A stretch of DNA of 64,000 nt from Anaerolineales bacterium (GTDB lineage: Bacteria > Chloroflexota > Anaerolineae > 4572-78 > J111), in the NCBI GenBank assembly GCA_015075405.1, contig JABTUK010000001.1, positions 1,054,001 to 1,118,000 of the forward strand. Reading direction: 5' to 3'. The translations under genes were made by a program, and so were the position numbers. Below the pieces are notes generated by a model that was not told the origin of the DNA, did not search any database, and saw nothing but the letters and a program-made list of their open reading frames with translations. Shown in pieces: positions 1 to 64,000 of the stretch (the stretch's first letter is position 1; each line of letters begins with the position of its first letter).

Positions 1-2
1 GG

Positions 3-1952
3 CGAAAATTAAACTGGCAGCAGCGGCTCTGGCAAAAAATAGCCGCGCCTTTATACCGCAGTTGGATCGGCATCTACCCCGACCGTTCCGCCACTCTCAA
101 ATGCCAGATGTCCTTTGGCTGGGATTTCGCTCCGCCGATTCGGACGATGGGGATTTGGGATGAGGTCTCGCTTATCATCACTGGGCCGGTGGCTATCCTC
201 GAAGTTAGTGCGAGTAGTTATCAGTCACCGGTGATCAGTCATCAGTTATCAGTCGGCAGTCAACACCTTTCACTGGTGACTGATCACTGTTCACTGACCA
301 CTGATCACTGTTCACTGACCACTGATCACTGTCCTCTGATTACCGTTCACTGCTCCCTCGACGCCGACCAACCTCGCCATGTTGCCGCTACCATCCGCGT
401 CGCTCCGGCCAATTTTACCGGCCCGGAATTTGGCCCTTTTGACTTTTCTCTCGACCTGCCGGCCGGCCCCAGCGAGCATCGTCTCACCTGTCATTTGCCC
501 GAAGCCGCTCTCTGGCAGCCTTGGGATCGCGGCCAGCCTCACCTGTACAAGGCGCAAATCACGCTGACCCAACCGGACGGCGAGCCGCTGGACGAAGTTA
601 CCCTTCGCACCGGCATCCGCTCGATTGAGCTGCGTGACTGGCAGTTTACCATCAACGGCCCCCCGGAGTTCATGCGCGGCCTCAACTGGGTCCCCGCCGA
701 CAGCTTCCCCGGCCGGCTGCGGCCCGGCCATTACGCCAGGTTACTGAAAATGGCGCGCGAGAGTGGGGCTAACCTGCTGCGCGTTTGGGGCGGCGGCCTG
801 CGCGAAAAGCGAGCCTTTTACGATTTGTGCGATGAACTGGGCCTGCTGGTCTGGCAGGAGTTCCCCTTTGCCTGCATGTTTCTGGGCAGCTACCCCTCCG
901 ATCCGGCCTTTCTGGCCCTGGTCGAAGCTGAGTGTGGCAGCATCGTCCGCCAACTGCGCCACCATCCCGCCCTGGCCCTCTGGTGCGGCGGCAACGAATT
1001 TGGTTATTCGCGTAACCATCCGTTACTCGACACCCTGGCGGCCACCGTACAACAGCACGACAGCACTCGCCCTTTCCTTCCCGTCTCCCCCCGCGGCGAT
1101 GTCCACAACTGGGATGTCTGGCACGGCCTGGCCCCGCTCCAAACGTACCAGGCCGAAACCACTCCTTTTCTCAGCGAGTTCGGCCTGCAAGCCCTGCCCC
1201 ACCTCGACACCCTCCAGGCCGCTCTACCCGACCCCACCACCGGCTGGTCCACCCACCACGCCGACGAGCGAAAGCTAGAACGTTACGGTAATCTATTTGC
1301 TCTGCCAGACACACTTCAATTAGTGTGTGGCGCGTGGTGTGTGGTGCGTAATAAAATTCACGTATCACGTACCACGCACCACGCGAATCTCCAATCTCTA
1401 ATCTCCCAATCCCAACGCGCCCAGGCCACGGCTCTTCAAACCGCCATCGAGCGCATGCGCCGGCGCAAAGGCCAGGCCGGCGGCGTCTGTCTGTGGCAGT
1501 TCAACGAACCATGGCCGGCCATCAGTTGGGCCATTGTAGACTATTTTGGCCGGCCCAAGCTGGCCTATGAGCGACTGCGCGACTGGTATGCCCCCCTTTT
1601 GATCAGCCTCAACTTCCCCGTTGGGCGGCGCTGGCAGGCGGGCGACAGTTTTGAGGCCGACATCTGGGCTGTCAATGATACGCTGCAAGCGCTTGCTGAT
1701 TGTGAATTGCAGGTCTGTCTGGATGAGACCTTGATTCAGATCCTCCGCCTCGACATGCCCCCCGACAGTTCAATCTGCATAGGCCGCCTAACCCACCGCC
1801 TGGTTCAGCCCCCCGGCCAAATCTCTCTGGGCCTGGTTCACGAGGGGGAACTGATAACCCAAAATCGCTACGATTTGAGCTGGTTTGATGAGTCGCGCCA
1901 GCCCATTCTGGCCCGTTTCCGGCGCTGGGTAGCTGATTGGGTACTGCGCTAA
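3..1952 (+). CDS. GH2 beta-mannosidase-like hydrolase (5' end outside window)
   Basis: Carboxy-terminal part of a glycoside hydrolase family 2 enzyme, closest in motif content to beta-mannosidases, which remove terminal mannose from beta-mannosides. The frame is open to the left edge, so the first domain and start are missing; an internal Met at 108 is not the start because the in-frame codons before it already read as family sequence (SATLKCQMSFGWDFAPP). The catalytic barrel is recognisable from FMRGLNWVPADSF, ANLLRVWGGG and WCGGNE, whose Glu is the expected acid/base, and from FLSEFG, whose Glu is the expected nucleophile. Two odd stretches (about 236-350 and 1317-1386) are translated short-period repeats that in other parts of the window lie between genes; they lengthen loops without breaking the frame. 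Family assignment is good, the exact substrate is inferred. Confidence 0.85.
   Translation, partial: RKLNWQQRLWQKIAAPLYRSWIGIYPDRSATLKCQMSFGWDFAPPIRTMGIWDEVSLIITGPVAILEVSASSYQSPVISHQLSVGSQHLSLVTDHCSLTTDHCSLTTDHCPLITVHCSLDADQPRHVAATIRVAPANFTGPEFGPFDFSLDLPAGPSEHRLTCHLPEAALWQPWDRGQPHLYKAQITLTQPDGEPLDEVTLRTGIRSIELRDWQFTINGPPEFMRGLNWVPADSFPGRLRPGHYARLLKMARESGANLLRVWGGGLREKRAFYDLCDELGLLVWQEFPFACMFLGSYPSDPAFLALVEAECGSIVRQLRHHPALALWCGGNEFGYSRNHPLLDTLAATVQQHDSTRPFLPVSPRGDVHNWDVWHGLAPLQTYQAETTPFLSEFGLQALPHLDTLQAALPDPTTGWSTHHADERKLERYGNLFALPDTLQLVCGAWCVVRNKIHVSRTTHHANLQSLISQSQRAQATALQTAIERMRRRKGQAGGVCLWQFNEPWPAISWAIVDYFGRPKLAYERLRDWYAPLLISLNFPVGRRWQAGDSFEADIWAVNDTLQALADCELQVCLDETLIQILRLDMPPDSSICIGRLTHRLVQPPGQISLGLVHEGELITQNRYDLSWFDESRQPILARFRRWVADWVLR
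236..350. repeat. In-frame heptad repeat inside the GH2 gene
   Basis: Seven-base words of the form CTGATCA, CTGTTCA, CTGACCA repeat in series, preceded by the complementary type (CAGTCAT, CAGTTAT, CAGTCGG). The tract is translated as a Ser/Thr/His/Cys-rich loop with TDHCSLT units. The same words occur in intergenic tracts near 30.7 and 31.5 kb. Confidence 0.85.
1317..1386. repeat. In-frame palindromic heptad repeat in GH2 gene
   Basis: Direct words GTGTGTG/GCGTGGT are followed by complementary words CGTATCA, CGTACCA, CGCACCA, so the tract could form a hairpin. It is translated in frame between the nucleophile region and the rest of the barrel (protein reads VVRNKIHVSRTTHHAN). Confidence 0.75.
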
Positions 1953-1982
1953 AACGAGTCATAACAACTGGATGTTTTATGG

Positions 1983-1988
1983 TATAAT
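1983..1988 (+). promoter_or_regulatory. Possible -10 box for the MNT/HEPN operon
   Basis: A consensus TATAAT lies 22 bases before the GTG start of the nucleotidyltransferase gene and just before its ribosome site. No good -35 hexamer is visible, so this is tentative. Confidence 0.35.
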
Positions 1989-2010
1989 AAAGTTATTGGG
2001 GAGATTGGCC

Positions 2011-2319
2011 GTGAAAGAAGCAGTTAAAGAATTCCACGCTAAAATAAAGAAACTTTACGGGCAAAGATTAAAGGAAGTAATTCTTTACGGCTCTTGGGCC
2101 AGAGGTGAAGCTACGGCTGAGTCGGATATAGATTTGTTGGTCGTGCTCGATGGGGAGGTACGGCCCGGTCAGGAAATTGATCGCATGATCGAGATTATGA
2201 CAGAGATAAACCTTAAGCATGCTGTCCTCATTTCGGTTTATCCTATTTCTGAGGCAGCTTATACCACTCTCAACAGCCCCTTACTTTTGAACGTGCGTAA
2301 GGAAGGCGTACCTGCGTGA
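2011..2319 (+). CDS. MNT-type nucleotidyltransferase (antitoxin of HEPN/MNT pair)
   Basis: Minimal nucleotidyltransferase of the pol-beta fold. The signature GSWARGEATAESDIDLLV is present with its GSxxRG and DxD metal-binding residues. In characterised HEPN/MNT modules this protein neutralises the HEPN ribonuclease by transferring AMP to it. An earlier ATG at 1972 exists, but the GTG at 2011 has a GGGGAG ribosome site at the right spacing and gives the usual family length (about 102 residues). The stop overlaps the HEPN start as GTGA, which indicates translational coupling. Function is by family; activity here is not shown. Confidence 0.85.
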   Translation: MKEAVKEFHAKIKKLYGQRLKEVILYGSWARGEATAESDIDLLVVLDGEVRPGQEIDRMIEIMTEINLKHAVLISVYPISEAAYTTLNSPLLLNVRKEGVPA

Positions 2320-2698
2320 AAGAGACGGAATCGCTTCTCAAAAGGTCAGAGCGATATCTTAAGAGCGCAGCCTTACTTTTAAACGATGGCGGCTATGAGT
2401 CTGCTGTCTCACGGGTCTATTATGCCATGTTTTATGCCACTCAGGCCGTTTTGCTGACCAAAAAATTGTCGTTTTCATCTCATAAAAGTGTGTTGGCAAT
2501 GTTTGGTGAGTATTTTATCAAGACAGAAATTTTTCCTAAAGAAATGGGGCGTGAGCTTAATAGAGCGTTTGCCAAGCGCCAAATCGGAGATTATACTCAC
2601 GCCTTTGTGATTTCTCATGATGAAGCGGTTCAACTTCTGGCAGCAGGCCAGGGTTTTGTAGCTATAGTTGAGCAATATTTCCGGGAAAATCCGTATTT

Positions 2699-2702
<4 letters not shown>
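2316..2702 (+). CDS. HEPN-domain protein (UPF0332 type, toxin partner)
   Basis: All-helical HEPN protein of the UPF0332 type, 128 residues. Recognisable features are RSERYLKSAALLL near the start, SAVSRVYYAMFYATQAVL in the middle and the late KRQIGDY motif. HEPN partners of MNT proteins are usually ribonuclease-like toxins. This subgroup is variable in the catalytic RxxxxxH motif, and I cannot point to a confident active site. It overlaps the MNT gene by four bases upstream and the membrane-protein gene by four bases downstream (ATGA), so the three are probably translated as one unit. Confidence 0.85.
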
Positions 2703-4651
<1,949 letters not shown>

Positions 4652-4654
4652 GAT

Positions 4655-4722
4655 AGACCGGGGACCGGGGACGGGAGACCGTATTTTGCCCCCTGTCTAC
4701 CGTCTACTGTCTACTATTTTCT
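4655..4722. repeat. Intergenic heptad repeat pair
   Basis: GACCGGG-type words in direct array, then CTGTCTA/CCGTCTA words in direct array, separated by a short spacer. Same architecture as the other intergenic tracts, different word. Confidence 0.75.
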
Positions 4723-4736
4723 TTGGAGTCATCGGC

Positions 4737-5255
4737 ATGGGCAAAAATAGCCGTTTGATTGGAATAATTTTGATTGGCGTGGGGTTGGTATTGCTTTTGG
4801 GCTGCTCGGCCATATCCCTCATCTCGTCGTTGTCCTCGGCGGAGGGGAGTATGGGCGGAGCGGTGTTGGGCGTGGTGGTCTCCATCTTTGTGGGGATTGT
4901 GCCCATCGCCTTTGGCGTTTATCTGCTAACCCAAAGCCGGAGCGAAGCCGCCGAACAGGCCGATATGAGCCGCCAGCGCAAAATTCTGGATATGGTCAAA
5001 TCTCGCGGCCAGGTGGACATCCGTGACCTGGTTTTTGAATTGAAGTCCAGCACCGACCAGGTGCGCGATGATGTTTACCGTCTGGTCGGCATGGGCTTGT
5101 TCACCGGCTACGTCAACTGGGATAAAGGCGTGCTTTACTCCCGCGATGCGTCGCAGCTTAAGGGCAACACATGCCCCAACTGCGGCGGCGAGCAGGAGTT
5201 TGTCGGCAAGGGTGTTATTGCCTGTAAGAACTGCGGGGCTGAGATATTTCTGTAA
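4737..5255 (+). CDS. Two-span membrane protein with winged-helix-like region and zinc ribbon
   Basis: 172-residue protein, not assigned to a named family. Two hydrophobic segments lie at about residues 8-30 and 38-66. A basic helical region follows with KILDMVKSRGQVDIRDLV, which resembles a PCI/winged-helix fold. The end is a zinc ribbon, CPNCGG then CKNCGA. The frame is open further upstream through the previous gene's tail, but the ATG at 4737 has a GGAG site and begins just before the first membrane span, so that start is preferred. It follows the DUF2207 gene on the same strand and may sense or relay something at the membrane; that is only an inference. Confidence 0.75.
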   Translation: MGKNSRLIGIILIGVGLVLLLGCSAISLISSLSSAEGSMGGAVLGVVVSIFVGIVPIAFGVYLLTQSRSEAAEQADMSRQRKILDMVKSRGQVDIRDLVFELKSSTDQVRDDVYRLVGMGLFTGYVNWDKGVLYSRDASQLKGNTCPNCGGEQEFVGKGVIACKNCGAEIFL

Positions 5256-5315
5256 ACGACCGCCGACCACAGACCGCTGACCGCTGCCCATTACATTTTT
5301 TTTTGAGGTTCTCCC

Positions 5316-6992
5316 CTGATTCAGCGACTCATTCAACTCCGCCAATTCAAAACCCTTTTTCTGTGTCTGGCTTTGCTCCTGTCTGCCTGCGAGTCACCTT
5401 CAACCGGAGCTACTCCAGCGCAAATCTCTGAAGCAACGCCGCAAGTTTCTAACCTTCCAACCTTCCAACCTTCCAACCTTCCAACCCTCCAACCCTCCAA
5501 CCCTCCAACCCTCCAACCTTCCAACCCATCTCTCCCTCAAGGCGGAATTGCCACCCTCGGTCTGGTCGGACAGCCCGACAGCCTCAATCCCATCACCACC
5601 AACGACTCCGCCTTGCGCGAGTTGACTCCACTTTTATTCGATACCCTTTTGCGCGTGGACCCGAATACCGCCCAGCTCCAGCCCGGCCTGGCTGAAAGCT
5701 GGAGCTACAGCGACGACGGCAAAAAGGTTGTTTTTCACCTGCCGCCAAGTTTGAAATGGAGCGATGGCCGGCCCCTCACCGCCGCCGCTATTGCCGCCAG
5801 CCTGAAAGCCACCGAACATCCGGCCCTGCTGGCCTTTAGCCAGATTACCGCCCCCGATGCCAAAACCCTGGAATTAACTTTTGCCTGGATAGACTGCGCT
5901 GCTGTGACTACGCTGGCCCAACTGCCGCTGCTGCCCGCCCCTGCCGTGCTGGAGCCGGCCCCTATCGGCAGCGGCCCTTTCAAAATCGGCGAGTGGTCTG
6001 AAAACAAGCGTACCCTCAGCCTGATCCGCAATCGCCATTATGCCGGTCCCGCCCCTCTGCTGGATGGGTTGACCGTCCGCTTCATTGCCGAAGACGAGGT
6101 AGATGTTGCCCTCTCTGAAGGTCAATTTGACGCCCTGGGTCCAGTTCCCGCTTCACGCTCTCCGCTTCACGCTCCATCCTTAACCGATCTGATCTATCCC
6201 GCCCCGCAAATGGTTTATCTGGCCATTAACTTTGCGCCCAAAAACACCGAAGCGGTTGCGCCCGAAGTGCGGCAAGCGCTGCTCTTGGCCCTCGACCGTC
6301 CGGCGATTCTGACCAAAGTATTGGCCGGCGATGGTCAACTGCTGGCCGGCTCGCTGCTGCCGGGTCACTGGGCCGCCCCGGCTGACCTCACCTGGCCCGC
6401 GTATGACCCCAAAGCTGCCCAGTCGTTCCTGCGAAAAGCGGGGCTGCGGGATGAAGACGGCGACGGCTGGCTGGACCAGGATGGCCGGCGGCTGGAACTC
6501 TTTGTGCGGACTCGAGGCGACAAGGTGCTGATGCAAGACCTGGCCTGGCTGGCCAGCAGCTACTACCGGGATTTGGGCCTGTTTGCGCGGGCCGATTTGA
6601 TGTCTTTTACCGACACAGTGGACCGGCTGTTCAAGCACGACTTCGACATGGCCGTTTTCAGTTGGCCGCTCACCCCCGACCCCGACCAGCGGCTCTTCTG
6701 GCGTTCCTCTGAAAATACCGCCGGTCAGGGCTTAAACTTTACCTCCTACGACAACCCGGCCCTGGACCGGCTGCTCGACCGGGCCGTATCCGTTCCCGGC
6801 TGTGACCCCGAGCAGCGGGCCAAGATTTATAACGAGATTCAGGAAACTTTGGCCGTGGAGCGTCCCGTAGATTTCCTGTTCGCGCCTAACCGGCATATAC
6901 TGGTGGGAACTCGTCTGCATGGCCTCAACCCCGGCCCCTTTGCTCCCTTTACCTGGAATGTGAGTGAGTGGTACTTACAAGAGGGCGAATGA
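5316..6992 (+). CDS. ABC transporter substrate-binding lipoprotein (SBP_bac_5, peptide type)
   Basis: Extracytoplasmic solute-binding protein of the oligopeptide/nickel family (SBP_bac_5), which delivers peptides or similar ligands to an ABC importer; no importer genes adjoin it. Family motifs include GQPDSLNPI, LLFDTLLRVDP, LAESWSYSDDGK and VVFHLPPSLKWSDG. The amino end is a classic lipoprotein signal, basic residues then LFLCLALLLSAC with the lipobox Cys. No ATG, GTG or TTG precedes that signal after the in-frame stop at 5304. The TTG at 5373 would cut the signal in half. With GAGGT at 5305-5309, initiation at CTG 5316 or ATT 5319 is most plausible. Repeats are translated in frame after the lipobox (SNLPTFQPSNLPTLQ) and near 6150-6180. 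Confidence 0.82.
   Translation: MIQRLIQLRQFKTLFLCLALLLSACESPSTGATPAQISEATPQVSNLPTFQPSNLPTLQPSNPPTLQPSNPSLPQGGIATLGLVGQPDSLNPITTNDSALRELTPLLFDTLLRVDPNTAQLQPGLAESWSYSDDGKKVVFHLPPSLKWSDGRPLTAAAIAASLKATEHPALLAFSQITAPDAKTLELTFAWIDCAAVTTLAQLPLLPAPAVLEPAPIGSGPFKIGEWSENKRTLSLIRNRHYAGPAPLLDGLTVRFIAEDEVDVALSEGQFDALGPVPASRSPLHAPSLTDLIYPAPQMVYLAINFAPKNTEAVAPEVRQALLLALDRPAILTKVLAGDGQLLAGSLLPGHWAAPADLTWPAYDPKAAQSFLRKAGLRDEDGDGWLDQDGRRLELFVRTRGDKVLMQDLAWLASSYYRDLGLFARADLMSFTDTVDRLFKHDFDMAVFSWPLTPDPDQRLFWRSSENTAGQGLNFTSYDNPALDRLLDRAVSVPGCDPEQRAKIYNEIQETLAVERPVDFLFAPNRHILVGTRLHGLNPGPFAPFTWNVSEWYLQEGE
5447..5532. repeat. In-frame octad repeat in the binding lipoprotein
   Basis: About ten copies of the eight-base word AACCTTCC or AACCCTCC. 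It encodes the Pro/Ser/Leu-rich linker between the lipidated Cys and the binding domain. The complementary array (GGTTGGAA) occurs at the start of the FemAB gene near 33.9 kb, and CCAACCTT words occur before grpE. Confidence 0.85.
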
Positions 6993-7609
6993 TGAATTTG
7001 ATAACCTCCGACCCATTTCTGGCCGAAGTTTATAATCCAAAAATCCTCAGCAAGCTGGAGCAGCGCTTCGGGCCTGTTCATACTCATCACGCTGACCTGA
7101 CCATCTCCACCGAAATCATGCGGCAGATGGTGGTCAAACTAAACCAAAAAACCATCCCCCGCCGGGCCGAAGTGGTCATGGTGGTGCCGAATGAACAGGG
7201 GCAAGTCTGGCTGCACACCAAAAGCTTTTACCCCCAGGGTGTTTATCGCCTGATGACCGGCGGCCTGGAAGCGGGCGAAGCGCCCCATCAAGCCTTGCGC
7301 CGCGAGACGGTTGAAGAAACCGGCTTCAAGGTGAAAGCGCAGCGCTGCCTGGCGGTGATTACCTATACTGTCACCACCCCGGAAGGCCGCTTCCCGTTTG
7401 TATCTTACGTTTTTCTGACCACCCCCAGCCGGGGCCAGCCTCACCCCACCGACCCCAAAGAAGCCATTGCTCATTTTCAGGCGACGCCCATCTCCGGCCT
7501 GGCCGACACCGCTCGCCACCTCCGCTCCCTCACCGGCGCTTTTGCCGATTGGGGCATCTTTCGGGCGGTGGCGCATGAGATAGTCTATGAGGAATTGCGT
7601 ATGAAATGA
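6989..7609 (+). CDS. Nudix hydrolase
   Basis: 206-residue Nudix-fold pyrophosphohydrolase. The Nudix box runs GGLEAGE, then seven residues, then RETVEETGF, which keeps the metal-binding RE..EE core. An additional amino-terminal 60 residues precede the domain. The ATG at 6989 overlaps the stop of the binding lipoprotein gene (ATGA) and follows GAGGGCG, so this start is favoured over an in-frame GTG at 6968. The substrate cannot be told from sequence. It ends just before the disrupted accessory region begins on the other strand. Confidence 0.85.
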   Translation: MMNLITSDPFLAEVYNPKILSKLEQRFGPVHTHHADLTISTEIMRQMVVKLNQKTIPRRAEVVMVVPNEQGQVWLHTKSFYPQGVYRLMTGGLEAGEAPHQALRRETVEETGFKVKAQRCLAVITYTVTTPEGRFPFVSYVFLTTPSRGQPHPTDPKEAIAHFQATPISGLADTARHLRSLTGAFADWGIFRAVAHEIVYEELRMK

Positions 7610-7618
7610 TGAACCAAA

Positions 7619-7861
7619 TCAGCATGCATGCCGATCATGAATGATTTTACAGATTGTTTCCGCTGTTTCCTCTGGATCCTCATGCTCCCAGACTCGAATG
7701 ACTAGCCAACCTGCTTCGGTGAGGAGACGACTTGTATCGGAGTCACGCTGGCGATTCTGTTCGATCTTGGCTCGCCAGAACTCAGCGTTTGCCTTAGGCC
7801 ACGTCCCATGAATGGGGCACCCATGCCAAAAGCAACCATCAACATAGATAGCCACTTTGAC
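7619..7861 (-). pseudogene. vsr-type endonuclease, 3' part (split by IS)
   Basis: Carboxy-terminal half of a very-short-patch-repair (Vsr) endonuclease: VAIYVDGCFWHGCPIHGTWP, then NAEFWRAKI, NRQRDSDTSRLL and WLVIRVWEHE are the family motifs. It is continuous in frame with the fragment at 9515-9729 once the insertion sequence and one copy of the target duplication are removed; the joined product would be about 149 residues, normal for the family. Vsr nicks at T:G mismatches that arise when 5-methylcytosine deaminates, and such genes accompany C5 methyltransferases like the one at 15.6 kb. As it stands the gene cannot make the whole enzyme. Confidence 0.9.
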
Positions 7862-9514
7862 GGGATGGTTCAATTACGGGCTGAAATAGGTTGACACTTT
7901 TGGTACCTTAAAAAATAAATTATCCTGGCTGGGTAGCCGTCGTGGGTGGGAACAACTGGTCTAACACCTCCGCAAGAGAAAGAGCATCCGACACACCAGC
8001 CAACTCCAGGGGGCTAGAGCCGCTGCGCTTGCCCCGTTCAAACTGGTGGTGGTTCCAGAAGAGTTGGAGCAAGGGTAGTAACCATTGGGGCATGCCCCGG
8101 TGAGTCTGTAAGTGGGGGCGCAGCCAACTGTGCAGGGACTCGGCCAAGCTGGAGGAGCGGTGGAAGAGGCCCAGGGTCTCCCAGACGAGCGGCACGATAG
8201 AGCGGAGGGCTGCGGGCAGGTCAGTCTCAAGGTTCAAGTTCAAGGTGTGGCGGTGTTGCCAGGTCCACAGGACAAAAGCTTGGGTGTCAGCCGCCAAGTT
8301 CTTGAGCAGCGGGGTCAGGTGTTGCTCCAGCCACGCCAACGGGGCCAGCAGTTCGGGTAACTTCTGCTGAAGATCGTCGGCGAAGGTGGTAATGTCTGCC
8401 TGGCCCAATTCCTTGAGCAGGGTGATAGCCGTTTCCAGGGTGGCTTTGGTTGTGGCGACGGCGACCAGTTGATGGCTGGGGGTGAGAGGTTCCAAAGCCT
8501 GCCGCACTTCCGCCAGCAGCCACGACCAGGTGTCGAAGGTGGTGATGGCTTGGGTGGCCTCGACCTGAGCCTGAGCCAAGGGGACCTTGCTGGTGAGCCG
8601 CCGCCCCCGCCGCCGGATCAGTCCTCGCGCTTGCAACTCGGCTCGACGCGCCCGTTCGGCGGTGTCGATGGCCCGGTAGGCGGCGCCTTCCAGCCGTCGG
8701 CTCAGGCGATGAGCTTCTTGCAGCAGGTGAAACAGGTCGGGCCGCAAGGGTAGGGCCAGTTTGGCTTCCCGCACCCCCGCCCGCAGTCCGGTGCCCCCGT
8801 CACAGGCCAGGTCCTGGAACTGGATGCCCCGTTCGACCAAATCCAGGTAAGTCAGCCCCCAGGTCGTCCCATCGCGGTGCTCCGCTGGGGTCAAGTTCAG
8901 CACCAGGAAGGACCGCCCGTCCACCACGGTCAGACACGGTTGCCGGCCTTGAAAGATTTCGTCGGCCTCACCCAGAATCGGCACCGGGATCACCACGGCT
9001 TGATTATAGACCGCGGCCTGCTGACCCGCCGCCTGAAGCGTCTGGCTGATGTAGCCGACCGACCGCTCCACCCCCAACAGCAGTTCCAGCCCGGTTTGGA
9101 TCCCTCGTACGCTCCCGGTTAGCATCGGCCACAGCGCTATGGCCCGCTGGATGAAACTGGAACTGATGTCCAGGCTTTGTTTGAGCGGACAGGGTCCGGG
9201 GTCATGCGGCTGCAAGGTTTCTTGCAAGCTCTGCATCGCTTTATGGCGCCACTCGTACAACAGCGTCCGGGATACCCCATAGTCTTGCGCCAATTGGCTG
9301 GCTCGCCCCCACCCACGTTCGTGGGCGCTCAACACCATCTCGACCGTGATTTGCATCCGGGTTGACAAATCCAACCCAGCTATGCGATACTGTGCCATTA
9401 GGAGCCTCCTTCTTTCAGGTTTGATGTGGTCTCGTAACCCTTATCTTGCCTGAAAAGGTGGCTCCTGTAAACCTATTCTGTTGTTAATGTGTCAACCTAT
9501 TTCTGAACCATCCC
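7862..9514. mobile_element. Complete insertion sequence, 1653 bp, with 8-bp target duplication
   Basis: Both outer ends begin GGGATGGTTCA (reading inward) and share GAAATAGGTTGACAC a few bases further in; the left end has ten extra bases between these blocks. The element is flanked on both sides by ACTTTGAC (7854-7861 and 9515-9522). Removing the element and one ACTTTGAC restores an unbroken vsr reading frame. It carries a single transposase gene. I cannot assign the IS family with confidence. Confidence 0.92.
7920..9398 (-). CDS. Transposase of the insertion sequence
   Basis: 492-residue protein filling the insertion sequence. An amino-terminal helix-turn-helix region (GRASQLAQDYGVSRTLLYEW) would bind the element ends. 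A probable DDE catalytic core follows, with Asp candidates in LTVVDGRSFLV and LACDGGTGLRAG and a Glu candidate in SSSLAESLHSWLRP, followed by the QTHRG tail often seen after the catalytic Glu. Start chosen at the ATG preceded by AGGAGG. No internal stop or frameshift is visible, so the element may still be active. Confidence 0.88.
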   Translation of the reverse strand: MAQYRIAGLDLSTRMQITVEMVLSAHERGWGRASQLAQDYGVSRTLLYEWRHKAMQSLQETLQPHDPGPCPLKQSLDISSSFIQRAIALWPMLTGSVRGIQTGLELLLGVERSVGYISQTLQAAGQQAAVYNQAVVIPVPILGEADEIFQGRQPCLTVVDGRSFLVLNLTPAEHRDGTTWGLTYLDLVERGIQFQDLACDGGTGLRAGVREAKLALPLRPDLFHLLQEAHRLSRRLEGAAYRAIDTAERARRAELQARGLIRRRGRRLTSKVPLAQAQVEATQAITTFDTWSWLLAEVRQALEPLTPSHQLVAVATTKATLETAITLLKELGQADITTFADDLQQKLPELLAPLAWLEQHLTPLLKNLAADTQAFVLWTWQHRHTLNLNLETDLPAALRSIVPLVWETLGLFHRSSSLAESLHSWLRPHLQTHRGMPQWLLPLLQLFWNHHQFERGKRSGSSPLELAGVSDALSLAEVLDQLFPPTTATQPG

Positions 9515-9729
9515 ACTTTGACTGAACGAAAAACTACGTCGGCTCTCCGTCGTACCCCCTTTAGCGGATTGATATTTACTCTATATCGCAATCCTCGCCG
9601 ATGTAAAGCCGAACGTAGTGCCATCTCTGGAGCGGTATCTCGCTGCCGGGCTGCTTTCATTCGGTTGCGAGCAGCAGGAGATGAAGCTGGGGGATTTTTA
9701 TGGGTAAAAACTTCCGCCTTCAACGTCAT
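9515..9729 (-). pseudogene. vsr-type endonuclease, 5' part (split by IS)
   Basis: Amino-terminal half of the Vsr endonuclease: NRMKAARQRDTAPEMALRSA, HRRGLRYRVN and RRRADVVF match the family start, including the Asp of the RADVVF strand expected in the metal site. The reading frame then enters the insertion sequence and ends after about a dozen foreign residues. With the 3' part it reconstructs a full-length gene. Confidence 0.9.
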
Positions 9730-9786
9730 TCACTCGGCTATCTTTCTATACCAAAATTCGAGTTGCTTTTTCTCGAAGCGGTACAT

Positions 9787-10518
9787 TCACTTTTTATTCT
9801 CCATAGCTTTCCACTTGACCCACGGATGAAGTTTCTTTATACGTGGTCCCAATTCTGGTAAGTTAGTCGCATGTCTACTGTAGAAATCCCAGCAATATTT
9901 CTTTCCGTACAACGTCATCAGTAAAGCAAATACTAAAGTTAGGGGGTCGTCAGCTAATAGAGGAAAGGAGGGTTGTGTAACTGGTAACCAGTTTGATATT
10001 TCGATTGGAGGTCCATAACTAATACCTGTTATGAGTTGGGCGTGATAGAAGTCATGAATACCTTCTTTGGCTTCGATTGATTTATCGTTTTCTTTCCTCC
10101 GATATTGTTCGTTTTCAGGACATTCGAAGCGAAACGCTATCCCATAGAGTTTTCGATCCTCTTTATTGAGTCGGGCTAACAAAACATAGAGCCTCATGCT
10201 ATTTATATCTTCACCAAGTTCGCATTTCAACTTCAAAAAGGGTATGAATTCTTGATCCTCCTCTAAGGGAGGAAGGACGAGAATAGCCTTGCGCGTGGAA
10301 AAATCTATATCCAATTTGTCTTCCTGCACATTTAGCCAATCTTCGAATTCCTTCTGTTCGATTAGACGCTAGCCAGCGTAACAATAATTGTTATATAGTT
10401 CTTGGGCCTCGCGTGAGGGTTTGCGTTCACTTTGATTTTCAGGCGACCAGTTACTTTTCTGCTCGTCGTATATAGTCAAAAGGAGGTTGCGTAAGGCACG
10501 CATCGTAGCTTTATCCAT
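9787..10518 (-). pseudogene. Uncharacterised defence-island gene with in-frame amber codon
   Basis: An ATG at 10518 opens a frame that runs 49 codons (MDKATMRALRNLLLTIYDEQ...) to a TAG at 10371-10369 and then continues open in the same frame to 9787, giving a would-be 243-residue protein. The 180 residues after a GTG at 10329 have no recognisable domain; they are rich in charged residues and end in HPWVKWKAMENKK. The sequence around the stop (YCYAG-stop-RLIEQKEFEDWL) suggests a CAG to TAG change. It sits between the receiver-protein gene and vsr on the same strand and probably belonged to that operon. It could also be translated as a shorter protein from the internal start. Confidence 0.6.
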
Positions 10519-10621
10519 TTTCTAAACCCTAACCCGGACAAGCCGGAACCAAATAGGTTTTGAATAACAGACACAAGGGTGTATATTGGCTCAACCCTGA
10601 ACTGAGATAAGGAGTTGAGCG

Positions 10622-12154
10622 ATGGGCACACCCCTGCTTTCCGAAAAATATGCGGCTGAGATGGTCGGTGTATTGAACTGCTATGACCGGGTGATTATCA
10701 GGGGCAATCTGCAGCCGCTGTGTTATGCTCAAGGGATGACGAAATATTTGTACAATCATAACCTTCGCATTTTTAACTATGGTCAGTTTGCCGTCTCGCT
10801 GCGGGATGAAATTCGACAGCGAGCGGAGGCCATCGCGGTGGAGAACCAGGTCGAGATTGAGTTCATCCGCAAGAGCCAGGCATTTCGCAAAGAAGACCGC
10901 ATCCAGGCCATCTTGAGGAAGCGGGGGCCGCAGCCGGGGTTGGTCCATATTTTCGCCGCGATGGAGCGCTGTCCGGCCTACCGGCCCTGGCACGATAAGA
11001 CGAAGGGCAAGACCTATGTGAAAAGCAGTTCGGGTAAATGTTTGCATTACTATTTCTATTTCATCGATGAAGAACTGGGTTTATGTTACCTGCGGGTCCC
11101 GACTTGGTGTCCTTTCGGGCTCCAGTTCTATTTCAACGGTCATAACTGGTTAGCCAGCCAATTGGCGCAGCACAAGATTGCCTTTGAACAGCGCGACAAC
11201 GCTTTTGTACACATTGCCGATTCCGAGCGGGCCAACCAGTTAGCGGCTCAGTTCAATCTGGAAAATTTCCAGGCCAAGTTGGATCAGTTGGCCCAAGCCT
11301 ACTGCCCGGTTGTGACTAAACTTGGCCTTCAGTACCACTGGAGCATTCTGCAAGCCGAGTACGCCACCGACTTAATTTTCAAGTCAACCCAAACCCTACA
11401 AGCCTTTTTCCCACTGCTGTTGGCTGCCCTTATTCAGGCGGTCCAACCCGCCGATATTGCCACCTTTTTGGGTCGCAAGTTGCACGGCAACTACCAGGGC
11501 GAGGCCGGCAGCCGTTATAACCACCGCTGGTTGGGTCGGCGGATTAAACACCAGATGGGACCGGTCGCGATCAAAATGTACGACAAGTTCAACCTCATCC
11601 TGCGCATCGAAACCAGTGTGGCCGATGTTTCCTTTTTTCGACAGTACCGCCAAGTCCACCATCGCGATGGTTCGACTAGTCGGAAATGGGCCCCGCTGAA
11701 GAAAAGCATCTACAGCCTGCCCGCTTTACAAGAACTATTGCAGGCCGCCAACCAGCGTTATCTCAAGTTCATCTCGGCCATCGAAACCCCCGAAGTTGGA
11801 GTCGCCCAGCTGCACCAGTTGGCTGAAACTCAGACCGAAAACGAGCACCGCTACAAGGGTTTTAATCTCTTCGCTGAAGAGGATGCCTCATTGTTTCGCA
11901 CCCTGTTGCGCGGTGAGTTTTTCATCACTGGGTTCACCAACAAAGCCCTCCAGCCCTTGCTCCCCGACAAAAACTCGGCTCAGATCACCCGCCTGCTAGC
12001 CCGGCTGCGGGCACACCATTTGATCAAGAAGGTCGGCCAGCGCTACAAATATTATCTGACCGACTTTGGCCGCCAGGTCGTCAGTATGGCCCTGAAACTC
12101 CGGGAGATAGTGGTTATCCCTGGCTTGGCGAGTAATGTCCAAGTTCAGACTTAA
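10622..12154 (+). CDS. 510-residue protein with C-terminal winged helix; candidate mobile-element protein
   Basis: No named family recognised with certainty. The amino end (LLSEKYAAEMVGVLNCYDRV, then GMTKYLYNHNLRIF) resembles a class of roughly 500-residue proteins that I recall as multi-copy in some bacteria and often labelled MarR-like. The last 80 residues look like a winged helix (ITRLLARLRAHHLIKKVGQR then YKYYLTDFGRQV). A good ribosome site (AAGGAG) precedes the ATG. It is oriented against an otherwise colinear leftward operon and has higher GC than its neighbours, as expected of an insertion. I found no convincing terminal inverted repeats. It could be a transposase of an unusual type or a regulator. 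Confidence 0.6.
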   Translation: MGTPLLSEKYAAEMVGVLNCYDRVIIRGNLQPLCYAQGMTKYLYNHNLRIFNYGQFAVSLRDEIRQRAEAIAVENQVEIEFIRKSQAFRKEDRIQAILRKRGPQPGLVHIFAAMERCPAYRPWHDKTKGKTYVKSSSGKCLHYYFYFIDEELGLCYLRVPTWCPFGLQFYFNGHNWLASQLAQHKIAFEQRDNAFVHIADSERANQLAAQFNLENFQAKLDQLAQAYCPVVTKLGLQYHWSILQAEYATDLIFKSTQTLQAFFPLLLAALIQAVQPADIATFLGRKLHGNYQGEAGSRYNHRWLGRRIKHQMGPVAIKMYDKFNLILRIETSVADVSFFRQYRQVHHRDGSTSRKWAPLKKSIYSLPALQELLQAANQRYLKFISAIETPEVGVAQLHQLAETQTENEHRYKGFNLFAEEDASLFRTLLRGEFFITGFTNKALQPLLPDKNSAQITRLLARLRAHHLIKKVGQRYKYYLTDFGRQVVSMALKLREIVVIPGLASNVQVQT

Positions 12155-12204
12155 TATTCTTGTTTTGTGTGCAAGAATCTCATTGTTTAGGCACTAGCAT
12201 AAAC

Positions 12205-13383
12205 CTAAAGTGAAAATCTTACCCGAGGTTGATATTGAATGCCGTTAATTCCTTTCACGAAACGTCGCGCAAAGGGTGACTCTACTTTCGCAACGAACTC
12301 TTGATAATCGCCTCTATAGAATTTGGATATATCTTCACAGAAGACCCAATCAGGTTTAAAGGTTTCCCAAGGTTCTCGAACTTCGAGAATATCTTGACAG
12401 TCACGTATCTTGTCCCAAAACCAAGCTGGACGCGATAGCCAGAAATTCTTTTGAAATCGAAAGTTCTCAATCTTGCCAATATCAAGCCCCAAGTTGGTAT
12501 AATCAGTAAGTATTGTCGTTTTATTCCAGGACTCGATTTCCTCTTTGGAACCAATTAGTAGACTAGGATATCTTGATACGAGATGGGGGGCATCGACCAA
12601 GATGTTCAGTTCTGGAAACACTGATCTCTCAAGCCACTTGCTAATCCTGGCTGCACCGACTCTGGACAGAATCATTTCATCTGCTTTTTCTGAGTCTTTC
12701 GGACGCATCCCGTTACCCGATTTTTTGACGAAATCCTCAAAAGTTGTTGTGCTGGGTTTTGAATCATCGGATGAACCAATGAATTGGTTGATTGAGCGTG
12801 GTAACCTCTCGAACAGATCTTTGTCAAATCCGAGCACCTCACAGATGGGTTGTTTCAGATTCTGACGAACATCAGCAATACGCAACTCATAGTCTTGTTG
12901 GTACTTAGGCAGTAATGGCCAATACCAGGGCCGAAACTCTTCTCCATCCCCACCCCATAAATTAGGATTGCTCAATTGTTCCCCTCGAATATTCAAATCT
13001 GCAAACGACTCTGGATGACCTTTCAAGGTCAAATCGAAATCAACCTCGTAGTATTGATTCAAAGCTACGATTAGGCCACACGTGGAGAAACAACGAGCTG
13101 AGTATGCTATATCTTCACCAGTGAGAAAGGCATTAGTATCGAACAAATCGTAGTCGATAATTAGAATGTTAGCCTCATCTAGGAGTATAGATTGTCCTGA
13201 CCACTGTCCTTTATCACGAACTTCTCGGCGTCGTTCTTCCAGGGTATTTATTGAATCCGTAAACACTTGCTGATTGAGTGCAATGATTTCGAAGTCTTTC
13301 GCCAGAATGGGTAAAGACTTTAATTTTTCTTTTAGATCATTTGCCCATTTCTCATCGTCGTCATATATTAATATCTTGCTCAT
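12205..13383 (-). CDS. Receiver-domain protein of the defence-like operon
   Basis: 392-residue protein whose first 130 residues resemble a response-regulator receiver: the acidic cluster YDDDE at residues 7-11 and LIIDYD with Asp77 as the candidate phospho-acceptor. The spacing between them is longer than in ordinary receivers. The remaining 260 residues have no recognisable domain and lack an obvious DNA-binding motif; late segments WLSRPAWFWDKIRD and FKPDWVFCEDISKFYRGDY are Trp/Phe-rich. The ATG at 13383 has GGAGGG at good spacing and overlaps the upstream stop as ATGA, so it is preferred over an ATG at 13398. Coupling to the ATPase/kinase-like protein suggests the two form a signalling pair. 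Confidence 0.75.
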   Translation of the reverse strand: MSKILIYDDDEKWANDLKEKLKSLPILAKDFEIIALNQQVFTDSINTLEERRREVRDKGQWSGQSILLDEANILIIDYDLFDTNAFLTGEDIAYSARCFSTCGLIVALNQYYEVDFDLTLKGHPESFADLNIRGEQLSNPNLWGGDGEEFRPWYWPLLPKYQQDYELRIADVRQNLKQPICEVLGFDKDLFERLPRSINQFIGSSDDSKPSTTTFEDFVKKSGNGMRPKDSEKADEMILSRVGAARISKWLERSVFPELNILVDAPHLVSRYPSLLIGSKEEIESWNKTTILTDYTNLGLDIGKIENFRFQKNFWLSRPAWFWDKIRDCQDILEVREPWETFKPDWVFCEDISKFYRGDYQEFVAKVESPFARRFVKGINGIQYQPRVRFSL

Positions 13384-15545
13384 CGGATTTCCCTCCAACT
13401 AAGTGAAAGTGCCGTACTGAAGCCATCGTCAGGTTCTACAAAACCAACCTGGCAACCAATTCGGTCCGCGAGTAGCCGCACGATTGTCAACCCCAGGCCC
13501 GTACCGCCGTACCCTAGCGCCTGTCGCGTCGGTGAGATTTTGGCTTCTCGCTCAAATGGTTGAAATAGCCTCTCGGCATCCTTTAGGTTGACCCCATATC
13601 CCGTATCTTGAATCAAGATCTCTCGTTTCCTACCGTTTGTCCGAGAACTGATTTCTAACAATCGTTTGTCGGAATCAAGCATGGCATTGAAGGCATTGGT
13701 GAATATGTTCTGGAAAATTGCCCCCCATTCGGCCAGCGTAGCTTCCGGGAGTCGTAGTTCTGGATCAACCTGACTTACATCTACGTCGATCCCTCTGGCC
13801 AGAAATCGTGTCTGCCGCTTGATGTCTTTGAGTACCGGAGCAGCCCGAAATCTAGTCCGAGTTCGAATATTCTCAGCATCGGCCAAGTAGTCGAATAGGG
13901 CATTGGTTGCCTCAGCTCGTTCCAGCCATTTCGCCAAATCTTTACCCAATCTTTCCAGGGATTGTTGCAACTGTTGGTCGTCTGTCCGAATCCTATCAAT
14001 CCGGTCAATGATATCACGAATAGCAGTGAATTGCTTGTGCAACTCGTGTTGGTAGGCCACAGCCGAGATACCGGCCGTAGCCAATGCGCCTAGTAGCCCT
14101 GTCTCTTCTTGCACTCGGGCTTCACTGGCGACAGCGATTTCGGTTGCTTCCTGTACTTTTGCTCGGATTTCAGTGAAGACCTCTTTGGGTATTTGAGGCT
14201 CATAATAATCTAAGACTTCCTCAACCCTCTCGAACCTCTCAGAAGTCGTTTCAATAGCTCTCTTGGAGAGGGTTTCCTCATATCGTCTTCGGGCTTCCTC
14301 CATTGCATACAAATCAATCGCATATCGAACCATCGACCGCAAGTCCTCAAATGCCTTACTGTCTGCCAGACGATCTCGAGTGATCATGATCTTGAGGCCT
14401 GGCTCGACCGACGTATTGACGTTTACCACACCAAAGATGCGTTCCAACGTGGGTAAATACCTCAATCGCTGCGTGTGAGCATACTGTTCTTGGAGTTCTT
14501 TGGGTAGGAGATCTGATAGAAATACTCGATGTGAATGGTCGATTTCAAGCCGCAACCAGTCATTAGTGGGAATTCCATAATAGGGTAACCGAAATCCCCC
14601 GTCATAGACATGAACCCCCCCATGTTGCTCGAAGTATTTCCTTGCATCTTCCACCTTAAGGCCATAGGGTTGTCGATTTTTGAGCGTGAAGATTCTTATC
14701 TCGAAATTGCCGTCTTTAAGATTTTGTTGAGAATCATAAAATCCGTTATTATGAGGTAAATCTGCGATACAATATTCATATCGTTGTGGTAAGCCATCAG
14801 CAAACTCAATTGCAAGCTTGACGTTGCCCTGCTGGTTCTCACCAACCAACCGCGCTGTCCAAACATCCAAGATAGCACGCATTTGATCATTGAAGACCCT
14901 CTCGAATTTCTTCTGACTCGATTGGAACTCAATGACGAAACTACTTTTTGAATCATTTCCCTCAGTAAAGTTCCGAAATGGAGGTTGTAGCCACCATAAC
15001 TCGCGGGCTAAGCCCTCAATAGCGGAGACTGTCCATCGCTGTTTTAGCCCACTCAAGACGAGTAAGGTCCCTTTTTCGAATTCGGGTGAATTGTGGTGGC
15101 GTGTGTAACGAACACTTGCATTCGTGAGATTCCCAGCTCTAACGGCTTCAGACCAGTCCACATATGCTTCTAGCCATTCCCCCTTGCTTTCTTGTGGCAC
15201 AGTATAAAGCCTCAATTCACTCGCCAGAAACTGGACAGACAGCCGCCCTACTCCTTTCGAACCAGTCATCGCACGTTTCAAATATTTGGAGACCCGTTTT
15301 TGATCTTTATGCGTTGTACCAATGCGCATCCAGAAATTCTTGAAATCATTGAAGTCCATACCGTGACCATCATCCTGCACTTCAATCCGATCCTGATCAG
15401 GCAGCAAACGGATGGTTACAGTATGAGCATCAGCATCGTACCCATTTTTGACCAATTCAGCTAAGGCAATATGGGGCTTGCCTACCAGTCGCTCGCCCAG
15501 TTCTCGTAACAATGCCGAGTCGATAGTGAACTTCAATTGTGGCAT
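13380..15545 (-). CDS. Dual GHKL ATPase: MORC/MutL-like N-terminus plus histidine-kinase-like C-terminus
   Basis: 721 residues with two ATP-binding folds of the GHKL superfamily. The first has E30, N34 and D37 in LAELVKNGYDADA, the DDGHGM loop at 58-63 and GSKGVGRLS at 95-103, as in Hsp90/MutL/MORC proteins. A middle region follows, then a helical segment near residue 500 with AYQHELHKQF, which resembles a histidine-kinase phospho-acceptor helix. The second ATPase has NIFTNAFNAM, DTGYGV (about 647) and GGTGLGLTIV (about 680). MORC-like ATPases are known from restriction-modification neighbourhoods (paraMORC families). The gene lies 17 bases after a C5 methyltransferase and overlaps a receiver-domain gene by four bases, consistent with a sensor that controls or powers a restriction complex. 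Confidence 0.82.
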   Translation of the reverse strand: MPQLKFTIDSALLRELGERLVGKPHIALAELVKNGYDADAHTVTIRLLPDQDRIEVQDDGHGMDFNDFKNFWMRIGTTHKDQKRVSKYLKRAMTGSKGVGRLSVQFLASELRLYTVPQESKGEWLEAYVDWSEAVRAGNLTNASVRYTRHHNSPEFEKGTLLVLSGLKQRWTVSAIEGLARELWWLQPPFRNFTEGNDSKSSFVIEFQSSQKKFERVFNDQMRAILDVWTARLVGENQQGNVKLAIEFADGLPQRYEYCIADLPHNNGFYDSQQNLKDGNFEIRIFTLKNRQPYGLKVEDARKYFEQHGGVHVYDGGFRLPYYGIPTNDWLRLEIDHSHRVFLSDLLPKELQEQYAHTQRLRYLPTLERIFGVVNVNTSVEPGLKIMITRDRLADSKAFEDLRSMVRYAIDLYAMEEARRRYEETLSKRAIETTSERFERVEEVLDYYEPQIPKEVFTEIRAKVQEATEIAVASEARVQEETGLLGALATAGISAVAYQHELHKQFTAIRDIIDRIDRIRTDDQQLQQSLERLGKDLAKWLERAEATNALFDYLADAENIRTRTRFRAAPVLKDIKRQTRFLARGIDVDVSQVDPELRLPEATLAEWGAIFQNIFTNAFNAMLDSDKRLLEISSRTNGRKREILIQDTGYGVNLKDAERLFQPFEREAKISPTRQALGYGGTGLGLTIVRLLADRIGCQVGFVEPDDGFSTALSLSWREIR

Positions 15546-15562
15546 GGCTGAAAAATTCCAGT

Positions 15563-16618
15563 TTATTGGAGATGAACACGTAAATGTTGCGCAATGCTTC
15601 GGGCAATAACTCGTCCCAATTCTACGGGTACAGCGTTGCCCATATGTCGCCCCATAACCTTTAAGTGGATGGGTTTATCTGGAGCTACAAATTCATAATT
15701 CATAGGGAAGGTCTGTAGTAAGGCTCCTTCACGTAGTGAGATAGCGCGATCTTGCTCAGGATGACCGAAACGGCCGTTACCAAAGCCATAGAATTGAGTA
15801 GTAATGGTAGGAGATGGAAGATGCCATTCCATTCGTCCGTAGACACTAACATACCCATCTCCACTAACCTTTCGATGACAAGTAGCAATCAATTCTTTGT
15901 CCCAGTCTCGCCAAGTCCCGCCTGGTTTCGACGCGCGAATCCGGCGCATATTCAGTTCTGATAGTTGGCTGGACCGATGCAATGGGTCTTTTTCACTCAC
16001 ACCACCAGCCTTGATTGGCTCCATCTGACCAATCGTTTCCCATACGGTTCTATATTGATCTGGCGAATGTGTCGGCGGAAGGATATCAATCTCACTATAT
16101 TTGGATGCAAACATTACCAATCGGGTGCGTTGTTGGGGAATGCCGTAATCAGGACAATAGACTTCTGGAAAGGAAGAGACATAGTACCCATTGGCTTTCA
16201 ATTTGGCTACGAAATCACTGTATACCTTTCCTTTTCTGTACTTGACCAAGTCGGGAACGTTCTCCATAGAGACGATGTCTGGCTTGACTTCACAAATCAG
16301 ATCACCGAATTCATCTAGGAGACGCCACTTTTCGTCCTTCTTACCCTTTTTTTTGTTATAAGAGGAATAAGGTTGGCACGGAGCGCATCCTACCAAAATT
16401 TTGGTGTGCCCATGTGGATAGAGGTCGAGGATTTCCTCTGCTATCAAATCTTCGATCTTTTTATGGATGAAATAAGCGCCTCTGTTGTTAGTTTCATAAG
16501 CATATTTGCAGGAGGTATCGGCATCGATTCCTGCGATGACTTTGAACCCTTCTAAAACGAACCCATGGGTCAGTCCCCCTGCACCACAAAACATATCTAT
16601 GACTGAGCAGTTCTCCAT
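15563..16618 (-). CDS. DNA (cytosine-5-)methyltransferase
   Basis: 351-residue C5 methyltransferase that transfers a methyl group from S-adenosylmethionine to cytosine in a specific DNA sequence. Motif I is FCGAGG at residues 10-15. Motif IV is PCQPYS with the catalytic Cys81. ENV of motif VI, QQRTRLVM of motif VIII and the late GNAVPVELG of motif X follow in normal order. The target-recognition region is short. It starts four bases after the XRE regulator ends. With the vsr fragments in the same block it fits a cytosine-methylation restriction or defence module; the recognition sequence cannot be read from the protein. Confidence 0.95.
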   Translation of the reverse strand: MENCSVIDMFCGAGGLTHGFVLEGFKVIAGIDADTSCKYAYETNNRGAYFIHKKIEDLIAEEILDLYPHGHTKILVGCAPCQPYSSYNKKKGKKDEKWRLLDEFGDLICEVKPDIVSMENVPDLVKYRKGKVYSDFVAKLKANGYYVSSFPEVYCPDYGIPQQRTRLVMFASKYSEIDILPPTHSPDQYRTVWETIGQMEPIKAGGVSEKDPLHRSSQLSELNMRRIRASKPGGTWRDWDKELIATCHRKVSGDGYVSVYGRMEWHLPSPTITTQFYGFGNGRFGHPEQDRAISLREGALLQTFPMNYEFVAPDKPIHLKVMGRHMGNAVPVELGRVIARSIAQHLRVHLQ

Positions 16619-16622
16619 TACT

Positions 16623-16949
16623 TTACCTCCCTTCTACCCAAGCACGTAATGTAGAGAGGGCTAATTTGCGCTGTTCCGGACTGAGTTGTTGAAAAAGATG
16701 AGCCACTTCTTCTATCTCCAGATCTGGTTGCGGTGCGGGTGGTAACAATCCAGCCTGTCGAAATACAATTTCCGGGGAATAATTCAAAGCACGAGCGATA
16801 GCTAAACACACCTCTGGACCGGGCCTACGAGTTCGATTGAGAACATTACTGAGTGTACCTGAGTTGATCTTTGCTCTTTTGGCTAATTCAGCGGTGTTCC
16901 AATTTCTCTCTCTTAATTGAACTTCGATCCATTCTGTGAAATCTTCCAT
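16623..16949 (-). CDS. XRE-family helix-turn-helix regulator
   Basis: 108-residue regulator. The helix-turn-helix is NTAELAKRAKINSGTLSNVL, followed by RPGPEVCLAIARALNYSPE, typical of the Xre/Cro fold. The tail is predicted helical. It is the first gene of the leftward block and is placed as controller proteins of restriction-modification systems often are, directly before the methyltransferase. Inverted repeats upstream at 17020-17046 are candidate binding sites. Confidence 0.88.
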   Translation of the reverse strand: MEDFTEWIEVQLRERNWNTAELAKRAKINSGTLSNVLNRTRRPGPEVCLAIARALNYSPEIVFRQAGLLPPAPQPDLEIEEVAHLFQQLSPEQRKLALSTLRAWVEGR

Positions 16950-17019
16950 TGAAACCTTTCAATTGAATAAAAAAAGTTTTCACCTGGAATCATTGTATAA
17001 ATCTGTCCGCTTTATTTGG

Positions 17020-17046
17020 ACAGTTGATTAACTGTACATTGACAGT
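17020..17046. promoter_or_regulatory. Candidate operator of the XRE regulator
   Basis: ACAGTT-GATT-AACTGT is a perfect inverted repeat (17020-17035), overlapped by ACTGT-acattg-ACAGT (17031-17046). They lie 71-97 bases upstream of the regulator start. Another repeat, TGTCC with GGACA, lies at about 17004-17022. Binding is inferred only from position and symmetry. Confidence 0.45.
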
Positions 17047-17118
17047 AATGTTTTTCCAAATTGCTTCATTTGACGAATTGCCAAGTTTTATTGGAGTAAA
17101 AAAGCATCAATATTTAAT

Positions 17119-17158
17119 ACCCTTGTAGCTCGGTTGAAGGAGCAGCCACCTTGTAAGC
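17119..17158 (+). pseudogene. Decayed 5' half of tRNA-Thr(TGT)
   Basis: 40 bases align without gaps to the first 40 bases of the intact tRNA-Thr at 19445, with 33 identities. The D-arm and the whole anticodon loop CTTGTAA are kept, and the similarity stops abruptly inside the 3' anticodon stem. No 3' half follows. It is not a functional tRNA. It may mark an old integration or duplication boundary of the accessory block. Confidence 0.75.
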
Positions 17159-17319
17159 AATTTAAAAGTTTACCTTGTATCTGTTATAGACTTGTGTTAA
17201 CATAGCTTCTCTTACACAAGCGTGTAAGCCTACGATCTATTTACTCCTCTGGTCTGATCTGTACCAATAGCCAAACAGCATCAGTGGTAGCATACTTGGC
17301 TCTTGATAGGAGGTAAAGG

Positions 17320-18033
17320 ATGACAGACTATCTAACCACCAGCGAAGCCACTCGCCTGGCCGAACTGGAAACAGTCATCGAGCGAGGGCTGCAAACCTTT
17401 ATTGAGGTGGGCAGCGCCCTGATGGAAATCCGCAACTCCCGCCTGTACCGGCAAACCCACACCTCCTTTGAGGAATATTGCCAGGAACGCTGGGACCTGC
17501 GGAAAAGCCGGACGTACCAGTTGATGGATGCAGCCGAGGTGGTCGAAAACCTGAAAAGTTCCACAATTGTGGACCTTTCAAGCGGGCCTATCCCTCTGCC
17601 CATCAACGAGGCCCAGGCCCGGCCGCTGGCCAGGCTGGACGTGGATATGCAGCGCCAGGTCTGGCAAAAAGCTGTCGAAACCGCTCCCCAGGGCAGAATC
17701 ACGGCCCGGCATGTCGAAACGATTGTCAGAGAATTTGAGTCTGCCGAGGCCGAACCTGACTCCTTTGCCTGTCCCCGCTGCGGCCACCGGGCGGTCCAAC
17801 TCAACGAAGGAGTCATCTGCCTCAACGAGGCCTGCCAGGCCAGTTGGGCCAGCCGGGCCGAATTTGAGGCTGAAGCGGGCATGGGTTACAGGGACGAAAC
17901 CGAGCTGCTGCGAACCCACTTGAAAACAGAATTGATCAAACTGATCAACCAACTGCCGCCGGAGCAGTTAAAGGAATTTGCCGCCTGGCTGGCCGAAGCC
18001 AAAGAGAGGCTGGCCGCCGAAGTTCACTCATAA
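17320..18033 (+). CDS. Uncharacterised protein with zinc ribbon, mobile-element type
   Basis: 237 residues, family not named. The first 130 residues are helical and resemble proteins carried by plasmids and phages that bear a ParB/KorB-like helical module (SFEEYCQERWDLRKSRTYQL, then PINEAQARPLARL). A zinc ribbon follows, CPRCG then CLNEAC. The last 40 residues are an amphipathic helix (LPPEQLKEFAAWLAEAKERL). A clear AGGAGG precedes the ATG. It is next to the tRNA remnant, which supports an accessory origin. Confidence 0.65.
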   Translation: MTDYLTTSEATRLAELETVIERGLQTFIEVGSALMEIRNSRLYRQTHTSFEEYCQERWDLRKSRTYQLMDAAEVVENLKSSTIVDLSSGPIPLPINEAQARPLARLDVDMQRQVWQKAVETAPQGRITARHVETIVREFESAEAEPDSFACPRCGHRAVQLNEGVICLNEACQASWASRAEFEAEAGMGYRDETELLRTHLKTELIKLINQLPPEQLKEFAAWLAEAKERLAAEVHS

Positions 18034-18091
18034 ATCCCGCTGAAAAAAATGAGATCACTATGTTTGCGCTTTTCGTAACCGATCAAAATTT

Positions 18092-18181
18092 GAACGCAGA
18101 TGACGCAGATTCGACAGATTTTCGCAGATTTTCTACAAATTTTTCGGCGTAAATCTGCGTTTATCAGCGTTCATCTGCGTT
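18092..18181. repeat. Imperfect hairpin repeat with ATCTGCG words
   Basis: Left arm words GAACGCAGATGACGCAGATT pair with right-arm words built from ATCTGCGTT and ATCAGCGTT. The arms are nearly complementary over about 30 bases. Part of the 18034-18447 gap, which also holds a MITE. Confidence 0.7.
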
Positions 18182-18300
18182 CTATTTAAAAAGTGCAAAG
18201 GTAGTGATGACATTTGTCATGGCAAAAAAGGACATCTGACACTGCTAGTCTGCAAGCTAAAGGAACGATAATAAAGGTAATGGGTTAAAGTCCGCCTTAA

Positions 18301-18422
18301 GGCAACTCCAAGAAAATAATTATCCAAAGTCCGTGATGCGTAATGCGTGATGGTTTCCAGGCAAGATTTCTTACGCATCACGCTGGTGAGAATAATTGGA
18401 TGATTTAAATCTTGGAACTGCC
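18301..18422. mobile_element. MITE family A, copy 1 (122 bp)
   Basis: Terminal inverted repeats GGCAACTCCAAGA and GGCAGTTCCAAGA, flanked by TAA on each side (18298-18300, 18423-18425). The body matches, in reverse orientation, most of the element at 47604-47750, including CTTGCCTGGAAA and GATTTAAATCAT blocks and GTGATGC-type heptads. No coding capacity. A three-base TNA duplication is typical of some IS5-group elements; that affiliation is inferred. Confidence 0.8.
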
Positions 18423-18447
18423 TAAGTCCATTGCAAGGAGATACACC

Positions 18448-19023
18448 ATGGTCACAGCAATTTATGTGATAGCCGGTCTGATTGTGTTGGCTCTGTTTTA
18501 TTTCATCTGGCAGATGGTCAAACCCTATCGAAAATTCCAGGGCAAGATGTTGGTGACCTGCCCTGAAACGCATCAAACGGCCGGGGTGGCCGTGGATGTC
18601 GGGCATATTGCCTTTACCGCGGTTCGGGGTGAGCCGGATTTACGCTTAAAAGAATGTACGCGTTGGCCGGAGCGCCAAAATTGCGGCCAGGAATGTTTGG
18701 CTCAAATTGAACGGTCGCCGGAGAACTGTTTGGTGCGGAGGATGCTAACCAACTGGTATAAAGACAAGTCCTGCGCTTTTTGCGGGAAAGCTTTCCCGCA
18801 GGTTGATTCTTATGATCACCGGGCTGTTTTTTTGTATGACCAGAAACCTGCGTTTATCAGCCCCGAAGGCCAACTTGTCGAGTGGCGAGCCGTGCCGGTA
18901 GAAACGCTGCCCCAGGTGTTGACCACCCATAAGCCGGTTTGCTGGAACTGCCTGATTGCGATGACGTTCCGGCGCGACCATCCTGAGTTGGTGATAGACC
19001 GTCCCTTTAAGGGCCGAAATTGA
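18448..19023 (+). CDS. Membrane-anchored Cys-rich protein of unknown function
   Basis: 191 residues. An amino-terminal membrane span (AIYVIAGLIVLALFYFIW) is followed by a soluble region with ordered Cys residues: TCPETHQTA, ECTRW, NCGQEC, CLVRR, CAFCGK and late CWNCLIA. The pattern suggests metal binding. I recognise the same layout from uncharacterised proteins of other soil-type phyla but know no function. The ATG at 18448 follows AAGGAG, so it is preferred over an earlier in-frame codon that would add residues read from the MITE. Confidence 0.75.
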   Translation: MVTAIYVIAGLIVLALFYFIWQMVKPYRKFQGKMLVTCPETHQTAGVAVDVGHIAFTAVRGEPDLRLKECTRWPERQNCGQECLAQIERSPENCLVRRMLTNWYKDKSCAFCGKAFPQVDSYDHRAVFLYDQKPAFISPEGQLVEWRAVPVETLPQVLTTHKPVCWNCLIAMTFRRDHPELVIDRPFKGRN

Positions 19024-19118
19024 ATTTGGCTCAAGCATGTGATCCGTACGGTCCGCGTGCTATCAATAGCCCACAGATGGCACAGATAGGACGGATGGGT
19101 ACGGATTTTTTTAAGTCT

Positions 19119-19205
19119 CAGTGGATCCAAATTTGAGGAGCCAGCACGCCCACGTGCGGCGGTGTTCGGCACGTGGGCGTGCTGGCTTCGCGTCCTCAAA
19201 ATTGT
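19119..19205. repeat. Long palindromic repeat (CAGTRGATCC family)
   Basis: GCCAGCACGCCCACGTGC at 19140-19157 is repeated as its exact reverse complement at 19169-19186, giving an 18-bp perfect stem with an 11-base loop. The left edge, CAGTGGATCCAAATTT, matches the end of the element at 20539 with one difference. A partial copy with the same CACGTGGGCGTGCTGGC block lies near 39.53-39.57 kb. Confidence 0.8.
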
Positions 19206-19363
19206 GATTTGAGGATAACTTTATCCTTGCTCGCCTGACTGGGAAGCATCCATTCCGCCGAAAGGCCAGCTATGCTTAGCGGCTTACCAAAAGCTTTATT
19301 TGTCAAGCCTGTTTTCATCACTATCCGTGAGCGCCGCCGGACGCACCCCCGTAAATTTGCCTT

Positions 19364-19392
19364 TTGACTCTTGCAACTGATTGTGATAACAT
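19364..19392 (+). promoter_or_regulatory. Possible tRNA-Thr promoter
   Basis: TTGACT at 19364 and TAACAT at 19387 with a 17-base spacer, about 50 bases before the tRNA. A hairpin lies in between, so the call is weak. Confidence 0.35.
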
Positions 19393-19406
19393 ATTGACCA
19401 ACTCAA

Positions 19407-19440
19407 TAAAAAACCGCTACGTAATCCGTAGCGGCTTTGT
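19407..19440 (-). terminator. Terminator hairpin for the leftward ABC operon
   Basis: CCGCTACG and CGTAGCGG form an eight-pair stem. On the minus strand the stem is followed by a T-run (TTTTTTATTG), as expected at the end of the leftward transporter operon; the plus strand also has a shorter T-rich flank, so it may work both ways. Confidence 0.6.
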
Positions 19441-19444
19441 TTTC

Positions 19445-19517
19445 GCCCTCGTAGCTCAGTTGGTAGAGCAGCCGCCTTGTAAGCGGCAGGTCGTCAGTTC
19501 GAGTCTGACCGGGGGCT
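19445..19517 (+). tRNA. tRNA-Thr (anticodon TGT)
   Basis: A 73-base cloverleaf: acceptor GCCCTCG pairs with CGGGGGC with one G-T pair, D-arm GCTCAGTTGGTAGAGC, anticodon stem GCCGC/GCGGC around CTTGTAA, and T-arm with GTTCGAGTC. Anticodon TGT reads ACA. CCA is not encoded. It lies opposite in strand to the ABC permease gene 7 bases downstream. Confidence 0.95.
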
Positions 19518-19524
19518 TTTTATA

Positions 19525-20520
19525 TTACTCCCTCACCCTGGCTCCACGGCCATAGAGAAAGAGCATGGCTAAAATTACCAGGCCAAAGATGACGCTTCGA
19601 CCGGCAGGGGAAATCTGTAAAATGCTCAAGGCGCTTTCTAGCAAAGTAATGATAATCACCCCGGCGATGGTCCCGGTGTAAAGCCCCGAACCACCCAGAA
19701 TTGAGGTGCCTCCGACCACTACGGCGGCGATGCTGGGTAGTAAGAACGGTTCGCCCATCTCGTTATAACTCCGACCGGCATAGCCGGTCAGCAGAATACC
19801 AGCTACAGCGTTCATAACCCCGGCAATAACAAATACACTGACCAGTACCAAGTTTGTGTTCACCCCCGATAGGTAGGTTGCTACCTCGTTGTTGCCCACC
19901 GCGTAGATTTTACGGCCCAGGCCGCTCCGCTGGAGCACAATAATGCTGATAATGGCAACGATGATCCAAATGACTACGACAAGAGATAAGCCACCACCCA
20001 ATCTATGGTGAACGATAAAGTTCAGCAGGGGGGGAGCGTCGCCTTTGGGCTGCGCGCCGGTGTACAGGATCGTCACGCCCTTGATCAGGGCATTCATCCC
20101 CAATGTTAGCACCATGGAGGGAATACGCAGATAGGCCACACCCAACCCATTGAGTAACCCCACCATAACGCCCACCCCTAGCGCCGCCAGCGCTCCCGGC
20201 CAGAAGCGATCATCTTGGCCAAAAGCAATGGAGGTCAAGAGGACTGCCGACAAATTCATGGTCCAACTCACCGAGAGGTCAATATTACCTGTCAGAATGA
20301 CCATCATCTGGCCCGTGACCACAATACCCAGAATGGACGCTTTCAGGAGTTGCAGCAACAAAAAATTGGGCGAAGCAAATTGCGGTGAAATAGCTAACGA
20401 GCCGAAGGCAATGAGCACAAAAATCATGCCATAGGCAATCACAACGCTGCGCTGCTCTCGACTCAGATGAGTCATCCGTTTGTTTGGAAAAAATTTTGAG
20501 CTTGTCGTCTTAAGCGCCAT
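19525..20520 (-). CDS. Sugar ABC transporter permease 2 (RbsC/YjfF type)
   Basis: 331-residue membrane permease of the BPD_transp_2 family, which forms the channel of ribose-type ABC importers. It has about eight to ten hydrophobic spans, and carries GNIDLSVSW near the start and AAVVVGGTSILGGSGLYTGT near the end, both family hallmarks. The ATG at 20520 follows GAGGT and is preferred; a longer frame would begin inside the 20539-20629 element. It is the last gene of the leftward transporter operon. Two non-identical permeases, as in the galactofuranose transporter YtfT/YjfF, suggest a heterodimeric channel. Confidence 0.9.
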   Translation of the reverse strand: MALKTTSSKFFPNKRMTHLSREQRSVVIAYGMIFVLIAFGSLAISPQFASPNFLLLQLLKASILGIVVTGQMMVILTGNIDLSVSWTMNLSAVLLTSIAFGQDDRFWPGALAALGVGVMVGLLNGLGVAYLRIPSMVLTLGMNALIKGVTILYTGAQPKGDAPPLLNFIVHHRLGGGLSLVVVIWIIVAIISIIVLQRSGLGRKIYAVGNNEVATYLSGVNTNLVLVSVFVIAGVMNAVAGILLTGYAGRSYNEMGEPFLLPSIAAVVVGGTSILGGSGLYTGTIAGVIIITLLESALSILQISPAGRSVIFGLVILAMLFLYGRGARVRE

Positions 20521-20538
20521 TTGATGAACCTCGATACT

Positions 20539-20629
20539 CAGTAGATCCAAATTTCCGTAGGGTGGCATCCCTATGCCGCCCGCTGACGCATAAGGATACG
20601 CCAGCTACGGTGAAAAATTGGATCTACTG
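20539..20629. mobile_element. MITE-like element between the two permease genes (91 bp)
   Basis: Terminal inverted repeats CAGTAGATCCAAATTT (left) and its near complement ending TTGGATCTACTG, with the five-base duplication ATACT on each side (20534-20538, 20630-20634). The interior holds ATGCGTC/GGTGGCAT-type complementary words. It sits inside an operon without interrupting a gene. End sequence shared with the 19119 repeat. Confidence 0.75.
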
Positions 20630-20637
20630 ATACTCCC

Positions 20638-21645
20638 TTAACGCATGATGTCCAGCCGGTTTTTTATGGTAAAAATACGGGTTGCGCCGATGGCGACAGC
20701 CGCCAGCAAAACTAAGCCCTGAAAGAAGGGCTGCGAGAGGGGATTAACCCCGGCAAAGAATAAGACACTACTAATCAAGCTTAACACATACGCCCCGGCA
20801 ATCGTCCCAGCCACGCCGCCGGAGCCTCCCATCAGCGACGTGCCCCCCAAAACAACCGCAGCAATGGATTGCAGCGTATAAACAGCGCCAATCGTGGCAT
20901 CGCCTGAACTGGTTTGCGCCGTTAAAAAAAGCCCGGCCACCGCTGCCAGAAAGCCGCCCAGGGTATAAGCGGCTAACTTGGCCTGGTTAACATTTAGGCC
21001 ACTCATATAAGCCGCTCCTTCGTTGCTACCGGTGGCGTAAACCGCCAGGCCCAGTTTAGAGCGGCGGAAAGGCGTCCACACCAATAACAGCACCAGCGCC
21101 AGCAGAACCAGCGAGGCCGGGATAAGATCAAAAATACGGCCGGTCAATAGTTCGCCGTACCAGCGGGGCACATAGCCTCCGGGTTGAGGTCGCAACCACA
21201 AGGCAAAACCGCTGTAAACCGAGGCGGTTGCCAGGGTGACGATGATAGGCTGAAGCCGGCCATAAACCACAATCAAACCGTTCACCAAACCAGCCGCCGC
21301 GCCCACTAACAAAATCAGCAAGACAGCCCCAATAACCCCGATGACGCTATCGCCAAAAAGAGCCGAGGCTAACGAATTAGAGAGACTGACAACGGGGCCA
21401 ACTGAAAGGTCAATCCCACCGGTGATGACAACGGCTGTTTGAGCCATCCCGGCCAAAACCAGGGCCATGCCTTGATTGGAAGTGGCCGTAATCACCGGTT
21501 TGGTAAACAGCCGGGGTTGCAACGCGCCAAAAGCGATCAACAAAGCAATCAGAATAAGATAGGCTATCCCGACTTTATAGTTGCGTTTGATAAAACGTTT
21601 GGGCGATGAGATTCTAGTATCGGATATAGGGGTTGTCGCGGCCAA
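20638..21645 (-). CDS. Sugar ABC transporter permease 1 (RbsC/YtfT type)
   Basis: 335-residue permease of the same family as its downstream neighbour but clearly different in sequence. ITGGIDLSVGPVVSLSNSLA and AAVVLGGTSLMGGSGG are the family motifs. Its start lies three bases after the ATPase gene's stop, so the two are coupled. It would pair with the second permease or with itself to form the membrane channel. Confidence 0.92.
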   Translation of the reverse strand: MAATTPISDTRISSPKRFIKRNYKVGIAYLILIALLIAFGALQPRLFTKPVITATSNQGMALVLAGMAQTAVVITGGIDLSVGPVVSLSNSLASALFGDSVIGVIGAVLLILLVGAAAGLVNGLIVVYGRLQPIIVTLATASVYSGFALWLRPQPGGYVPRWYGELLTGRIFDLIPASLVLLALVLLLVWTPFRRSKLGLAVYATGSNEGAAYMSGLNVNQAKLAAYTLGGFLAAVAGLFLTAQTSSGDATIGAVYTLQSIAAVVLGGTSLMGGSGGVAGTIAGAYVLSLISSVLFFAGVNPLSQPFFQGLVLLAAVAIGATRIFTIKNRLDIMR

Positions 21646-21647
21646 AG

Positions 21648-23213
21648 TCAGCCTCCTATTTTGCCGTTACCAGCGTTTAAGCCCAGTGCTGCGGCCACCA
21701 GATTTTCCTCGGTAATTTCCGGCCCTTTTAGCTCGCGCTGAATCTGTCCCTCATAAAGAACCAAGACCCGATCACACATGCCGACCAACTCGGCCAGTTC
21801 CGTAGAAAAGAACAGAATTGCGGCGCCTTCGTCGGCCAGGGTGCGCATGAGTTGATAGAGTTCCTGCTTGGTGCCAACATCAATCCCCCGGGTCAGGTCA
21901 TACAAGAGCAAAATTCTGGCCTGGGTTAACAACCATTTGGCGATGACCACTTTCTGCTGATTGCCGCCGCTCAAATTACGCACGGGGATGTGAGGCGAAG
22001 CCGTCCTAATTTTTAGCTGGTCAATCATCCGCTGAATGGCGCTTTTTTCACGCCGCTTGTCCACCAGGCCCAGGCGGTGGGTACGCCGATCAAGGGTGGC
22101 TATGGTTATGTTATCGCCCACAGACATCGGCAGCAGTAAGCCCTCAGTTTTGCGATCCTCTGGGATAAAGGCCAGACCAATACCGGCTTGCGCTGCCGCA
22201 GCAGGGCTATTAATCCGGGTAGGTTTTCCCTCGATGTAAATGGAGCCTTGCAAGTTTCTCAAAACGCCAAAGAGGGCAAAGAGGAGTTCGCCCTGCCCCT
22301 GGCCCTCTAAACCGCCAAAGCCCAAAATTTCTCCCTGGCCCAGGCTAAAGTTGATGCTGTGTAAGACATGCTCCCAGCTCAGGTCTTTCACTTCTAGTAG
22401 GGGCTTTTGTTGGGGTGGGCGCAGTGATTTCTCAGGAAAGACCTGCTCCAGTTTACGGCCAATCATCCTTTGCACCAGCTCATCATGATTGACCGCGCCG
22501 GCAGGGAACATCCCCACATCTTGACCATCGCGGAAAATCGTAATGGTATCGGCTATTTCTTCAATCTCAGCCATACGATGCGAGATAAAAATAACCGAGC
22601 GATTTTGCTGGCGCATTCGTTCCATCACTTGAAAGACCAGCTTGACCTCGCGGATGGTCAAGGCTGATGTGCCCTCATCCAGAATCAACAGCCGAGGTTG
22701 GCGGGATAGCGCCTTGGCAATTTCCACCATCTGGCGCTGAGCCAGCGGCAGTTCGCTGAGGAGCGCCTCTGGGTCAAGGTGATGGAAGCCAAAACTATCA
22801 AAAAGTTGCTCGGTTTGCCCGTTGAGCGCCCGGCGATCAATCAATCCTAAGCGGCTGCGCGGGGGATTGGTGATAAAAATATTTTCAGCTACGGTTAAAT
22901 GGGGTAGTAAGGATAGTTCCTGAAAGACCGGCACAATGCCAAGTTGACCGGCTTTCATCGGGGAGTCGAGGGTGACCGTCTGACCGTCAATTTTGAGTAC
23001 GCCGGCGTCTGGCGTAATCACGCCGGTTAAGATTTTGATCAACGTACTTTTCCCGGCTCCGTTTTCGCCAATGAGGGCGTGGATGCTGCCCGCTTGACAA
23101 CTGAAATTGGCTTTATCCAGGGCGGTCACACCGGCATAATATTTGGTAACTTCTATTGCTTCGACTAGAGGCCGGACAGCCGTTTCATTGCTTGGTTCAG
23201 GCAAATCAGTCAT
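21648..23213 (-). CDS. Sugar ABC transporter ATP-binding protein (two ABC domains)
   Basis: 521 residues, the RbsA/MglA/YtfR arrangement of two fused ATPase domains. The first half has GENGAGKSTLIK (Walker A), LSELPLAQRQMVEIAKAL (signature) and LLILDEGTSAL (Walker B). The second half has a degenerate Walker A, the signature LSGGNQQKVVIAKWL and a variant Walker B LLLYDLTRGIDVG, where Asp after LLLY is kept but the usual Glu is absent; such asymmetry is normal in this family. It energises sugar import with the two permeases. Confidence 0.95.
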   Translation of the reverse strand: MTDLPEPSNETAVRPLVEAIEVTKYYAGVTALDKANFSCQAGSIHALIGENGAGKSTLIKILTGVITPDAGVLKIDGQTVTLDSPMKAGQLGIVPVFQELSLLPHLTVAENIFITNPPRSRLGLIDRRALNGQTEQLFDSFGFHHLDPEALLSELPLAQRQMVEIAKALSRQPRLLILDEGTSALTIREVKLVFQVMERMRQQNRSVIFISHRMAEIEEIADTITIFRDGQDVGMFPAGAVNHDELVQRMIGRKLEQVFPEKSLRPPQQKPLLEVKDLSWEHVLHSINFSLGQGEILGFGGLEGQGQGELLFALFGVLRNLQGSIYIEGKPTRINSPAAAAQAGIGLAFIPEDRKTEGLLLPMSVGDNITIATLDRRTHRLGLVDKRREKSAIQRMIDQLKIRTASPHIPVRNLSGGNQQKVVIAKWLLTQARILLLYDLTRGIDVGTKQELYQLMRTLADEGAAILFFSTELAELVGMCDRVLVLYEGQIQRELKGPEITEENLVAAALGLNAGNGKIGG

Positions 23214-23227
23214 GCTTCTCCTCTGGC

Positions 23228-23286
23228 CTACGAAACAGGTAGCAAGATAGCAGGTAACAAATTTGCTACTTTGCTACCTGCTACCT
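23228..23286. repeat. Heptad hairpin between transporter genes
   Basis: GGTAGCAAGATAGCAGGTAA is followed by the complementary words TTTGCTACTTTGCTACCTGC. It is a local word not used elsewhere but has the same direct-then-inverted architecture as the other intergenic tracts. Confidence 0.7.
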
Positions 23287-23339
23287 TAATTAAGAGGGGA
23301 TTTTTCTAGACATCTATGTCTGCTTACCCAATTATAGCC

Positions 23340-24563
23340 TTATTCTGCTGATTGAGCCAAGATTTCTTTAGCCGTGAGGTTGACTCCGCAGGCCTCGAAT
23401 TGAATAGGCGTGAAGAAAGAGTCGGGCAGATCGGGGAAGTAATTGACGCCGGTTTCCAGGCTTTCGGTGGTGGCAATGGGCAGGGGGGCGGCGATGACTC
23501 GAGGGAGTTCCCGGCCTTGCAGCAGTTCCAGAGCAGCCTGAATGGAAACGGCTACCAAACCAGGGCTTTGCCCGATGGAGATGCCAACCAGACCCTCATC
23601 TTTATGCTCGGCCAGTTGCTTGCGGAACCCGTTTTCGGCCTCACCGGCAACCGGCACAAATGGCTTACCCGCATCCATGAAGGCTTGAACCACGCCAGGG
23701 GTGCCGCCTTGCGCCCAAACCCCATCAATATCGTCGCGGGTGGCCAGTAGATCTGCCATTACTTTCTGAGCCGTGCCCGTGTCCCAGTTACCTACAACCT
23801 CGGCGACAACCTTGATATCCGGGTTTTCGGCGAAGACCTCTTTGCCACCTGTGGTCCGGTCAATGTCAACACTGGTGCCGGCCACGCCGGTCACCATCAC
23901 CACATTGCCTTTACCATTCAGGCGTTTAACCAGGTCTCGAGCCAATTCCCGGCCAAATTCAACCTGGTCCTCATTGATCAAAACGGCTTCCGGGGCGGTA
24001 ACAACGTTATCAAAGGAGACAACAATGATACCGGCGTCGGTAGCGCGGCGAATGACGGCATCGAAAGCGGTTGGCGACGCAGCGTTCAGGATAATAGCAT
24101 CAACGCCTGAGGCAATCATGTTGTCCATTTGAGCAATCTGAGCGGCCACATCCTGACCTGAACTGACCAGCGAAAACTCCTCAATTAATGGCTTCACGTG
24201 GGGCTGCTCAACGTAGGCTTTGGCCATCTGGATCATTTGGGTGCGCCAGTCATTGCCGATAAAAGAGTTGCTGACCGCAATTTTGTAGGGGCCAGGTTTG
24301 GGATCAAACTTAACTGTTTTGTCGTTGTTTGAAGCTGCGGCAAAACAAGCTGCTACATCATACCCCTCAGGATTGGCCACTGCCGCAGCAGAGTCGGCGG
24401 CTGGCTCAGACTCAGTCTTAGCCGCTTCCGCCTCGGCGGCGCTGGCCTCAGTAGGCGCAGCTTGTTGGACAGGCTCAGCTGGCGCTCCTGCAGCGCCGCA
24501 AGCAGCCACAATCAAGCTGACAACTATCAACAGCACGAACAGGGTGATAAAGCTCTTCATCAC
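23340..24563 (-). CDS. Sugar-binding lipoprotein of the ABC transporter
   Basis: 407 residues. A lipoprotein signal (LLIVVSLIVAACG) is followed by an Ala/Glu/Pro-rich linker to about residue 70, then a periplasmic-binding-protein-like domain of the ribose/galactofuranose type (Peripla_BP_4): YKIAVSNSFIGNDWRTQMI, DAIILNAASPTAFD, VVSFDNVV and DGVWAQGGTPG. It captures the ligand for the downstream permeases. The long insert-bearing domain is closer to YtfQ-like proteins than to ribose-binding RbsB, but the ligand cannot be told from sequence. It is the first structural gene after the IclR regulator. Confidence 0.9.
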   Translation of the reverse strand: MMKSFITLFVLLIVVSLIVAACGAAGAPAEPVQQAAPTEASAAEAEAAKTESEPAADSAAAVANPEGYDVAACFAAASNNDKTVKFDPKPGPYKIAVSNSFIGNDWRTQMIQMAKAYVEQPHVKPLIEEFSLVSSGQDVAAQIAQMDNMIASGVDAIILNAASPTAFDAVIRRATDAGIIVVSFDNVVTAPEAVLINEDQVEFGRELARDLVKRLNGKGNVVMVTGVAGTSVDIDRTTGGKEVFAENPDIKVVAEVVGNWDTGTAQKVMADLLATRDDIDGVWAQGGTPGVVQAFMDAGKPFVPVAGEAENGFRKQLAEHKDEGLVGISIGQSPGLVAVSIQAALELLQGRELPRVIAAPLPIATTESLETGVNYFPDLPDSFFTPIQFEACGVNLTAKEILAQSAE

Positions 24564-24992
24564 TGAATATCCCTCCTTTAGTTGACCAAAAGAATAATTG
24601 GTTTTTTGAAAATGAACCTACTAACCAGGCGCTTAGATCACAAGATAGTTGAGGTTAAGATTTATTTATCTTGCCTATAGGCTTCCTCCTTTCCGCCGAA
24701 TTTTCGACTGTTACAAGGCGAATGTGGATTGCTCAAGTAAGTAGATTCTACCGGCGATAGTAATTTGACTTTAGAGGTGGCTGGAGTAAATGCGAAGATT
24801 ATGAGCGTATCTTGGTAATTAGGCAGACGAGTATACAAAGAAAAAGTTTCTGTGTCAAATTAAAGTTCGCCATTTTAACTGCTGTTTTGTACACAAAACA
24901 AAAACTGACACAACGAGCCAATCAAAAAGTTTGTTTATAAAACACTCATCGTGATACTAAACTAAATTTGACGTTAAATTTTTGGGGAGTGC
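24564..24992. other. Gene-free gap between IclR gene and transporter operon
   Basis: AT-rich, no coding frame. It carries a perfect inverted repeat (24883-24900) and a shorter related palindrome near 24932-24944, so it is the likely promoter and operator region of the transporter operon. Confidence 0.6.
24883..24900. promoter_or_regulatory. Candidate IclR-family operator upstream of transporter operon
   Basis: TGTTTTGT-AC-ACAAAACA is an 18-bp perfect palindrome. A second site of the same length and arms lies before the iclR-like gene itself (25803-25820). The pairing of the two sites supports a single regulator controlling both promoters. Confidence 0.55.
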
Positions 24993-25778
24993 CTAAAGGG
25001 AGAGTACATAGCCCAGGTTTTGGGATATTTCTCTGGCCGCTTCAACGACTTGCCGGGCCAGTGGGCCGATATTTTCGATGGAGATACGGTCGCGGGGGCC
25101 GGAGGCGCTAATTGAACCAGTAACCTCGCGTTGGTGATTAAAAATAGGCGCACCCAAACAGCGAATACCGAGTTCATTCTCTTCATCGTCAAAGGCATAA
25201 CCCCGTTCACGAGTTCGGGCCAAGTCAGCCCGCAACGTCTCTAATGAAGTTATCGTGTTGGGGGTACGTTGTGCTAAATCACGGCCATTAAAGATAAGTT
25301 GAAACTCAGCCTCGGGTAACTGAGCCAACATGGCTTTACCCAGCGCCGTACAATGAACACTCATGCGCCGGCCCACCGCCGAAGAAATCTTAATCGGCCC
25401 CCGGCCTTCAATTTTTTCAATATAGACCACCTCGCCCTGATCCATGATACCGAGATGGGTGGTCAGTCCGGTGCTTTGGGCCAGGCGTTTGAGGGTAGGA
25501 TAGGCTGCCGAGCGAACATTGAGGCGTTCAACTACGGTGCTCCCCAGGGTGAACAATTCCACGCCTAAGCGAAACTGCCCTGTCTCTTCCTTCCGCTCGA
25601 CCAAACGATATTGCTTGAGCGTGGTTAAAATAGTAAAGATCGTGCTTTTGGGAACAGCCAGTCGCTGGGTGATTTGAGAAATGGTCAGCCCGTCTGGCTC
25701 TTGGGCCAACAATTGCAGGATGATAACAGCCCGCTCGACAGCGGGAACGATATATTTACGCTCAGGGGTCGAAACCAT
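24993..25778 (-). CDS. IclR-family transcriptional regulator
   Basis: 261 residues with an amino-terminal winged helix (LTISQITQRLAVPKSTIFTI) and the IclR ligand-binding domain, recognised from GVELFTLGSTV, MSVHCTALGKAMLAQLPE and GIRCLGAPIFNHQREVTGSI. IclR proteins usually repress or activate an adjacent sugar or acid catabolic operon in response to a small ligand. The start at MVSTPERKY is chosen because the longer frame upstream (from 25835) would overlap its own candidate operator. It is read in the same direction as the transporter genes it probably controls. Confidence 0.9.
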   Translation of the reverse strand: MVSTPERKYIVPAVERAVIILQLLAQEPDGLTISQITQRLAVPKSTIFTILTTLKQYRLVERKEETGQFRLGVELFTLGSTVVERLNVRSAAYPTLKRLAQSTGLTTHLGIMDQGEVVYIEKIEGRGPIKISSAVGRRMSVHCTALGKAMLAQLPEAEFQLIFNGRDLAQRTPNTITSLETLRADLARTRERGYAFDDEENELGIRCLGAPIFNHQREVTGSISASGPRDRISIENIGPLARQVVEAAREISQNLGYVLSL

Positions 25779-25802
25779 AATTGACAAAATGGTAAAGCTT
25801 AT

Positions 25803-25820
25803 TGTTTTGACTATAAAACA
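25803..25820. promoter_or_regulatory. Candidate autoregulatory IclR operator
   Basis: TGTTTT-gactat-AAAACA, same arms and total length as the site at 24883. It lies 25 bases upstream of the chosen iclR start, a position suited to autoregulation. Confidence 0.45.
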
Positions 25821-25886
25821 GTGTTCATTTACCAATATAATCTATTTACTGAGCTTTGTCAATTTGTCTCATAAGTGTCTCCTGAG

Positions 25887-26492
25887 TTATTTTCGCCGGG
25901 CTACATAAATGAGCGTAACCCCGCCGGCCAAAATAGCTGCGCCCATCAGTAGCAGGGGCAGAGAGGAGGTCGAGGTCGGACCAGGCGGCGCGGGAATGAG
26001 GGCGCGTTCCTCGGCGGTGCGGGCGCGGCGGCGGGCCAGTTCCAGACGCAAGCTTTCTTCACCCTTGGCCATAGCCCAGCGATGATTGGCTGCAAAAATC
26101 GGCTTGAAGATAAAGGAGAGGGAGCGCAGCAGGGGCTTATCGGCCCGAATCCGCCAGTCATAAGTAATATTTAGCCACTCGTCGGCCTGCTCAAAGGTCC
26201 AGATGCCGCGCCCGACAAAATCGCCCCAAGCCTCCAGGCTAAAGCCGTAGGGTGGATTAGCTTCGGTGACGCGAAACTGCCAGCGTAGGGTGTAGGGCAG
26301 CCAACCTTTGGTGTAAAGGCTAACCACTTTGCCCACACCCTGGCTGTCGCCGGGCTGCACCTGCTGCACATCCAGATAAACCGAAGGCCACCAGCGGGTC
26401 AAATCAGGCGCGTCGGCGAGGATTTCAAAAACTTCGCGGGCTGTACCCTGTACCCGCCAGTGGGAAATAAAATGATATTCGTTGCTGGCCAT
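25887..26492 (-). CDS. SRPBCC-fold protein with C-terminal membrane anchor
   Basis: 201 residues. The first 140 look like an SRPBCC (START/polyketide-cyclase) fold, which binds lipophilic ligands in a deep cavity: FISHWRVQGTAREVFEILAD, LTRWWPSVY and WTFEQADEWLNITYDWRI. A basic helix and a Pro/Ser linker lead to a terminal membrane span (LLLMGAAILAGGVTLIYVA) and the tail RRK. The ATG at 26492 follows GGAG and comes one base after the upstream gene's stop, so the pair is coupled. The ligand is unknown. Confidence 0.75.
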   Translation of the reverse strand: MASNEYHFISHWRVQGTAREVFEILADAPDLTRWWPSVYLDVQQVQPGDSQGVGKVVSLYTKGWLPYTLRWQFRVTEANPPYGFSLEAWGDFVGRGIWTFEQADEWLNITYDWRIRADKPLLRSLSFIFKPIFAANHRWAMAKGEESLRLELARRRARTAEERALIPAPPGPTSTSSLPLLLMGAAILAGGVTLIYVARRK

Positions 26493-26493
26493 G

Positions 26494-27240
26494 TTAACCA
26501 ATCACTCCTTTGTAGATGGCAGTCGCCACGAGACCCACCGTGTAAGCGGTGGCATAGTAGATAACCAACGGCTGCGGCCCGCGCCGCCAGAGTAAAGTCA
26601 GCGCCAGGAGGGTCAGCAGGGCGACTACATACAGGTCCAGCCCAATCACTTCAAAGGCCAGATTGGCGAAAATGCCCAGAGCAATAAACAAGCCGTTGAC
26701 CCCCAGGAACACCCAATCTCGCCTGGTCACTACTCCCCGATAGGGAAAGAGAATTTGGATCAGCATCAGGGCGGCGTTGATCATCACAAAGCCGGTAAAG
26801 AAAACCCAATGCGAAAATTCGTCATCATTAAAAATGATAATTTGGCAGATCGGGCTGGTTTGGTCGGTCAGGCAAAAGCGGACGTGCAGGTAGTTTGTTA
26901 CCTCATGGGTTCCGTAGCTGGCCGCCAGCAGATAGAGGCCGATGATGTAGCCGAGGTTAAGCGTCAGATGCCAACCTCCTTCCCGCGCCGGGCTGTCATA
27001 TTCAAGCTCTTTCTTCAATAAATAAAAAGCAACCACGCTGATGAGTGGCAGAACCAGCATGTTGAGCAAATCCACCCAGCGCAAAAATTCATTGGCGGCC
27101 ACGTAGCCGGTGGTTAAGCTGCTGAGCCGGTTGATCGAAACCAGAATCACATCCACCGATTGCACCAGCAGCAGCAGATGGACCTGGCCCAGACCCGAAG
27201 CAGCGGCTGAGCGAGTCAGCGTGGCGCTTTGTGTGGTCAT
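26494..27240 (-). CDS. Polytopic membrane protein of unknown function
   Basis: 248 residues with about six or seven hydrophobic segments and short loops. One loop has two Cys (RFCLTDQTSPICQI) between spans three and four, perhaps a disulphide on the outer face. No named family recognised. It is translated just before the SRPBCC protein and probably works with it in the membrane. Confidence 0.65.
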   Translation of the reverse strand: MTTQSATLTRSAAASGLGQVHLLLLVQSVDVILVSINRLSSLTTGYVAANEFLRWVDLLNMLVLPLISVVAFYLLKKELEYDSPAREGGWHLTLNLGYIIGLYLLAASYGTHEVTNYLHVRFCLTDQTSPICQIIIFNDDEFSHWVFFTGFVMINAALMLIQILFPYRGVVTRRDWVFLGVNGLFIALGIFANLAFEVIGLDLYVVALLTLLALTLLWRRGPQPLVIYYATAYTVGLVATAIYKGVIG

Positions 27241-27263
27241 ATAAGATTGCCTCCGTATTCAAG

Positions 27264-27300
27264 TTAGACTTGTCAGGTTTGAAAAACCTGACAGGTCTAA
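27264..27300. repeat. Palindromic repeat (GTCAGGTTT)
   Basis: TTAGACTTGTCAGGTTT pairs with AAACCTGACAGGTCTAA around a three-base loop, one mismatch. Located just upstream of the membrane-protein gene; its T-flank is weak, so I leave it as a repeat rather than a terminator. Confidence 0.65.
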
Positions 27301-27442
27301 GTTTATTCAAGAGCGCTATTCTTTTCCAGACCAAAAAATGCTCACTTTTTGCTCACTTTGTTACTACTATGTAAAAGTAATGTGTCAGGGATTTTTCCCT
27401 GCGGTCGAAATGACATGGCTGAGCAGTTGCCTCACTTTAAAC

Positions 27443-27480
27443 AAAAAGACCTCACAGGTTTTATAAACCTGTGAGGTCTG
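27443..27480 (-). terminator. Rho-independent terminator of the heat-shock operon
   Basis: On the minus strand, GACCTCACAGGTTT and its complement form a stem of about 14 pairs followed by TTTTTGTTT, roughly 30 bases after the dnaJ stop. Confidence 0.8.
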
Positions 27481-27506
27481 CGGCGGTCAGCGGTCGGTGG
27501 TCGTTT

Positions 27507-28646
27507 TTACATCCCCAGCGCATCGCGGATGCGATCAAAGAAGCTTTTTTCCTTCTGCGGAATAACCTCACGGTCGAGGGTTTTGCCCAGCTCCAGCAGC
27601 AGGTGACGCTGCTCTTTGCTCAGATTGGTCGGTGTGCGGACTTGCAGGGTTACAATCTGGTCGCCCCGGCCCATATTGCTGCCATCGCGGCGGAGACGCG
27701 GCACGCCTTTGCCGCGCAGCCGGATGGTATCGCCGGTTTGAGTCCCGGCGGGGATAGTCATCATTTCTTTGCCGTCCAGGGTCGGCACCTCGACTTCATC
27801 ACCCAGGGCGGCCTGGGTAATATTAATCCCCAGTTCCAGATGGATGGTTTCTTCATTGCGGCGGAAATATTCGTGCGGCTTGACCCGAATCACAACGTAT
27901 AGGTTTCCGGGCGGGCCGCCCAGGGCGCCGCTCTCGCCTTCGCCCGATAGGCGAATTTGGGTGCCGTTATCCACCCCGGCCGGCACTTTGACCGACAAAC
28001 GGCGCGTTTTGACAATCCGGCCCTGCCCGCGACATTCGCGGCAAGGGCTGGTGATAATTTCGCCTCGGCCCTGGCAGCGGGGGCAGGTGCCGATATTAAT
28101 AAAGAAGCCGGTCTGCCGCCGGATTTCGCCGGTGCCGTTGCACTCCGGGCAGCGGATGGGCGAAGTGCCCGGTTCGACGCCGTTGCCGTTACAGGTGTTG
28201 CAGGTTTCCTGGCGCGGCACTTCGATCTCTTTTTCGATGCCAAAAACGGCCTCTTCAAATTCCAGGGTCATCTCGTAGCGCAAATCCGCGCCTCGGCGCG
28301 GCCCGCCCCGCTGACGGCGGCTCCGGCTAAAGCCACCCAGGCCGCCAAAGACCTCTTCAAAAATTTCAAAGGGGTCGCGGAACCCACCAAAATCCTGGAA
28401 CCCACCAAACCCGCCGGCCCCCCCTACCCCGGCGTGGCCGAAACGGTCATACATGCCCCGCTTTTGGTCATCCGAGAGGATTTCGTAGGCCTCGTTGATC
28501 TCTTTGAATTTATCCTCGGCGTCCGGCTCTTTGTTGACGTCGGGATGATATTTGCGGGCCAACTGGCGGTAAGATTTTTTGATTTCTTCGGGTGAAGCGC
28601 CTTTGGCTACGCCCAGCACTTCGTAGTAGTCGCGTTTGTTGCTCAT
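27507..28646 (-). CDS. dnaJ: Chaperone protein DnaJ
   Basis: 379-residue full-length DnaJ, the co-chaperone that delivers unfolded proteins to DnaK and stimulates its ATPase. The J domain ([20 protein letters not shown]) contains the HPD motif in KYHPDVNK. A Gly/Phe-rich region follows, then four CxxCxGxG zinc repeats ([32 protein letters not shown]) and the substrate-binding domain. The start at 28646 after CAGGAAA is preferred; a longer frame would translate the heptad repeat upstream. Last gene of the hrcA operon, before a clear terminator. Confidence 0.97.
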
Positions 28647-28659
28647 AGATTTCCTGGGA

Positions 28660-28796
28660 TTAGGTAGTAGGTAGTAGGTAGTAGGGGGGAAGAGGATAGT
28701 GGATAGTAGATGGAAGATAGAAGATAGACGTGAAGCTTGAACTATCTTCAATCCTCTATCCTCACCCTTACTTCTTACTTCCTACTCCCTACTACC
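28660..28796. repeat. Intergenic heptad repeats between dnaK and dnaJ
   Basis: AGGTAGT words in direct array, GATAGTGGATAGTAGATGG words, then complementary TATCCTC and CCTACTC words. It fills nearly the whole gap and could form a long stem inside the operon mRNA. Confidence 0.8.
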
Positions 28797-30698
28797 TTAA
28801 TTCGACTCGCTAAATTCGCCTTCAACCACATCTTCGTCGTGGGGGCCTTGATCGCTGCTGCCGCCGGGAGCTTGTCCACCGGGCGCAGCGCCGGCAGCGC
28901 CATACATTTCCTGGCCTATCTTTTGCAGAGTTTGGCCCAAATCGTCGGCGCTGCTTTTGATAACGTCAATATCGTCCTTTTCCAGCGCTTTCTTGACCGC
29001 CTCGATTTTGCCTTCGATCTCGCTCTTGAGGCTGCTGCTAATATTTTCGCCCTGCTCGCGCAGGTGTTTTTCGGCGGCAAAAACCAGGGTGTCGGCCTGA
29101 TTGCGGGCCTCGATGTGGCTCTTGCGCCGGGCGTCCTCTTCTTGATTGCGCTCGGCGTCTTTGATCATTTTTTCGATTTCGGCGTCGCTCAGCCCGCTGG
29201 AGGGCATAATCTGCATGCGCTGCTCTTTGCCGGTAGCCTTATCCTGCGCGGTGACGTGTAAAATGCCGTTGGCGTCAATATCAAAGGTGACTTCAATCTG
29301 CGGCACGCCGCGCGGCGCGGGGGGAATGCCATCCAGAATAAAGCGGCCCAAGCTTTTGTTATCTTCGACCATGGGGCGCTCGCCCTGAACCACGTGGATT
29401 TCCACCTGGGTCTGGTTGTCGGAAGCCGTCGAGAAAATCTGGCTCTTTTTGGTGGGAATGGTCGTATTGCGCTCGATCAGCGGGGTGGCGACCCGGCCCA
29501 GGGTTTCGATGCTCAGGGTCAGCGGGGTCACGTCGAGCAGCAGCACATCTTTAACTTCGCCGCCCAGCACACCCGCCTGAATCGCCGCGCCCACCGCGAC
29601 CACCTCATCGGGGTTAACCCCCTTATGCGGTTCTTTGCCAAAAAGTTTGCGGACCGCTTCCTGCACCGCGGGCATGCGGGTCTGGCCGCCCACCAGTACC
29701 ACTTCGTCAACTTTGTCGGTGCTGGTTTTGGCATCACGCAGGGCCGCCCGCACCGGCTCCAGAGAGCGAGACACGAGGTCATCGGTAAGCTGCTCCAGCT
29801 TGGAACGGGTCAGGTTCAGGGTCAGGTGCTTGGGGCCGGAGGCGTCGGCGGTAATGAAAGGCAGGTTGATTTCGGTTTGCTGGGTGGTCGAAAGCTCGAT
29901 TTTGGCTTTTTCCGCCGCCTCTTTCAAGCGTTGCAACGCCTGGGTGTCCTGGCGCAGGTCAATGCCTTCCTGTTTTTTGAATTCATCGGCGATGTGGTCA
30001 ATAATCTTCAGGTCAAAGTCGTCGCCGCCCAAAAAGGTGTCGCCGTTGGTGGAGCGGACTTCAAACACCCCATCGCCCACGTCGAGGATAGAAATATCAA
30101 ATGTGCCGCCGCCCAGGTCGTACACGGCAATGTGCTCGTCGCTTTTCTTGTCCAGGCCATAAGCCAGAGAAGAAGCCGTCGGCTCGTTGATGATGCGCAG
30201 CACTTCCAGCCCGGCAATTTTGCCGGCGTCTTTGGTAGCCTGGCGTTGGGTGTCGTTAAAATAGGCAGGCACGGTAATCACGGCCTGGGTGATCTTCTCG
30301 CCCAGGTAGGCTTCGGCATCGTCCTTGAGCTTTTGCAGGATCATGGCGCTGACCTCCGGGGGGGAGTACTCTTTGCCGCCCATGACCACCCGGATATCGC
30401 CGTTGGGGGCTTCTTTCACCTCGTAGGGCACATGTTTGAGGGCGCGCTGCACTTCGGGGTCTTTGTATTTGCGGCCCATGAAGCGCTTAACCGAGAAGAT
30501 TGTGTTTTTGGGGTTGGTAACGGCCTGACGCTTGGCCACCTGCCCAACCATCCGCTCGCCGGTTTTGGGGTTGACCGCGACAATCGAGGGGGTGGTGCGG
30601 TTGCCTTCGGCGTTGGGAATAATGGTCGGCTCACCGCCTTCCATCACGGCCATGGCCGAGTTGGTGGTGCCCAAGTCAATGCCTAAAATTTTTGCCAT
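28797..30698 (-). CDS. dnaK: Chaperone protein DnaK (Hsp70)
   Basis: 633-residue Hsp70. The ATPase domain has [66 protein letters not shown] and [14 protein letters not shown]. The linker [12 protein letters not shown] leads to the substrate-binding domain and a Gly/Ala-rich tail ending in [13 protein letters not shown]. It binds exposed hydrophobic segments of proteins in an ATP cycle driven by DnaJ and GrpE. It is third in the leftward hrcA-grpE-dnaK-dnaJ operon. Confidence 0.98.
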
Positions 30699-30719
30699 AA
30701 TCTGGTACTCCTTAGAAAA

Positions 30720-30872
30720 ATAGTAATCAGTAGTCAGTAATCAGTAGTCAGTAGTCAGAAATAATTTTCACGTTGTAGTAACGACTTTAGTCGTTTATAA
30801 CATAAGACGACTGCCTACGCTCAGCACGCTTTTGGCTCAAGTCATCACTACTTTCCAACCTTCCAACCTTTC
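30720..30872. repeat. Intergenic heptad repeats between grpE and dnaK
   Basis: CAGTAGT/CAGTAAT words in a direct array at the left, a TCGTTTATAACATAAGACGA stretch in the middle and CCAACCTT words at the right. The first word matches the family inside the GH2 gene; the last matches the array in the binding lipoprotein. Confidence 0.75.
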
Positions 30873-30874
30873 AC

Positions 30875-31477
30875 TCATTTAGCCACTCGCACCAAGGCCG
30901 GGCGAATCACCCGGTTGCTAATTTGATACCCCTTGCGCAGCTCGCCAATGATCTGGCCCTCTTCATGATCGGCGCTGTCCTCGTGGCTGACAGCCTCATG
31001 CAGGTTCGGGTCAAACGCGCCGTTAGTATTGATTACGCTGACCCCTTGCTCGTCCAAGATTTTATCCAGTTTGCGCTGGACCAGACGGAAACCCTCCACC
31101 CAGCCGACCAATTGACCGTCGAGTTGGGCCGGCACATTTTGAAAAGCCAGGTCCATGTCGTCTAGCGCGCTGATGACGCCTTGTAATACATCGGCCTTGA
31201 TCATATCACGCTGTAACTTTTGTTGCTCTTCCTGGCGTCGTTTGTAATTGGCTAACTCGGCCGCGGCCCGCTGCCAGCCATCCAAATTTTGAGCAGCCTC
31301 TTGCCGGGCCTGCTCCAGTTGTTGTTCCAACGTGGGCGTCTCTGCCGCTGGGGGTGTTTCTCCCTCTTTAGCCGTGCCATTATCGCTGGCAATAGTCTCG
31401 GCCTCTTTGGCCGCCACAGCTTCTTTTTCTAGAGTTTGTTCTTCCATCACTTGGTCCTTGTGTTTCTTTTTTGGCAT
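30875..31477 (-). CDS. grpE: Nucleotide exchange factor GrpE
   Basis: 200-residue GrpE that releases ADP from DnaK. The acidic amino-terminal third is followed by the long coiled coil (LEQARQEAAQNLDGWQRAAA) and the family motif YKRRQEEQQKLQRDMIK. The beta-domain carries GVSVINTNGAFDPNLHEAVS and IIGELRKGYQISNRVIRPAL, which are diagnostic. Located between hrcA and dnaK as in many Gram-positive-type heat-shock operons. Confidence 0.96.
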   Translation of the reverse strand: MPKKKHKDQVMEEQTLEKEAVAAKEAETIASDNGTAKEGETPPAAETPTLEQQLEQARQEAAQNLDGWQRAAAELANYKRRQEEQQKLQRDMIKADVLQGVISALDDMDLAFQNVPAQLDGQLVGWVEGFRLVQRKLDKILDEQGVSVINTNGAFDPNLHEAVSHEDSADHEEGQIIGELRKGYQISNRVIRPALVRVAK

Positions 31478-31496
31478 AACCTTCCTCGCAAAATCT

Positions 31497-31560
31497 CGTA
31501 ATCGGTAATCAGTGGGCAGTAATCAGTTCGATTACTGATCACTGGTAACTGATCACTGGT
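31497..31560. repeat. Heptad repeats at the hrcA/grpE gap
   Basis: Direct words of the GTAATCG/GTAATCA type are followed by complementary words ACTGATC, ACTGGTA, ACTGATC. It overlaps the last codons of hrcA, so the repeat forms the gene's very end. Confidence 0.75.
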
Positions 31561-32593
31561 TTTTATACCCGTAAAGGTCGCTGATCAGGTCACTCATCAG
31601 GTGCGACATATACCGCACCACCGAGACGGCCCGGCCATACGCCATCCGCACCGGACCTAAGACGCCCATGGCTCCGGCTACCGTATCGTCAATACCATAA
31701 CGGGCCAGAACAATGCCAACTTCCGACAACTCTTCCCACTTGCCCTCGCCGCCGATGATGATCTGGACGCCGCCATGCTGCAAAGCTTCGCCGACTAACT
31801 GCTCGACTAGCTGTCTCTCTTCAAGCGCACGAATGACTTGCTGAACGCCTTCCCGATTGCGGAACTCTGGCTGGGTGAGCGAGTTGAGCAGGCCGTCGTG
31901 ATAAATGTCGCTGCTGCGACGAGCGTCAATGCGGCGCATCGTATCCACGGCTACTTCGCTCACGGTAGCCGCCAGACCGGTGAGGGCGGTGGTGGTGGCG
32001 GCAATCTCAGGGGCATTCAAGCCGGCCCAGAGACCGGTCAGTTGTTGCGCTATCGGGCCAAGTTCATCCTGATCAACCGGGTTGTCCAGTTCTAAAATTT
32101 GTTGTTTGAGTGTGCCACCTTGCAGCACCAGAATCAGCAGAACCAAATTATCCCGCAGCGAGATAAGTTCGACATGCTTCAGATAACAGCGCTCACTTTT
32201 GGGCGCGGTTACTAATGAAGCGTTGTGCGAAGTGCGAGCCAAAACCGCCGCGCTAAGGCGTAGCCACTGGTCAAGCTCTAGCCGGGACTGATGGAACTGG
32301 TGGCTGATCATGCGCTGTTCTTCTAGCGGCAGGTCGGCCTTTTCCATCAGCTTTTCGACAAAGTACCGATAGCCCAATTCGGTCGGAACCCGTCCGGCGG
32401 AGGTATGAGGCTGCATTAAATAGCCCTGGTCCTCCAGCGCCGCCATTTCATTGCGGATGGTCGCCGAACTGACCCCAACCGGGTACTCTGCGGTAATCGT
32501 TTTAGAGCTGACCGGCAAGGCGGTTTGGATGTACTCTTGCACCACCAAGCGCAAAACTATCTGTTGTCGCTCAGATAAAAGGGTGTCAGCCAT
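31553..32593 (-). CDS. hrcA: Heat-inducible transcription repressor HrcA
   Basis: 346-residue repressor that binds CIRCE operators and releases them when chaperones are occupied. The amino-terminal winged helix has LSERQQIVLRLVVQEYIQTA and SSATIRNEMAALEDQGYL. HTSAGRVPTELGYRYFV is the family hallmark. The end includes GVLGPVRMAYGRAVSVVRYM. A perfect CIRCE lies 17 bases upstream of its start, so the operon is autoregulated. Confidence 0.97.
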   Translation of the reverse strand: MADTLLSERQQIVLRLVVQEYIQTALPVSSKTITAEYPVGVSSATIRNEMAALEDQGYLMQPHTSAGRVPTELGYRYFVEKLMEKADLPLEEQRMISHQFHQSRLELDQWLRLSAAVLARTSHNASLVTAPKSERCYLKHVELISLRDNLVLLILVLQGGTLKQQILELDNPVDQDELGPIAQQLTGLWAGLNAPEIAATTTALTGLAATVSEVAVDTMRRIDARRSSDIYHDGLLNSLTQPEFRNREGVQQVIRALEERQLVEQLVGEALQHGGVQIIIGGEGKWEELSEVGIVLARYGIDDTVAGAMGVLGPVRMAYGRAVSVVRYMSHLMSDLISDLYGYKNQ

Positions 32594-32609
32594 GGTTGTT
32601 AACCGTGTT

Positions 32610-32636
32610 TTAGCACTCTGAGGTTGTGAGTGCTAA
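32610..32636. promoter_or_regulatory. CIRCE operator
   Basis: TTAGCACTC, nine bases, GAGTGCTAA: an exact match to the CIRCE consensus, the binding site of HrcA. It is just upstream of hrcA on its strand and should control the whole operon. Confidence 0.97.
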
Positions 32637-32721
32637 AAATTTGCACGGAATCATACCATAAAGTAGGGGTCAAGTCAAACGAAAATTAGAGGATGAGGGG
32701 GGAAGATGGTGGATAGAGGTG

Positions 32722-32815
32722 TCATTTCGAGCGCAGCGAGAAATCTCCGCCTTTACCTGGAATTTAGGTGGCCGTAAAGAAGATTCCTCCCTCCGGTCGG
32801 AATGACATGACTTTT
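32722..32815. repeat. Dispersed GTCATTTCGA palindromic repeat
   Basis: GTCATTTCGAGCGCAGCGAG followed by AGAAATCTCC at the left, and the complementary CGGTCGGAATGACATGA at the right. Related single arms occur near 27.39 kb and 36.61 kb. Confidence 0.7.
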
Positions 32816-32858
32816 TCAAAGGTATCTGCTTACTCTGCCTCGGCGGTCGGCAGTCTTT

Positions 32859-33965
32859 TCAAGTGAGACGTGCGCTGCGCCGCCATTTGTAGATTTGATA
32901 GAGGAGGGGGTTGTAAACGTAATCAAACGCACCGATGCTCTGGGCCCACTGCCCGCCGAAGCCGCGCTTGAAGCGGTAGACGCCCCACAGTCCCTCGTGG
33001 CGTTGCTCGAACTCAGCTTCCAGGGTGGTCGGATCGGCGTCGGGAATGCCCCACAGGTCGTAGCGAAGGCAGCCCTGGTTTTTGGCCCAGCGCATGGCTT
33101 CCCATTGCAGCAGATAGGGGGCCATCAAATTGCGGTGCTCATTGGCCGACGCGCCATAAAAATAGTAAGCCTCCTGGCCGAAGCTAAAGACCAGCAGCGC
33201 CGCCAGGGGTTGGCCCTGAAACTCGGCGATGAGCAGGGCGCAGCGATGGGGGGCAAAGAGGCTGTAGGCGGCCTGGTAGTAGTCAATACTGTGGACGCCA
33301 AAACCGTCGCGGGCGGCAGTAACCAGGGCGAGTTGGTAAAAGGTGGCAACATCAGCAGCGTTGCCCATCCGTACGACAACGCCCTTTTTTTCGGCCAGGC
33401 GGATGTTGTAGCGGGTTTTTTGTTTCATCGCCGCCAGAATGGCCGCCTCATCGCCGCTGAGGTCAATCACCAGCGAGGTACGAGGCTGGATGGAGTCGGC
33501 GGGGCGGAAGCCGGAGGTTTGGAGGAAGTGGAGGGCTGGATGACCCTCACCCCCAACCCCTCTCCCTCCTGGGGAGAGGGGTTGGGGGTGAGGGTCGTTA
33601 GCGCACACATCCGGTTCTACTTTGAGCAAAATCGCCCGGCGTTTTTTGGCCTCGGCGTGGATCAGGGCAAAGAGAGCGCGGCATTGTTCGCTGTTGGTCC
33701 AGTCAACCAGTGGCCCTTTGGGAATATAGGCCAGGGTCAAGCCCAGAGGCAGGCGGCGAAAAAGGATTTGGGCGGCATCACCCGCTAAAGTCTGGACTCG
33801 CACGGCAGACCAGTCGAACCGGCTTTTTAGGTCGCCCCAGGCCCAACTTTGCAGCAAGTGACCATGCTGGGACAGGAGACGAGCGTCCCAATCGGTGGAA
33901 AGTTGGAAGGTTGGAAGGTTGGAAGGTTGGAGGGGTAGAGGGTTGGTCATTTTTTGTTGTCCCAT
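32859..33965 (-). CDS. FemAB-family peptidyltransferase (lipid II bridge type)
   Basis: 368-residue protein of the FemAB/FemX fold, a pair of GNAT-like domains that add amino acids from aminoacyl-tRNA to peptidoglycan precursors. Family motifs: LLQSWAWGDLKSRFDW, TLAYIPKGPLVDW, MKQKTRYNIRLAEKKGV and the late YDLWGIPD, VYRFKRGFGG. Two stretches come from repeats: the start (LPLQPSNLPTFQLS) and residues 121-141 (PHPQPLSPGGRGVGGEG), the latter a widespread palindromic repeat read in frame. Both lie in loops. Start could be 33965 or 33950. Single gene with no operon partners. Confidence 0.85.
   Translation of the reverse strand: MGQQKMTNPLPLQPSNLPTFQLSTDWDARLLSQHGHLLQSWAWGDLKSRFDWSAVRVQTLAGDAAQILFRRLPLGLTLAYIPKGPLVDWTNSEQCRALFALIHAEAKKRRAILLKVEPDVCANDPHPQPLSPGGRGVGGEGHPALHFLQTSGFRPADSIQPRTSLVIDLSGDEAAILAAMKQKTRYNIRLAEKKGVVVRMGNAADVATFYQLALVTAARDGFGVHSIDYYQAAYSLFAPHRCALLIAEFQGQPLAALLVFSFGQEAYYFYGASANEHRNLMAPYLLQWEAMRWAKNQGCLRYDLWGIPDADPTTLEAEFEQRHEGLWGVYRFKRGFGGQWAQSIGAFDYVYNPLLYQIYKWRRSARLT
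33541..33600. repeat. In-frame GGGAGAGGGGTTGGGGG palindrome in FemAB gene
   Basis: CCCTCACCCCCAACCCCTCT is followed, after a short spacer, by its complement AGAGGGGTTGGGGGTGAGGG. It is read as a 17-residue Pro/Gly/His loop. The same palindrome is common between genes in many bacterial genomes (from general knowledge). Confidence 0.85.
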
Positions 33966-34169
33966 GGGCAGCGTCTATCTTTTACGCGGAGCGTCCATTT
34001 TCTATCCACTATCTTTAAGTCTTTGCCAAAATTATACCATTGCTGCTACTACCGAGCGAATGTGTCTTGGAGGTCATTTTTGTTGTGATAAATAGAACAA
34101 GGTGATTTTTCCATTGGGGCAAAATGTGTTATGATTGCGCCGTCCCGTAGATTCACATAAGATAAGAAT

Positions 34170-34197
34170 TTGTCTACATTTTGAAGCATGCTATAAT
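34170..34197 (+). promoter_or_regulatory. Promoter of the nuo cluster
   Basis: TTGTCT and TATAAT with a 16-base spacer, followed 47 bases later by the nuoA start with its strong GGAGGAGGAA site. Confidence 0.65.
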
Positions 34198-34243
34198 CGT
34201 CGCGCTGCCAGAGGGACGAGTCGCTTCAAGGAGGAGGAATGTC

Positions 34244-34600
34244 GTGCTAAAGGACTTCGAGTTTATCGGCGTACTGGGCTTCATCACGCTGACCATCCCC
34301 ATTGTCACCCTCATCATTGCCTGGGCGCTCCGGCCCAAAAAGCCAAATCCTGCCAAACAAGAAACTTATGAATCCGGTATCGAAACCATCGGCGATACCT
34401 GGGTGCAGTTCAAGGCCCAATATTACATTTACGCCATCATTTTTGTGGTTTTTGATGTCGAAGCCATTTTTCTGTTCCCCTTTGCTGTCGCTCTGAACCA
34501 GTTGCCGCTGTATGCTTTAATTTGGGCTGCTGTTTTTATTGTACTCCTTTTTGATGGTCTGCTCTATGCCTGGCGCAAAGGCGCGATGCAGTGGTGGTAG
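34244..34600 (+). CDS. nuoA: NADH-quinone oxidoreductase subunit A
   Basis: 118-residue membrane subunit of complex I, with three spans. KQETYESGIETIGDTWVQFK and YIYAIIFVVFDVEAIFLFPF are the family motifs, including the conserved acidic residue in the second span. The GTG start at 34244 follows GGAGGAGGAA and is preferred to an earlier in-frame ATG. First gene of a cluster of membrane-arm subunits. Confidence 0.95.
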   Translation: MLKDFEFIGVLGFITLTIPIVTLIIAWALRPKKPNPAKQETYESGIETIGDTWVQFKAQYYIYAIIFVVFDVEAIFLFPFAVALNQLPLYALIWAAVFIVLLFDGLLYAWRKGAMQWW

Positions 34601-34695
34601 GATGAGGCGAGGATGCGAGGTGAAGTGATGCGGAGTCGCCCTCATTTTTTCGCCTCTTCGCCTCACGTGTCATCGCCTCTTCAGGAGATTAGTTT

Positions 34696-35943
34696 ATGCA
34701 AGAAATTATAGATTATATTGTCAGCCTGAATATCCCGCTGATTGACGAGGGTGTGGCCCGCTTTATTATGCACCTGGTGCTGGCCAGCATTATTGCGGTG
34801 GTGGCCCCGGCCATGTTGATCATCCTGACCTGGCTGGAGCGCAAAATCATTGCCCGCATCCAGGACCGAATTGGGCCGAACCGGGCCGGGCCGTTTGGCT
34901 TGCTGCAAGGCTTTGCCGATATGATCAAGATGTTCACCAAAGAGGACATCACCCCGGCCACCGCCGACCGCCTTGTTTACAATATTGCCCCCGGCCTGTC
35001 TATGATTTCGGCGATTATGGTCTTTGCGGTCATTCCTTTTGCGCCCGGTTTTGTGGGGGCCGACCTCAATGTGGCGCTGATATACATTGTAGCTATTGGC
35101 GGTTTTGGTACGTTGTCTATCCTGATGGGCGGCTGGGCTTCCAATAATAAGTACGCCCTGCTCGGCGCGTTTCGGGTGGTGGCCATGCTGCTGACCTACG
35201 AAATCCCAATGGTGGTGGCTTTGATTATTGTAACGCTGGCCGCCGGCTCGATGTCTATGGTAGATATTATCGAAGCTCAAAGCGGCATGTGGTACATTGT
35301 CTCGCTGCCGGTGGTCTTTTTGATCTTTTTCCTGTCCGGCATTGCCGAGACGGGCCGCTCGCCCTTTGACCTGATCGAGGCCGAATCGGAGTTGATTGCC
35401 GGCTTTCATACCGAATACAGCGGCATCAAATTTGGCATGTTCATGATCGGCGAATATGTCCATATGTTTGCCTTGTCGTTTTTCTGCGCGGTGCTGTTTT
35501 TGGGCGGCTGGCAGATTCCATTTATTGACGTGGCTGCTATTCCGGGACCCATCGGCCCGATTCTGGGCCTCATTTCCTTGATCATCAAAGTCTTTTTGGT
35601 GGTGTTTGTGCTGATGTGGTTCCGGGGGACGCTGCCTCGCTTCCGCATTGACCACCTGCTTGATTTTGGCTGGAAGTTTTTGGTGCCGCTGTCGCTGGTC
35701 TTGCTGATTGGTGTGGCCGTGGTGGTCCGGCTGTTTGCGCCCGGCAGCAGCGCCGGTGTACAGGTCGAACCCGGTCCGCTCAGCGCCTTGGGCACGCCGG
35801 GTGAAGTGGTGGCGCTGTTAGTGATGAATATACTGGTGGCCGCTGCTGCGGTGGCGCTCGTCTCCAATGCGGCCCGCCGCAGCCGCAGCAAGGGCCTGCG
35901 CGCCGTCGCTTCGGTCGAGCCGGTCGCGGCCAGTGGAAAGTAG
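34696..35943 (+). CDS. nuoH: NADH-quinone oxidoreductase subunit H
   Basis: 415-residue subunit that links the quinone site to the proton-pumping arm. LTWLERKIIARIQDRIGPNR, LLGAFRVVAMLLTYEIPM, AETGRSPFDLIEAESELIAG and the late RGTLPRFRIDHL are diagnostic. The last 60 residues extend beyond the usual end with a Pro/Gly-rich loop and one more hydrophobic segment, which is longer than in E. coli. AGGAG precedes the ATG. Confidence 0.96.
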   Translation: MQEIIDYIVSLNIPLIDEGVARFIMHLVLASIIAVVAPAMLIILTWLERKIIARIQDRIGPNRAGPFGLLQGFADMIKMFTKEDITPATADRLVYNIAPGLSMISAIMVFAVIPFAPGFVGADLNVALIYIVAIGGFGTLSILMGGWASNNKYALLGAFRVVAMLLTYEIPMVVALIIVTLAAGSMSMVDIIEAQSGMWYIVSLPVVFLIFFLSGIAETGRSPFDLIEAESELIAGFHTEYSGIKFGMFMIGEYVHMFALSFFCAVLFLGGWQIPFIDVAAIPGPIGPILGLISLIIKVFLVVFVLMWFRGTLPRFRIDHLLDFGWKFLVPLSLVLLIGVAVVVRLFAPGSSAGVQVEPGPLSALGTPGEVVALLVMNILVAAAAVALVSNAARRSRSKGLRAVASVEPVAASGK

Positions 35944-35944
35944 A

Positions 35945-36019
35945 ATCAGGGAGTAGGGAGTAGGAAGTAAGGAGTAAGGGTTTTTCCCCTACTCCCTACT
36001 CCCTACTCCTTACTCCCTA
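35945..36019. repeat. Intergenic heptad hairpin between nuoH and nuoJ
   Basis: Direct words GAGTAGG and AAGTAAG, a T-run, then CCTACTC words in direct array. The two arms are almost perfect complements over about 28 bases, so the operon mRNA would carry a long stem here. Confidence 0.85.
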
Positions 36020-36034
36020 TCCCGAGGTTTGCTT

Positions 36035-36574
36035 ATGCCTTTTGATCCAGCAATGTTTGATCCGTCGCAAATCCCCCTGGTTGAGATTGTGTTTTGGGCT
36101 ATGACCGTCTGTACCATCGGCGGGGCTTTGGGCGTTGTCACCAGCCGGAATTTGTTTCACAGCGCCCTATACCTGATTTTATCCTTTTTCGGCGTCTCCG
36201 GTTACTATGTGTTGCTGAGCGCCGGCTTTTTGGCGGTGGTCCAGTTGTTTGTGTATGTTGGGGCCATTGCCGTGCTGGTGCTGTTTGCGATTATGTTCTC
36301 GCGCCGGATGATGGCTGCCGGGCAGAGCCAGGCCAACCAGCAGTGGTGGGTCGCCGGGCCGGTGGTGATTGTCTTGTTTGTCATGCTGCTGGCCGTGGTT
36401 GGCTCGATTAATTGGCCCATCACCGAAGCCGAACCAAGAGGCGATGTGGTCAATCAATTGGGCCTGGCCTTTCTGGGCAGCTATCTTATTCCTTTTGAAG
36501 TTGTCGGTATCCTGCTGTCGGTGGCGCTGATTGGGGCGATTATTCTGGCCCGCGAGAAAACGGCAGAGGAGTGA
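36035..36574 (+). CDS. nuoJ: NADH-quinone oxidoreductase subunit J
   Basis: 179-residue membrane subunit with five hydrophobic spans. VVTSRNLFHSALYLILSFFG and AVVQLFVYVGAIAVLVLFAI are the family motifs, the latter forming the helix with the pi-bulge known to move during the catalytic cycle. ATG at 36035 after GAGGT. nuoI, which usually precedes nuoJ, is absent. Confidence 0.95.
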   Translation: MPFDPAMFDPSQIPLVEIVFWAMTVCTIGGALGVVTSRNLFHSALYLILSFFGVSGYYVLLSAGFLAVVQLFVYVGAIAVLVLFAIMFSRRMMAAGQSQANQQWWVAGPVVIVLFVMLLAVVGSINWPITEAEPRGDVVNQLGLAFLGSYLIPFEVVGILLSVALIGAIILAREKTAEE

Positions 36575-36761
36575 AGCTAGTGGAAGGTGGCAAAGGTCCA
36601 ATCTTCCAGCCATGTCATTTCGACCGAAGGGAGAAATCTCCGAGGCTGATGTAGCAGTGTAGGATGCTTCGCGTCGGCCTACGGCCTCAAAACCTGTCCT
36701 GAGCCTGTCGAAGGATGATATGAGGGCTGAGCAGTTACAAAAATTGGAGACAGTGCAAAAC

Positions 36762-37076
36762 ATGACAACTATTCCTTTATCCTGGTGGCTCACTGTTTCG
36801 GCGGCGCTCTTTAGCATTGGCATGTACGGGGCGCTGACCCGCCGCAATGCTATCGGCATTTTGATGGGCGTGGAGTTGATCCTCAACGCGGTCAATATCA
36901 ACCTGGTGGCCTTCTGGCGCTATATTTCCCCCACTGACGTCGCCGGCCAGATTTTTGCCATCATCGTCATCAGCGTCGCCGCCGCCGAAGCCGCCGTTGG
37001 CCTGGCGATTGTGATTTCGGTTTATCGCCGCCGCCACTCGGCCATCGTAGAAGAGTTGGATATTCTCAAAAATTAA
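36762..37076 (+). CDS. nuoK: NADH-quinone oxidoreductase subunit K
   Basis: 104-residue three-span subunit, an MrpC relative that takes part in proton transfer. [20 protein letters not shown] and [13 protein letters not shown] contain the conserved membrane Glu residues. The ATG at 36762 matches the usual family start; an in-frame ATG at 36720 would add 14 residues read from a dispersed repeat that ends CCTGTCGAAGGATG. Confidence 0.93.
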
Positions 37077-37080
37077 ACTA

Positions 37081-37140
37081 ATGCGTGATGCGTGATGCGT
37101 AAAGATTAATTCATGCATCACGTATCACGCATCACGAGTA
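37081..37140. repeat. Intergenic heptad hairpin between nuoK and nuoL
   Basis: GCGTGAT words in direct array followed by complementary ATCACGC/ATCACGT words. The same word set appears inside MITE family A. Confidence 0.85.
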
Positions 37141-37147
37141 ATTAACT

Positions 37148-39478
37148 ATGAACTTTTTCTTTGATTACATCTGGCTCATCCCGGTCTATCCCTTGCTGGC
37201 TTTCGTCGCCATTATCCTGGGCTTGAACCGCAGCCAAAAAGGCAGCGCCGGCCTGGCGATTGCCATGATCGCTCTGTCTACCGTCCATGCCTGGGCGATT
37301 GTCTTCAACACCATCGGCGCGTTTATGGCCGACGCCCATCACGGCATCCACATTGACGGTTGGAGCCTGCCCGTCGAATGGATACCTATCGGTTTCACCG
37401 TCTTCAACACCGGCTTTGCCGTAGACGGCTTCACCGCTGCCATGCTCTTTATGGTCCCCTTTGTCTGTACCCTCATCTTTATCTATGCCTCGGAGTATAT
37501 GGAAGGCTACGAAGCCGAATTTGGCCGCTACTCTCGCTTTTTTGCCTACGTCTCTCTCTTTGCCGCCGGCATGCTCATGCTGGTCATTGCCGACAACCTG
37601 CTGCTGCTCTTTATCTCCTGGGAAATTATGGGCTTGTGTTCCTACCTGCTCATCGGCTTCTGGTTTGAGAAAACCTATCCCGACGCCGACAAAGTGGCCA
37701 CGCCGCGCAACCTGATCCAGGTGCTGCAATTCTGGAAATACGCCGGGCCGGATAAAATCCCGCCCAAGTTGGCCGCGTTGAAAGCCTTTATGACCACCCG
37801 TATCGGTGATGTGATGCTTTTTGCCGGGATGATGATTTTGTGGAGCGTCAGCGGTTCGCTGACCTTCCGCGAGATTTTTGCCCCGGAGATGCTGGAACAT
37901 CTAACCGAAATCACCCTGTGGGGCGTTCCGGTGGCGACCCTGAGCGCGTTGCTCATCTTCGGCGGTGCGGTGGGCAAAAGCGCCCAATTCCCGCTGCACG
38001 TCTGGCTGCCCGACGCCATGGAAGGCCCGACGCCGGTTTCCGCCCTCATCCACGCGGCCACGATGGTTTCCGCCGGGGTCTACCTGGTGGCTCGCATGCT
38101 GCCGCTCTTTGCGACGATGGAACACAGCCCGGCCCTGCAATGGGTCGGCATCATCGGCGCGATTACGGCGGTGATGGGGGCGACGATCGGCGTGGCCCAA
38201 TATGATGTCAAACGGGTGCTGGCCTACTCGACCATTAGCCAGTTGGGCTATATGATGATGGCCCTGGGTCTGGGTGGTTTTGTGGCCGGCATCTTCCATC
38301 TGCTGACCCATTCCTTTTTCAAGGCGCTGCTCTTCCTCGGCTCCGGCTCGATCATCCACGCTATGGAGCACGAGATTCACGCGGCGCATGGGCATGGTCA
38401 CGACGACGCGCATGCCCATCACGACGCCCACGACCACCACGACGAGCATGACCACCACGCGGCTCATCCGGCTCATCCCGACCCGCAGGACATGCGCAAT
38501 ATGGGCGCGTTGCGACACAAGATGATGCCCAGTTTTATTGCTTATCTCTGTGGCACGCTGGCCTTGATTGGTTTTCCGCTGACTGCCGGTTTTTGGAGCA
38601 AAGACGAGATTCTGGCTGAAGCCTTCCTCCACCGCTCCGAACCTTTGGCGTTTTGGATTTACATTGCCGGCACAATTGGCGCGATTTTCACCGCTTTTTA
38701 TATGGGCCGGCAGATTGGCCTGGTCTTTTTTGGCCGCCCCCGCACCAGCCTGGCTGAAAACGCGGCTGAGCCAGGGTGGCGAATGACCATGCCCCTGATA
38801 GTGCTGGCCTTTTTTGCCCTTTTTATCGGGTTTATCAATATCCCCGAAGAAGTTTTTGGCATCCATGTTCCCTTTGGCGGCTGGCTGCACGGCTTTGCCG
38901 GTGAAGTCCATCTCATTGCCGAAGAAGCCGCGCCGGGCCTCAACTTTGAGCCGGGAACTTTTGTGCCCCAGGTCGCCATCACCTCCTCTTTATTAGCGAT
39001 TGTGTCTTTCTTCTTTGGGGGCTGGCTCTACTCTCGCCGCCGCACCGCCGAGGAACTGGACCCGATCCAAACCATCCCGGTCATCGGCAAGCCCATTTTT
39101 GCCATCCTCTACAACAAATATTACTTTGACGAGATTTATCGCGGCCTGCTGATCTATCCCACGATGTCGCTGGCCACGCTCTGCGCCAAGTTTGACTACG
39201 ATTGGGTCATCAACCCGATTGTCAACTTCGTTGGCCGCTTCACCAACCTGCTGGCCGACGGCAGCGCCGCTTTTGATAAATACGGTGTGGACGGCTACTT
39301 TGTCAACGGCATCCCCAACGCGTTCAACTGGTTTGGCGGCCAACTGCGCCTGCTCCAGACAGGCCGTGCTCAGAATTACCTCCTGATCTTGGTGGTTGGC
39401 CTGTTAATTTTGATTGGGATTTACCTGCTGCTCTGGACGGGCAGCGCGGCGGGGGTGGCCTCGCTGCCAACTTCGTAG
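37148..39478 (+). CDS. nuoL: NADH-quinone oxidoreductase subunit L with His-rich loop
   Basis: 776-residue antiporter-like pump subunit with the long carboxy-terminal helical arm. SWEIMGLCSYLLIGFWFEK, KSAQFPLHVWLPDAMEGPTP, SALIHAATMVSAGVYLVARM and FWSKDEILAE are the family motifs, with the pump Lys and Glu residues kept. About residues 407-443 form a loop with roughly 18 His together with Asp and Ala (HGHDDAHAHHDAHDHHDEHD), which is much larger than the usual loop and resembles metal-binding His tracts. The ATG lies just after the heptad hairpin. Confidence 0.95.
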   Translation: MNFFFDYIWLIPVYPLLAFVAIILGLNRSQKGSAGLAIAMIALSTVHAWAIVFNTIGAFMADAHHGIHIDGWSLPVEWIPIGFTVFNTGFAVDGFTAAMLFMVPFVCTLIFIYASEYMEGYEAEFGRYSRFFAYVSLFAAGMLMLVIADNLLLLFISWEIMGLCSYLLIGFWFEKTYPDADKVATPRNLIQVLQFWKYAGPDKIPPKLAALKAFMTTRIGDVMLFAGMMILWSVSGSLTFREIFAPEMLEHLTEITLWGVPVATLSALLIFGGAVGKSAQFPLHVWLPDAMEGPTPVSALIHAATMVSAGVYLVARMLPLFATMEHSPALQWVGIIGAITAVMGATIGVAQYDVKRVLAYSTISQLGYMMMALGLGGFVAGIFHLLTHSFFKALLFLGSGSIIHAMEHEIHAAHGHGHDDAHAHHDAHDHHDEHDHHAAHPAHPDPQDMRNMGALRHKMMPSFIAYLCGTLALIGFPLTAGFWSKDEILAEAFLHRSEPLAFWIYIAGTIGAIFTAFYMGRQIGLVFFGRPRTSLAENAAEPGWRMTMPLIVLAFFALFIGFINIPEEVFGIHVPFGGWLHGFAGEVHLIAEEAAPGLNFEPGTFVPQVAITSSLLAIVSFFFGGWLYSRRRTAEELDPIQTIPVIGKPIFAILYNKYYFDEIYRGLLIYPTMSLATLCAKFDYDWVINPIVNFVGRFTNLLADGSAAFDKYGVDGYFVNGIPNAFNWFGGQLRLLQTGRAQNYLLILVVGLLILIGIYLLLWTGSAAGVASLPTS

Positions 39479-39602
39479 GATGAGAGAATCCGATTTTCGA
39501 AGATACAAAGCGGGCATGCCGAACGGAGCCGCACGTGGGCGTGCTGGCTCCTCAAATTTAATCTACTGAAGATAACCTTTAGTCTGAGGAGAAGCAACCT
39601 TA

Positions 39603-41170
<1,568 letters not shown>

Positions 41171-41171
<1 letters not shown>

Positions 41172-41197
41172 TAGGTCACGCTTTAAGCGTGACCTAC
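41171..41197. repeat. Perfect palindrome between nuoM and nuoN
   Basis: GTAGGTCACGCTT and its exact reverse complement around one base. It lies immediately before the nuoN ribosome site and could affect its translation. Confidence 0.8.
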
Positions 41198-41211
41198 CCA
41201 AGAGGTGAACA

Positions 41212-42708
41212 TTGAACGATTTATTATTACTTCTGCCTGAAATTATCATTACCGCCGTCGCCTTTGTCCTGCTGACCCTGGACATTATGTGGAGGGGCGA
41301 CCGGCGCAGCGTTACCCTGATACCCTGGCTGGCGGTAGCCGGGGCGATTGCGGCCCTGGTAGCGACGATGAACATCTGGTGGGGCGGGGCGGCCAGCAAT
41401 ACCTTCGGTATCGCCACCGACGCCGGTAACCTGGTCCCGATGCTGGCCGTGGACACCCTGGCCCTTTTCTTTAAGGTCTTGTCCACCCTGACCGTCGCCC
41501 TGGTCGGCTTGAGCGCGGTGGATTACATCAATGCCCGTTCCCCCTTCCGGGGCGAATTTTTTGTACTGACGCTACTGGCCGGGCTGAGCCTGATGCTGCT
41601 CTCCGCCGCCACCAACCTGGTTATGATTTACCTGGCCCTGGAATTTCTGTCCATCACTAGCTACATCCTGACCGGCTATTTGCGGCAAGACACTCGCTCG
41701 ACCGAAGCGGCGGTCAAATATTTTCTGTACGGCGCGGTCGCTTCCGGGGTCATGCTGTACGGCTTCTCGCTGCTGTACGGCCTGACCGGCAGCGTTGACC
41801 TGGCGACCATTCAGAGCGCCCTGACCGAGGCCTCGGTCAGCCCGCTGCTGGTGGTCGGCACAGTTATGATGATTTTAACCGGCCTGGGTTTCAAAATCGC
41901 TCTGGTTCCGTTCCACCAATGGTCGCCCGACGCCTACGAAGGCGCGCCGACCCCGGTGACGGCCTTTCTTTCGGTCGGGCCCAAAGCCGCCGGTATCGCC
42001 GTGCTGATTCGCATCCTCACCGTCGCTTTGCCGGCTTACAGCGTTAACTGGACAGTCATCCTCTCGCTCATCGCCATTCTGACCATGACCGTCGGCAATC
42101 TGGTGGCCCTGTGGCAGACCAATATGAAGCGCATGCTGGCCTATTCCAGCATCGCCCAGGCCGGTTATATGTTGATTGGCCTGGCCGCCTGGACGTCGCA
42201 GCCCTCCGGCGGCGCTTTCGATGGGGTTAACGGCATTTTGCTGTATCTCTTTGCCTACTTGTTCACCAACCTGGGCGTCTTTACCGTCGCCATTATTTTG
42301 GAAAATAAAATGGGCACAGCCAACATTTCGGATTATGCCGGCCTGATCCGCCGCTCGCCGTTTTTGAGCATCGCCCTGCTGATCTTCTTCCTCTCGCTGA
42401 TCGGCATCCCCCCGACCGGCGGCTTTATGGGCAAGCTGTTCGTTTTTGGCGCGGCGGTCAACCAGGGCCTTTATCTATTGGCCGGGATTGGGATTCTCAA
42501 CAGTGTTATCTCGGTTTATTATTACTTTGGCGTGGCCCGGCAGGTCTTTTTTACCTCAGGGCCGGACGAGTCGCCCATTCGGCCCGGACTGGTCATGGGC
42601 GGGGTGGTAGCCCTCACCCTGATTATGACCCTGCTAATTGCCCTGTATGGCCAGCCGTTTATTGATATGGCCAACAACTCGGCTCAAATTTTGGCGGCCA
42701 ATTTTTAA
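41212..42708 (+). CDS. nuoN: NADH-quinone oxidoreductase subunit N
   Basis: 498-residue antiporter-like subunit. LALEFLSITSYILTGYLRQD, FKIALVPFHQWSPDAYEGAP, KRMLAYSSIAQAGYMLIGLA and LSLIGIPPTGGFMGKLFVF are the family motifs. The only good start is TTG at 41212, placed after AGAGGTGAACA. Last gene of the cluster; no terminator is obvious before the convergent gene fragments. Confidence 0.96.
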   Translation: MNDLLLLLPEIIITAVAFVLLTLDIMWRGDRRSVTLIPWLAVAGAIAALVATMNIWWGGAASNTFGIATDAGNLVPMLAVDTLALFFKVLSTLTVALVGLSAVDYINARSPFRGEFFVLTLLAGLSLMLLSAATNLVMIYLALEFLSITSYILTGYLRQDTRSTEAAVKYFLYGAVASGVMLYGFSLLYGLTGSVDLATIQSALTEASVSPLLVVGTVMMILTGLGFKIALVPFHQWSPDAYEGAPTPVTAFLSVGPKAAGIAVLIRILTVALPAYSVNWTVILSLIAILTMTVGNLVALWQTNMKRMLAYSSIAQAGYMLIGLAAWTSQPSGGAFDGVNGILLYLFAYLFTNLGVFTVAIILENKMGTANISDYAGLIRRSPFLSIALLIFFLSLIGIPPTGGFMGKLFVFGAAVNQGLYLLAGIGILNSVISVYYYFGVARQVFFTSGPDESPIRPGLVMGGVVALTLIMTLLIALYGQPFIDMANNSAQILAANF

Positions 42709-42714
42709 TAGAAT

Positions 42715-42960
42715 TTAGCTGTTGGGTTTGCGGGCCACAAAAATGTCGCGCTGGTAGGGGTCCTGGACGATTTGAGGCTGAAAGCCCACCTGGGCTAATA
42801 GGCGTAACCACTCGGCCCGCGGAAATAGGCCGCAGCGATGCTGGTCATGCTCAACCCCCACCATTTGCTGGCCTTCCCGCAGGCGATAAACGTAATCGGT
42901 GGTGTAGGTGGTATCGCTGTCTTTACTTGGGCCATATCTTTGTTCCTTCCTTGATCGCAT
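42715..42960 (-). pseudogene. Methyltransferase, C-terminal fragment
   Basis: About 70 residues (DTTYTTDYVYRLREGQQM, VEHDQHRCGLFPRAEWLRLL, GFQPQIVQD) match the end of class I SAM-dependent methyltransferases of roughly 230-250 residues. The SAM-binding core is absent. The similarity begins where the preceding frame ends, so the 5' part seems to have been replaced by the gene at 42923-43138. Confidence 0.65.
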
Positions 42961-43138
42961 CGGTCGGATAGGTCGTAATCAAAAATCCTTCGTCATTAAG
43001 CCGTTTGGCGACGGCACAGACCCAACGGCTTACTTTCTCGGATTTGTAAAATAGATAGACGTTGGGGTCACTTCGGCTCACTCGAATTTGATCGGGAGTT
43101 TGGAGAGCCGCTTGAACCTCTTGTTCACGGCCTGTCAT
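42923..43138 (-). CDS. Small nuclease-toxin-like protein (PBECR/RelE-like), probably 5'-truncated
   Basis: 71 residues. TGREQEVQAALQTPDQIRVS, DPNVYLFYK, RWVCAVAKRLNDEGFLITTY and KEGTKIWPK resemble the final part of small proteins in prophage and toxin loci that have a barnase/ColE5/RelE-like fold. Family members usually start about 20 residues earlier with an HPEM-type motif; here the in-frame codons before the ATG do read KHPAM, but a stop cuts off 13 codons upstream and no good start or ribosome site is found. Likely a remnant; function uncertain. Confidence 0.5.
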   Translation of the reverse strand: MTGREQEVQAALQTPDQIRVSRSDPNVYLFYKSEKVSRWVCAVAKRLNDEGFLITTYPTDAIKEGTKIWPK

Positions 43139-43231
43139 AGCTGGGTGCTTTACCGTAATGATATATTCCCAATTTTATACCCTTCCCAACCCGTCGAGCC
43201 ATCGGCGGATTTATTTACTTCCCGTTTTGAG

Positions 43232-43287
43232 TTCCTACCAGTTCCCTCAGTTCCCTGGGAACTATAGGAACTTGAGGGAACTTGTTT
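43232..43287. repeat. Nine-base-word hairpin (AGTTCC/GGAACT)
   Basis: AGTTCCTACC and AGTTCCCTC words followed by complementary GGAACTATA and GGAACTTGAG words. The same word family returns at 45140-45235 and near 59.2 kb. Confidence 0.75.
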
Positions 43288-43299
43288 TTAGACGATCAC

Positions 43300-44232
43300 T
43301 TATCGCCGGTCATGGTTTGCCGGCGGCCTGCTGCGGAAAGTCAACATGGACCCCAGCGATTCTTTCAAATTCTCGAACTGCTCCTTGAGATTCGCTAGCC
43401 GCTCCGCCGGGATACTGGCCCGCGATGGTCTCCCGCCCAGGCCGGAGAGCAACGTCGAGTAGCTTTGCGAAAGCTTATCCAGCAGTTTCTGGCTCTCCTG
43501 GAGCCTGGTTTCGACCAGGCCCGGTTCGGCGTCGGGGAAGTTGCCAAACTCATACTCAAAGATTTCGTTCTTGATTTCCCCCAGGAAGGCCCGGTGTAAT
43601 TCAACGGCCAGATACTTGTTGATTAACTTGACCCGGCCCTCCTTGGCCAGCCGCCTCACGCTGACCGAAATGTGCGTTGAGTTGAGGACGCGCAAGGGCC
43701 GAAATTGGCTGGCCCGTTTGACAAAATCATGATCCTCGGCCATTTTGAGGCTTTCATCAAAGCCGCCCACCCGCCGAAACAGCCTGCGCGAGACCAGGAT
43801 GCAAAAACCTGGCGCATGCGGGTCCAGGAATTGCCCAAGCTGGATGGCCAGATTGGCAAAGTCGTGCAGCAGCTTGTCCACCGGGTCCTCGGACAGCGGT
43901 ATCACTGCGCAGGTGGCCAGATCAAGGTAACGTTCTTCGATTTCGGCATAGGCATCGCCGAGAAAAGTGGGCGGCACCCTCACATCGGCATCCAGGAAGA
44001 GCAGAAACTCTCCCCGCGCCACCCTGGCCCCGTTATTCCGGCCGGCAGCCGGCAGTCCACCGGGCACGACTGTGGCCCCATAGTCGCGCGCTATTTCCTG
44101 CGTCCGGTCAGACGAGCCGGCGTCGGCCACGATAATCTCATAATCGTCAAAGGTCTGTTGGCGCAGGTCGCCCAGCAATTTGGGGAGGAGGATGGCCTCG
44201 TTGAGGGTGGGGATGATGACGCTTATTTTCAT
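43300..44232 (-). CDS. Glycosyltransferase family 2
   Basis: 310 residues. The GT-A fold starts at residue 1 (SVIIPTLNEAILLPKLLGDL) with IIVADAGSSDRT and the metal-binding LFLDADV motif, then CILVSRRLFRRVGGFDE and MAEDHDFVKRA, whose ED may contain the catalytic base. It transfers a sugar from a nucleotide donor to a lipid or other acceptor in envelope polysaccharide synthesis. The last 80 residues are a predicted coiled coil (ETRLQESQKLLDKLSQSYST and LANLKEQFENLKESL) that is not part of the family core and may mediate assembly. No clustered polysaccharide genes nearby. Confidence 0.85.
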   Translation of the reverse strand: MKISVIIPTLNEAILLPKLLGDLRQQTFDDYEIIVADAGSSDRTQEIARDYGATVVPGGLPAAGRNNGARVARGEFLLFLDADVRVPPTFLGDAYAEIEERYLDLATCAVIPLSEDPVDKLLHDFANLAIQLGQFLDPHAPGFCILVSRRLFRRVGGFDESLKMAEDHDFVKRASQFRPLRVLNSTHISVSVRRLAKEGRVKLINKYLAVELHRAFLGEIKNEIFEYEFGNFPDAEPGLVETRLQESQKLLDKLSQSYSTLLSGLGGRPSRASIPAERLANLKEQFENLKESLGSMLTFRSRPPANHDRR

Positions 44233-44580
44233 GCTGCTTGCGCTCCTGTGGTCGTCGTATAACCCGTTTTATCATGCGTCCTCATCATACCACATTTCCC
44301 TAGCAGAATCCAGGGTATTAAAAGATTGGCTTTTTAGCCTCAGGGCGTGGTATACTTAGCCTCTGTGTTTCTTACTTTTTAACTGGACATTGAGAGCATT
44401 CGGAAACCCCAGCGGCGCTCGTCCGGCGATGAAGTCGCCGGACTATTCCACAGTGCCCGATTAATCGGGCTAAAGCCGGGTTGACCCGGCGTTGTTTACT
44501 AGCCCTGGCATTCATGCCGGGGCGGGCAAGTCAGACGAGATAGTTTCCGAACGCTCTCAACATGCTTTTAAGGAGAATTT
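44233..44580. other. Divergent intergenic gap filled mostly by a MITE
   Basis: Apart from the element at 44390-44560, there is AT-rich promoter-like sequence on both sides but no clear hexamer pair, and no coding frame. Confidence 0.5.
44390..44560. mobile_element. MITE-like element of 171 bp
   Basis: Terminal inverted repeats TTGAGAGCATTCGGAAAC and its complement with one mismatch over 18 bases. The interior has several nested hairpins, for example GTCCGGCGA/TCGCCGGAC and GCCGGGTT/AACCCGGC-like pairs. Only CA on each side could be a target duplication, so that remains unresolved. It is placed between the glycosyltransferase and methyltransferase promoters. Confidence 0.75.
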
Positions 44581-45135
44581 GTGGAACAAGAACTATTCGA
44601 CACCCTGGCCGAACTGGAAATGAAAGCGGCCAAAGACTCGCTAATGGACCCGGACTCGGCCAAATTTTTATCAATCCTGGCAATTACCAACAAAGCCAAA
44701 CTCATGGTTGAGGTGGGCAGCGGGGTGGGCTACTCGACCCTGTGGCTGGCCTACGCCGCCTCGGTAACTGGCGGCAAAGTGATTAGCTGTGAAATTGACC
44801 CGGCCCAAGCCGAAGCAACGCGGGCCAACCTGGCTAAAGCGAACCTGACGGATTATGTGGAAATTTTAGCCGGAGATGCCCGGACGACCCTCCGTCAACG
44901 AACTGAGCCGGTGGATTTGCTCTTTATTGACGGCGATTACGGCCAATACGAAACCTATTTTGATGTCGTTTACAAACGGATGAATATCGGCTCGACGGTG
45001 GTGGCCGATAAAGTGGTGGCCCACGAAAATGACCTGGCCGACTACACCACCTATGTCCAAAACCACCCCAACCTCGAAAGTGTGACTGTTCCTTTGGGGC
45101 AGGGGTTGGAAGTGACGGTCAAAATTTCTGAGTAA
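44581..45135 (+). CDS. Class I SAM-dependent O-methyltransferase
   Basis: 184-residue O-methyltransferase of the caffeoyl-CoA/catechol type (family 3). The SAM-binding motif is MVEVGSGVGYSTLWLA, then KVISCEIDPAQAEATRANL, AGDARTTL, and LLFIDGDYGQYETYFDVV with the metal-binding acidic residues expected in the family. GTG start after AAGGAG. The acceptor is unknown. Confidence 0.85.
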   Translation: MEQELFDTLAELEMKAAKDSLMDPDSAKFLSILAITNKAKLMVEVGSGVGYSTLWLAYAASVTGGKVISCEIDPAQAEATRANLAKANLTDYVEILAGDARTTLRQRTEPVDLLFIDGDYGQYETYFDVVYKRMNIGSTVVADKVVAHENDLADYTTYVQNHPNLESVTVPLGQGLEVTVKISE

Positions 45136-45139
45136 CAAT

Positions 45140-45235
45140 GTTGAAGGAACTGAAGGAACTAAGGGAACTGAGGGAACTTAATCTTATCAGTTCCTTTAAT
45201 TTCTTCAGTTCCCTCAGTTCCCTTTGTCTTCGGTC
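45140..45235. repeat. Nine-base-word hairpin (GGAACTGAG)
   Basis: GGAACTGAAGGAACTAAGG-type direct array followed by AGTTCC-type complementary array, filling the whole gap between two genes. Confidence 0.8.
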
Positions 45236-45240
45236 AATGA

Positions 45241-46152
45241 ATGTCTAAACGAGTGATTATCCTTTTTCTTGATGGGGTTGGCCTCGGGGAAGCGGATCCC
45301 GAGGCCAATCCATTTATGCATGCTGAACTGCCGGCGGTGCAATCGCTGCTGGGGGTGTCGCACCTCACCCGCGAAGCCGCCGGGACGGTGACGAGTCAGG
45401 CGGCTTTGTTGGGGCTGGATGCCCAGTTAGGCGTCCCCGGTTTGCCTCAATCGGCTACGGGACAAACCACTATTCTGACCGGGCGCAACGCTCCGGCCGC
45501 CCTGGGCGAACACTCCGGCCCCTACCCCAACCCGATACTGCGCGAACTGCTGGCCCAGGAAAGCATCTTCAAAACGCTGCTCCGGGCCGGGCAGCCGGTG
45601 GCCTACGCTAACGCTTACCCGGTTCGTTTTTTGGACCGGGTGCAGCGCGGCAAGGGGCGCTTGAGCGCCAACACCCAGGCCGCGTTCATGGCCGGCTTGA
45701 AATTACGCAGCGGCGAGGACCTGCGGCGGGGACGGGCCGTAGCAGCCCTGTTTAGCAACGATTTCTGGCCGGAAGCGGATTTTGCCCTGCCGCCGCTCGA
45801 TGCCCGCCAGGCCGGGGCGCAGCTCGCCGCTCTGGCCGAGGATCATACCCTGACCTACTTTGAGTTTTGGTACTCTGATTTTTTGGGGCACAAAATGGAG
45901 CGCGAGGAGTCGCTGAAGGTATTGGGCATGCTCGACGATTTTCTGGCCGGAATTTTGGAGCGGCTGGATTTGGCCAACTCGCTGCTGCTGGTGGTCAGCG
46001 ATCACGGCAACTTTGAAGATTGGACCACCTCCAAACACACCCTCAACCCCGCGCTGACCCTATTGGCCGGGACCGGTTTTGAGGCTCTGGTCCCGCGCCT
46101 GCACTCGCTGGCGGATGTTAAACCGGCGGTTTTGGATTATTTGGGTGTATAA
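45241..46152 (+). CDS. Phosphomutase/phosphatase-superfamily metalloenzyme
   Basis: 303 residues of the alkaline phosphatase superfamily, in the branch with cofactor-independent phosphoglycerate mutase and phosphopentomutase. VIILFLDGVGLGEADPEANP has the first metal Asp. LPQSATGQTTILTG has the residue position that takes the phosphoryl group. LLLVVSDHGNFEDWTTSKH has the DHGN metal motif and the terminal His. The domain between is shorter than in phosphoglycerate mutase. It probably cleaves or transfers a phosphate, but the substrate is not evident. Confidence 0.75.
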   Translation: MSKRVIILFLDGVGLGEADPEANPFMHAELPAVQSLLGVSHLTREAAGTVTSQAALLGLDAQLGVPGLPQSATGQTTILTGRNAPAALGEHSGPYPNPILRELLAQESIFKTLLRAGQPVAYANAYPVRFLDRVQRGKGRLSANTQAAFMAGLKLRSGEDLRRGRAVAALFSNDFWPEADFALPPLDARQAGAQLAALAEDHTLTYFEFWYSDFLGHKMEREESLKVLGMLDDFLAGILERLDLANSLLLVVSDHGNFEDWTTSKHTLNPALTLLAGTGFEALVPRLHSLADVKPAVLDYLGV

Positions 46153-46303
46153 GGTAAATGGGGTAAAGGGTAGGTTAACCTACTTGCTTTCAAAATGAGC
46201 TAGTCAGTTGCAGGAGTATCCTGAAGTCCACTAGCCCGCTTGTTGAAATCGTGCCTCAGGCTATAATTATCACAAACAGGCGCATGTTTTAAGGAGTGTC
46301 GCT

Positions 46304-46519
46304 ATGCCAGAAGATATCCAGGTAACCGAACAAGGGGTCTTTATTCCCCGGCAAGTTTATCAGAACTTTGGTGAGATTGAAATTGTCTTTGAGGAGAATT
46401 ATATCCTGATTAAGCCCAAAAATATGACCCGGCAATTGAGTGGCTTCATCCAGCCCAAGCTTAATGTTGAGGAAATCCACGAGGATTATGAGCTATCGCT
46501 GCTGGCTGGAGAGTCTTGA
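46304..46519 (+). CDS. Antitoxin-like protein of a VapBC-type pair
   Basis: 71 residues. The amino half could be an AbrB/SpoVT-like swapped hairpin (QGVFIPRQVYQN then IEIVFEENYILIKPKN), the usual fold for DNA-binding antitoxins; the tail is acidic and would wrap the toxin. Its stop overlaps the PIN gene start (TGATG). Function is inferred from this arrangement. Confidence 0.7.
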   Translation: MPEDIQVTEQGVFIPRQVYQNFGEIEIVFEENYILIKPKNMTRQLSGFIQPKLNVEEIHEDYELSLLAGES

Positions 46520-47040
46520 TGTCGTTGGCTGATTTTGCCGAAGACGCTGAAATTTTTATTGACGCCAATATCTTTACCTACTTTGCCCTGCAAAACCCCA
46601 CTTATCAAGCGGCCTGTACCACTTTTCTATCTCGGGTTGAGACTGGTGAGGCGCGAGGCGTGACCTCAGTTTTTGCCCTCAATGAAGCCTTTTATGCCAT
46701 GCTAATTGGCAAAGGCTCCGAACTGCTCAACTCGACCAAGATCAAGCAGATCAAGCACAAATTAGCCACCGATCCGGCCCTCTCAGCCGCTTGCTACCAG
46801 GCCTGTCTTGAATTTAGTCACTATGTGACCGTTTTACGCGCCGCCGGTCTGCGTCTAGTTGAAGTAGATTACATCCTCCAAGTCAAGGCTTTGCCGTTGG
46901 GCCGGCAGTATCGCCTGTTGCCAACCGACGCCCTCCACCTGGCTACTTGCCAGGAGTATGGCCTGAGCCACCTGGCCACTGCCGATAGCCACTTTAATGA
47001 GGTAACTGACCTAACTGTTTGGAAACCCACCTCAAGCTGA
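46519..47040 (+). CDS. PIN-domain ribonuclease toxin (VapC-like)
   Basis: 173 residues. The PIN fold is shown by IFIDANIFTYFAL (first acidic residue), SVFALNEAFYAML (Glu), LLPTDALHLATCQEYG (Asp) and LATADSHF (Asp), the four metal-binding acidic positions. VapC-type PIN toxins cut specific RNAs. It is translated directly after the antitoxin-like gene, from the ATG with GGAGAG five bases before it. Confidence 0.85.
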   Translation: MSLADFAEDAEIFIDANIFTYFALQNPTYQAACTTFLSRVETGEARGVTSVFALNEAFYAMLIGKGSELLNSTKIKQIKHKLATDPALSAACYQACLEFSHYVTVLRAAGLRLVEVDYILQVKALPLGRQYRLLPTDALHLATCQEYGLSHLATADSHFNEVTDLTVWKPTSS

Positions 47041-47454
47041 AACCCCAACCCAGCCCTCCTGTCTCAAATCAAATCCTAAAGGGGACGAATAGCTTTCTGT
47101 AAGCTCCTGCTCTTGGTTGAGCCAATGGCGCATCATAAAACTGCCATCCTGCAACTGAGTCAACTCATTCTGCCATTCAAGGTCCCAAATACCAGATGTA
47201 ATTAGGCAGACAGCTACGAAATCAGAAGAAGAACAAACACGATTAATGAGAGCTTTAGGTATACTCGTTGTAACAAACTCCACCAGATATTGTTGTAGCT
47301 CAGACTTTTCTACTTCTTCTTGCCGTGTAAGATTGTCGCGTTGAAGTTCCTCTAACCTGTTCCGACCTATCCAATCTTCTGGTGGAAATTTAGCTTCGTA
47401 AGGAAAAGACATCGTTCGCTCGAAATTCATTAAATCGCTGAGTAATCTTGCCAC
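47032..47454 (-). CDS. Hypothetical protein
   Basis: 140 residues, or about 126 if started at the Met of MSFPYEAKFPPEDW; neither start has a strong ribosome site. No domain recognised. The composition is Glu/Gln/Leu-rich in the first half, with a hydrophobic segment SDFVAVCLITSGIWDLEW in the middle, and the end overlaps the PIN gene by nine bases convergently. Codon use looks like a real gene but its role is unknown. Confidence 0.45.
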   Translation of the reverse strand: MARLLSDLMNFERTMSFPYEAKFPPEDWIGRNRLEELQRDNLTRQEEVEKSELQQYLVEFVTTSIPKALINRVCSSSDFVAVCLITSGIWDLEWQNELTQLQDGSFMMRHWLNQEQELTESYSSPLGFDLRQEGWVGVSA

Positions 47455-47483
47455 CCAACAATAAGCTTAGCCAGAAAACTGCA

Positions 47484-47594
47484 TCCTGAGTAGCGCGAAA
47501 CGCAGTGGAGCGCGTATCGAAGGGTGCAGTTTAGCGACGACCCTATGAAAAGGCAGCACCCTTCGATACGGTTCGCTTCGCTCACCTACTCAGG
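47484..47594. repeat. Dispersed CGTATCGAAGGGTGC palindrome
   Basis: CCTGAGTAGC and CGTATCGAAGGGTGC on the left pair with GCACCCTTCGATACG and CCTACTCAGG on the right, around a loop of about 30 bases. Such repeats are common and scattered in other bacterial genomes (general knowledge). Confidence 0.75.
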
Positions 47595-47603
47595 CTGCTG
47601 TAA

Positions 47604-47750
47604 GGCAATCCCAAGATTTAAATCATGCAATTATCCTCACTGGGGTGATGCGTGATACGTGATGCGTAAGAAATCTTGCCTGGAAATCATCACGCATCAC
47701 GCATTACGTATCACAGATTTTGGACGAAAAACTATTTTCTTGGGGTTGCC
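47604..47750. mobile_element. MITE family A, copy 2 (147 bp)
   Basis: Terminal inverted repeats GGCAATCCCAAGA and GGCAACCCCAAGA, flanked by TAA on each side. Same family as 18301-18422 in inverted orientation, but with additional internal GTGATGC/GTGATAC heptads, which explains its greater length. Confidence 0.82.
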
Positions 47751-47761
47751 TAAATGCCCGC

Positions 47762-48919
47762 TCAATAAAGGAACATCGGCTTCTGGTTAACCCGGCGCAC
47801 TTTGGGCCGGTAGGCGTCAACATCGTAGAGTTCATCCACATCCACCCGCTTGACGCCTTCGGACAGGATGTTGGCCGGCACGTTGGTATACTTGCCGTCC
47901 TTCAGGGCCACCATGCGGCCAAAGGTTTTCTCCTGGATCAGGTCCATAGCCATATGGGCGTAATTGAAGCCGACCATCAAATCAATGGCGTCGGGCGCGC
48001 CGGAGCGCATCAAGTAGGCCACTTGCTGGTAGATGGTATTCTGGCCGGTAATCTTTTTGATGGCGTCGCCGGTGATGGCCCCAATGCCGCCCAGTTTTTT
48101 GTGGCCGTAGGCATCGGCCTGGCCGTACTCGATGATTTTGCCGCCGATCATCGAGGCCCCTTCGGAGATGGTCATAATGGCATAGTTGCTGGGATTGTTA
48201 TTTTTATCCTGGATGAGCTGCGCCGCCAGCTTTTCCGGGTCAAACGGCACCTCGGAAATAATCGCCCGGTCCACATCGGCCAGGTAGGCCGAAATCAGCG
48301 ACGTTTCGCCGGAGTTCCGGCCAAACAACTCAATAATCCCAATCCGCTCGTGCGACCCGACCGAGGTGCGTAAGCTGTGGATAAAGTTGACGCTGCGCGT
48401 TACTGCCGTCGAAAAGCCGATACAGTAGTCGGTGCCGTACACATCATTATCCATTGTTTTGGGGACCGCCACGACCGGCACCCCCTCTACGTGCAGGCGG
48501 TGGCCGTAGCTCAGGGTGTCGTCGCCGCCGATGGGGATCAGCACATCAAGGCCCAGATGTTCCAGATTTTTGAGGACGTGGGGCGTAAAATCGCGGATAT
48601 CGCCGGCATCCGGCTGCCAATCCGGTTCGCGCAAAAACTCCGGCACATCGGCGGCCGCTACTTTGCCGGGATTGGTGCGCGAGGTGTGCAAAAATGTGCC
48701 GCCGGTGCGATCAACGGTGCGGACGGCCTGCCGGTCCAGGGGGATCAACCACTTTTTGGCGCTGGTTTCATCCGCCGGATTGTAATTAAGCAGGCCGCCC
48801 CAACCCCGGCGAATACCGATGACGCTGTGGCCTTCGTCAACGGCGCGGTTGACCACGGCTTTAATACACGGATTCAAACCCGGCACATCACCCCCGCCGG
48901 TTAAAATACCAATTTTCAT
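47762..48919 (-). CDS. pfkA: 6-phosphofructokinase, pyrophosphate-type residues
   Basis: 385-residue PfkA-family enzyme that phosphorylates fructose 6-phosphate in glycolysis. [13 protein letters not shown] begins the nucleotide fold. [10 protein letters not shown] has Asp, not Gly, after the GGD, and VPKTMDND has Lys where ATP enzymes have Gly; these two changes are the accepted marker of pyrophosphate-dependent enzymes. FGRNSGETS and SEGASMIGG are also present. AAGGAG before the ATG at 48919 makes that the start. It follows dnaE by 20 bases, so the two may share a transcript. Confidence 0.9.
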
Positions 48920-48939
48920 TTTTCTCACTCCTTGCCCGG

Positions 48940-51900
48940 CTATTCCACCCAAACATCGGTCACATTAATCCGGGCCAGCAATTCCTTCAAATACTGGGTT
49001 GCTTGCGTGGTTTGATTGGGGAAATCAATCCGAATTTTTTTCGTTCCCTCTGGAATGTAGAGGCTAAAACGGTCATTCCCTGGCCGTTCCGTCAGCAGGA
49101 CAAATACCTGGCGCAGCCGGTGTTTATCCTGAATCAAATTGTTGCTGCGCGGGATGGTGACATGCAGCCAGCGTGACACTGCCGGAGGAGCAACAGGTGG
49201 CTCTTCTATCGGCGGTGGCGGTGGCGGGGGCGGCGGAGTCGCCACCTGATAAGCCGCCGCTTGTTCGGCGATGTGGCCGTTGGTTTTGCCATTACCATTG
49301 GCGCCGGGCAGCGCCGGCTGCGGCGCATCGGCGGCGGCATGATAGCTGGTCAACTCGCTGGTGATGCTATCGGCCAGAATCTTGGGCGGGCGGCCTTCCT
49401 GCGCGTCTACTTTGCCCCGGACCAGAATCAAGCGGCCTTCGGTCAGTAGCTCTTTGTGAGCAGCATAAGGACGCGGAAAAACCACAATCTCGCGGCTGGT
49501 CTGGGTGTCTTCGATTTCCACAAAGGCCATCGGCTCACCTTTTTTGCTCTGGTGCAGCCGCACCGAAATAACCACCCCGGCCACGTTGACCTGCTTGCCG
49601 TGCATCGTTTCATCCAACTCGGCCAGCAAGATGGTATTGGCGGCCTTGATCTCGCTCAGATATTTTTGCATGGGATGGTCCGACAGGTAGGTACCAACCA
49701 GTTCTTTCTCCCAGGCCAGGACTTCCTTCTGGCTTATCTCCGGCGCTTCCGGCAGCGGGTAGAGAATCGAGCCGGTTTGCGGCGCGTCGAAGCTGCCCAT
49801 ATCGAACATGCTGATCTGGCCGACCGAAGCCGCCTTGTGGGTCGAACTGGACAAATTAATCATGCGATCCACCAGGGCCAGCAGTTGACTGCGCTTCACC
49901 CCAAAGCTGTCCAGCGCCCCCACCTTAATCAAGCCCTCCAAAGCCCGGCGGCCAATGTGACGCAGGTCAATCCGGTTGCAAAAATCGTCAATATCGGCAA
50001 ACGGCCCGTCCTGGTCGCGCACGGCCAGAATTTCGCCAATAGGGCCTTCGCCCACGTTCTTGATGGCGCTCATGCTAAAGCGAATGGATGGGCCGGTATC
50101 GCGGTCTTCGATGGTAAAGTCAATCCGGCTGCGGTTGATGTCGGGCGGCAGCACCGGGATGCCCATCGTCCGGCACTCGCCGACCAGCAGGCCGATTTTG
50201 TCGGTGTTGTTCCGCTCGACGGTGAGTAAGGCGGCCATGTACTCGACCGGGTAGTGGGCTTTGAGATAGGCGGTTTGGCACGTCACCAGGGCATAATCGG
50301 CGGCGTGAGCCTTGTTGAAGCCGTAGCGGGCGAAGAACTCGATATCGCCGTAAATGGCCTCGGCCACCTCTTTTTCGATGCCGTTGGCGACCGCCCCGGC
50401 CACAAACATCGAGCGATGCTCGTCAATCTTGGCCTTGATCTTCTTGCCCACCGCTTTGCGAATCTGGTCGGCCTCGCCGGGGGCGTAGCCGGCCAACTGC
50501 GAGGCAATCTGGATAATCTGCTCCTGGTAAACGATGATGCCGTAGGTTTCGCTCAGGATGGATTCCAGCCGGGGGTGCTTGTACTCAACCGGCTCTTTGC
50601 CGTGCATGCGGGCAATGTAGGTGGGGATGTATTCCATCGGGCCGGGGCGGAACAGTGAGATGGCGGCGACGATGTGCTCGAATTTGGTCGGCTTCATCTC
50701 GGTCAGCACCCGGCGCATACCCGTGCCTTCCACCTGGAAGACGCCGGTCACATCGCCTTTGGCGAGTAGTTCAAAGGCTTTTTCGGGCGACGGCAGGTGC
50801 GGCAGTTCTTTGAAGGCTTCCGGCTGGTCCATCGGGATGTTTTCCAGGGTAAAGTCAAGCCCGTGCCGTTCCTTGATCAGTTCGGCGGCTTTACGCATGA
50901 TGGTCAGGGTGGACAGACCCAAAAAGTCAACCTTGAGCAGGCCGATGGACTCGCAAATGGGAAATTCAAACTGTGTCACCGTTTCGGTAATCACCGAACC
51001 CTGCGCCCGCATGACCGGCACATATTCGGTTAGCGGCTTGTCAGTAATGATGACGGCGGCGGCGTGAACAGAGGAATGGCGGGCCACCCCTTCCAGGGTA
51101 CGGGCAAAATCAACCAATTCCTGCACGTGCTCGGCCTGCTCGTACTGCCCCTTGAGTTCGGCGCTGTAAAATTCGTGCTCCGGGTTGAGGGCGTCGTCAA
51201 TGGTGCAGGGTTTGCCGGGGATGGCGGTGATGTGCTTGGCCAGCACGTCTACCTCGCTCAGCGGGACATCCATGGCCCGGCCCACATCGCGGATGGCGGC
51301 GCGGGCCTTCATGCGGCCAAAGGAGACAATCTGGGCCACCCGGTCGGGGCCGTAGCGCTCGATGGTGTAGCGAATCATCTCTTCGCGCTGGTCGTCGGGG
51401 TAATCCAGGTCAAAATCGGGCATGGAGATGCGGCCGGGGTTGAGGAAGCGTTCAAAAATGAGGGCGTGGCGCAGCGGGTCAATCAGGGTGATGCCGGTGG
51501 CGTAGGCCACAATCGAGCCGGCCCCGGAGCCGCGCACGTTCCACCAGATGTTGCGCTCGCGGGCGTAGCGGCACAAATCCCACACAATCAGATAGTAGAT
51601 GGCAAAGCCCATGCTGTTGATAATGTTGAGTTCGTGCTCCATCCTGGCCTGGATTTCGGGCGAGTGAGCGTGGTCGCCATATTTTTCAACCAGCCCTTTT
51701 TCGGTCAGATAGCGCAGGAAGCCGGGGTAATCTTTGGTTTCCTTGAATTGGCGCGGCATGACCTCGTCGGGCAGGTGCTCGGTGGGCAGTTCGGGCAGGT
51801 GGAAGCTGCTGTCTTCCAAATCTACGGCGCACATCTCGGCAATTTTAAGCGAGTTGGTAAAGGCGCTTTCCGGCAGGTCAGCCAGGGGGCGGAAAATGGC

Positions 51901-52677
51901 TTTTAGCTCGTCCAAACTTTTGAGATAATAGCTGCCGTCGGACATTTTCATGCGGTTGGGCTGTTTAATCAGCGAGCCGGTCTGGACGCACAAAAGGGTA
52001 TCGTGCGCTTTGGCCTCCGCCTCGGTCACGTAATGAACATCGTTGGTGACGAGCAGGCCGATTTCGTGCCGTCCGGCCCAATCGAACAAGGTTTTGTTGA
52101 TGCGGGTCAGTTCGGGGATGCTGTGTTCTTGCAGTTCCACGTAAAAACGGTCGCGGCCAAACACGTCCAGATACCAGCGCAGCCGCTCCAGGGCTTTTTC
52201 TTCTTGCGGCGGGCGGCCCTCGTTACTAACCAGCAGCGCCGGAATTTCGGCGGCCATGCAGCCGGTAGTGCAGATCAGGCCCTCGGCGTGGGCGGCCAGG
52301 TAGTCGGCGTCAATACGGGGGCGGTAGTAAAAGCCCTGCATCTGGGCGTCGCTGCAAATTTGGAGCAGGTTTTTGTAGCCGGTCATGTTCTGGGCCAGCA
52401 GCAGCAAGTGGTGGCGAACGTTGTCTTTCTGGGGGTCGCGATCGCGCATGCTGCGGCCATGCGGGGTGAGGTAGGCTTCCACGCCGATGATCGGCTTGAC
52501 GTTCTGCTTTTTGCAGTTGCGGAAAAATTCAATCGCCCCGTGCATCACCCCGTGGTCGGTCAGAGCCAGGGCCGGCTGCCCCAATCGAGCCGCTTCCTTG
52601 GCCAGTTGGTCGGTCCGGCCCAGGCCGTCGAGCAGGGAGTATTCGCTGTGTACGTGCAGGTGAACAAAGTCGCCCAT
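48940..52677 (-). CDS. dnaE: DNA polymerase III alpha subunit
   Basis: 1245-residue replicative polymerase. The amino-terminal PHP domain has [15 protein letters not shown] and [11 protein letters not shown]. The polymerase core has [15 protein letters not shown] and [17 protein letters not shown], which holds the catalytic Asp pair, then GYNGFNKAH-like [18 protein letters not shown] helix-hairpin-helix region is followed by an OB fold ([20 protein letters not shown]). After a Pro run (eight in a row) the last 80 residues are an extra small domain seen in many Chloroflexota and actinobacterial DnaE proteins. Its start is 14 bases after a toxin-antitoxin pair. Confidence 0.96.
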
Positions 52678-52691
52678 CTAACACCTCGTCG

Positions 52692-52943
52692 TCATTCAAC
52701 TAAATTTAACTCTTTTTTGAGGTCTTCAAGGGAAATCGTACCCTCTTCCTGGGAGAGTTGGTCTAAAAAAGCCAGAAATTCGGGATTGTTTTTAAGCAGT
52801 TCCACTTCGGTATCAAATTCATCTACCTGCGACAAGGCAAAAAATTCACCAGTGGCCCCCCGGAGAATCACCAATTCCTGCCGGGCCATATTGACCAGTT
52901 CGGAGAGGGTGGGTTGGGATTGATCCAATTCGATGATTTTCAT
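52692..52943 (-). CDS. Antitoxin of a RelE/ParE-type pair
   Basis: 83 residues with a Phd/YefM-like start (SQPTLSELVNMARQELVIL then GEFFALSQVDEFDTEVELL) and an acidic helical tail for toxin binding. It overlaps the toxin gene by four bases, with the toxin first, the reverse of the usual order but known from HigBA-type loci. No ligand known. Confidence 0.75.
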   Translation of the reverse strand: MKIIELDQSQPTLSELVNMARQELVILRGATGEFFALSQVDEFDTEVELLKNNPEFLAFLDQLSQEEGTISLEDLKKELNLVE

Positions 52944-53248
52944 AGCTGCACTTCCTTTCCGCCGAGATATAAAATGTTATGCTCTTTGTGTCCAATACCT
53001 TTTACTTTAACCACTTTTGGGGTTTCTTCAAGAATCACATCGTAAAATATGCGATACTTTCCCACCCGTAACTCCCAATCGGATATCAGATTATCGCGCA
53101 GAGGCTTTTTATTTCTTGTTTCTTGGGTGGGTTCGTACAGTAATTGCTGCTCAATAGCCTCAACAATAAGGCGCTGCTCAAATTTGGTAAAAGCTCGCAA
53201 GTGACTGGTCGCAATAGAAGTAAAAACCAGAGCAAATTTGGCTGGCAT
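52940..53248 (-). CDS. RelE/ParE-type toxin
   Basis: 102-residue toxin of the RelE fold: FTKFEQRLIVEAIEQQLLYE is the first helix pair, and NLISDWELRVGKYRIFYDVI is the diagnostic central sheet with the basic residues that contact mRNA and ribosome in RelE relatives. A consensus TATAAT lies on this strand at about 53307-53312, roughly 60 bases upstream. It probably starts a transcript that also includes dnaE and pfkA. Confidence 0.85.
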   Translation of the reverse strand: MPAKFALVFTSIATSHLRAFTKFEQRLIVEAIEQQLLYEPTQETRNKKPLRDNLISDWELRVGKYRIFYDVILEETPKVVKVKGIGHKEHNILYLGGKEVQL

Positions 53249-53440
53249 AGGATTTTATAGTAGAGGCTGCGCGGAAAAAAGAACAAATGTTTTTATTCTA
53301 CCTTGTATTATACCATACTTTGAAAAGTTTGAGCCATAATTGCGGTGGTTATGGAGATAAGATAAGGAATTTTTAAGGTATTCAGCAGGCTCGATTTGTG
53401 TTATAATCAGACTGTGCAATTAAAAATAAGGGGTATAAAA

Positions 53441-53662
53441 ATGATAGCTACAAAGACCTCCTCTTTGCAAACAGCCTTAGAAATGGTTGAACAATTATCT
53501 CCAGAAGACCAGGCTGAGCTTTTGAAAATTATCTATCGCCGCCTGGTGGAGCAACGCGGGGAGCGTTTGGTGGAAGAAGTAGCGGAAACTCGCCAGGCTT
53601 ACCGGATCGGTCAGGTACGCCGGGGCACAGTGGATGAGCTGATGGCGGAGTTAGTTAGATGA
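53441..53662 (+). CDS. Small antitoxin-like protein
   Basis: 73 residues, helical. SLQTALEMVEQLSPEDQAEL with KIIYRRLVEQRGERLVEEVA resembles short antitoxins whose toxin is a RelE-like protein. The start at 53441 has AGGGG before it. A TATAAT box lies 34-39 bases upstream. One base after its stop begins a cut-short toxin gene, which confirms the pairing. Confidence 0.7.
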   Translation: MIATKTSSLQTALEMVEQLSPEDQAELLKIIYRRLVEQRGERLVEEVAETRQAYRIGQVRRGTVDELMAELVR

Positions 53663-53764
53663 ATGACTCCGCTGGTTTGGGGTCCTGCTTTTACACGGGT
53701 TTTGAAGCAAAAAATTCGTCGCAATCCAGAACTGCGAGAGCAGTTCAGAAGTCATTTCTCTTAA
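53663..53764 (+). pseudogene. RelE-like toxin, truncated after 33 residues
   Basis: The short frame starts ATG directly after the antitoxin stop and reads MTPLVWGPAFTRVLKQ, the usual beginning of RelE/YoeB-type toxins, with a following RRNPELREQF helix. It ends at TAA after 33 codons, where family members continue for about 55 more. No remaining toxin motifs are seen downstream in any frame. Confidence 0.65.
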
Positions 53765-53849
53765 CCAATCTGTAACCGCCAATCGAGCCATTTTGTGCTA
53801 TTATCTAAGTGCGTAAAAATCGCGCAGACTGTAGGACTTAAAAACCCAC

Positions 53850-55250
53850 ATGGCTCGTCATTTGCCCCACCAAAATCGTCAGTGGCTGTCCTTGCCCAAC
53901 ATTAGCACCGGCTGGGAAATCAGGCGGCTGGTTTTGATTTGGGGCGGTTTTGCTCTGGCCCTGGTTTTTACCTATATCACAGTTTTTTCCCTCATTTATT
54001 GGTTTGCCAGTTTGCTGCTGCAAGAAGTTAACCGCAGCCTGGCTGTTTTTACGACCACCTTGCTAACGCTGCTGCTGCTGCGCCTCCTCTATGTTGGGAC
54101 GCAGCAGGTGGTTGACCGGCTGTTTTTTCCCGACACGGCCAATTTTAAGGAAAAGATTGACGCTATCTGCCACCGGCTGACGGAGATTGATAACCGAGAG
54201 CGGCTAAAGCAATTTCTCGATCAGCAGCTTCCGGCCTGGTTGCAGGTGGAAGAAGTTTACCTGCAACCGCAGCCCCGGCTGGAAACAGTCAAAACAATAA
54301 CGTTGCCTCTGGAAATGGGGACTCGTTCCCTGGGCTTTTTAACCATCGGTCGCAAGCATTCAGGGCGCTCTTTTGGCTACAGCGAACAAGTAGCCTTAAA
54401 ACAGCTTCAAGAACAGGTGTCGCTGGTTTTGTCGGGTATTCAACTGGCCGAAGCCCGTGAAGCGGCCGAAAAGACCGACCAGTTGAAACTTAACTTCCTG
54501 ACCAACATCTCCCACGAACTTAGAACCCCCCTCAACACGGTCATCAATTCTACCGGCCTGGTCGCCGATGGGGTTTTGGGCGAAATTACCGAGACCCAGG
54601 CCGAATATCTCAACCGGGCGGTGGAAGGTTCGGAATATTTGATGAATCTCCTCAACGATATTTTGGACATTACCAAAATTGAGACCGGCCAATTGACGCT
54701 GCAGCCGGAAGTGATGAGTTTGCCGGAGGTAATCAAAGAAACACTGCCGCTGGTCAACAATCCCTTGCAAAAAAAGGCCGTGCGCCTGACCGTAGAGCTT
54801 GAGGATAACCTGCCCCCGGTCATGGCCGACCGTCTGAGGGTTCGCCAGATTTTGCTCAATTTACTCTCCAATGCCATCAAATTTACCCAGGAGGGGTCTA
54901 TCCGGGTGCGGGCCTGGCTTAGAGGCAATACGGTTTGGGTCAGCATTAAGGATACCGGTATTGGTATACCGCAGGAGAGTTTGCCGCTGGTTTTTGAAGA
55001 TTATCGGCAGTTGGTTCACCGGCAGCAGCTTCAATTTGATCGCCGGCGTCATTTAGGCACGGGCCTGGGTTTGTCTATAACCAGAGCATTGGTAGAACTG
55101 CACGGTGGTAAAATTTGGGTCGAGAGTGAGGGCGTGCCGGGCCGGGGCAGCACCTTTACCTTTACCTTGCCTCTCTCAACCCTAAAGCCGGAAAATGGAA
55201 GTAAGGTGACGGCGAATGGAAAGCCGGCCTCCTCAGTCCGGGTAAGTTAG
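53850..55250 (+). CDS. Membrane sensor histidine kinase
   Basis: 466 residues. Two membrane spans (about 26-52 and 62-82) are followed by a GAF-like region, then the phospho-acceptor helix LNFLTNISHELRTPLNTVIN with the His, and an ATPase domain with RVRQILLNLLSNAIKFTQEG, KDTGIGIPQE and GTGLGLSITRALVELHGG. It should autophosphorylate in response to a signal. A second kinase and a lone receiver follow on the same strand. The stop codon TAG lies at the junction with a small mobile element; the original sequence would also have ended there. Confidence 0.92.
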   Translation: MARHLPHQNRQWLSLPNISTGWEIRRLVLIWGGFALALVFTYITVFSLIYWFASLLLQEVNRSLAVFTTTLLTLLLLRLLYVGTQQVVDRLFFPDTANFKEKIDAICHRLTEIDNRERLKQFLDQQLPAWLQVEEVYLQPQPRLETVKTITLPLEMGTRSLGFLTIGRKHSGRSFGYSEQVALKQLQEQVSLVLSGIQLAEAREAAEKTDQLKLNFLTNISHELRTPLNTVINSTGLVADGVLGEITETQAEYLNRAVEGSEYLMNLLNDILDITKIETGQLTLQPEVMSLPEVIKETLPLVNNPLQKKAVRLTVELEDNLPPVMADRLRVRQILLNLLSNAIKFTQEGSIRVRAWLRGNTVWVSIKDTGIGIPQESLPLVFEDYRQLVHRQQLQFDRRRHLGTGLGLSITRALVELHGGKIWVESEGVPGRGSTFTFTLPLSTLKPENGSKVTANGKPASSVRVS

Positions 55251-55339
55251 AGCCTATCCGAATAACCCCGTAGGTGACGCATCCCTATGCGTCACCGGCT
55301 GGCATAGAGATGTCAACCTGCCCTTTTTCGGATAGGCTC
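55250..55339. mobile_element. MITE-like element between two kinase genes (90 bp)
   Basis: Terminal inverted repeats GAGCCTATCCGAA and its exact complement, flanked by TTA on each side. The interior holds GGTGACGCAT/ATGCGTCACC, a perfect stem. TNA duplications and GAGCC ends are typical of IS5-group elements (inference). Inserted exactly at the end of the first kinase gene. Confidence 0.78.
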
Positions 55340-55362
55340 TTAGTAGTGGGCTAGTTTTGACG

Positions 55363-57657
55363 ATGAAGATAAATCATTCTGGTCTATCTTTTGATAAGCT
55401 CTGGTATGGATTCCAGATGGGCAGCATGGGGCTGGCTTTGGCTTGGCTGCTGCTTAATTTTGGCCTTAGCTGGCAGTGGATCGGCCGGCCTTTTGCCGGG
55501 TTCCTGCACCAAAACCGGGTTATTACCGAAAGCAATTTGCCCGGCTGGGAAACCCGCGAGCCAACCATCCGCAACCTCAAATTGGCCGAGGGTGATGTGA
55601 TCCTCAGTGTGAATGGTCAAACCGTTTTTTCCTCCGAACAGCTTATTCACTATATTCGGCGGCAAAAAGTCGGCCAACCGATTAACTATTCTCTGAAAAG
55701 CCCCGCGGGTGATATTGCCAAAGCGGCCCTGTCGGTGGTTCGCTTTACCGGGCAAGATTTTTTGCAGTTGGTGGTCATCCCGGCTTTTTTTGCCCTGCTC
55801 GGCCTGATTGCTGCTATCATTGCCTCTTATGGGCAGCCAAATGCTGTCCAGGTTCGCTTGTTTAGCCTGTGGAGTGTGGCCCTGGTTTACGCCCTGGTCA
55901 GTCTGCCCGATTTTGTGGGTGGCTGGCTTTTTTATGTAACTTTTTTTGGGGCATTGATTGGCAAAGTGCTGCTGCCGCCGCTGCTGCTACACTTTTTGTT
56001 GGTCTTTCCTTATCCGCGCCAGGCTTTAAAAGCGTGGCCTGCCTTGCTGCCGCTGCTGTACCTGCCCATCCTGCCCACCCTGGTTTATTTACCTACCTTG
56101 ATTAGTCGCCCCGAATTAACCGGCTATTTTACCCAATTTCTCAACGGTTACACCGCCGTTTATGGGGTTGCCGGGGGCGCGTTGCTGCTAAATGCCGCCT
56201 GGCAGGCCGAAACGACCATCGCCCGACAGCAGGCTCAGGTGTTATGGGTGGGGTTGGCGCTGCCCACCTTTCTGGCAGTAACGCTGAATTTGTTGTTAGA
56301 TTTCTCAAATCGCACCCTCATTTTTGAAACTATAGAGCGTTACGGTCTGATTGGTCTACCCGTTGCCGTCACGCTGGCCACCATTCGCTATCAGATGTTT
56401 GATCTGAAACGCAGCCAGCAATTGCGCCCGCTTTACCTGGGAGCCATCAGTGCTGCCCTGGTGAGTTACTTTTTGCTCCTGGCCTTGATCAATGCCACGA
56501 CCGTTAATCTTGATTTTGTTCGTTATGACGATCTTACCACTATTTTCCTGACCGCGGCCGGCTTTTTTATTTTGCGCCCGGTTTATGGGAGCGTTCGCTA
56601 TCGTTTGGAACAGCGGCTTTATGGCAGTATTGAGGATTTTAAGATTGGGTTGCGCTTGTTTCAACAGGAGTTACTCAAAGTAAAGTCGCGGCACGATCTG
56701 GAGGCTTTGGTAAGCTGGAATATTCCGGGTGACTTCCGGCTGCGCAGCGCCGAACTTACGCTTGAGGGGCGGCCCCACAGTCCCTATTCTCTGCAATTGC
56801 CGCTCAAGGTCAACAATGTCTCGCTGGGTACTCTCTATTTTGGAACCAAAATTAACGGCGAGGATTTTACGCCGCGGGAGCAATCCATATTAATGGATTT
56901 GCAAAAACAACTGGCCCTGGCTTTGTGGAGTCTGGAACTTGACCGGGCTATCCGCGCTACTGAAGCCTTGACCCGCTTGAAAAGTAAATTTTTGGCTAAT
57001 GTGACCCACGAACTGCGCGCCCCTCTTAATGGGATTATTAACTACATTGGTTTTGTGGTTGACGGCGATACCGGCCCGCTCAACCCCGAGCAGGCCGCTT
57101 TGCTCGGTCAGGCCCTCCAGGGCGCGGAAAAATTACTCAAGCTAATTAACAACATTCTGGATATGAGTAAAATAGAAGCAGGCCAGATGACCTTGCAGCT
57201 CCAACCCGTTAAGTTGTCCGAGTTGATTGCCGAAACTCTGCCCAGTGTGGCTGAAAAGTTGCAGGGTAAACCGGTGCAACTGGCGGCCGATCTGGCCCCG
57301 ACTCTGCCCGAAGTTTTGGCCGACCGGCTGCGGCTCCGCCAGATTTTTTCGAGCCTGCTTTCAAATGCGGCTAAATTTACCGAAGCCGGAGCTGTCTGGC
57401 TTAAGGCTTATACCAACAATGGGCATGTCGTCATTGAGGTGGCCGATACGGGCCGGGGCATCAGCCCGGAACTGCTGCCCACTATTTTTCAACAGTTTAC
57501 CGGCGAAGGCTTAACCGATCGCCTTGAACATACTGGCGTGGGTTTGAGCCTGCCCATCACCAAATCGCTGGTGGAGCTGCATGGGGGCTACCTCGAGGTT
57601 GAAAGCCGGGTGGGGCAGGGGACAACCTTTACGATAGTTCTGCCGGTTAAAAGCTAA
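55363..57657 (+). CDS. Sensor histidine kinase with PDZ-like and multi-span region
   Basis: 764 residues. One membrane span begins at about residue 20, followed by a PDZ-like segment (LKLAEGDVILSVNGQTVFSS) on the outside. Then seven or so membrane spans to about 350, a GAF-like region, the phospho-acceptor helix SKFLANVTHELRAPLNGIIN and an ATPase domain with LRQIFSSLLSNAAKFTEAGA, ADTGRGISPE and TGVGLSLPITKSLVELHGG. The start at 55363 is an ATG; a TTG two codons earlier is possible. It may be regulated by peptide binding at the PDZ-like part, by analogy. Confidence 0.9.
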   Translation: MKINHSGLSFDKLWYGFQMGSMGLALAWLLLNFGLSWQWIGRPFAGFLHQNRVITESNLPGWETREPTIRNLKLAEGDVILSVNGQTVFSSEQLIHYIRRQKVGQPINYSLKSPAGDIAKAALSVVRFTGQDFLQLVVIPAFFALLGLIAAIIASYGQPNAVQVRLFSLWSVALVYALVSLPDFVGGWLFYVTFFGALIGKVLLPPLLLHFLLVFPYPRQALKAWPALLPLLYLPILPTLVYLPTLISRPELTGYFTQFLNGYTAVYGVAGGALLLNAAWQAETTIARQQAQVLWVGLALPTFLAVTLNLLLDFSNRTLIFETIERYGLIGLPVAVTLATIRYQMFDLKRSQQLRPLYLGAISAALVSYFLLLALINATTVNLDFVRYDDLTTIFLTAAGFFILRPVYGSVRYRLEQRLYGSIEDFKIGLRLFQQELLKVKSRHDLEALVSWNIPGDFRLRSAELTLEGRPHSPYSLQLPLKVNNVSLGTLYFGTKINGEDFTPREQSILMDLQKQLALALWSLELDRAIRATEALTRLKSKFLANVTHELRAPLNGIINYIGFVVDGDTGPLNPEQAALLGQALQGAEKLLKLINNILDMSKIEAGQMTLQLQPVKLSELIAETLPSVAEKLQGKPVQLAADLAPTLPEVLADRLRLRQIFSSLLSNAAKFTEAGAVWLKAYTNNGHVVIEVADTGRGISPELLPTIFQQFTGEGLTDRLEHTGVGLSLPITKSLVELHGGYLEVESRVGQGTTFTIVLPVKS

Positions 57658-57750
57658 AACGTGGTGCGTGGCGCGTAAAATTTCACTCACCACGAATATC
57701 AAGCCAATTCTTTCCTTTGCAACCATTGTTCAAAACAAAGAGGATTTCTG

Positions 57751-58164
57751 ATGAGCAGCGAAAAATTTCAAAATTATATTGCCCTGGTGGTAGAAGACGA
57801 CGCCTCTGGCCTGGCGATTCTATCGGTGATGCTGCGCCGGATTGGCGTCCGCACTGTGATGGAGCGTTTTGCCCGTGATGCGGTAGACCGGGCTAAAAAA
57901 ATGACTAAAGTGGATATGATCTTTCTGGATTTGGGCCTGCCCGATGGCGACGGTTACGAAGTGCTGGCCCAACTCAAACGAGAACCGGCCCTCAAAAACG
58001 TCCCTATCGTAGCCGTAACGGCCCGTGATGCCAGCACCGAAATCGCCAAAGCCCAGGCAGCTGGTTTCAACGGCTTTTTGGGCAAACCCCTCAACCGTAA
58101 CCGCTTCCCCGACCAAATTCGCCGGATCATGGACGGCGAGGGCGTTTGGGAGATCTACAACTGA
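57751..58164 (+). CDS. Single-domain response regulator
   Basis: 137 residues, receiver domain only. ALVVEDDASGLAIL has the acidic pair, MIFLDLGLPDGDGYEVL has the phospho-acceptor Asp, VAVTA has the Thr and FLGKPLNRNRF has the Lys. With no output domain it probably relays phosphate or binds a partner. It directly follows two kinases in the same direction. Confidence 0.93.
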   Translation: MSSEKFQNYIALVVEDDASGLAILSVMLRRIGVRTVMERFARDAVDRAKKMTKVDMIFLDLGLPDGDGYEVLAQLKREPALKNVPIVAVTARDASTEIAKAQAAGFNGFLGKPLNRNRFPDQIRRIMDGEGVWEIYN

Positions 58165-58204
58165 GGCGGAGATTACGACACGCTACTTGAACTTAAGAGG
58201 GAAA

Positions 58205-59140
58205 ATGAACACTCAACCCGATAATCCTCTTGTTCGCACTCGCTGGTCTCTTGAGGGGTTATCCGTAGGTGACGCATTTGGAGAAAGCCTTTTTTTGCAA
58301 GGATTTGCCCGGCACTCGTTGCATTCATTAGAAACGATGCTGGCCCAACGAATACTGCCTAGAGCGCACTGGACTTATACTGACGATACCCAAATGGCGC
58401 TCTCTATTGTTGAAATTTTGCGCCAGTTCGGTGAGATTGAACAAGATCATCTGGCCCGCAGTTTTGCCCACCGTTTTGAGCGAACACGGGGTTATGGCCC
58501 GGCGATGTATAAGCTGCTACCCAGACTCCAGGCAGGAGAACCCTGGAAGTCAGCCGCCCGTAGTCTCTTTGGGGGGCAGGGTTCGTTTGGTAATGGCGGA
58601 GCCATGCGAGTGGCGCCTGTGGGCGCTTATTTTGCCGATAATTTAGAGGCTGTTATTGAAAATGCTCGCCGTTCAACAGAGATTACCCACGCCCACCCTG
58701 AAGCGGTAGCTGGGGCAATTGCTGTGGCAGTGGCTACCGCCTGGGCCTGGCGCTTGCGTAATAATAATCCTCTCCCAAAAGGGCGGGACTTTCTGGACCT
58801 GGTGCTCCCTTCAATCCCGGAAAGTAAAGTGCGCCAGGGTGTAGCGTTGGCCCGTACCCTATTAATAGATAAATCCGTATGGGAGATTGTAGCTGTATTG
58901 GGGAATGGTTCAGGGATTTCAGCCCAAGATACTGTCCCCTTTGTTCTTTGGTGTGCCGCGCAGCATCTTGATAACTACGAGGAAGCACTCTGGCTGACTG
59001 CCAGTGGTCAGGGAGATATAGATACCAATTGCGCTATGGTTGGTGGTATCGTCGCAGCCTATGTCGGAATAGAAGGTATCCCAGTCGAATGGCTGCGTTA
59101 CCGCGAATCTTTACCACTTTGGGTATTTGCAGAGAGTTAA
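58205..59140 (+). CDS. ADP-ribosylglycohydrolase family protein
   Basis: 311 residues of the DraG/ARH fold, which removes ADP-ribose from proteins or related molecules using two metal ions. GLSVGDAFGES, TYTDDTQMAL and the late SGQGDIDTNCAMVGG hold the metal-binding Asp residues. The start at 58205 is chosen after AGAGGG. A longer frame begins inside the response regulator and is not used. No ADP-ribosyltransferase gene is visible nearby. Confidence 0.88.
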   Translation: MNTQPDNPLVRTRWSLEGLSVGDAFGESLFLQGFARHSLHSLETMLAQRILPRAHWTYTDDTQMALSIVEILRQFGEIEQDHLARSFAHRFERTRGYGPAMYKLLPRLQAGEPWKSAARSLFGGQGSFGNGGAMRVAPVGAYFADNLEAVIENARRSTEITHAHPEAVAGAIAVAVATAWAWRLRNNNPLPKGRDFLDLVLPSIPESKVRQGVALARTLLIDKSVWEIVAVLGNGSGISAQDTVPFVLWCAAQHLDNYEEALWLTASGQGDIDTNCAMVGGIVAAYVGIEGIPVEWLRYRESLPLWVFAES

Positions 59141-59205
59141 ACGAAGTAGGTCGAGACCACTGGTGATAATAACTCTCACCGCTACGATTTAACCTCTGTT
59201 CCTAC

Positions 59206-59275
59206 AAGTTCCCTCAGTTCCTTTTTCTCCTCGCCTCACGTCTCCTCGCCTCACCTCTCTTCGCCTCCCGCTCCC
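59206..59275. repeat. Repeat tract overlapping the end of the M50-like gene
   Basis: AGTTCCCTCAGTTCC words, then CTCCTCGCCTCACGT-type words in direct array. The final codons of the leftward membrane peptidase gene (GGEER) are read from it, so the gene's end has been replaced or extended by the repeat. Confidence 0.7.
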
Positions 59276-60012
59276 CACGTCACCCAAATTGCCCCGCCGA
59301 TCAATATCGCCGCCAGACCTGCCCACAGCACCGCCCAGATAATCGCCGGGATAAAGGTCAGTTCGGCCATCGAGCGGGCATCGTTGGCCGGGGCGTTAAA
59401 GAAATTGAGCGACAGCCCCATCACCGTCATCAAATCAGAAAAAGCGGTCAGCCCGGCCTGAATGGCCAGCAGGTGGAGCAGGAAAATAATCCAGCCGGGC
59501 GTAGCCTTCCAAGCCACCCAGACAAAAAAGCCGCCAAACACCAGCCCGCTCAGGGTGGTTAAAAGGCCAATCGGCAAACTAATCGAAAGTATGGTGGGCA
59601 CGCCATACCACAACGACAGCCAGATCATAGCCGCTCCCATGAGACCCAGAGCCAGGCGGCTCCACCACTGGCTCCGACCCAGCAAAATCAAAACCGCCCC
59701 AAACAGGGCCACCCCCACGTACCCTGCCGGGATAATCACCCAGCGCCAGCCGCCGGCCGTGTAAGCTAACCCCGCCCCGCTGGGATAGACCACAAAGCCC
59801 CTGAACTCTCCACCGGTCAGCAGCGCCGCCAGCCCGTGCCCCAACTCATGGACCAGGGTCAGCAGCAAGCGGAACGGGTAGTTCAGCCAGCCCAGCCAGG
59901 GAATAAAAGCGATCAGCAGCGTGGCCAGCCCGGCCAGGCCGATGAGGGTCAGAGTTTGTTGAGACGAAAACTCTTCTCGAATCGAAGAAGCAAAGAGCGA
60001 CTTTATATTCAT
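59251..60012 (-). CDS. M50-like integral membrane metalloprotease
   Basis: 253 residues with six or so membrane spans. TLVHELGHGLAALLTGG holds the HExxH zinc motif inside a membrane helix, the mark of M50B site-2-protease relatives; a later Asp (FSDLMTV) may be the third zinc ligand. Members of this branch often act on membrane-bound substrates or are of unknown role. The start overlaps the alcohol dehydrogenase stop by four bases. Confidence 0.78.
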   Translation of the reverse strand: MNIKSLFASSIREEFSSQQTLTLIGLAGLATLLIAFIPWLGWLNYPFRLLLTLVHELGHGLAALLTGGEFRGFVVYPSGAGLAYTAGGWRWVIIPAGYVGVALFGAVLILLGRSQWWSRLALGLMGAAMIWLSLWYGVPTILSISLPIGLLTTLSGLVFGGFFVWVAWKATPGWIIFLLHLLAIQAGLTAFSDLMTVMGLSLNFFNAPANDARSMAELTFIPAIIWAVLWAGLAAILIGGAIWVTWGAGGEER

Positions 60013-61016
60013 TCTTTCACTTCCAATACTGCCGCACCGTTGATTTGGCCCTGCTTTAGCCGCAGCAGGGCCTCGTTGGCCTGCTCCAGGGGAAACAGTT
60101 CGGTTTCAGGTTTGAGCGGTATCTCTGCCGCCACCTGCAAAAAGTCCCGTACATCCTGGCGGGTGCTGTTAGCCACGCTTTGGAGCGTCCGCTCATGCCA
60201 CAGTAAATCATAAGGCATTTCGGGGATGGGACTCATGTGAATGCCGCCCAGGGCCAGCGTGCCGCCTCGGTCCAGTCGCTGCAAAGCCAGGGGGACCAGC
60301 CCACCTGCCGGAGCAAAGATAATGCTGCTGTCCATCACCACGCCTGGGTCATCCTCAGCCCCGCCGGCCCAAACCGCGCCCAGCGAGCGGGCCAATTGGC
60401 GGTGATGCTCCTTTCGTGTAAACACAAATACTTCACACCCCCAATGACAGGCCACTTGCAGCACCAAATGAGCCGACGCGCCAAAGCCATACAAACCCAG
60501 GCGCTGTCCCGGCTTTACCCGGCTCAGCCGCAGTGAGCGGTAGCCCACTACTCCCGCGCACAGCAAAGGCGCGGCTTCGACATCGCTGAAAATCGGAGGA
60601 ATAGGATAAGCAAACTTCTCATCCGCCAGCATATACTCGGCAAAACCGCCATTGGCGTGCAGCCCGGTAAAGCGGATTTGTTCGCACAAATTCTCCCGAT
60701 TCGTCCGGCAAAAGCGGCAGCGGCCGCAGGTTTGGTACAGCCAGGGTACGCCCAGCCGGTCGCCGGGCTGATGCAGCGTGACGCTCTCACCCACCATATC
60801 TACCACCCCCACCACCTGATGGCCGGGAACAGTCGGCAGGCGAGGCAGGCTTAAATCACCTTCGACAAGGTGTAAGTCGGTGTGACAAACGCCGCAGGTC
60901 TGGATTTTCAGCCGCACCTGGCCAGGGCCGGGTTGGGGTGGGTCAACCTCGACGGCGCGAAGGGGCGACGTACCAATGGGAGCGGGTTGATGGAGTTGCA
61001 TTACTTTCATGGTCAA
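60009..61016 (-). CDS. Zinc-dependent alcohol dehydrogenase (AdhA type)
   Basis: 335-residue medium-chain dehydrogenase. Catalytic zinc ligands are in CGVCHTDLHLVEGD and PTVPGHQVVG; the structural zinc loop is CGRCRFCRTNRENLC. The Rossmann motif is GLYGFGASAHLVLQVA. It would oxidise an alcohol or reduce an aldehyde with NAD(P). Start at 61016 or 61010. Translationally coupled with the membrane peptidase gene. Confidence 0.92.
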   Translation of the reverse strand: MTMKVMQLHQPAPIGTSPLRAVEVDPPQPGPGQVRLKIQTCGVCHTDLHLVEGDLSLPRLPTVPGHQVVGVVDMVGESVTLHQPGDRLGVPWLYQTCGRCRFCRTNRENLCEQIRFTGLHANGGFAEYMLADEKFAYPIPPIFSDVEAAPLLCAGVVGYRSLRLSRVKPGQRLGLYGFGASAHLVLQVACHWGCEVFVFTRKEHHRQLARSLGAVWAGGAEDDPGVVMDSSIIFAPAGGLVPLALQRLDRGGTLALGGIHMSPIPEMPYDLLWHERTLQSVANSTRQDVRDFLQVAAEIPLKPETELFPLEQANEALLRLKQGQINGAAVLEVKE

Positions 61017-61247
61017 GCAACAAAAACTATCAAAACCCCAGATGATTTTAGCAAGAGATATTGTATCATAAGCCGGGGGTAACTGCGAGAATCCAGTTGG
61101 CGCAGCCCGGCGCTAAATTACCCGCCAGTTTGCTTTGCGTATCCGATTGATTAATATTAAAAATTGTCCCCTCAATAGCCTGTTATTACCATTCTACTCT
61201 TAAGCCTTCTGTGTTATGATAGTTGTATCTCTTGGGGGAGATATAAC

Positions 61248-64000
61248 ATGGAGTCAAAAGTCGCCTACATTCCAATGGATCGCTGTCTGGCGCTGTCCAC
61301 CGGCGTCAGCCTGCCCGACCGTACCCAGGGCAGCGCCCTGTTTGCCGATGTCTCTGGTTTTACCCCGCTGACCGAAGCCATGCTCAAAGCGTATGGCCCC
61401 CGGCGCGGTCCCGAAGAATTGACTCGCCAATTGAACCGTATCTACGATGCCCTGGTGTCCGAAGTTCACCGTTATGGCGGCAGCGTCATTGCGCTCAGCG
61501 GCGACGCTGTTACCTGCTGGCTTGACGGCGATGATGGCCGCCGCGCCACCGCCTGCGGCCTGGATATGCAGCGCGCCATGGCCCAATTCGCCGCTCTCGA
61601 AATCCCCGGCGCTGGCACGGTCTCGCTGGCGATGAAAGCGGCCGTAGCAGTTGGCCCGGTTCGCCGCTTTTTGATTGGCGACCCGGAGATACAATATATT
61701 GACGTGCTGGCCGGGGCAACGCTGGATCGTATGGCGGCGGGTGAACACCATGCCAACAAAGGCGAAGTGGTGGTTGACACTGAAACCGCGGCCCGCCTGG
61801 GCGGTCAACTTGACCTGTCTGAATGGCGGGACGAACCGGAAAGCGGCGAACGCTTCGGCGTGGTTAGCCGTTTGTTGCCTGAGCTTCAGGTAGAAGCGAC
61901 CCCCTGGCCCACTTTTGCCGCCGATACCCTTTCCGAGGAGCAGATCCGTCCCTGGCTTTTGCCGCCGGTTTACGAGCGGCTTCAAGCGGGCAAAGGCGAG
62001 TTTCTGGCCGAACTGCGCCCGGCCGTAGTGCTATTCTTGAGTTTTGATGGGATTGATTTTGACGGGGATGAGCGAGCCGGAGCCAAACTCGACGCCTATA
62101 TTTGTTGGGTGCAAACCATTCTGGCCCATTACGAGGGGTATCTCCTCCAGTTAACCGTAGGCGATAAAGGCAGTTATCTTTACACGGCCTTTGGCGCGCC
62201 CATTGCTCATGAAGACGACGCCCGGCGGGCCGCGGCCGCGGCGCTGGAATTACGCAACTTACCCATCGCCCTCAATTTTATTAGCAATGTTAAAATTGGA
62301 ATCAGCCAGGGCCAAATCTATACCGGGGCTTATGGCGGAACTATGCGTCGTACCTACGGCGTGATGGGTGATGATGTAAATTTAGCCGCCCGCCTGATGC
62401 AAGCCGCCGCCCCTGGACAAATCCTGGTTAGCGCTAATGCTCGCCAACCGGTCGCCGATACCTTTAGCTGGGATAGCCTGCCTCTGCTTAAAGTCAAAGG
62501 CAAGGCCGAACCGGTCAAGGTGTTTAGTTTGAACGGACCCAAAGAACGACAGGCCATCCATTTGCAAGAGCCAACTTATGCCCTGCCGATGGTCGGGCGA
62601 GAAGCCGAACTGGACCTGATTGGGCAGAAATTGAGCCTGGCCCTGGCCGGACACGGCCAGATCGTCGGTATTACGGCTGAGGCCGGCATGGGCAAATCTC
62701 GCCTGGTGGCCGAGGTTGTCCGTCTGGTCAATGATTATCAGCTGGCTGCCTATGGCGGGGAGTGCCAATCTTACGGTACCAACATCAGCTACCTGGTCTG
62801 GCATTCCATTTGGCGGGGCTTCTTCCACCTCGACTCCATCCGCGAAGCGCCAGAGCAGATTGCCGAATTGGAGCAGCAGCTCAAGTTGATTGATCCGGCC
62901 CTGGCGCCCCGCCTGCCGCTGTTGGGGGTCGCTCTCAACATACCCATTCCCGATAATGAGCTGACCCACTCTTTTGACGCCAAGCTGCGGAAATCTTCGC
63001 TGGAAGCGCTACTGGTAGATTGTCTGCGCGCCCGGGCTAGAAAAACCCCTTTGCTGCTGATACTGGAAGATTGTCACTGGCTCGATCCGCTGTCGCACGA
63101 TTTGCTGGAAGAAGTAGGGCGGGCTATCGTTGATTTGCCGGTGCTACTGGTGATAGCCATGCGCCCCCCGGAACTACAGCGCCTGCAAGCGCCCCGAGTG
63201 AGCCAACTGCCTCACTTTACCGAAATAACCCTGGCCGATTTTACCAAGCAGGAGGCGGAACGACTCATCACCCTCAAGCTGCATCAATTTTTTGGCGCGC
63301 AGGCTGAACTGCCGCATGTTCTGGTCGAGCGTATCACGGCTCGCGCCCAGGGCAATCCCTTCTACATCGAAGAACTATTAAACTTCCTCCACGATCAGAG
63401 ATTGGACCCTCACGATAGCGAAGCGCTGGAACAATTTGATTTACCCAACAGCCTGCACAGCTTGATTCTCAGCCGCATTGACCGTCTCAGCGAGAGCCAA
63501 AAAAGCATGGTCAAAGTAGCCAGTGTGATAGGTCGCCTGTTTAGAGCGGCCTGGCTGTGGGGCGTCTACCCGGAACTGGGTGAACCCAACCGGATCAAGG
63601 CCGATCTCGATGTGCTGAGTCAGCTCGATTTGATCCCCATGGACACCCCTGAACCGGAACTAACCTATCTTTTTAAACATGTTATCACGCAAGAAGTGGC
63701 TTACGAGAGCTTACCCTACGCCACACGGGCTATCCTGCACGAACAGTTAGCCTGGTTTATTGAGCGGGCTTACAGCCAAAGCATTGAGCAATTTATTGAT
63801 TTGTTGGCCTTTCATTATGAACGCAGCCAGAATGAGGCCAAAAAACGGGAGTATCTGCGCAAGGCCGGCGAGGCTGCTCAAGCGAACTATGCCAATGAAG
63901 CCGCTATTAGCTATTATGAGCGAGTTTTACCCCTCCTCCCCCAACCGGAGCGGGTGGCAGTAATGCTTAAGTTGAGCGAGGTGCTGCAACTGGTGGGGCA
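61248..64000 (+). CDS. Tandem class III cyclase domains with AAA/TPR module (3' end outside window)
   Basis: At least 917 residues, open to the right edge. The first cyclase domain (about 20-210) has FADVSGFTPL and ALSGDAVTCW, the metal Asp pair, but at the transition-state position reads GATLDRMAAG, lacking the Asn-x-x-x-Arg. The second domain (about 255-425) lacks an obvious metal pair yet has GDDVNLAARLMQAAAPG, the missing half. Together they could form one catalytic heterodimer-like site. A P-loop STAND-type ATPase follows (ITAEAGMGKSRLVAEVV, then LLILEDCHWLDP), and the end enters TPR-like helices. TATGAT and a GGGGGAGAT site precede the ATG. Confidence 0.88.
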   Translation, partial: MESKVAYIPMDRCLALSTGVSLPDRTQGSALFADVSGFTPLTEAMLKAYGPRRGPEELTRQLNRIYDALVSEVHRYGGSVIALSGDAVTCWLDGDDGRRATACGLDMQRAMAQFAALEIPGAGTVSLAMKAAVAVGPVRRFLIGDPEIQYIDVLAGATLDRMAAGEHHANKGEVVVDTETAARLGGQLDLSEWRDEPESGERFGVVSRLLPELQVEATPWPTFAADTLSEEQIRPWLLPPVYERLQAGKGEFLAELRPAVVLFLSFDGIDFDGDERAGAKLDAYICWVQTILAHYEGYLLQLTVGDKGSYLYTAFGAPIAHEDDARRAAAAALELRNLPIALNFISNVKIGISQGQIYTGAYGGTMRRTYGVMGDDVNLAARLMQAAAPGQILVSANARQPVADTFSWDSLPLLKVKGKAEPVKVFSLNGPKERQAIHLQEPTYALPMVGREAELDLIGQKLSLALAGHGQIVGITAEAGMGKSRLVAEVVRLVNDYQLAAYGGECQSYGTNISYLVWHSIWRGFFHLDSIREAPEQIAELEQQLKLIDPALAPRLPLLGVALNIPIPDNELTHSFDAKLRKSSLEALLVDCLRARARKTPLLLILEDCHWLDPLSHDLLEEVGRAIVDLPVLLVIAMRPPELQRLQAPRVSQLPHFTEITLADFTKQEAERLITLKLHQFFGAQAELPHVLVERITARAQGNPFYIEELLNFLHDQRLDPHDSEALEQFDLPNSLHSLILSRIDRLSESQKSMVKVASVIGRLFRAAWLWGVYPELGEPNRIKADLDVLSQLDLIPMDTPEPELTYLFKHVITQEVAYESLPYATRAILHEQLAWFIERAYSQSIEQFIDLLAFHYERSQNEAKKREYLRKAGEAAQANYANEAAISYYERVLPLLPQPERVAVMLKLSEVLQLVG

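What the first reader, a model, noticed from the sequence alone, without database searches (positions are those of the whole stretch)
12205..16949. Candidate undescribed defence system: XRE, C5 methyltransferase, dual GHKL ATPase/kinase and receiver protein
Four leftward genes are joined by gaps of 4 and 17 bases and a 4-base overlap. The third has both a MORC/MutL-like ATPase (E30, N34, DDGHGM, GSKGVGRLS) and a histidine-kinase-like ATPase (DTGYGV, GGTGLGLTIV) with a His-containing helix near residue 500. The fourth begins with a receiver-like domain (Asp77). MORC-like ATPases in restriction neighbourhoods are known (paraMORC work; also the MutL/Z1/AIPR defence type), but here the ATPase is fused to kinase parts and coupled to a receiver, as if restriction were gated by phosphorelay. 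No helicase or Z1 gene is seen. The block is more AT-rich than its surroundings, as expected of acquired DNA.
Basis: partly seen in the sequence, partly recalled or inferred. Interest (0 to 1): 0.85.

Follow-up and report, generated by a model that had tools for sequence, protein, structure and literature searches.

The report
Broken methylation-linked kinase–receiver defence cassette
A six-gene mobile cassette, probably an anti-phage defence that marks its own DNA by methylation and passes an alarm from a kinase-like ATPase to a receiver protein, was seen here as four genes because two jumping elements have damaged its other end; its general kind was predicted in 2021, but this branch and its extra component are new.

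Summary
The four genes and motifs are real and at the stated coordinates. The locus is larger than reported: a fifth gene (DN, 9787-10518, one in-frame stop) and a sixth (Vsr endonuclease) lie to the left, cut off by a 1.67-kb multicopy element (10528-12196) and, inside Vsr, by an IS (~7862-9512). A relative of the same family keeps the intact order XRE–C5-MTase–dual GHKL–receiver–DN–Vsr. 'Undescribed' is only partly right: adjacent paraMORC-kinase/receiver pairs beside C5-MTases and Vsr were predicted in 2021 (HEF_HK/Response_reg_2), but these proteins miss both Pfam models and form a separate, fully supported clade of 16 loci, each with kinase, receiver, DN and C5-MTase; DN is new. Several copies are cargo of tailed prophages; one sits beside type I R-M genes. 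Best reading: a mobile, methylation-linked defence in which a DNA-clamp ATPase signals by His-Asp transfer to a receiver effector. The effector chemistry is unknown, no phosphotransfer has been shown, and this copy is probably partly dead.

The parts
16623..16949 (-). XRE/Cro-type helix-turn-helix regulator (108 aa), first gene; 51% identical homologue in the intact relative
15563..16618 (-). C5-cytosine DNA methyltransferase (351 aa), PF00145 E 7e-57, with PC and ENV motifs
13380..15545 (-). dual GHKL protein (721 aa): N-terminal paraMORC-like ATPase plus C-terminal histidine-kinase module
15183..15473 (-). N-terminal HATPase_c_3 domain (residues 25-121)
14046..14048 (-). His500 of the H-E motif, candidate phosphorylation site; His in 81 of 81 homologues
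13440..13718 (-). C-terminal HATPase_c domain (residues 610-702)
12205..13383 (-). receiver-like protein (392 aa) with an unknown output domain (invariant D269, H272, E355, D356 in TTG-start numbering)
13153..13155 (-). acceptor Asp (Asp77 from the ATG); Asp in 74 of 74 adjacent receiver-like proteins
10528..12196 (+). inserted mobile element (1669 bp; 510-aa ORF at 10622-12154; seven copies with an identical ORF in the genome) between the receiver and DN genes
9787..10518 (-). fifth operon gene, DN, 61% identical to the intact 236-aa homologue; in-frame TAG at 10369-10371
9513..9729 (-). N-terminal part of the sixth gene, Vsr endonuclease (82% identical over 62 residues to the intact relative)
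7862..9512 (-). insertion sequence (492-aa ORF 7920-9398) inside Vsr, flanked by a 10-bp direct repeat GTCAAAGTGG (9513-9522 and 7852-7861)
7628..7861 (-). C-terminal part of Vsr (77% identical over 78 residues)

Best explanation
A mobile, methylation-linked anti-phage (R-M-like) cassette of six genes, damaged in this genome. The C5-methyltransferase marks self DNA, and Vsr (a mismatch glycosylase in one relative) repairs deaminated methylcytosines. The paraMORC half of the dual GHKL protein acts as an ATP-driven DNA clamp or sensor. Its C-terminal kinase half phosphorylates the Asp of the neighbouring receiver protein via His500. The phosphorylated receiver, with its own output domain and the DN partner, carries out or releases the defence, and XRE controls expression. 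Shown: gene content, order, domain anatomy, invariant active-site residues, recurrence, mobile setting, damage in the window. Inferred: defence function, sensing of unmodified DNA, phosphotransfer, and the effector roles of the receiver output domain and DN.
For: Order XRE–MT–HK–RR–DN–Vsr intact in a same-family relative, L006/L007. Sixteen loci in one clade (support 1.0) all have HK, RR, DN and MT, and Vsr was detected in 12; six of these loci are viral contigs (L044-L049) that played no part in building the profiles. His500, both N-box Asn, the G-box Gly and the N-terminal E30/N34/D58/GSKGVGR set are invariant in 81 of 81 homologues chosen without reference to His or Asp. The receiver Asp is invariant in 74 of 74 adjacent proteins. 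Receiver fold by structure. Prophage cargo: near gpD, tape-measure, endolysin or integrase genes in L012 and L044-L048. Type I R-M genes beside L007. The N-terminal ATPase resembles the BbrUII/HgiDII restriction enzymes (E 6.9e-27). Vsr is fused to the MT in several loci or replaced by an HhH-GPD glycosylase, which fits a repair role.
Against: No phage-challenge or phosphotransfer data exist. No recognisable restriction nuclease is present; DN and the receiver output domain match nothing known. In this clade the receiver has Asn instead of Thr/Ser after beta-4 and no conserved Lys, which is atypical for phosphorylation-driven switching. Many wider homologues have no C5-MTase within the fetched DNA (38 of 81 do), so methylation is not the core of the wider family. 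The window copy has a broken DN and a split Vsr.
Confidence: 0.55

Rival explanations
1. The histidine-kinase and receiver folds are used structurally (nucleotide-dependent dimerisation and docking) with no phosphotransfer: the pair works as a MutL/MORC-like ATP-gated complex.
For: This clade's receiver lacks the Thr/Ser and Lys switch residues. Working BbrUII/HgiDII enzymes of the same ATPase type have no kinase module.
Against: His500, the N box and the G boxes are invariant in 81 of 81 homologues, and the receiver Asp in 74 of 74 proteins whose mean column identity is only about 10%. In the wider family Ser or Thr is commonest at the switch position.
Confidence: 0.2
2. A conventional R-M system with an unusual cutter: the Vsr-type protein is the restriction nuclease and the GHKL protein its ATP-driven loader; the receiver is accessory.
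For: Iyer et al. 2008 (PMC2292703) proposed Vsr-superfamily nucleases as endonucleases of MORC systems. Vsr was detected in 12 of 16 clade loci.
Against: Vsr is fused to the methyltransferase in several loci and replaced by an HhH-GPD base-excision glycosylase in L008, as expected of a repair partner of 5-methylcytosine. DN and the receiver are more constant than Vsr.
Confidence: 0.13
3. A regulatory two-component system tied to DNA methylation (epigenetic or stress gene control), not a defence system.
For: The homologous genes came to notice because they were induced in planta in Pectobacterium (PMC8011034). Kinase and receiver anatomy.
Against: No DNA-binding output domain is recognised in the receiver. 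Carriage by prophages and beside R-M genes, and sparse patchy occurrence, fit conflict systems better.
Confidence: 0.1

Closest known systems
HEF_HK / Response_reg_2 two-component-like systems (Bellieny-Rabelo et al. 2021, PMC8011034; PF19191, PF19192)
   Same: HATPase_c_3 + His helix + HATPase_c protein directly before a receiver-like protein, with a C5-MTase upstream and often Vsr downstream; invariant His-Glu and Asp.
   Different: Window proteins match neither Pfam model; the kinase is 721 against ~1000 aa and the receiver 392 against ~555-617 aa with an unrelated output domain; a DN gene is added; Thr and Lys switch residues absent; separate clade in the kinase tree.
paraMORC ATPases of R-M neighbourhoods (Iyer et al. 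2008, PMC2292703)
   Same: N-terminal GHKL ATPase with intact motifs in an R-M-like operon with a cytosine methylase and Vsr.
   Different: Fused to a histidine-kinase module and paired with a receiver; no helicase.
BbrUII/HgiDII restriction enzymes (GTCGAC), NCBIfam NF050001
   Same: N-terminal GHKL domain aligns (hhalign 99.5%, E 6.9e-23); their partner is a C5-MTase (PMC5867850).
   Different: Their C-terminal half carries a PD-(D/E)XK-like motif instead of a kinase module; no receiver partner.
GHKL-Shedu VcSduA (PMC12137116)
   Same: GHKL ATPase domain controlling an anti-phage effector; experimentally defensive.
   Different: Single protein with a DUF4263 nuclease; no kinase, receiver or methylase.
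Detocs (two-component-type defence; own knowledge, not tested here)
   Same: Precedent for His-Asp signalling gating an anti-phage effector.
   Different: Different proteins and effector; no methylase or paraMORC domain.

Membership tests
HEF_HK / Response_reg_2 systems | HEF_HK (PF19191) match in the kinase | tested here: not met
   No hit up to E 1 for P0001; true members score 6e-7 to 2e-27.
HEF_HK / Response_reg_2 systems | Response_reg_2 (PF19192) match in the receiver | tested here: not met
   No hit for P0002, in its genome or in seven relatives' genomes up to E 1; hhalign of the receiver parts only E 1.9e-4, probability 47%.
HEF_HK / Response_reg_2 systems | HATPase_c_3, then conserved His-acidic helix, then HATPase_c in one protein | tested here: met
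   hhalign to HEF_HK proteins 99.8%, E 8e-30.
HEF_HK / Response_reg_2 systems | Kinase gene adjacent to receiver gene, with C5-MTase nearby | tested here: met
HEF_HK / Response_reg_2 systems | Conserved Asp, Thr and Lys of the receiver | tested here: not met
   Asp invariant, but Asn at the Thr position in all nine and no conserved Lys.
HEF_HK / Response_reg_2 systems | Common clade in the kinase tree | tested here: not met
   Three HEF_HK proteins form their own clade (1.0), apart from the 16-member window clade (1.0).
paraMORC | N-terminal GHKL ATPase with intact motifs in an R-M neighbourhood | tested here: met
paraMORC | S5 domain after the GHKL domain | tested here: inconclusive
   Homologous region to residue ~415 shared with HEF_HK proteins; no S5 model matched.
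BbrUII/HgiDII restriction enzymes | Full-length match above the curated cut-off, with PD-(D/E)XK C-terminus | tested here: not met
   94 bits against a cut-off of 550, only residues 5-181; kinase module instead.
Canonical two-component system | Response_reg (PF00072) match in the receiver protein | tested here: not met
   No hit for P0002; 7 of 67 wider relatives match.
Canonical two-component system | Invariant phospho-accepting His and Asp | tested here: met
   81/81 His; 74/74 Asp.
Canonical two-component system | Phosphotransfer from His to Asp | not testable with these tools
   Needs a biochemical assay.
MutL/Z1/AIPR defence type | Z1/AIPR or helicase partners | tested here: not met
   None among the operon genes or the flanking window proteins scanned.
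Anti-phage defence system | Protects against phage | not testable with these tools
   Only the prophage and R-M setting is seen; PADLOC has no model for the receiver or DN.

The most novel reading that the evidence does not exclude
Adjacent paraMORC-kinase/receiver pairs form a large, mostly unannotated superfamily of mobile immune relays, far wider than the HEF_HK/Response_reg_2 set, in which one conserved His-Asp module drives many unrelated receiver outputs; the window clade is one branch with its own effector parts (receiver output domain plus DN), in which methylation status is read out by phosphosignalling instead of direct cleavage.
Probability: 0.4. Interest if true: 0.82.

Novelty: new variant of a known kind. 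Interest (0 to 1): 0.58.

Why it matters
The 2021 prediction of a two-component-like partner of R-M systems has, in the library searched, no experimental follow-up. The strict conservation of His, Asp and both ATP sites across a highly diverged and mostly unannotated set makes it directly testable. If right, bacteria couple a DNA-clamp ATPase of the MORC/MutL kind to phosphorelay signalling in immunity, with bearing on how eukaryotic MORC proteins evolved. The intact relative and the prophage-borne copies give compact test constructs, and DN and the receiver output domain are candidate new effectors.

Tried and rejected
(1) Membership of Response_reg_2/HEF_HK: tested, not met. (2) The 510-aa gene at 10622 as part of the system: rejected, it is a multicopy element. 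(3) A hidden nuclease in the receiver output domain or in DN: no match by profile or fold; the DN model is weak (pLDDT 70), so this is not a proof of absence. (4) The TTG start of the receiver ORF (397 aa): rejected for the ATG with a Shine-Dalgarno; the conserved 'MEG' of the upstream stretch is that Shine-Dalgarno sequence. (5) Relation of the C-terminal part of HgiDII-type enzymes to the receiver or DN: none. (6) Receiver and DN relatives in viral contigs by their own patterns: none found; the kinase scan did find them. (7) DN in plasmids by tblastn: none, although a divergent DN lies in the M. arabiense plasmid. (8) The DN profile used included L003, so L003's own DN match is circular and is not counted in the 16.
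Full report
OBSERVATION. The four ORFs, their spacing and motifs are as described. The receiver gene starts at the ATG at 13383 (392 aa; Shine-Dalgarno GGAGGG), giving the 4-base overlap. GC over 12-17 kb is 0.44-0.48.

THE LOCUS IS LARGER AND DAMAGED. A search of 100 related genomes found one other genome of the same family with the receiver gene. There (L005/L006, the same record as L007, an Anaerolineae MAG) the order is XRE–MT–HK–RR–a 236-aa gene (here DN)–Vsr. In the window, DN lies at 9787-10518, 61% identical, with a TAG in frame at 10369-10371. Between RR and DN sits a 1669-bp element (10528-12196) whose 510-aa ORF occurs seven times identically in the genome; the four copies compared share the same ends, with no visible target duplication. 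Vsr is split: N part to 9513, C part 7628-7861, separated by an IS flanked by a 10-bp direct repeat GTCAAAGTGG. The first four genes look intact. Whether the DN stop is a sequencing error cannot be told here.

RELATIVES. A genome scan (pattern-limited, hence a lower bound) gave nine loci: Chloroflexi, Poribacteria, Blastocatellia, Accumulibacter, Sphingomonas and three Actinomycetota genera, besides a Mycolicibacterium plasmid. Samples of 400 Chloroflexota, 346 Actinomycetes and 337 Alphaproteobacteria genomes showed no further copies beyond those already in hand: rare and patchy. A kinase-profile scan of viral contigs gave 71 loci. In a tree of 81 kinases the window clade (16 members, support 1.0) is exactly the set with RR, DN and MT together (L003's DN match is circular and not counted). 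Vsr was detected in 12 of the 16, including copies fused to MT; L008 has an HhH-GPD glycosylase instead; L009 runs into a contig end.

Selection was by the N-terminal motifs KNxYDAD or ELGERLV, not by His, Asp or neighbours. His500, N613, N617, G681, G683, G685, E30, N34, D58, G95, K97, G98 and G100 are invariant in 81 of 81. For 73 of 78 kinases an ORF begins within -70 to +150 bases of the kinase end; two of the other five (L049, L060) also have a receiver-like gene overlapping the kinase end. In the 67 proteins aligned Asp82 is the only invariant column, and position 13 is Asp or Glu in all; the seven left out of that alignment also have the Asp, 74 of 74. Only 7 of 67 match Response_reg and one Response_reg_2. 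At the switch position after beta-4 the wider family has mostly Ser or Thr, the window clade Asn.

MECHANISM. The N-terminal ATPase aligns with the BbrUII/HgiDII enzymes, which carry a PD-(D/E)XK-like motif (GRVDIKY...IIVELKK) where this protein has a kinase module. The simplest reading is that the ATPase handles DNA while output is passed to the receiver. Vsr fused to the methylase, or replaced by a glycosylase, points to repair of deaminated 5-methylcytosine. That leaves the receiver output domain (invariant D269, H272, E355, D356) and DN (a G-x-R-[FY]-E ... H-x3-H-x-Q pattern) as effector candidates, without known relatives. Steps after DNA handling are inference.

SETTING. L045, L046, L048 and L012 carry the cassette near the gpD hub gene of tailed prophages, L047 near a tape-measure gene and L044 near an endolysin gene; L012, from a genome collection, also has an integrase. 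Viral contigs are phage-like by selection, so L012 is the independent case. L007 adjoins hsdM and hsdS. Prophage cargo sites are known defence hotspots (PMC9122126).

PRIOR ART. PMC8011034 predicted the HEF_HK/Response_reg_2 pairs (91.6% linkage in 644 regions) with C5-MTase and Vsr. Three such loci found here have MT–HK–RR, one with Vsr after it. The kinases are homologous, the receiver parts only weakly similar and the output domains unrelated. Hence 'new variant of a known kind'.

Noticed in passing
window 10528-12196: Mobile element of 1669 bp with a 510-aa ORF that has no convincing Pfam, NCBIfam or PADLOC match; seven copies with an identical ORF plus diverged relatives in the genome; ends CCTAACCCGG... 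and ...GGCACTA, no obvious target duplication. Possibly an undescribed transposase family.
   Followed up: partly
window 7920-9398: 492-aa ORF of an IS with TGAACCATCC-type inverted ends and a 10-bp target duplication; no Pfam match. The tRNA-Ala call at 8961-9057 lies inside it and is probably false.
   Followed up: partly
L044-L114, genes directly after the kinase: Receiver-like proteins of 209-646 aa with very different C-terminal parts follow nearly every paraMORC-kinase; most match no receiver model. A large unannotated family.
   Followed up: partly
L008:10092-10814: HhH-GPD base-excision glycosylase in the place of Vsr, an apparent functional replacement next to the C5-MTase operon.
   Followed up: partly
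L001:7942-8900: Two small genes between the divergent MT-Vsr fusion and the kinase in the M. arabiense plasmid look by eye like a PD-(D/E)XK and a GIY-YIG protein.
   Followed up: no
L003:11389-13038: Rhizobium sp. TH2 plasmid pTH2c: distant kinase-receiver pair followed by a DN-like gene with the H-x3-H-x-Q pattern and a GIY-YIG nuclease.
   Followed up: no
window 17320-18033: 237-aa ORF just upstream of the cassette, on the other strand, with no confident family match.
   Followed up: no
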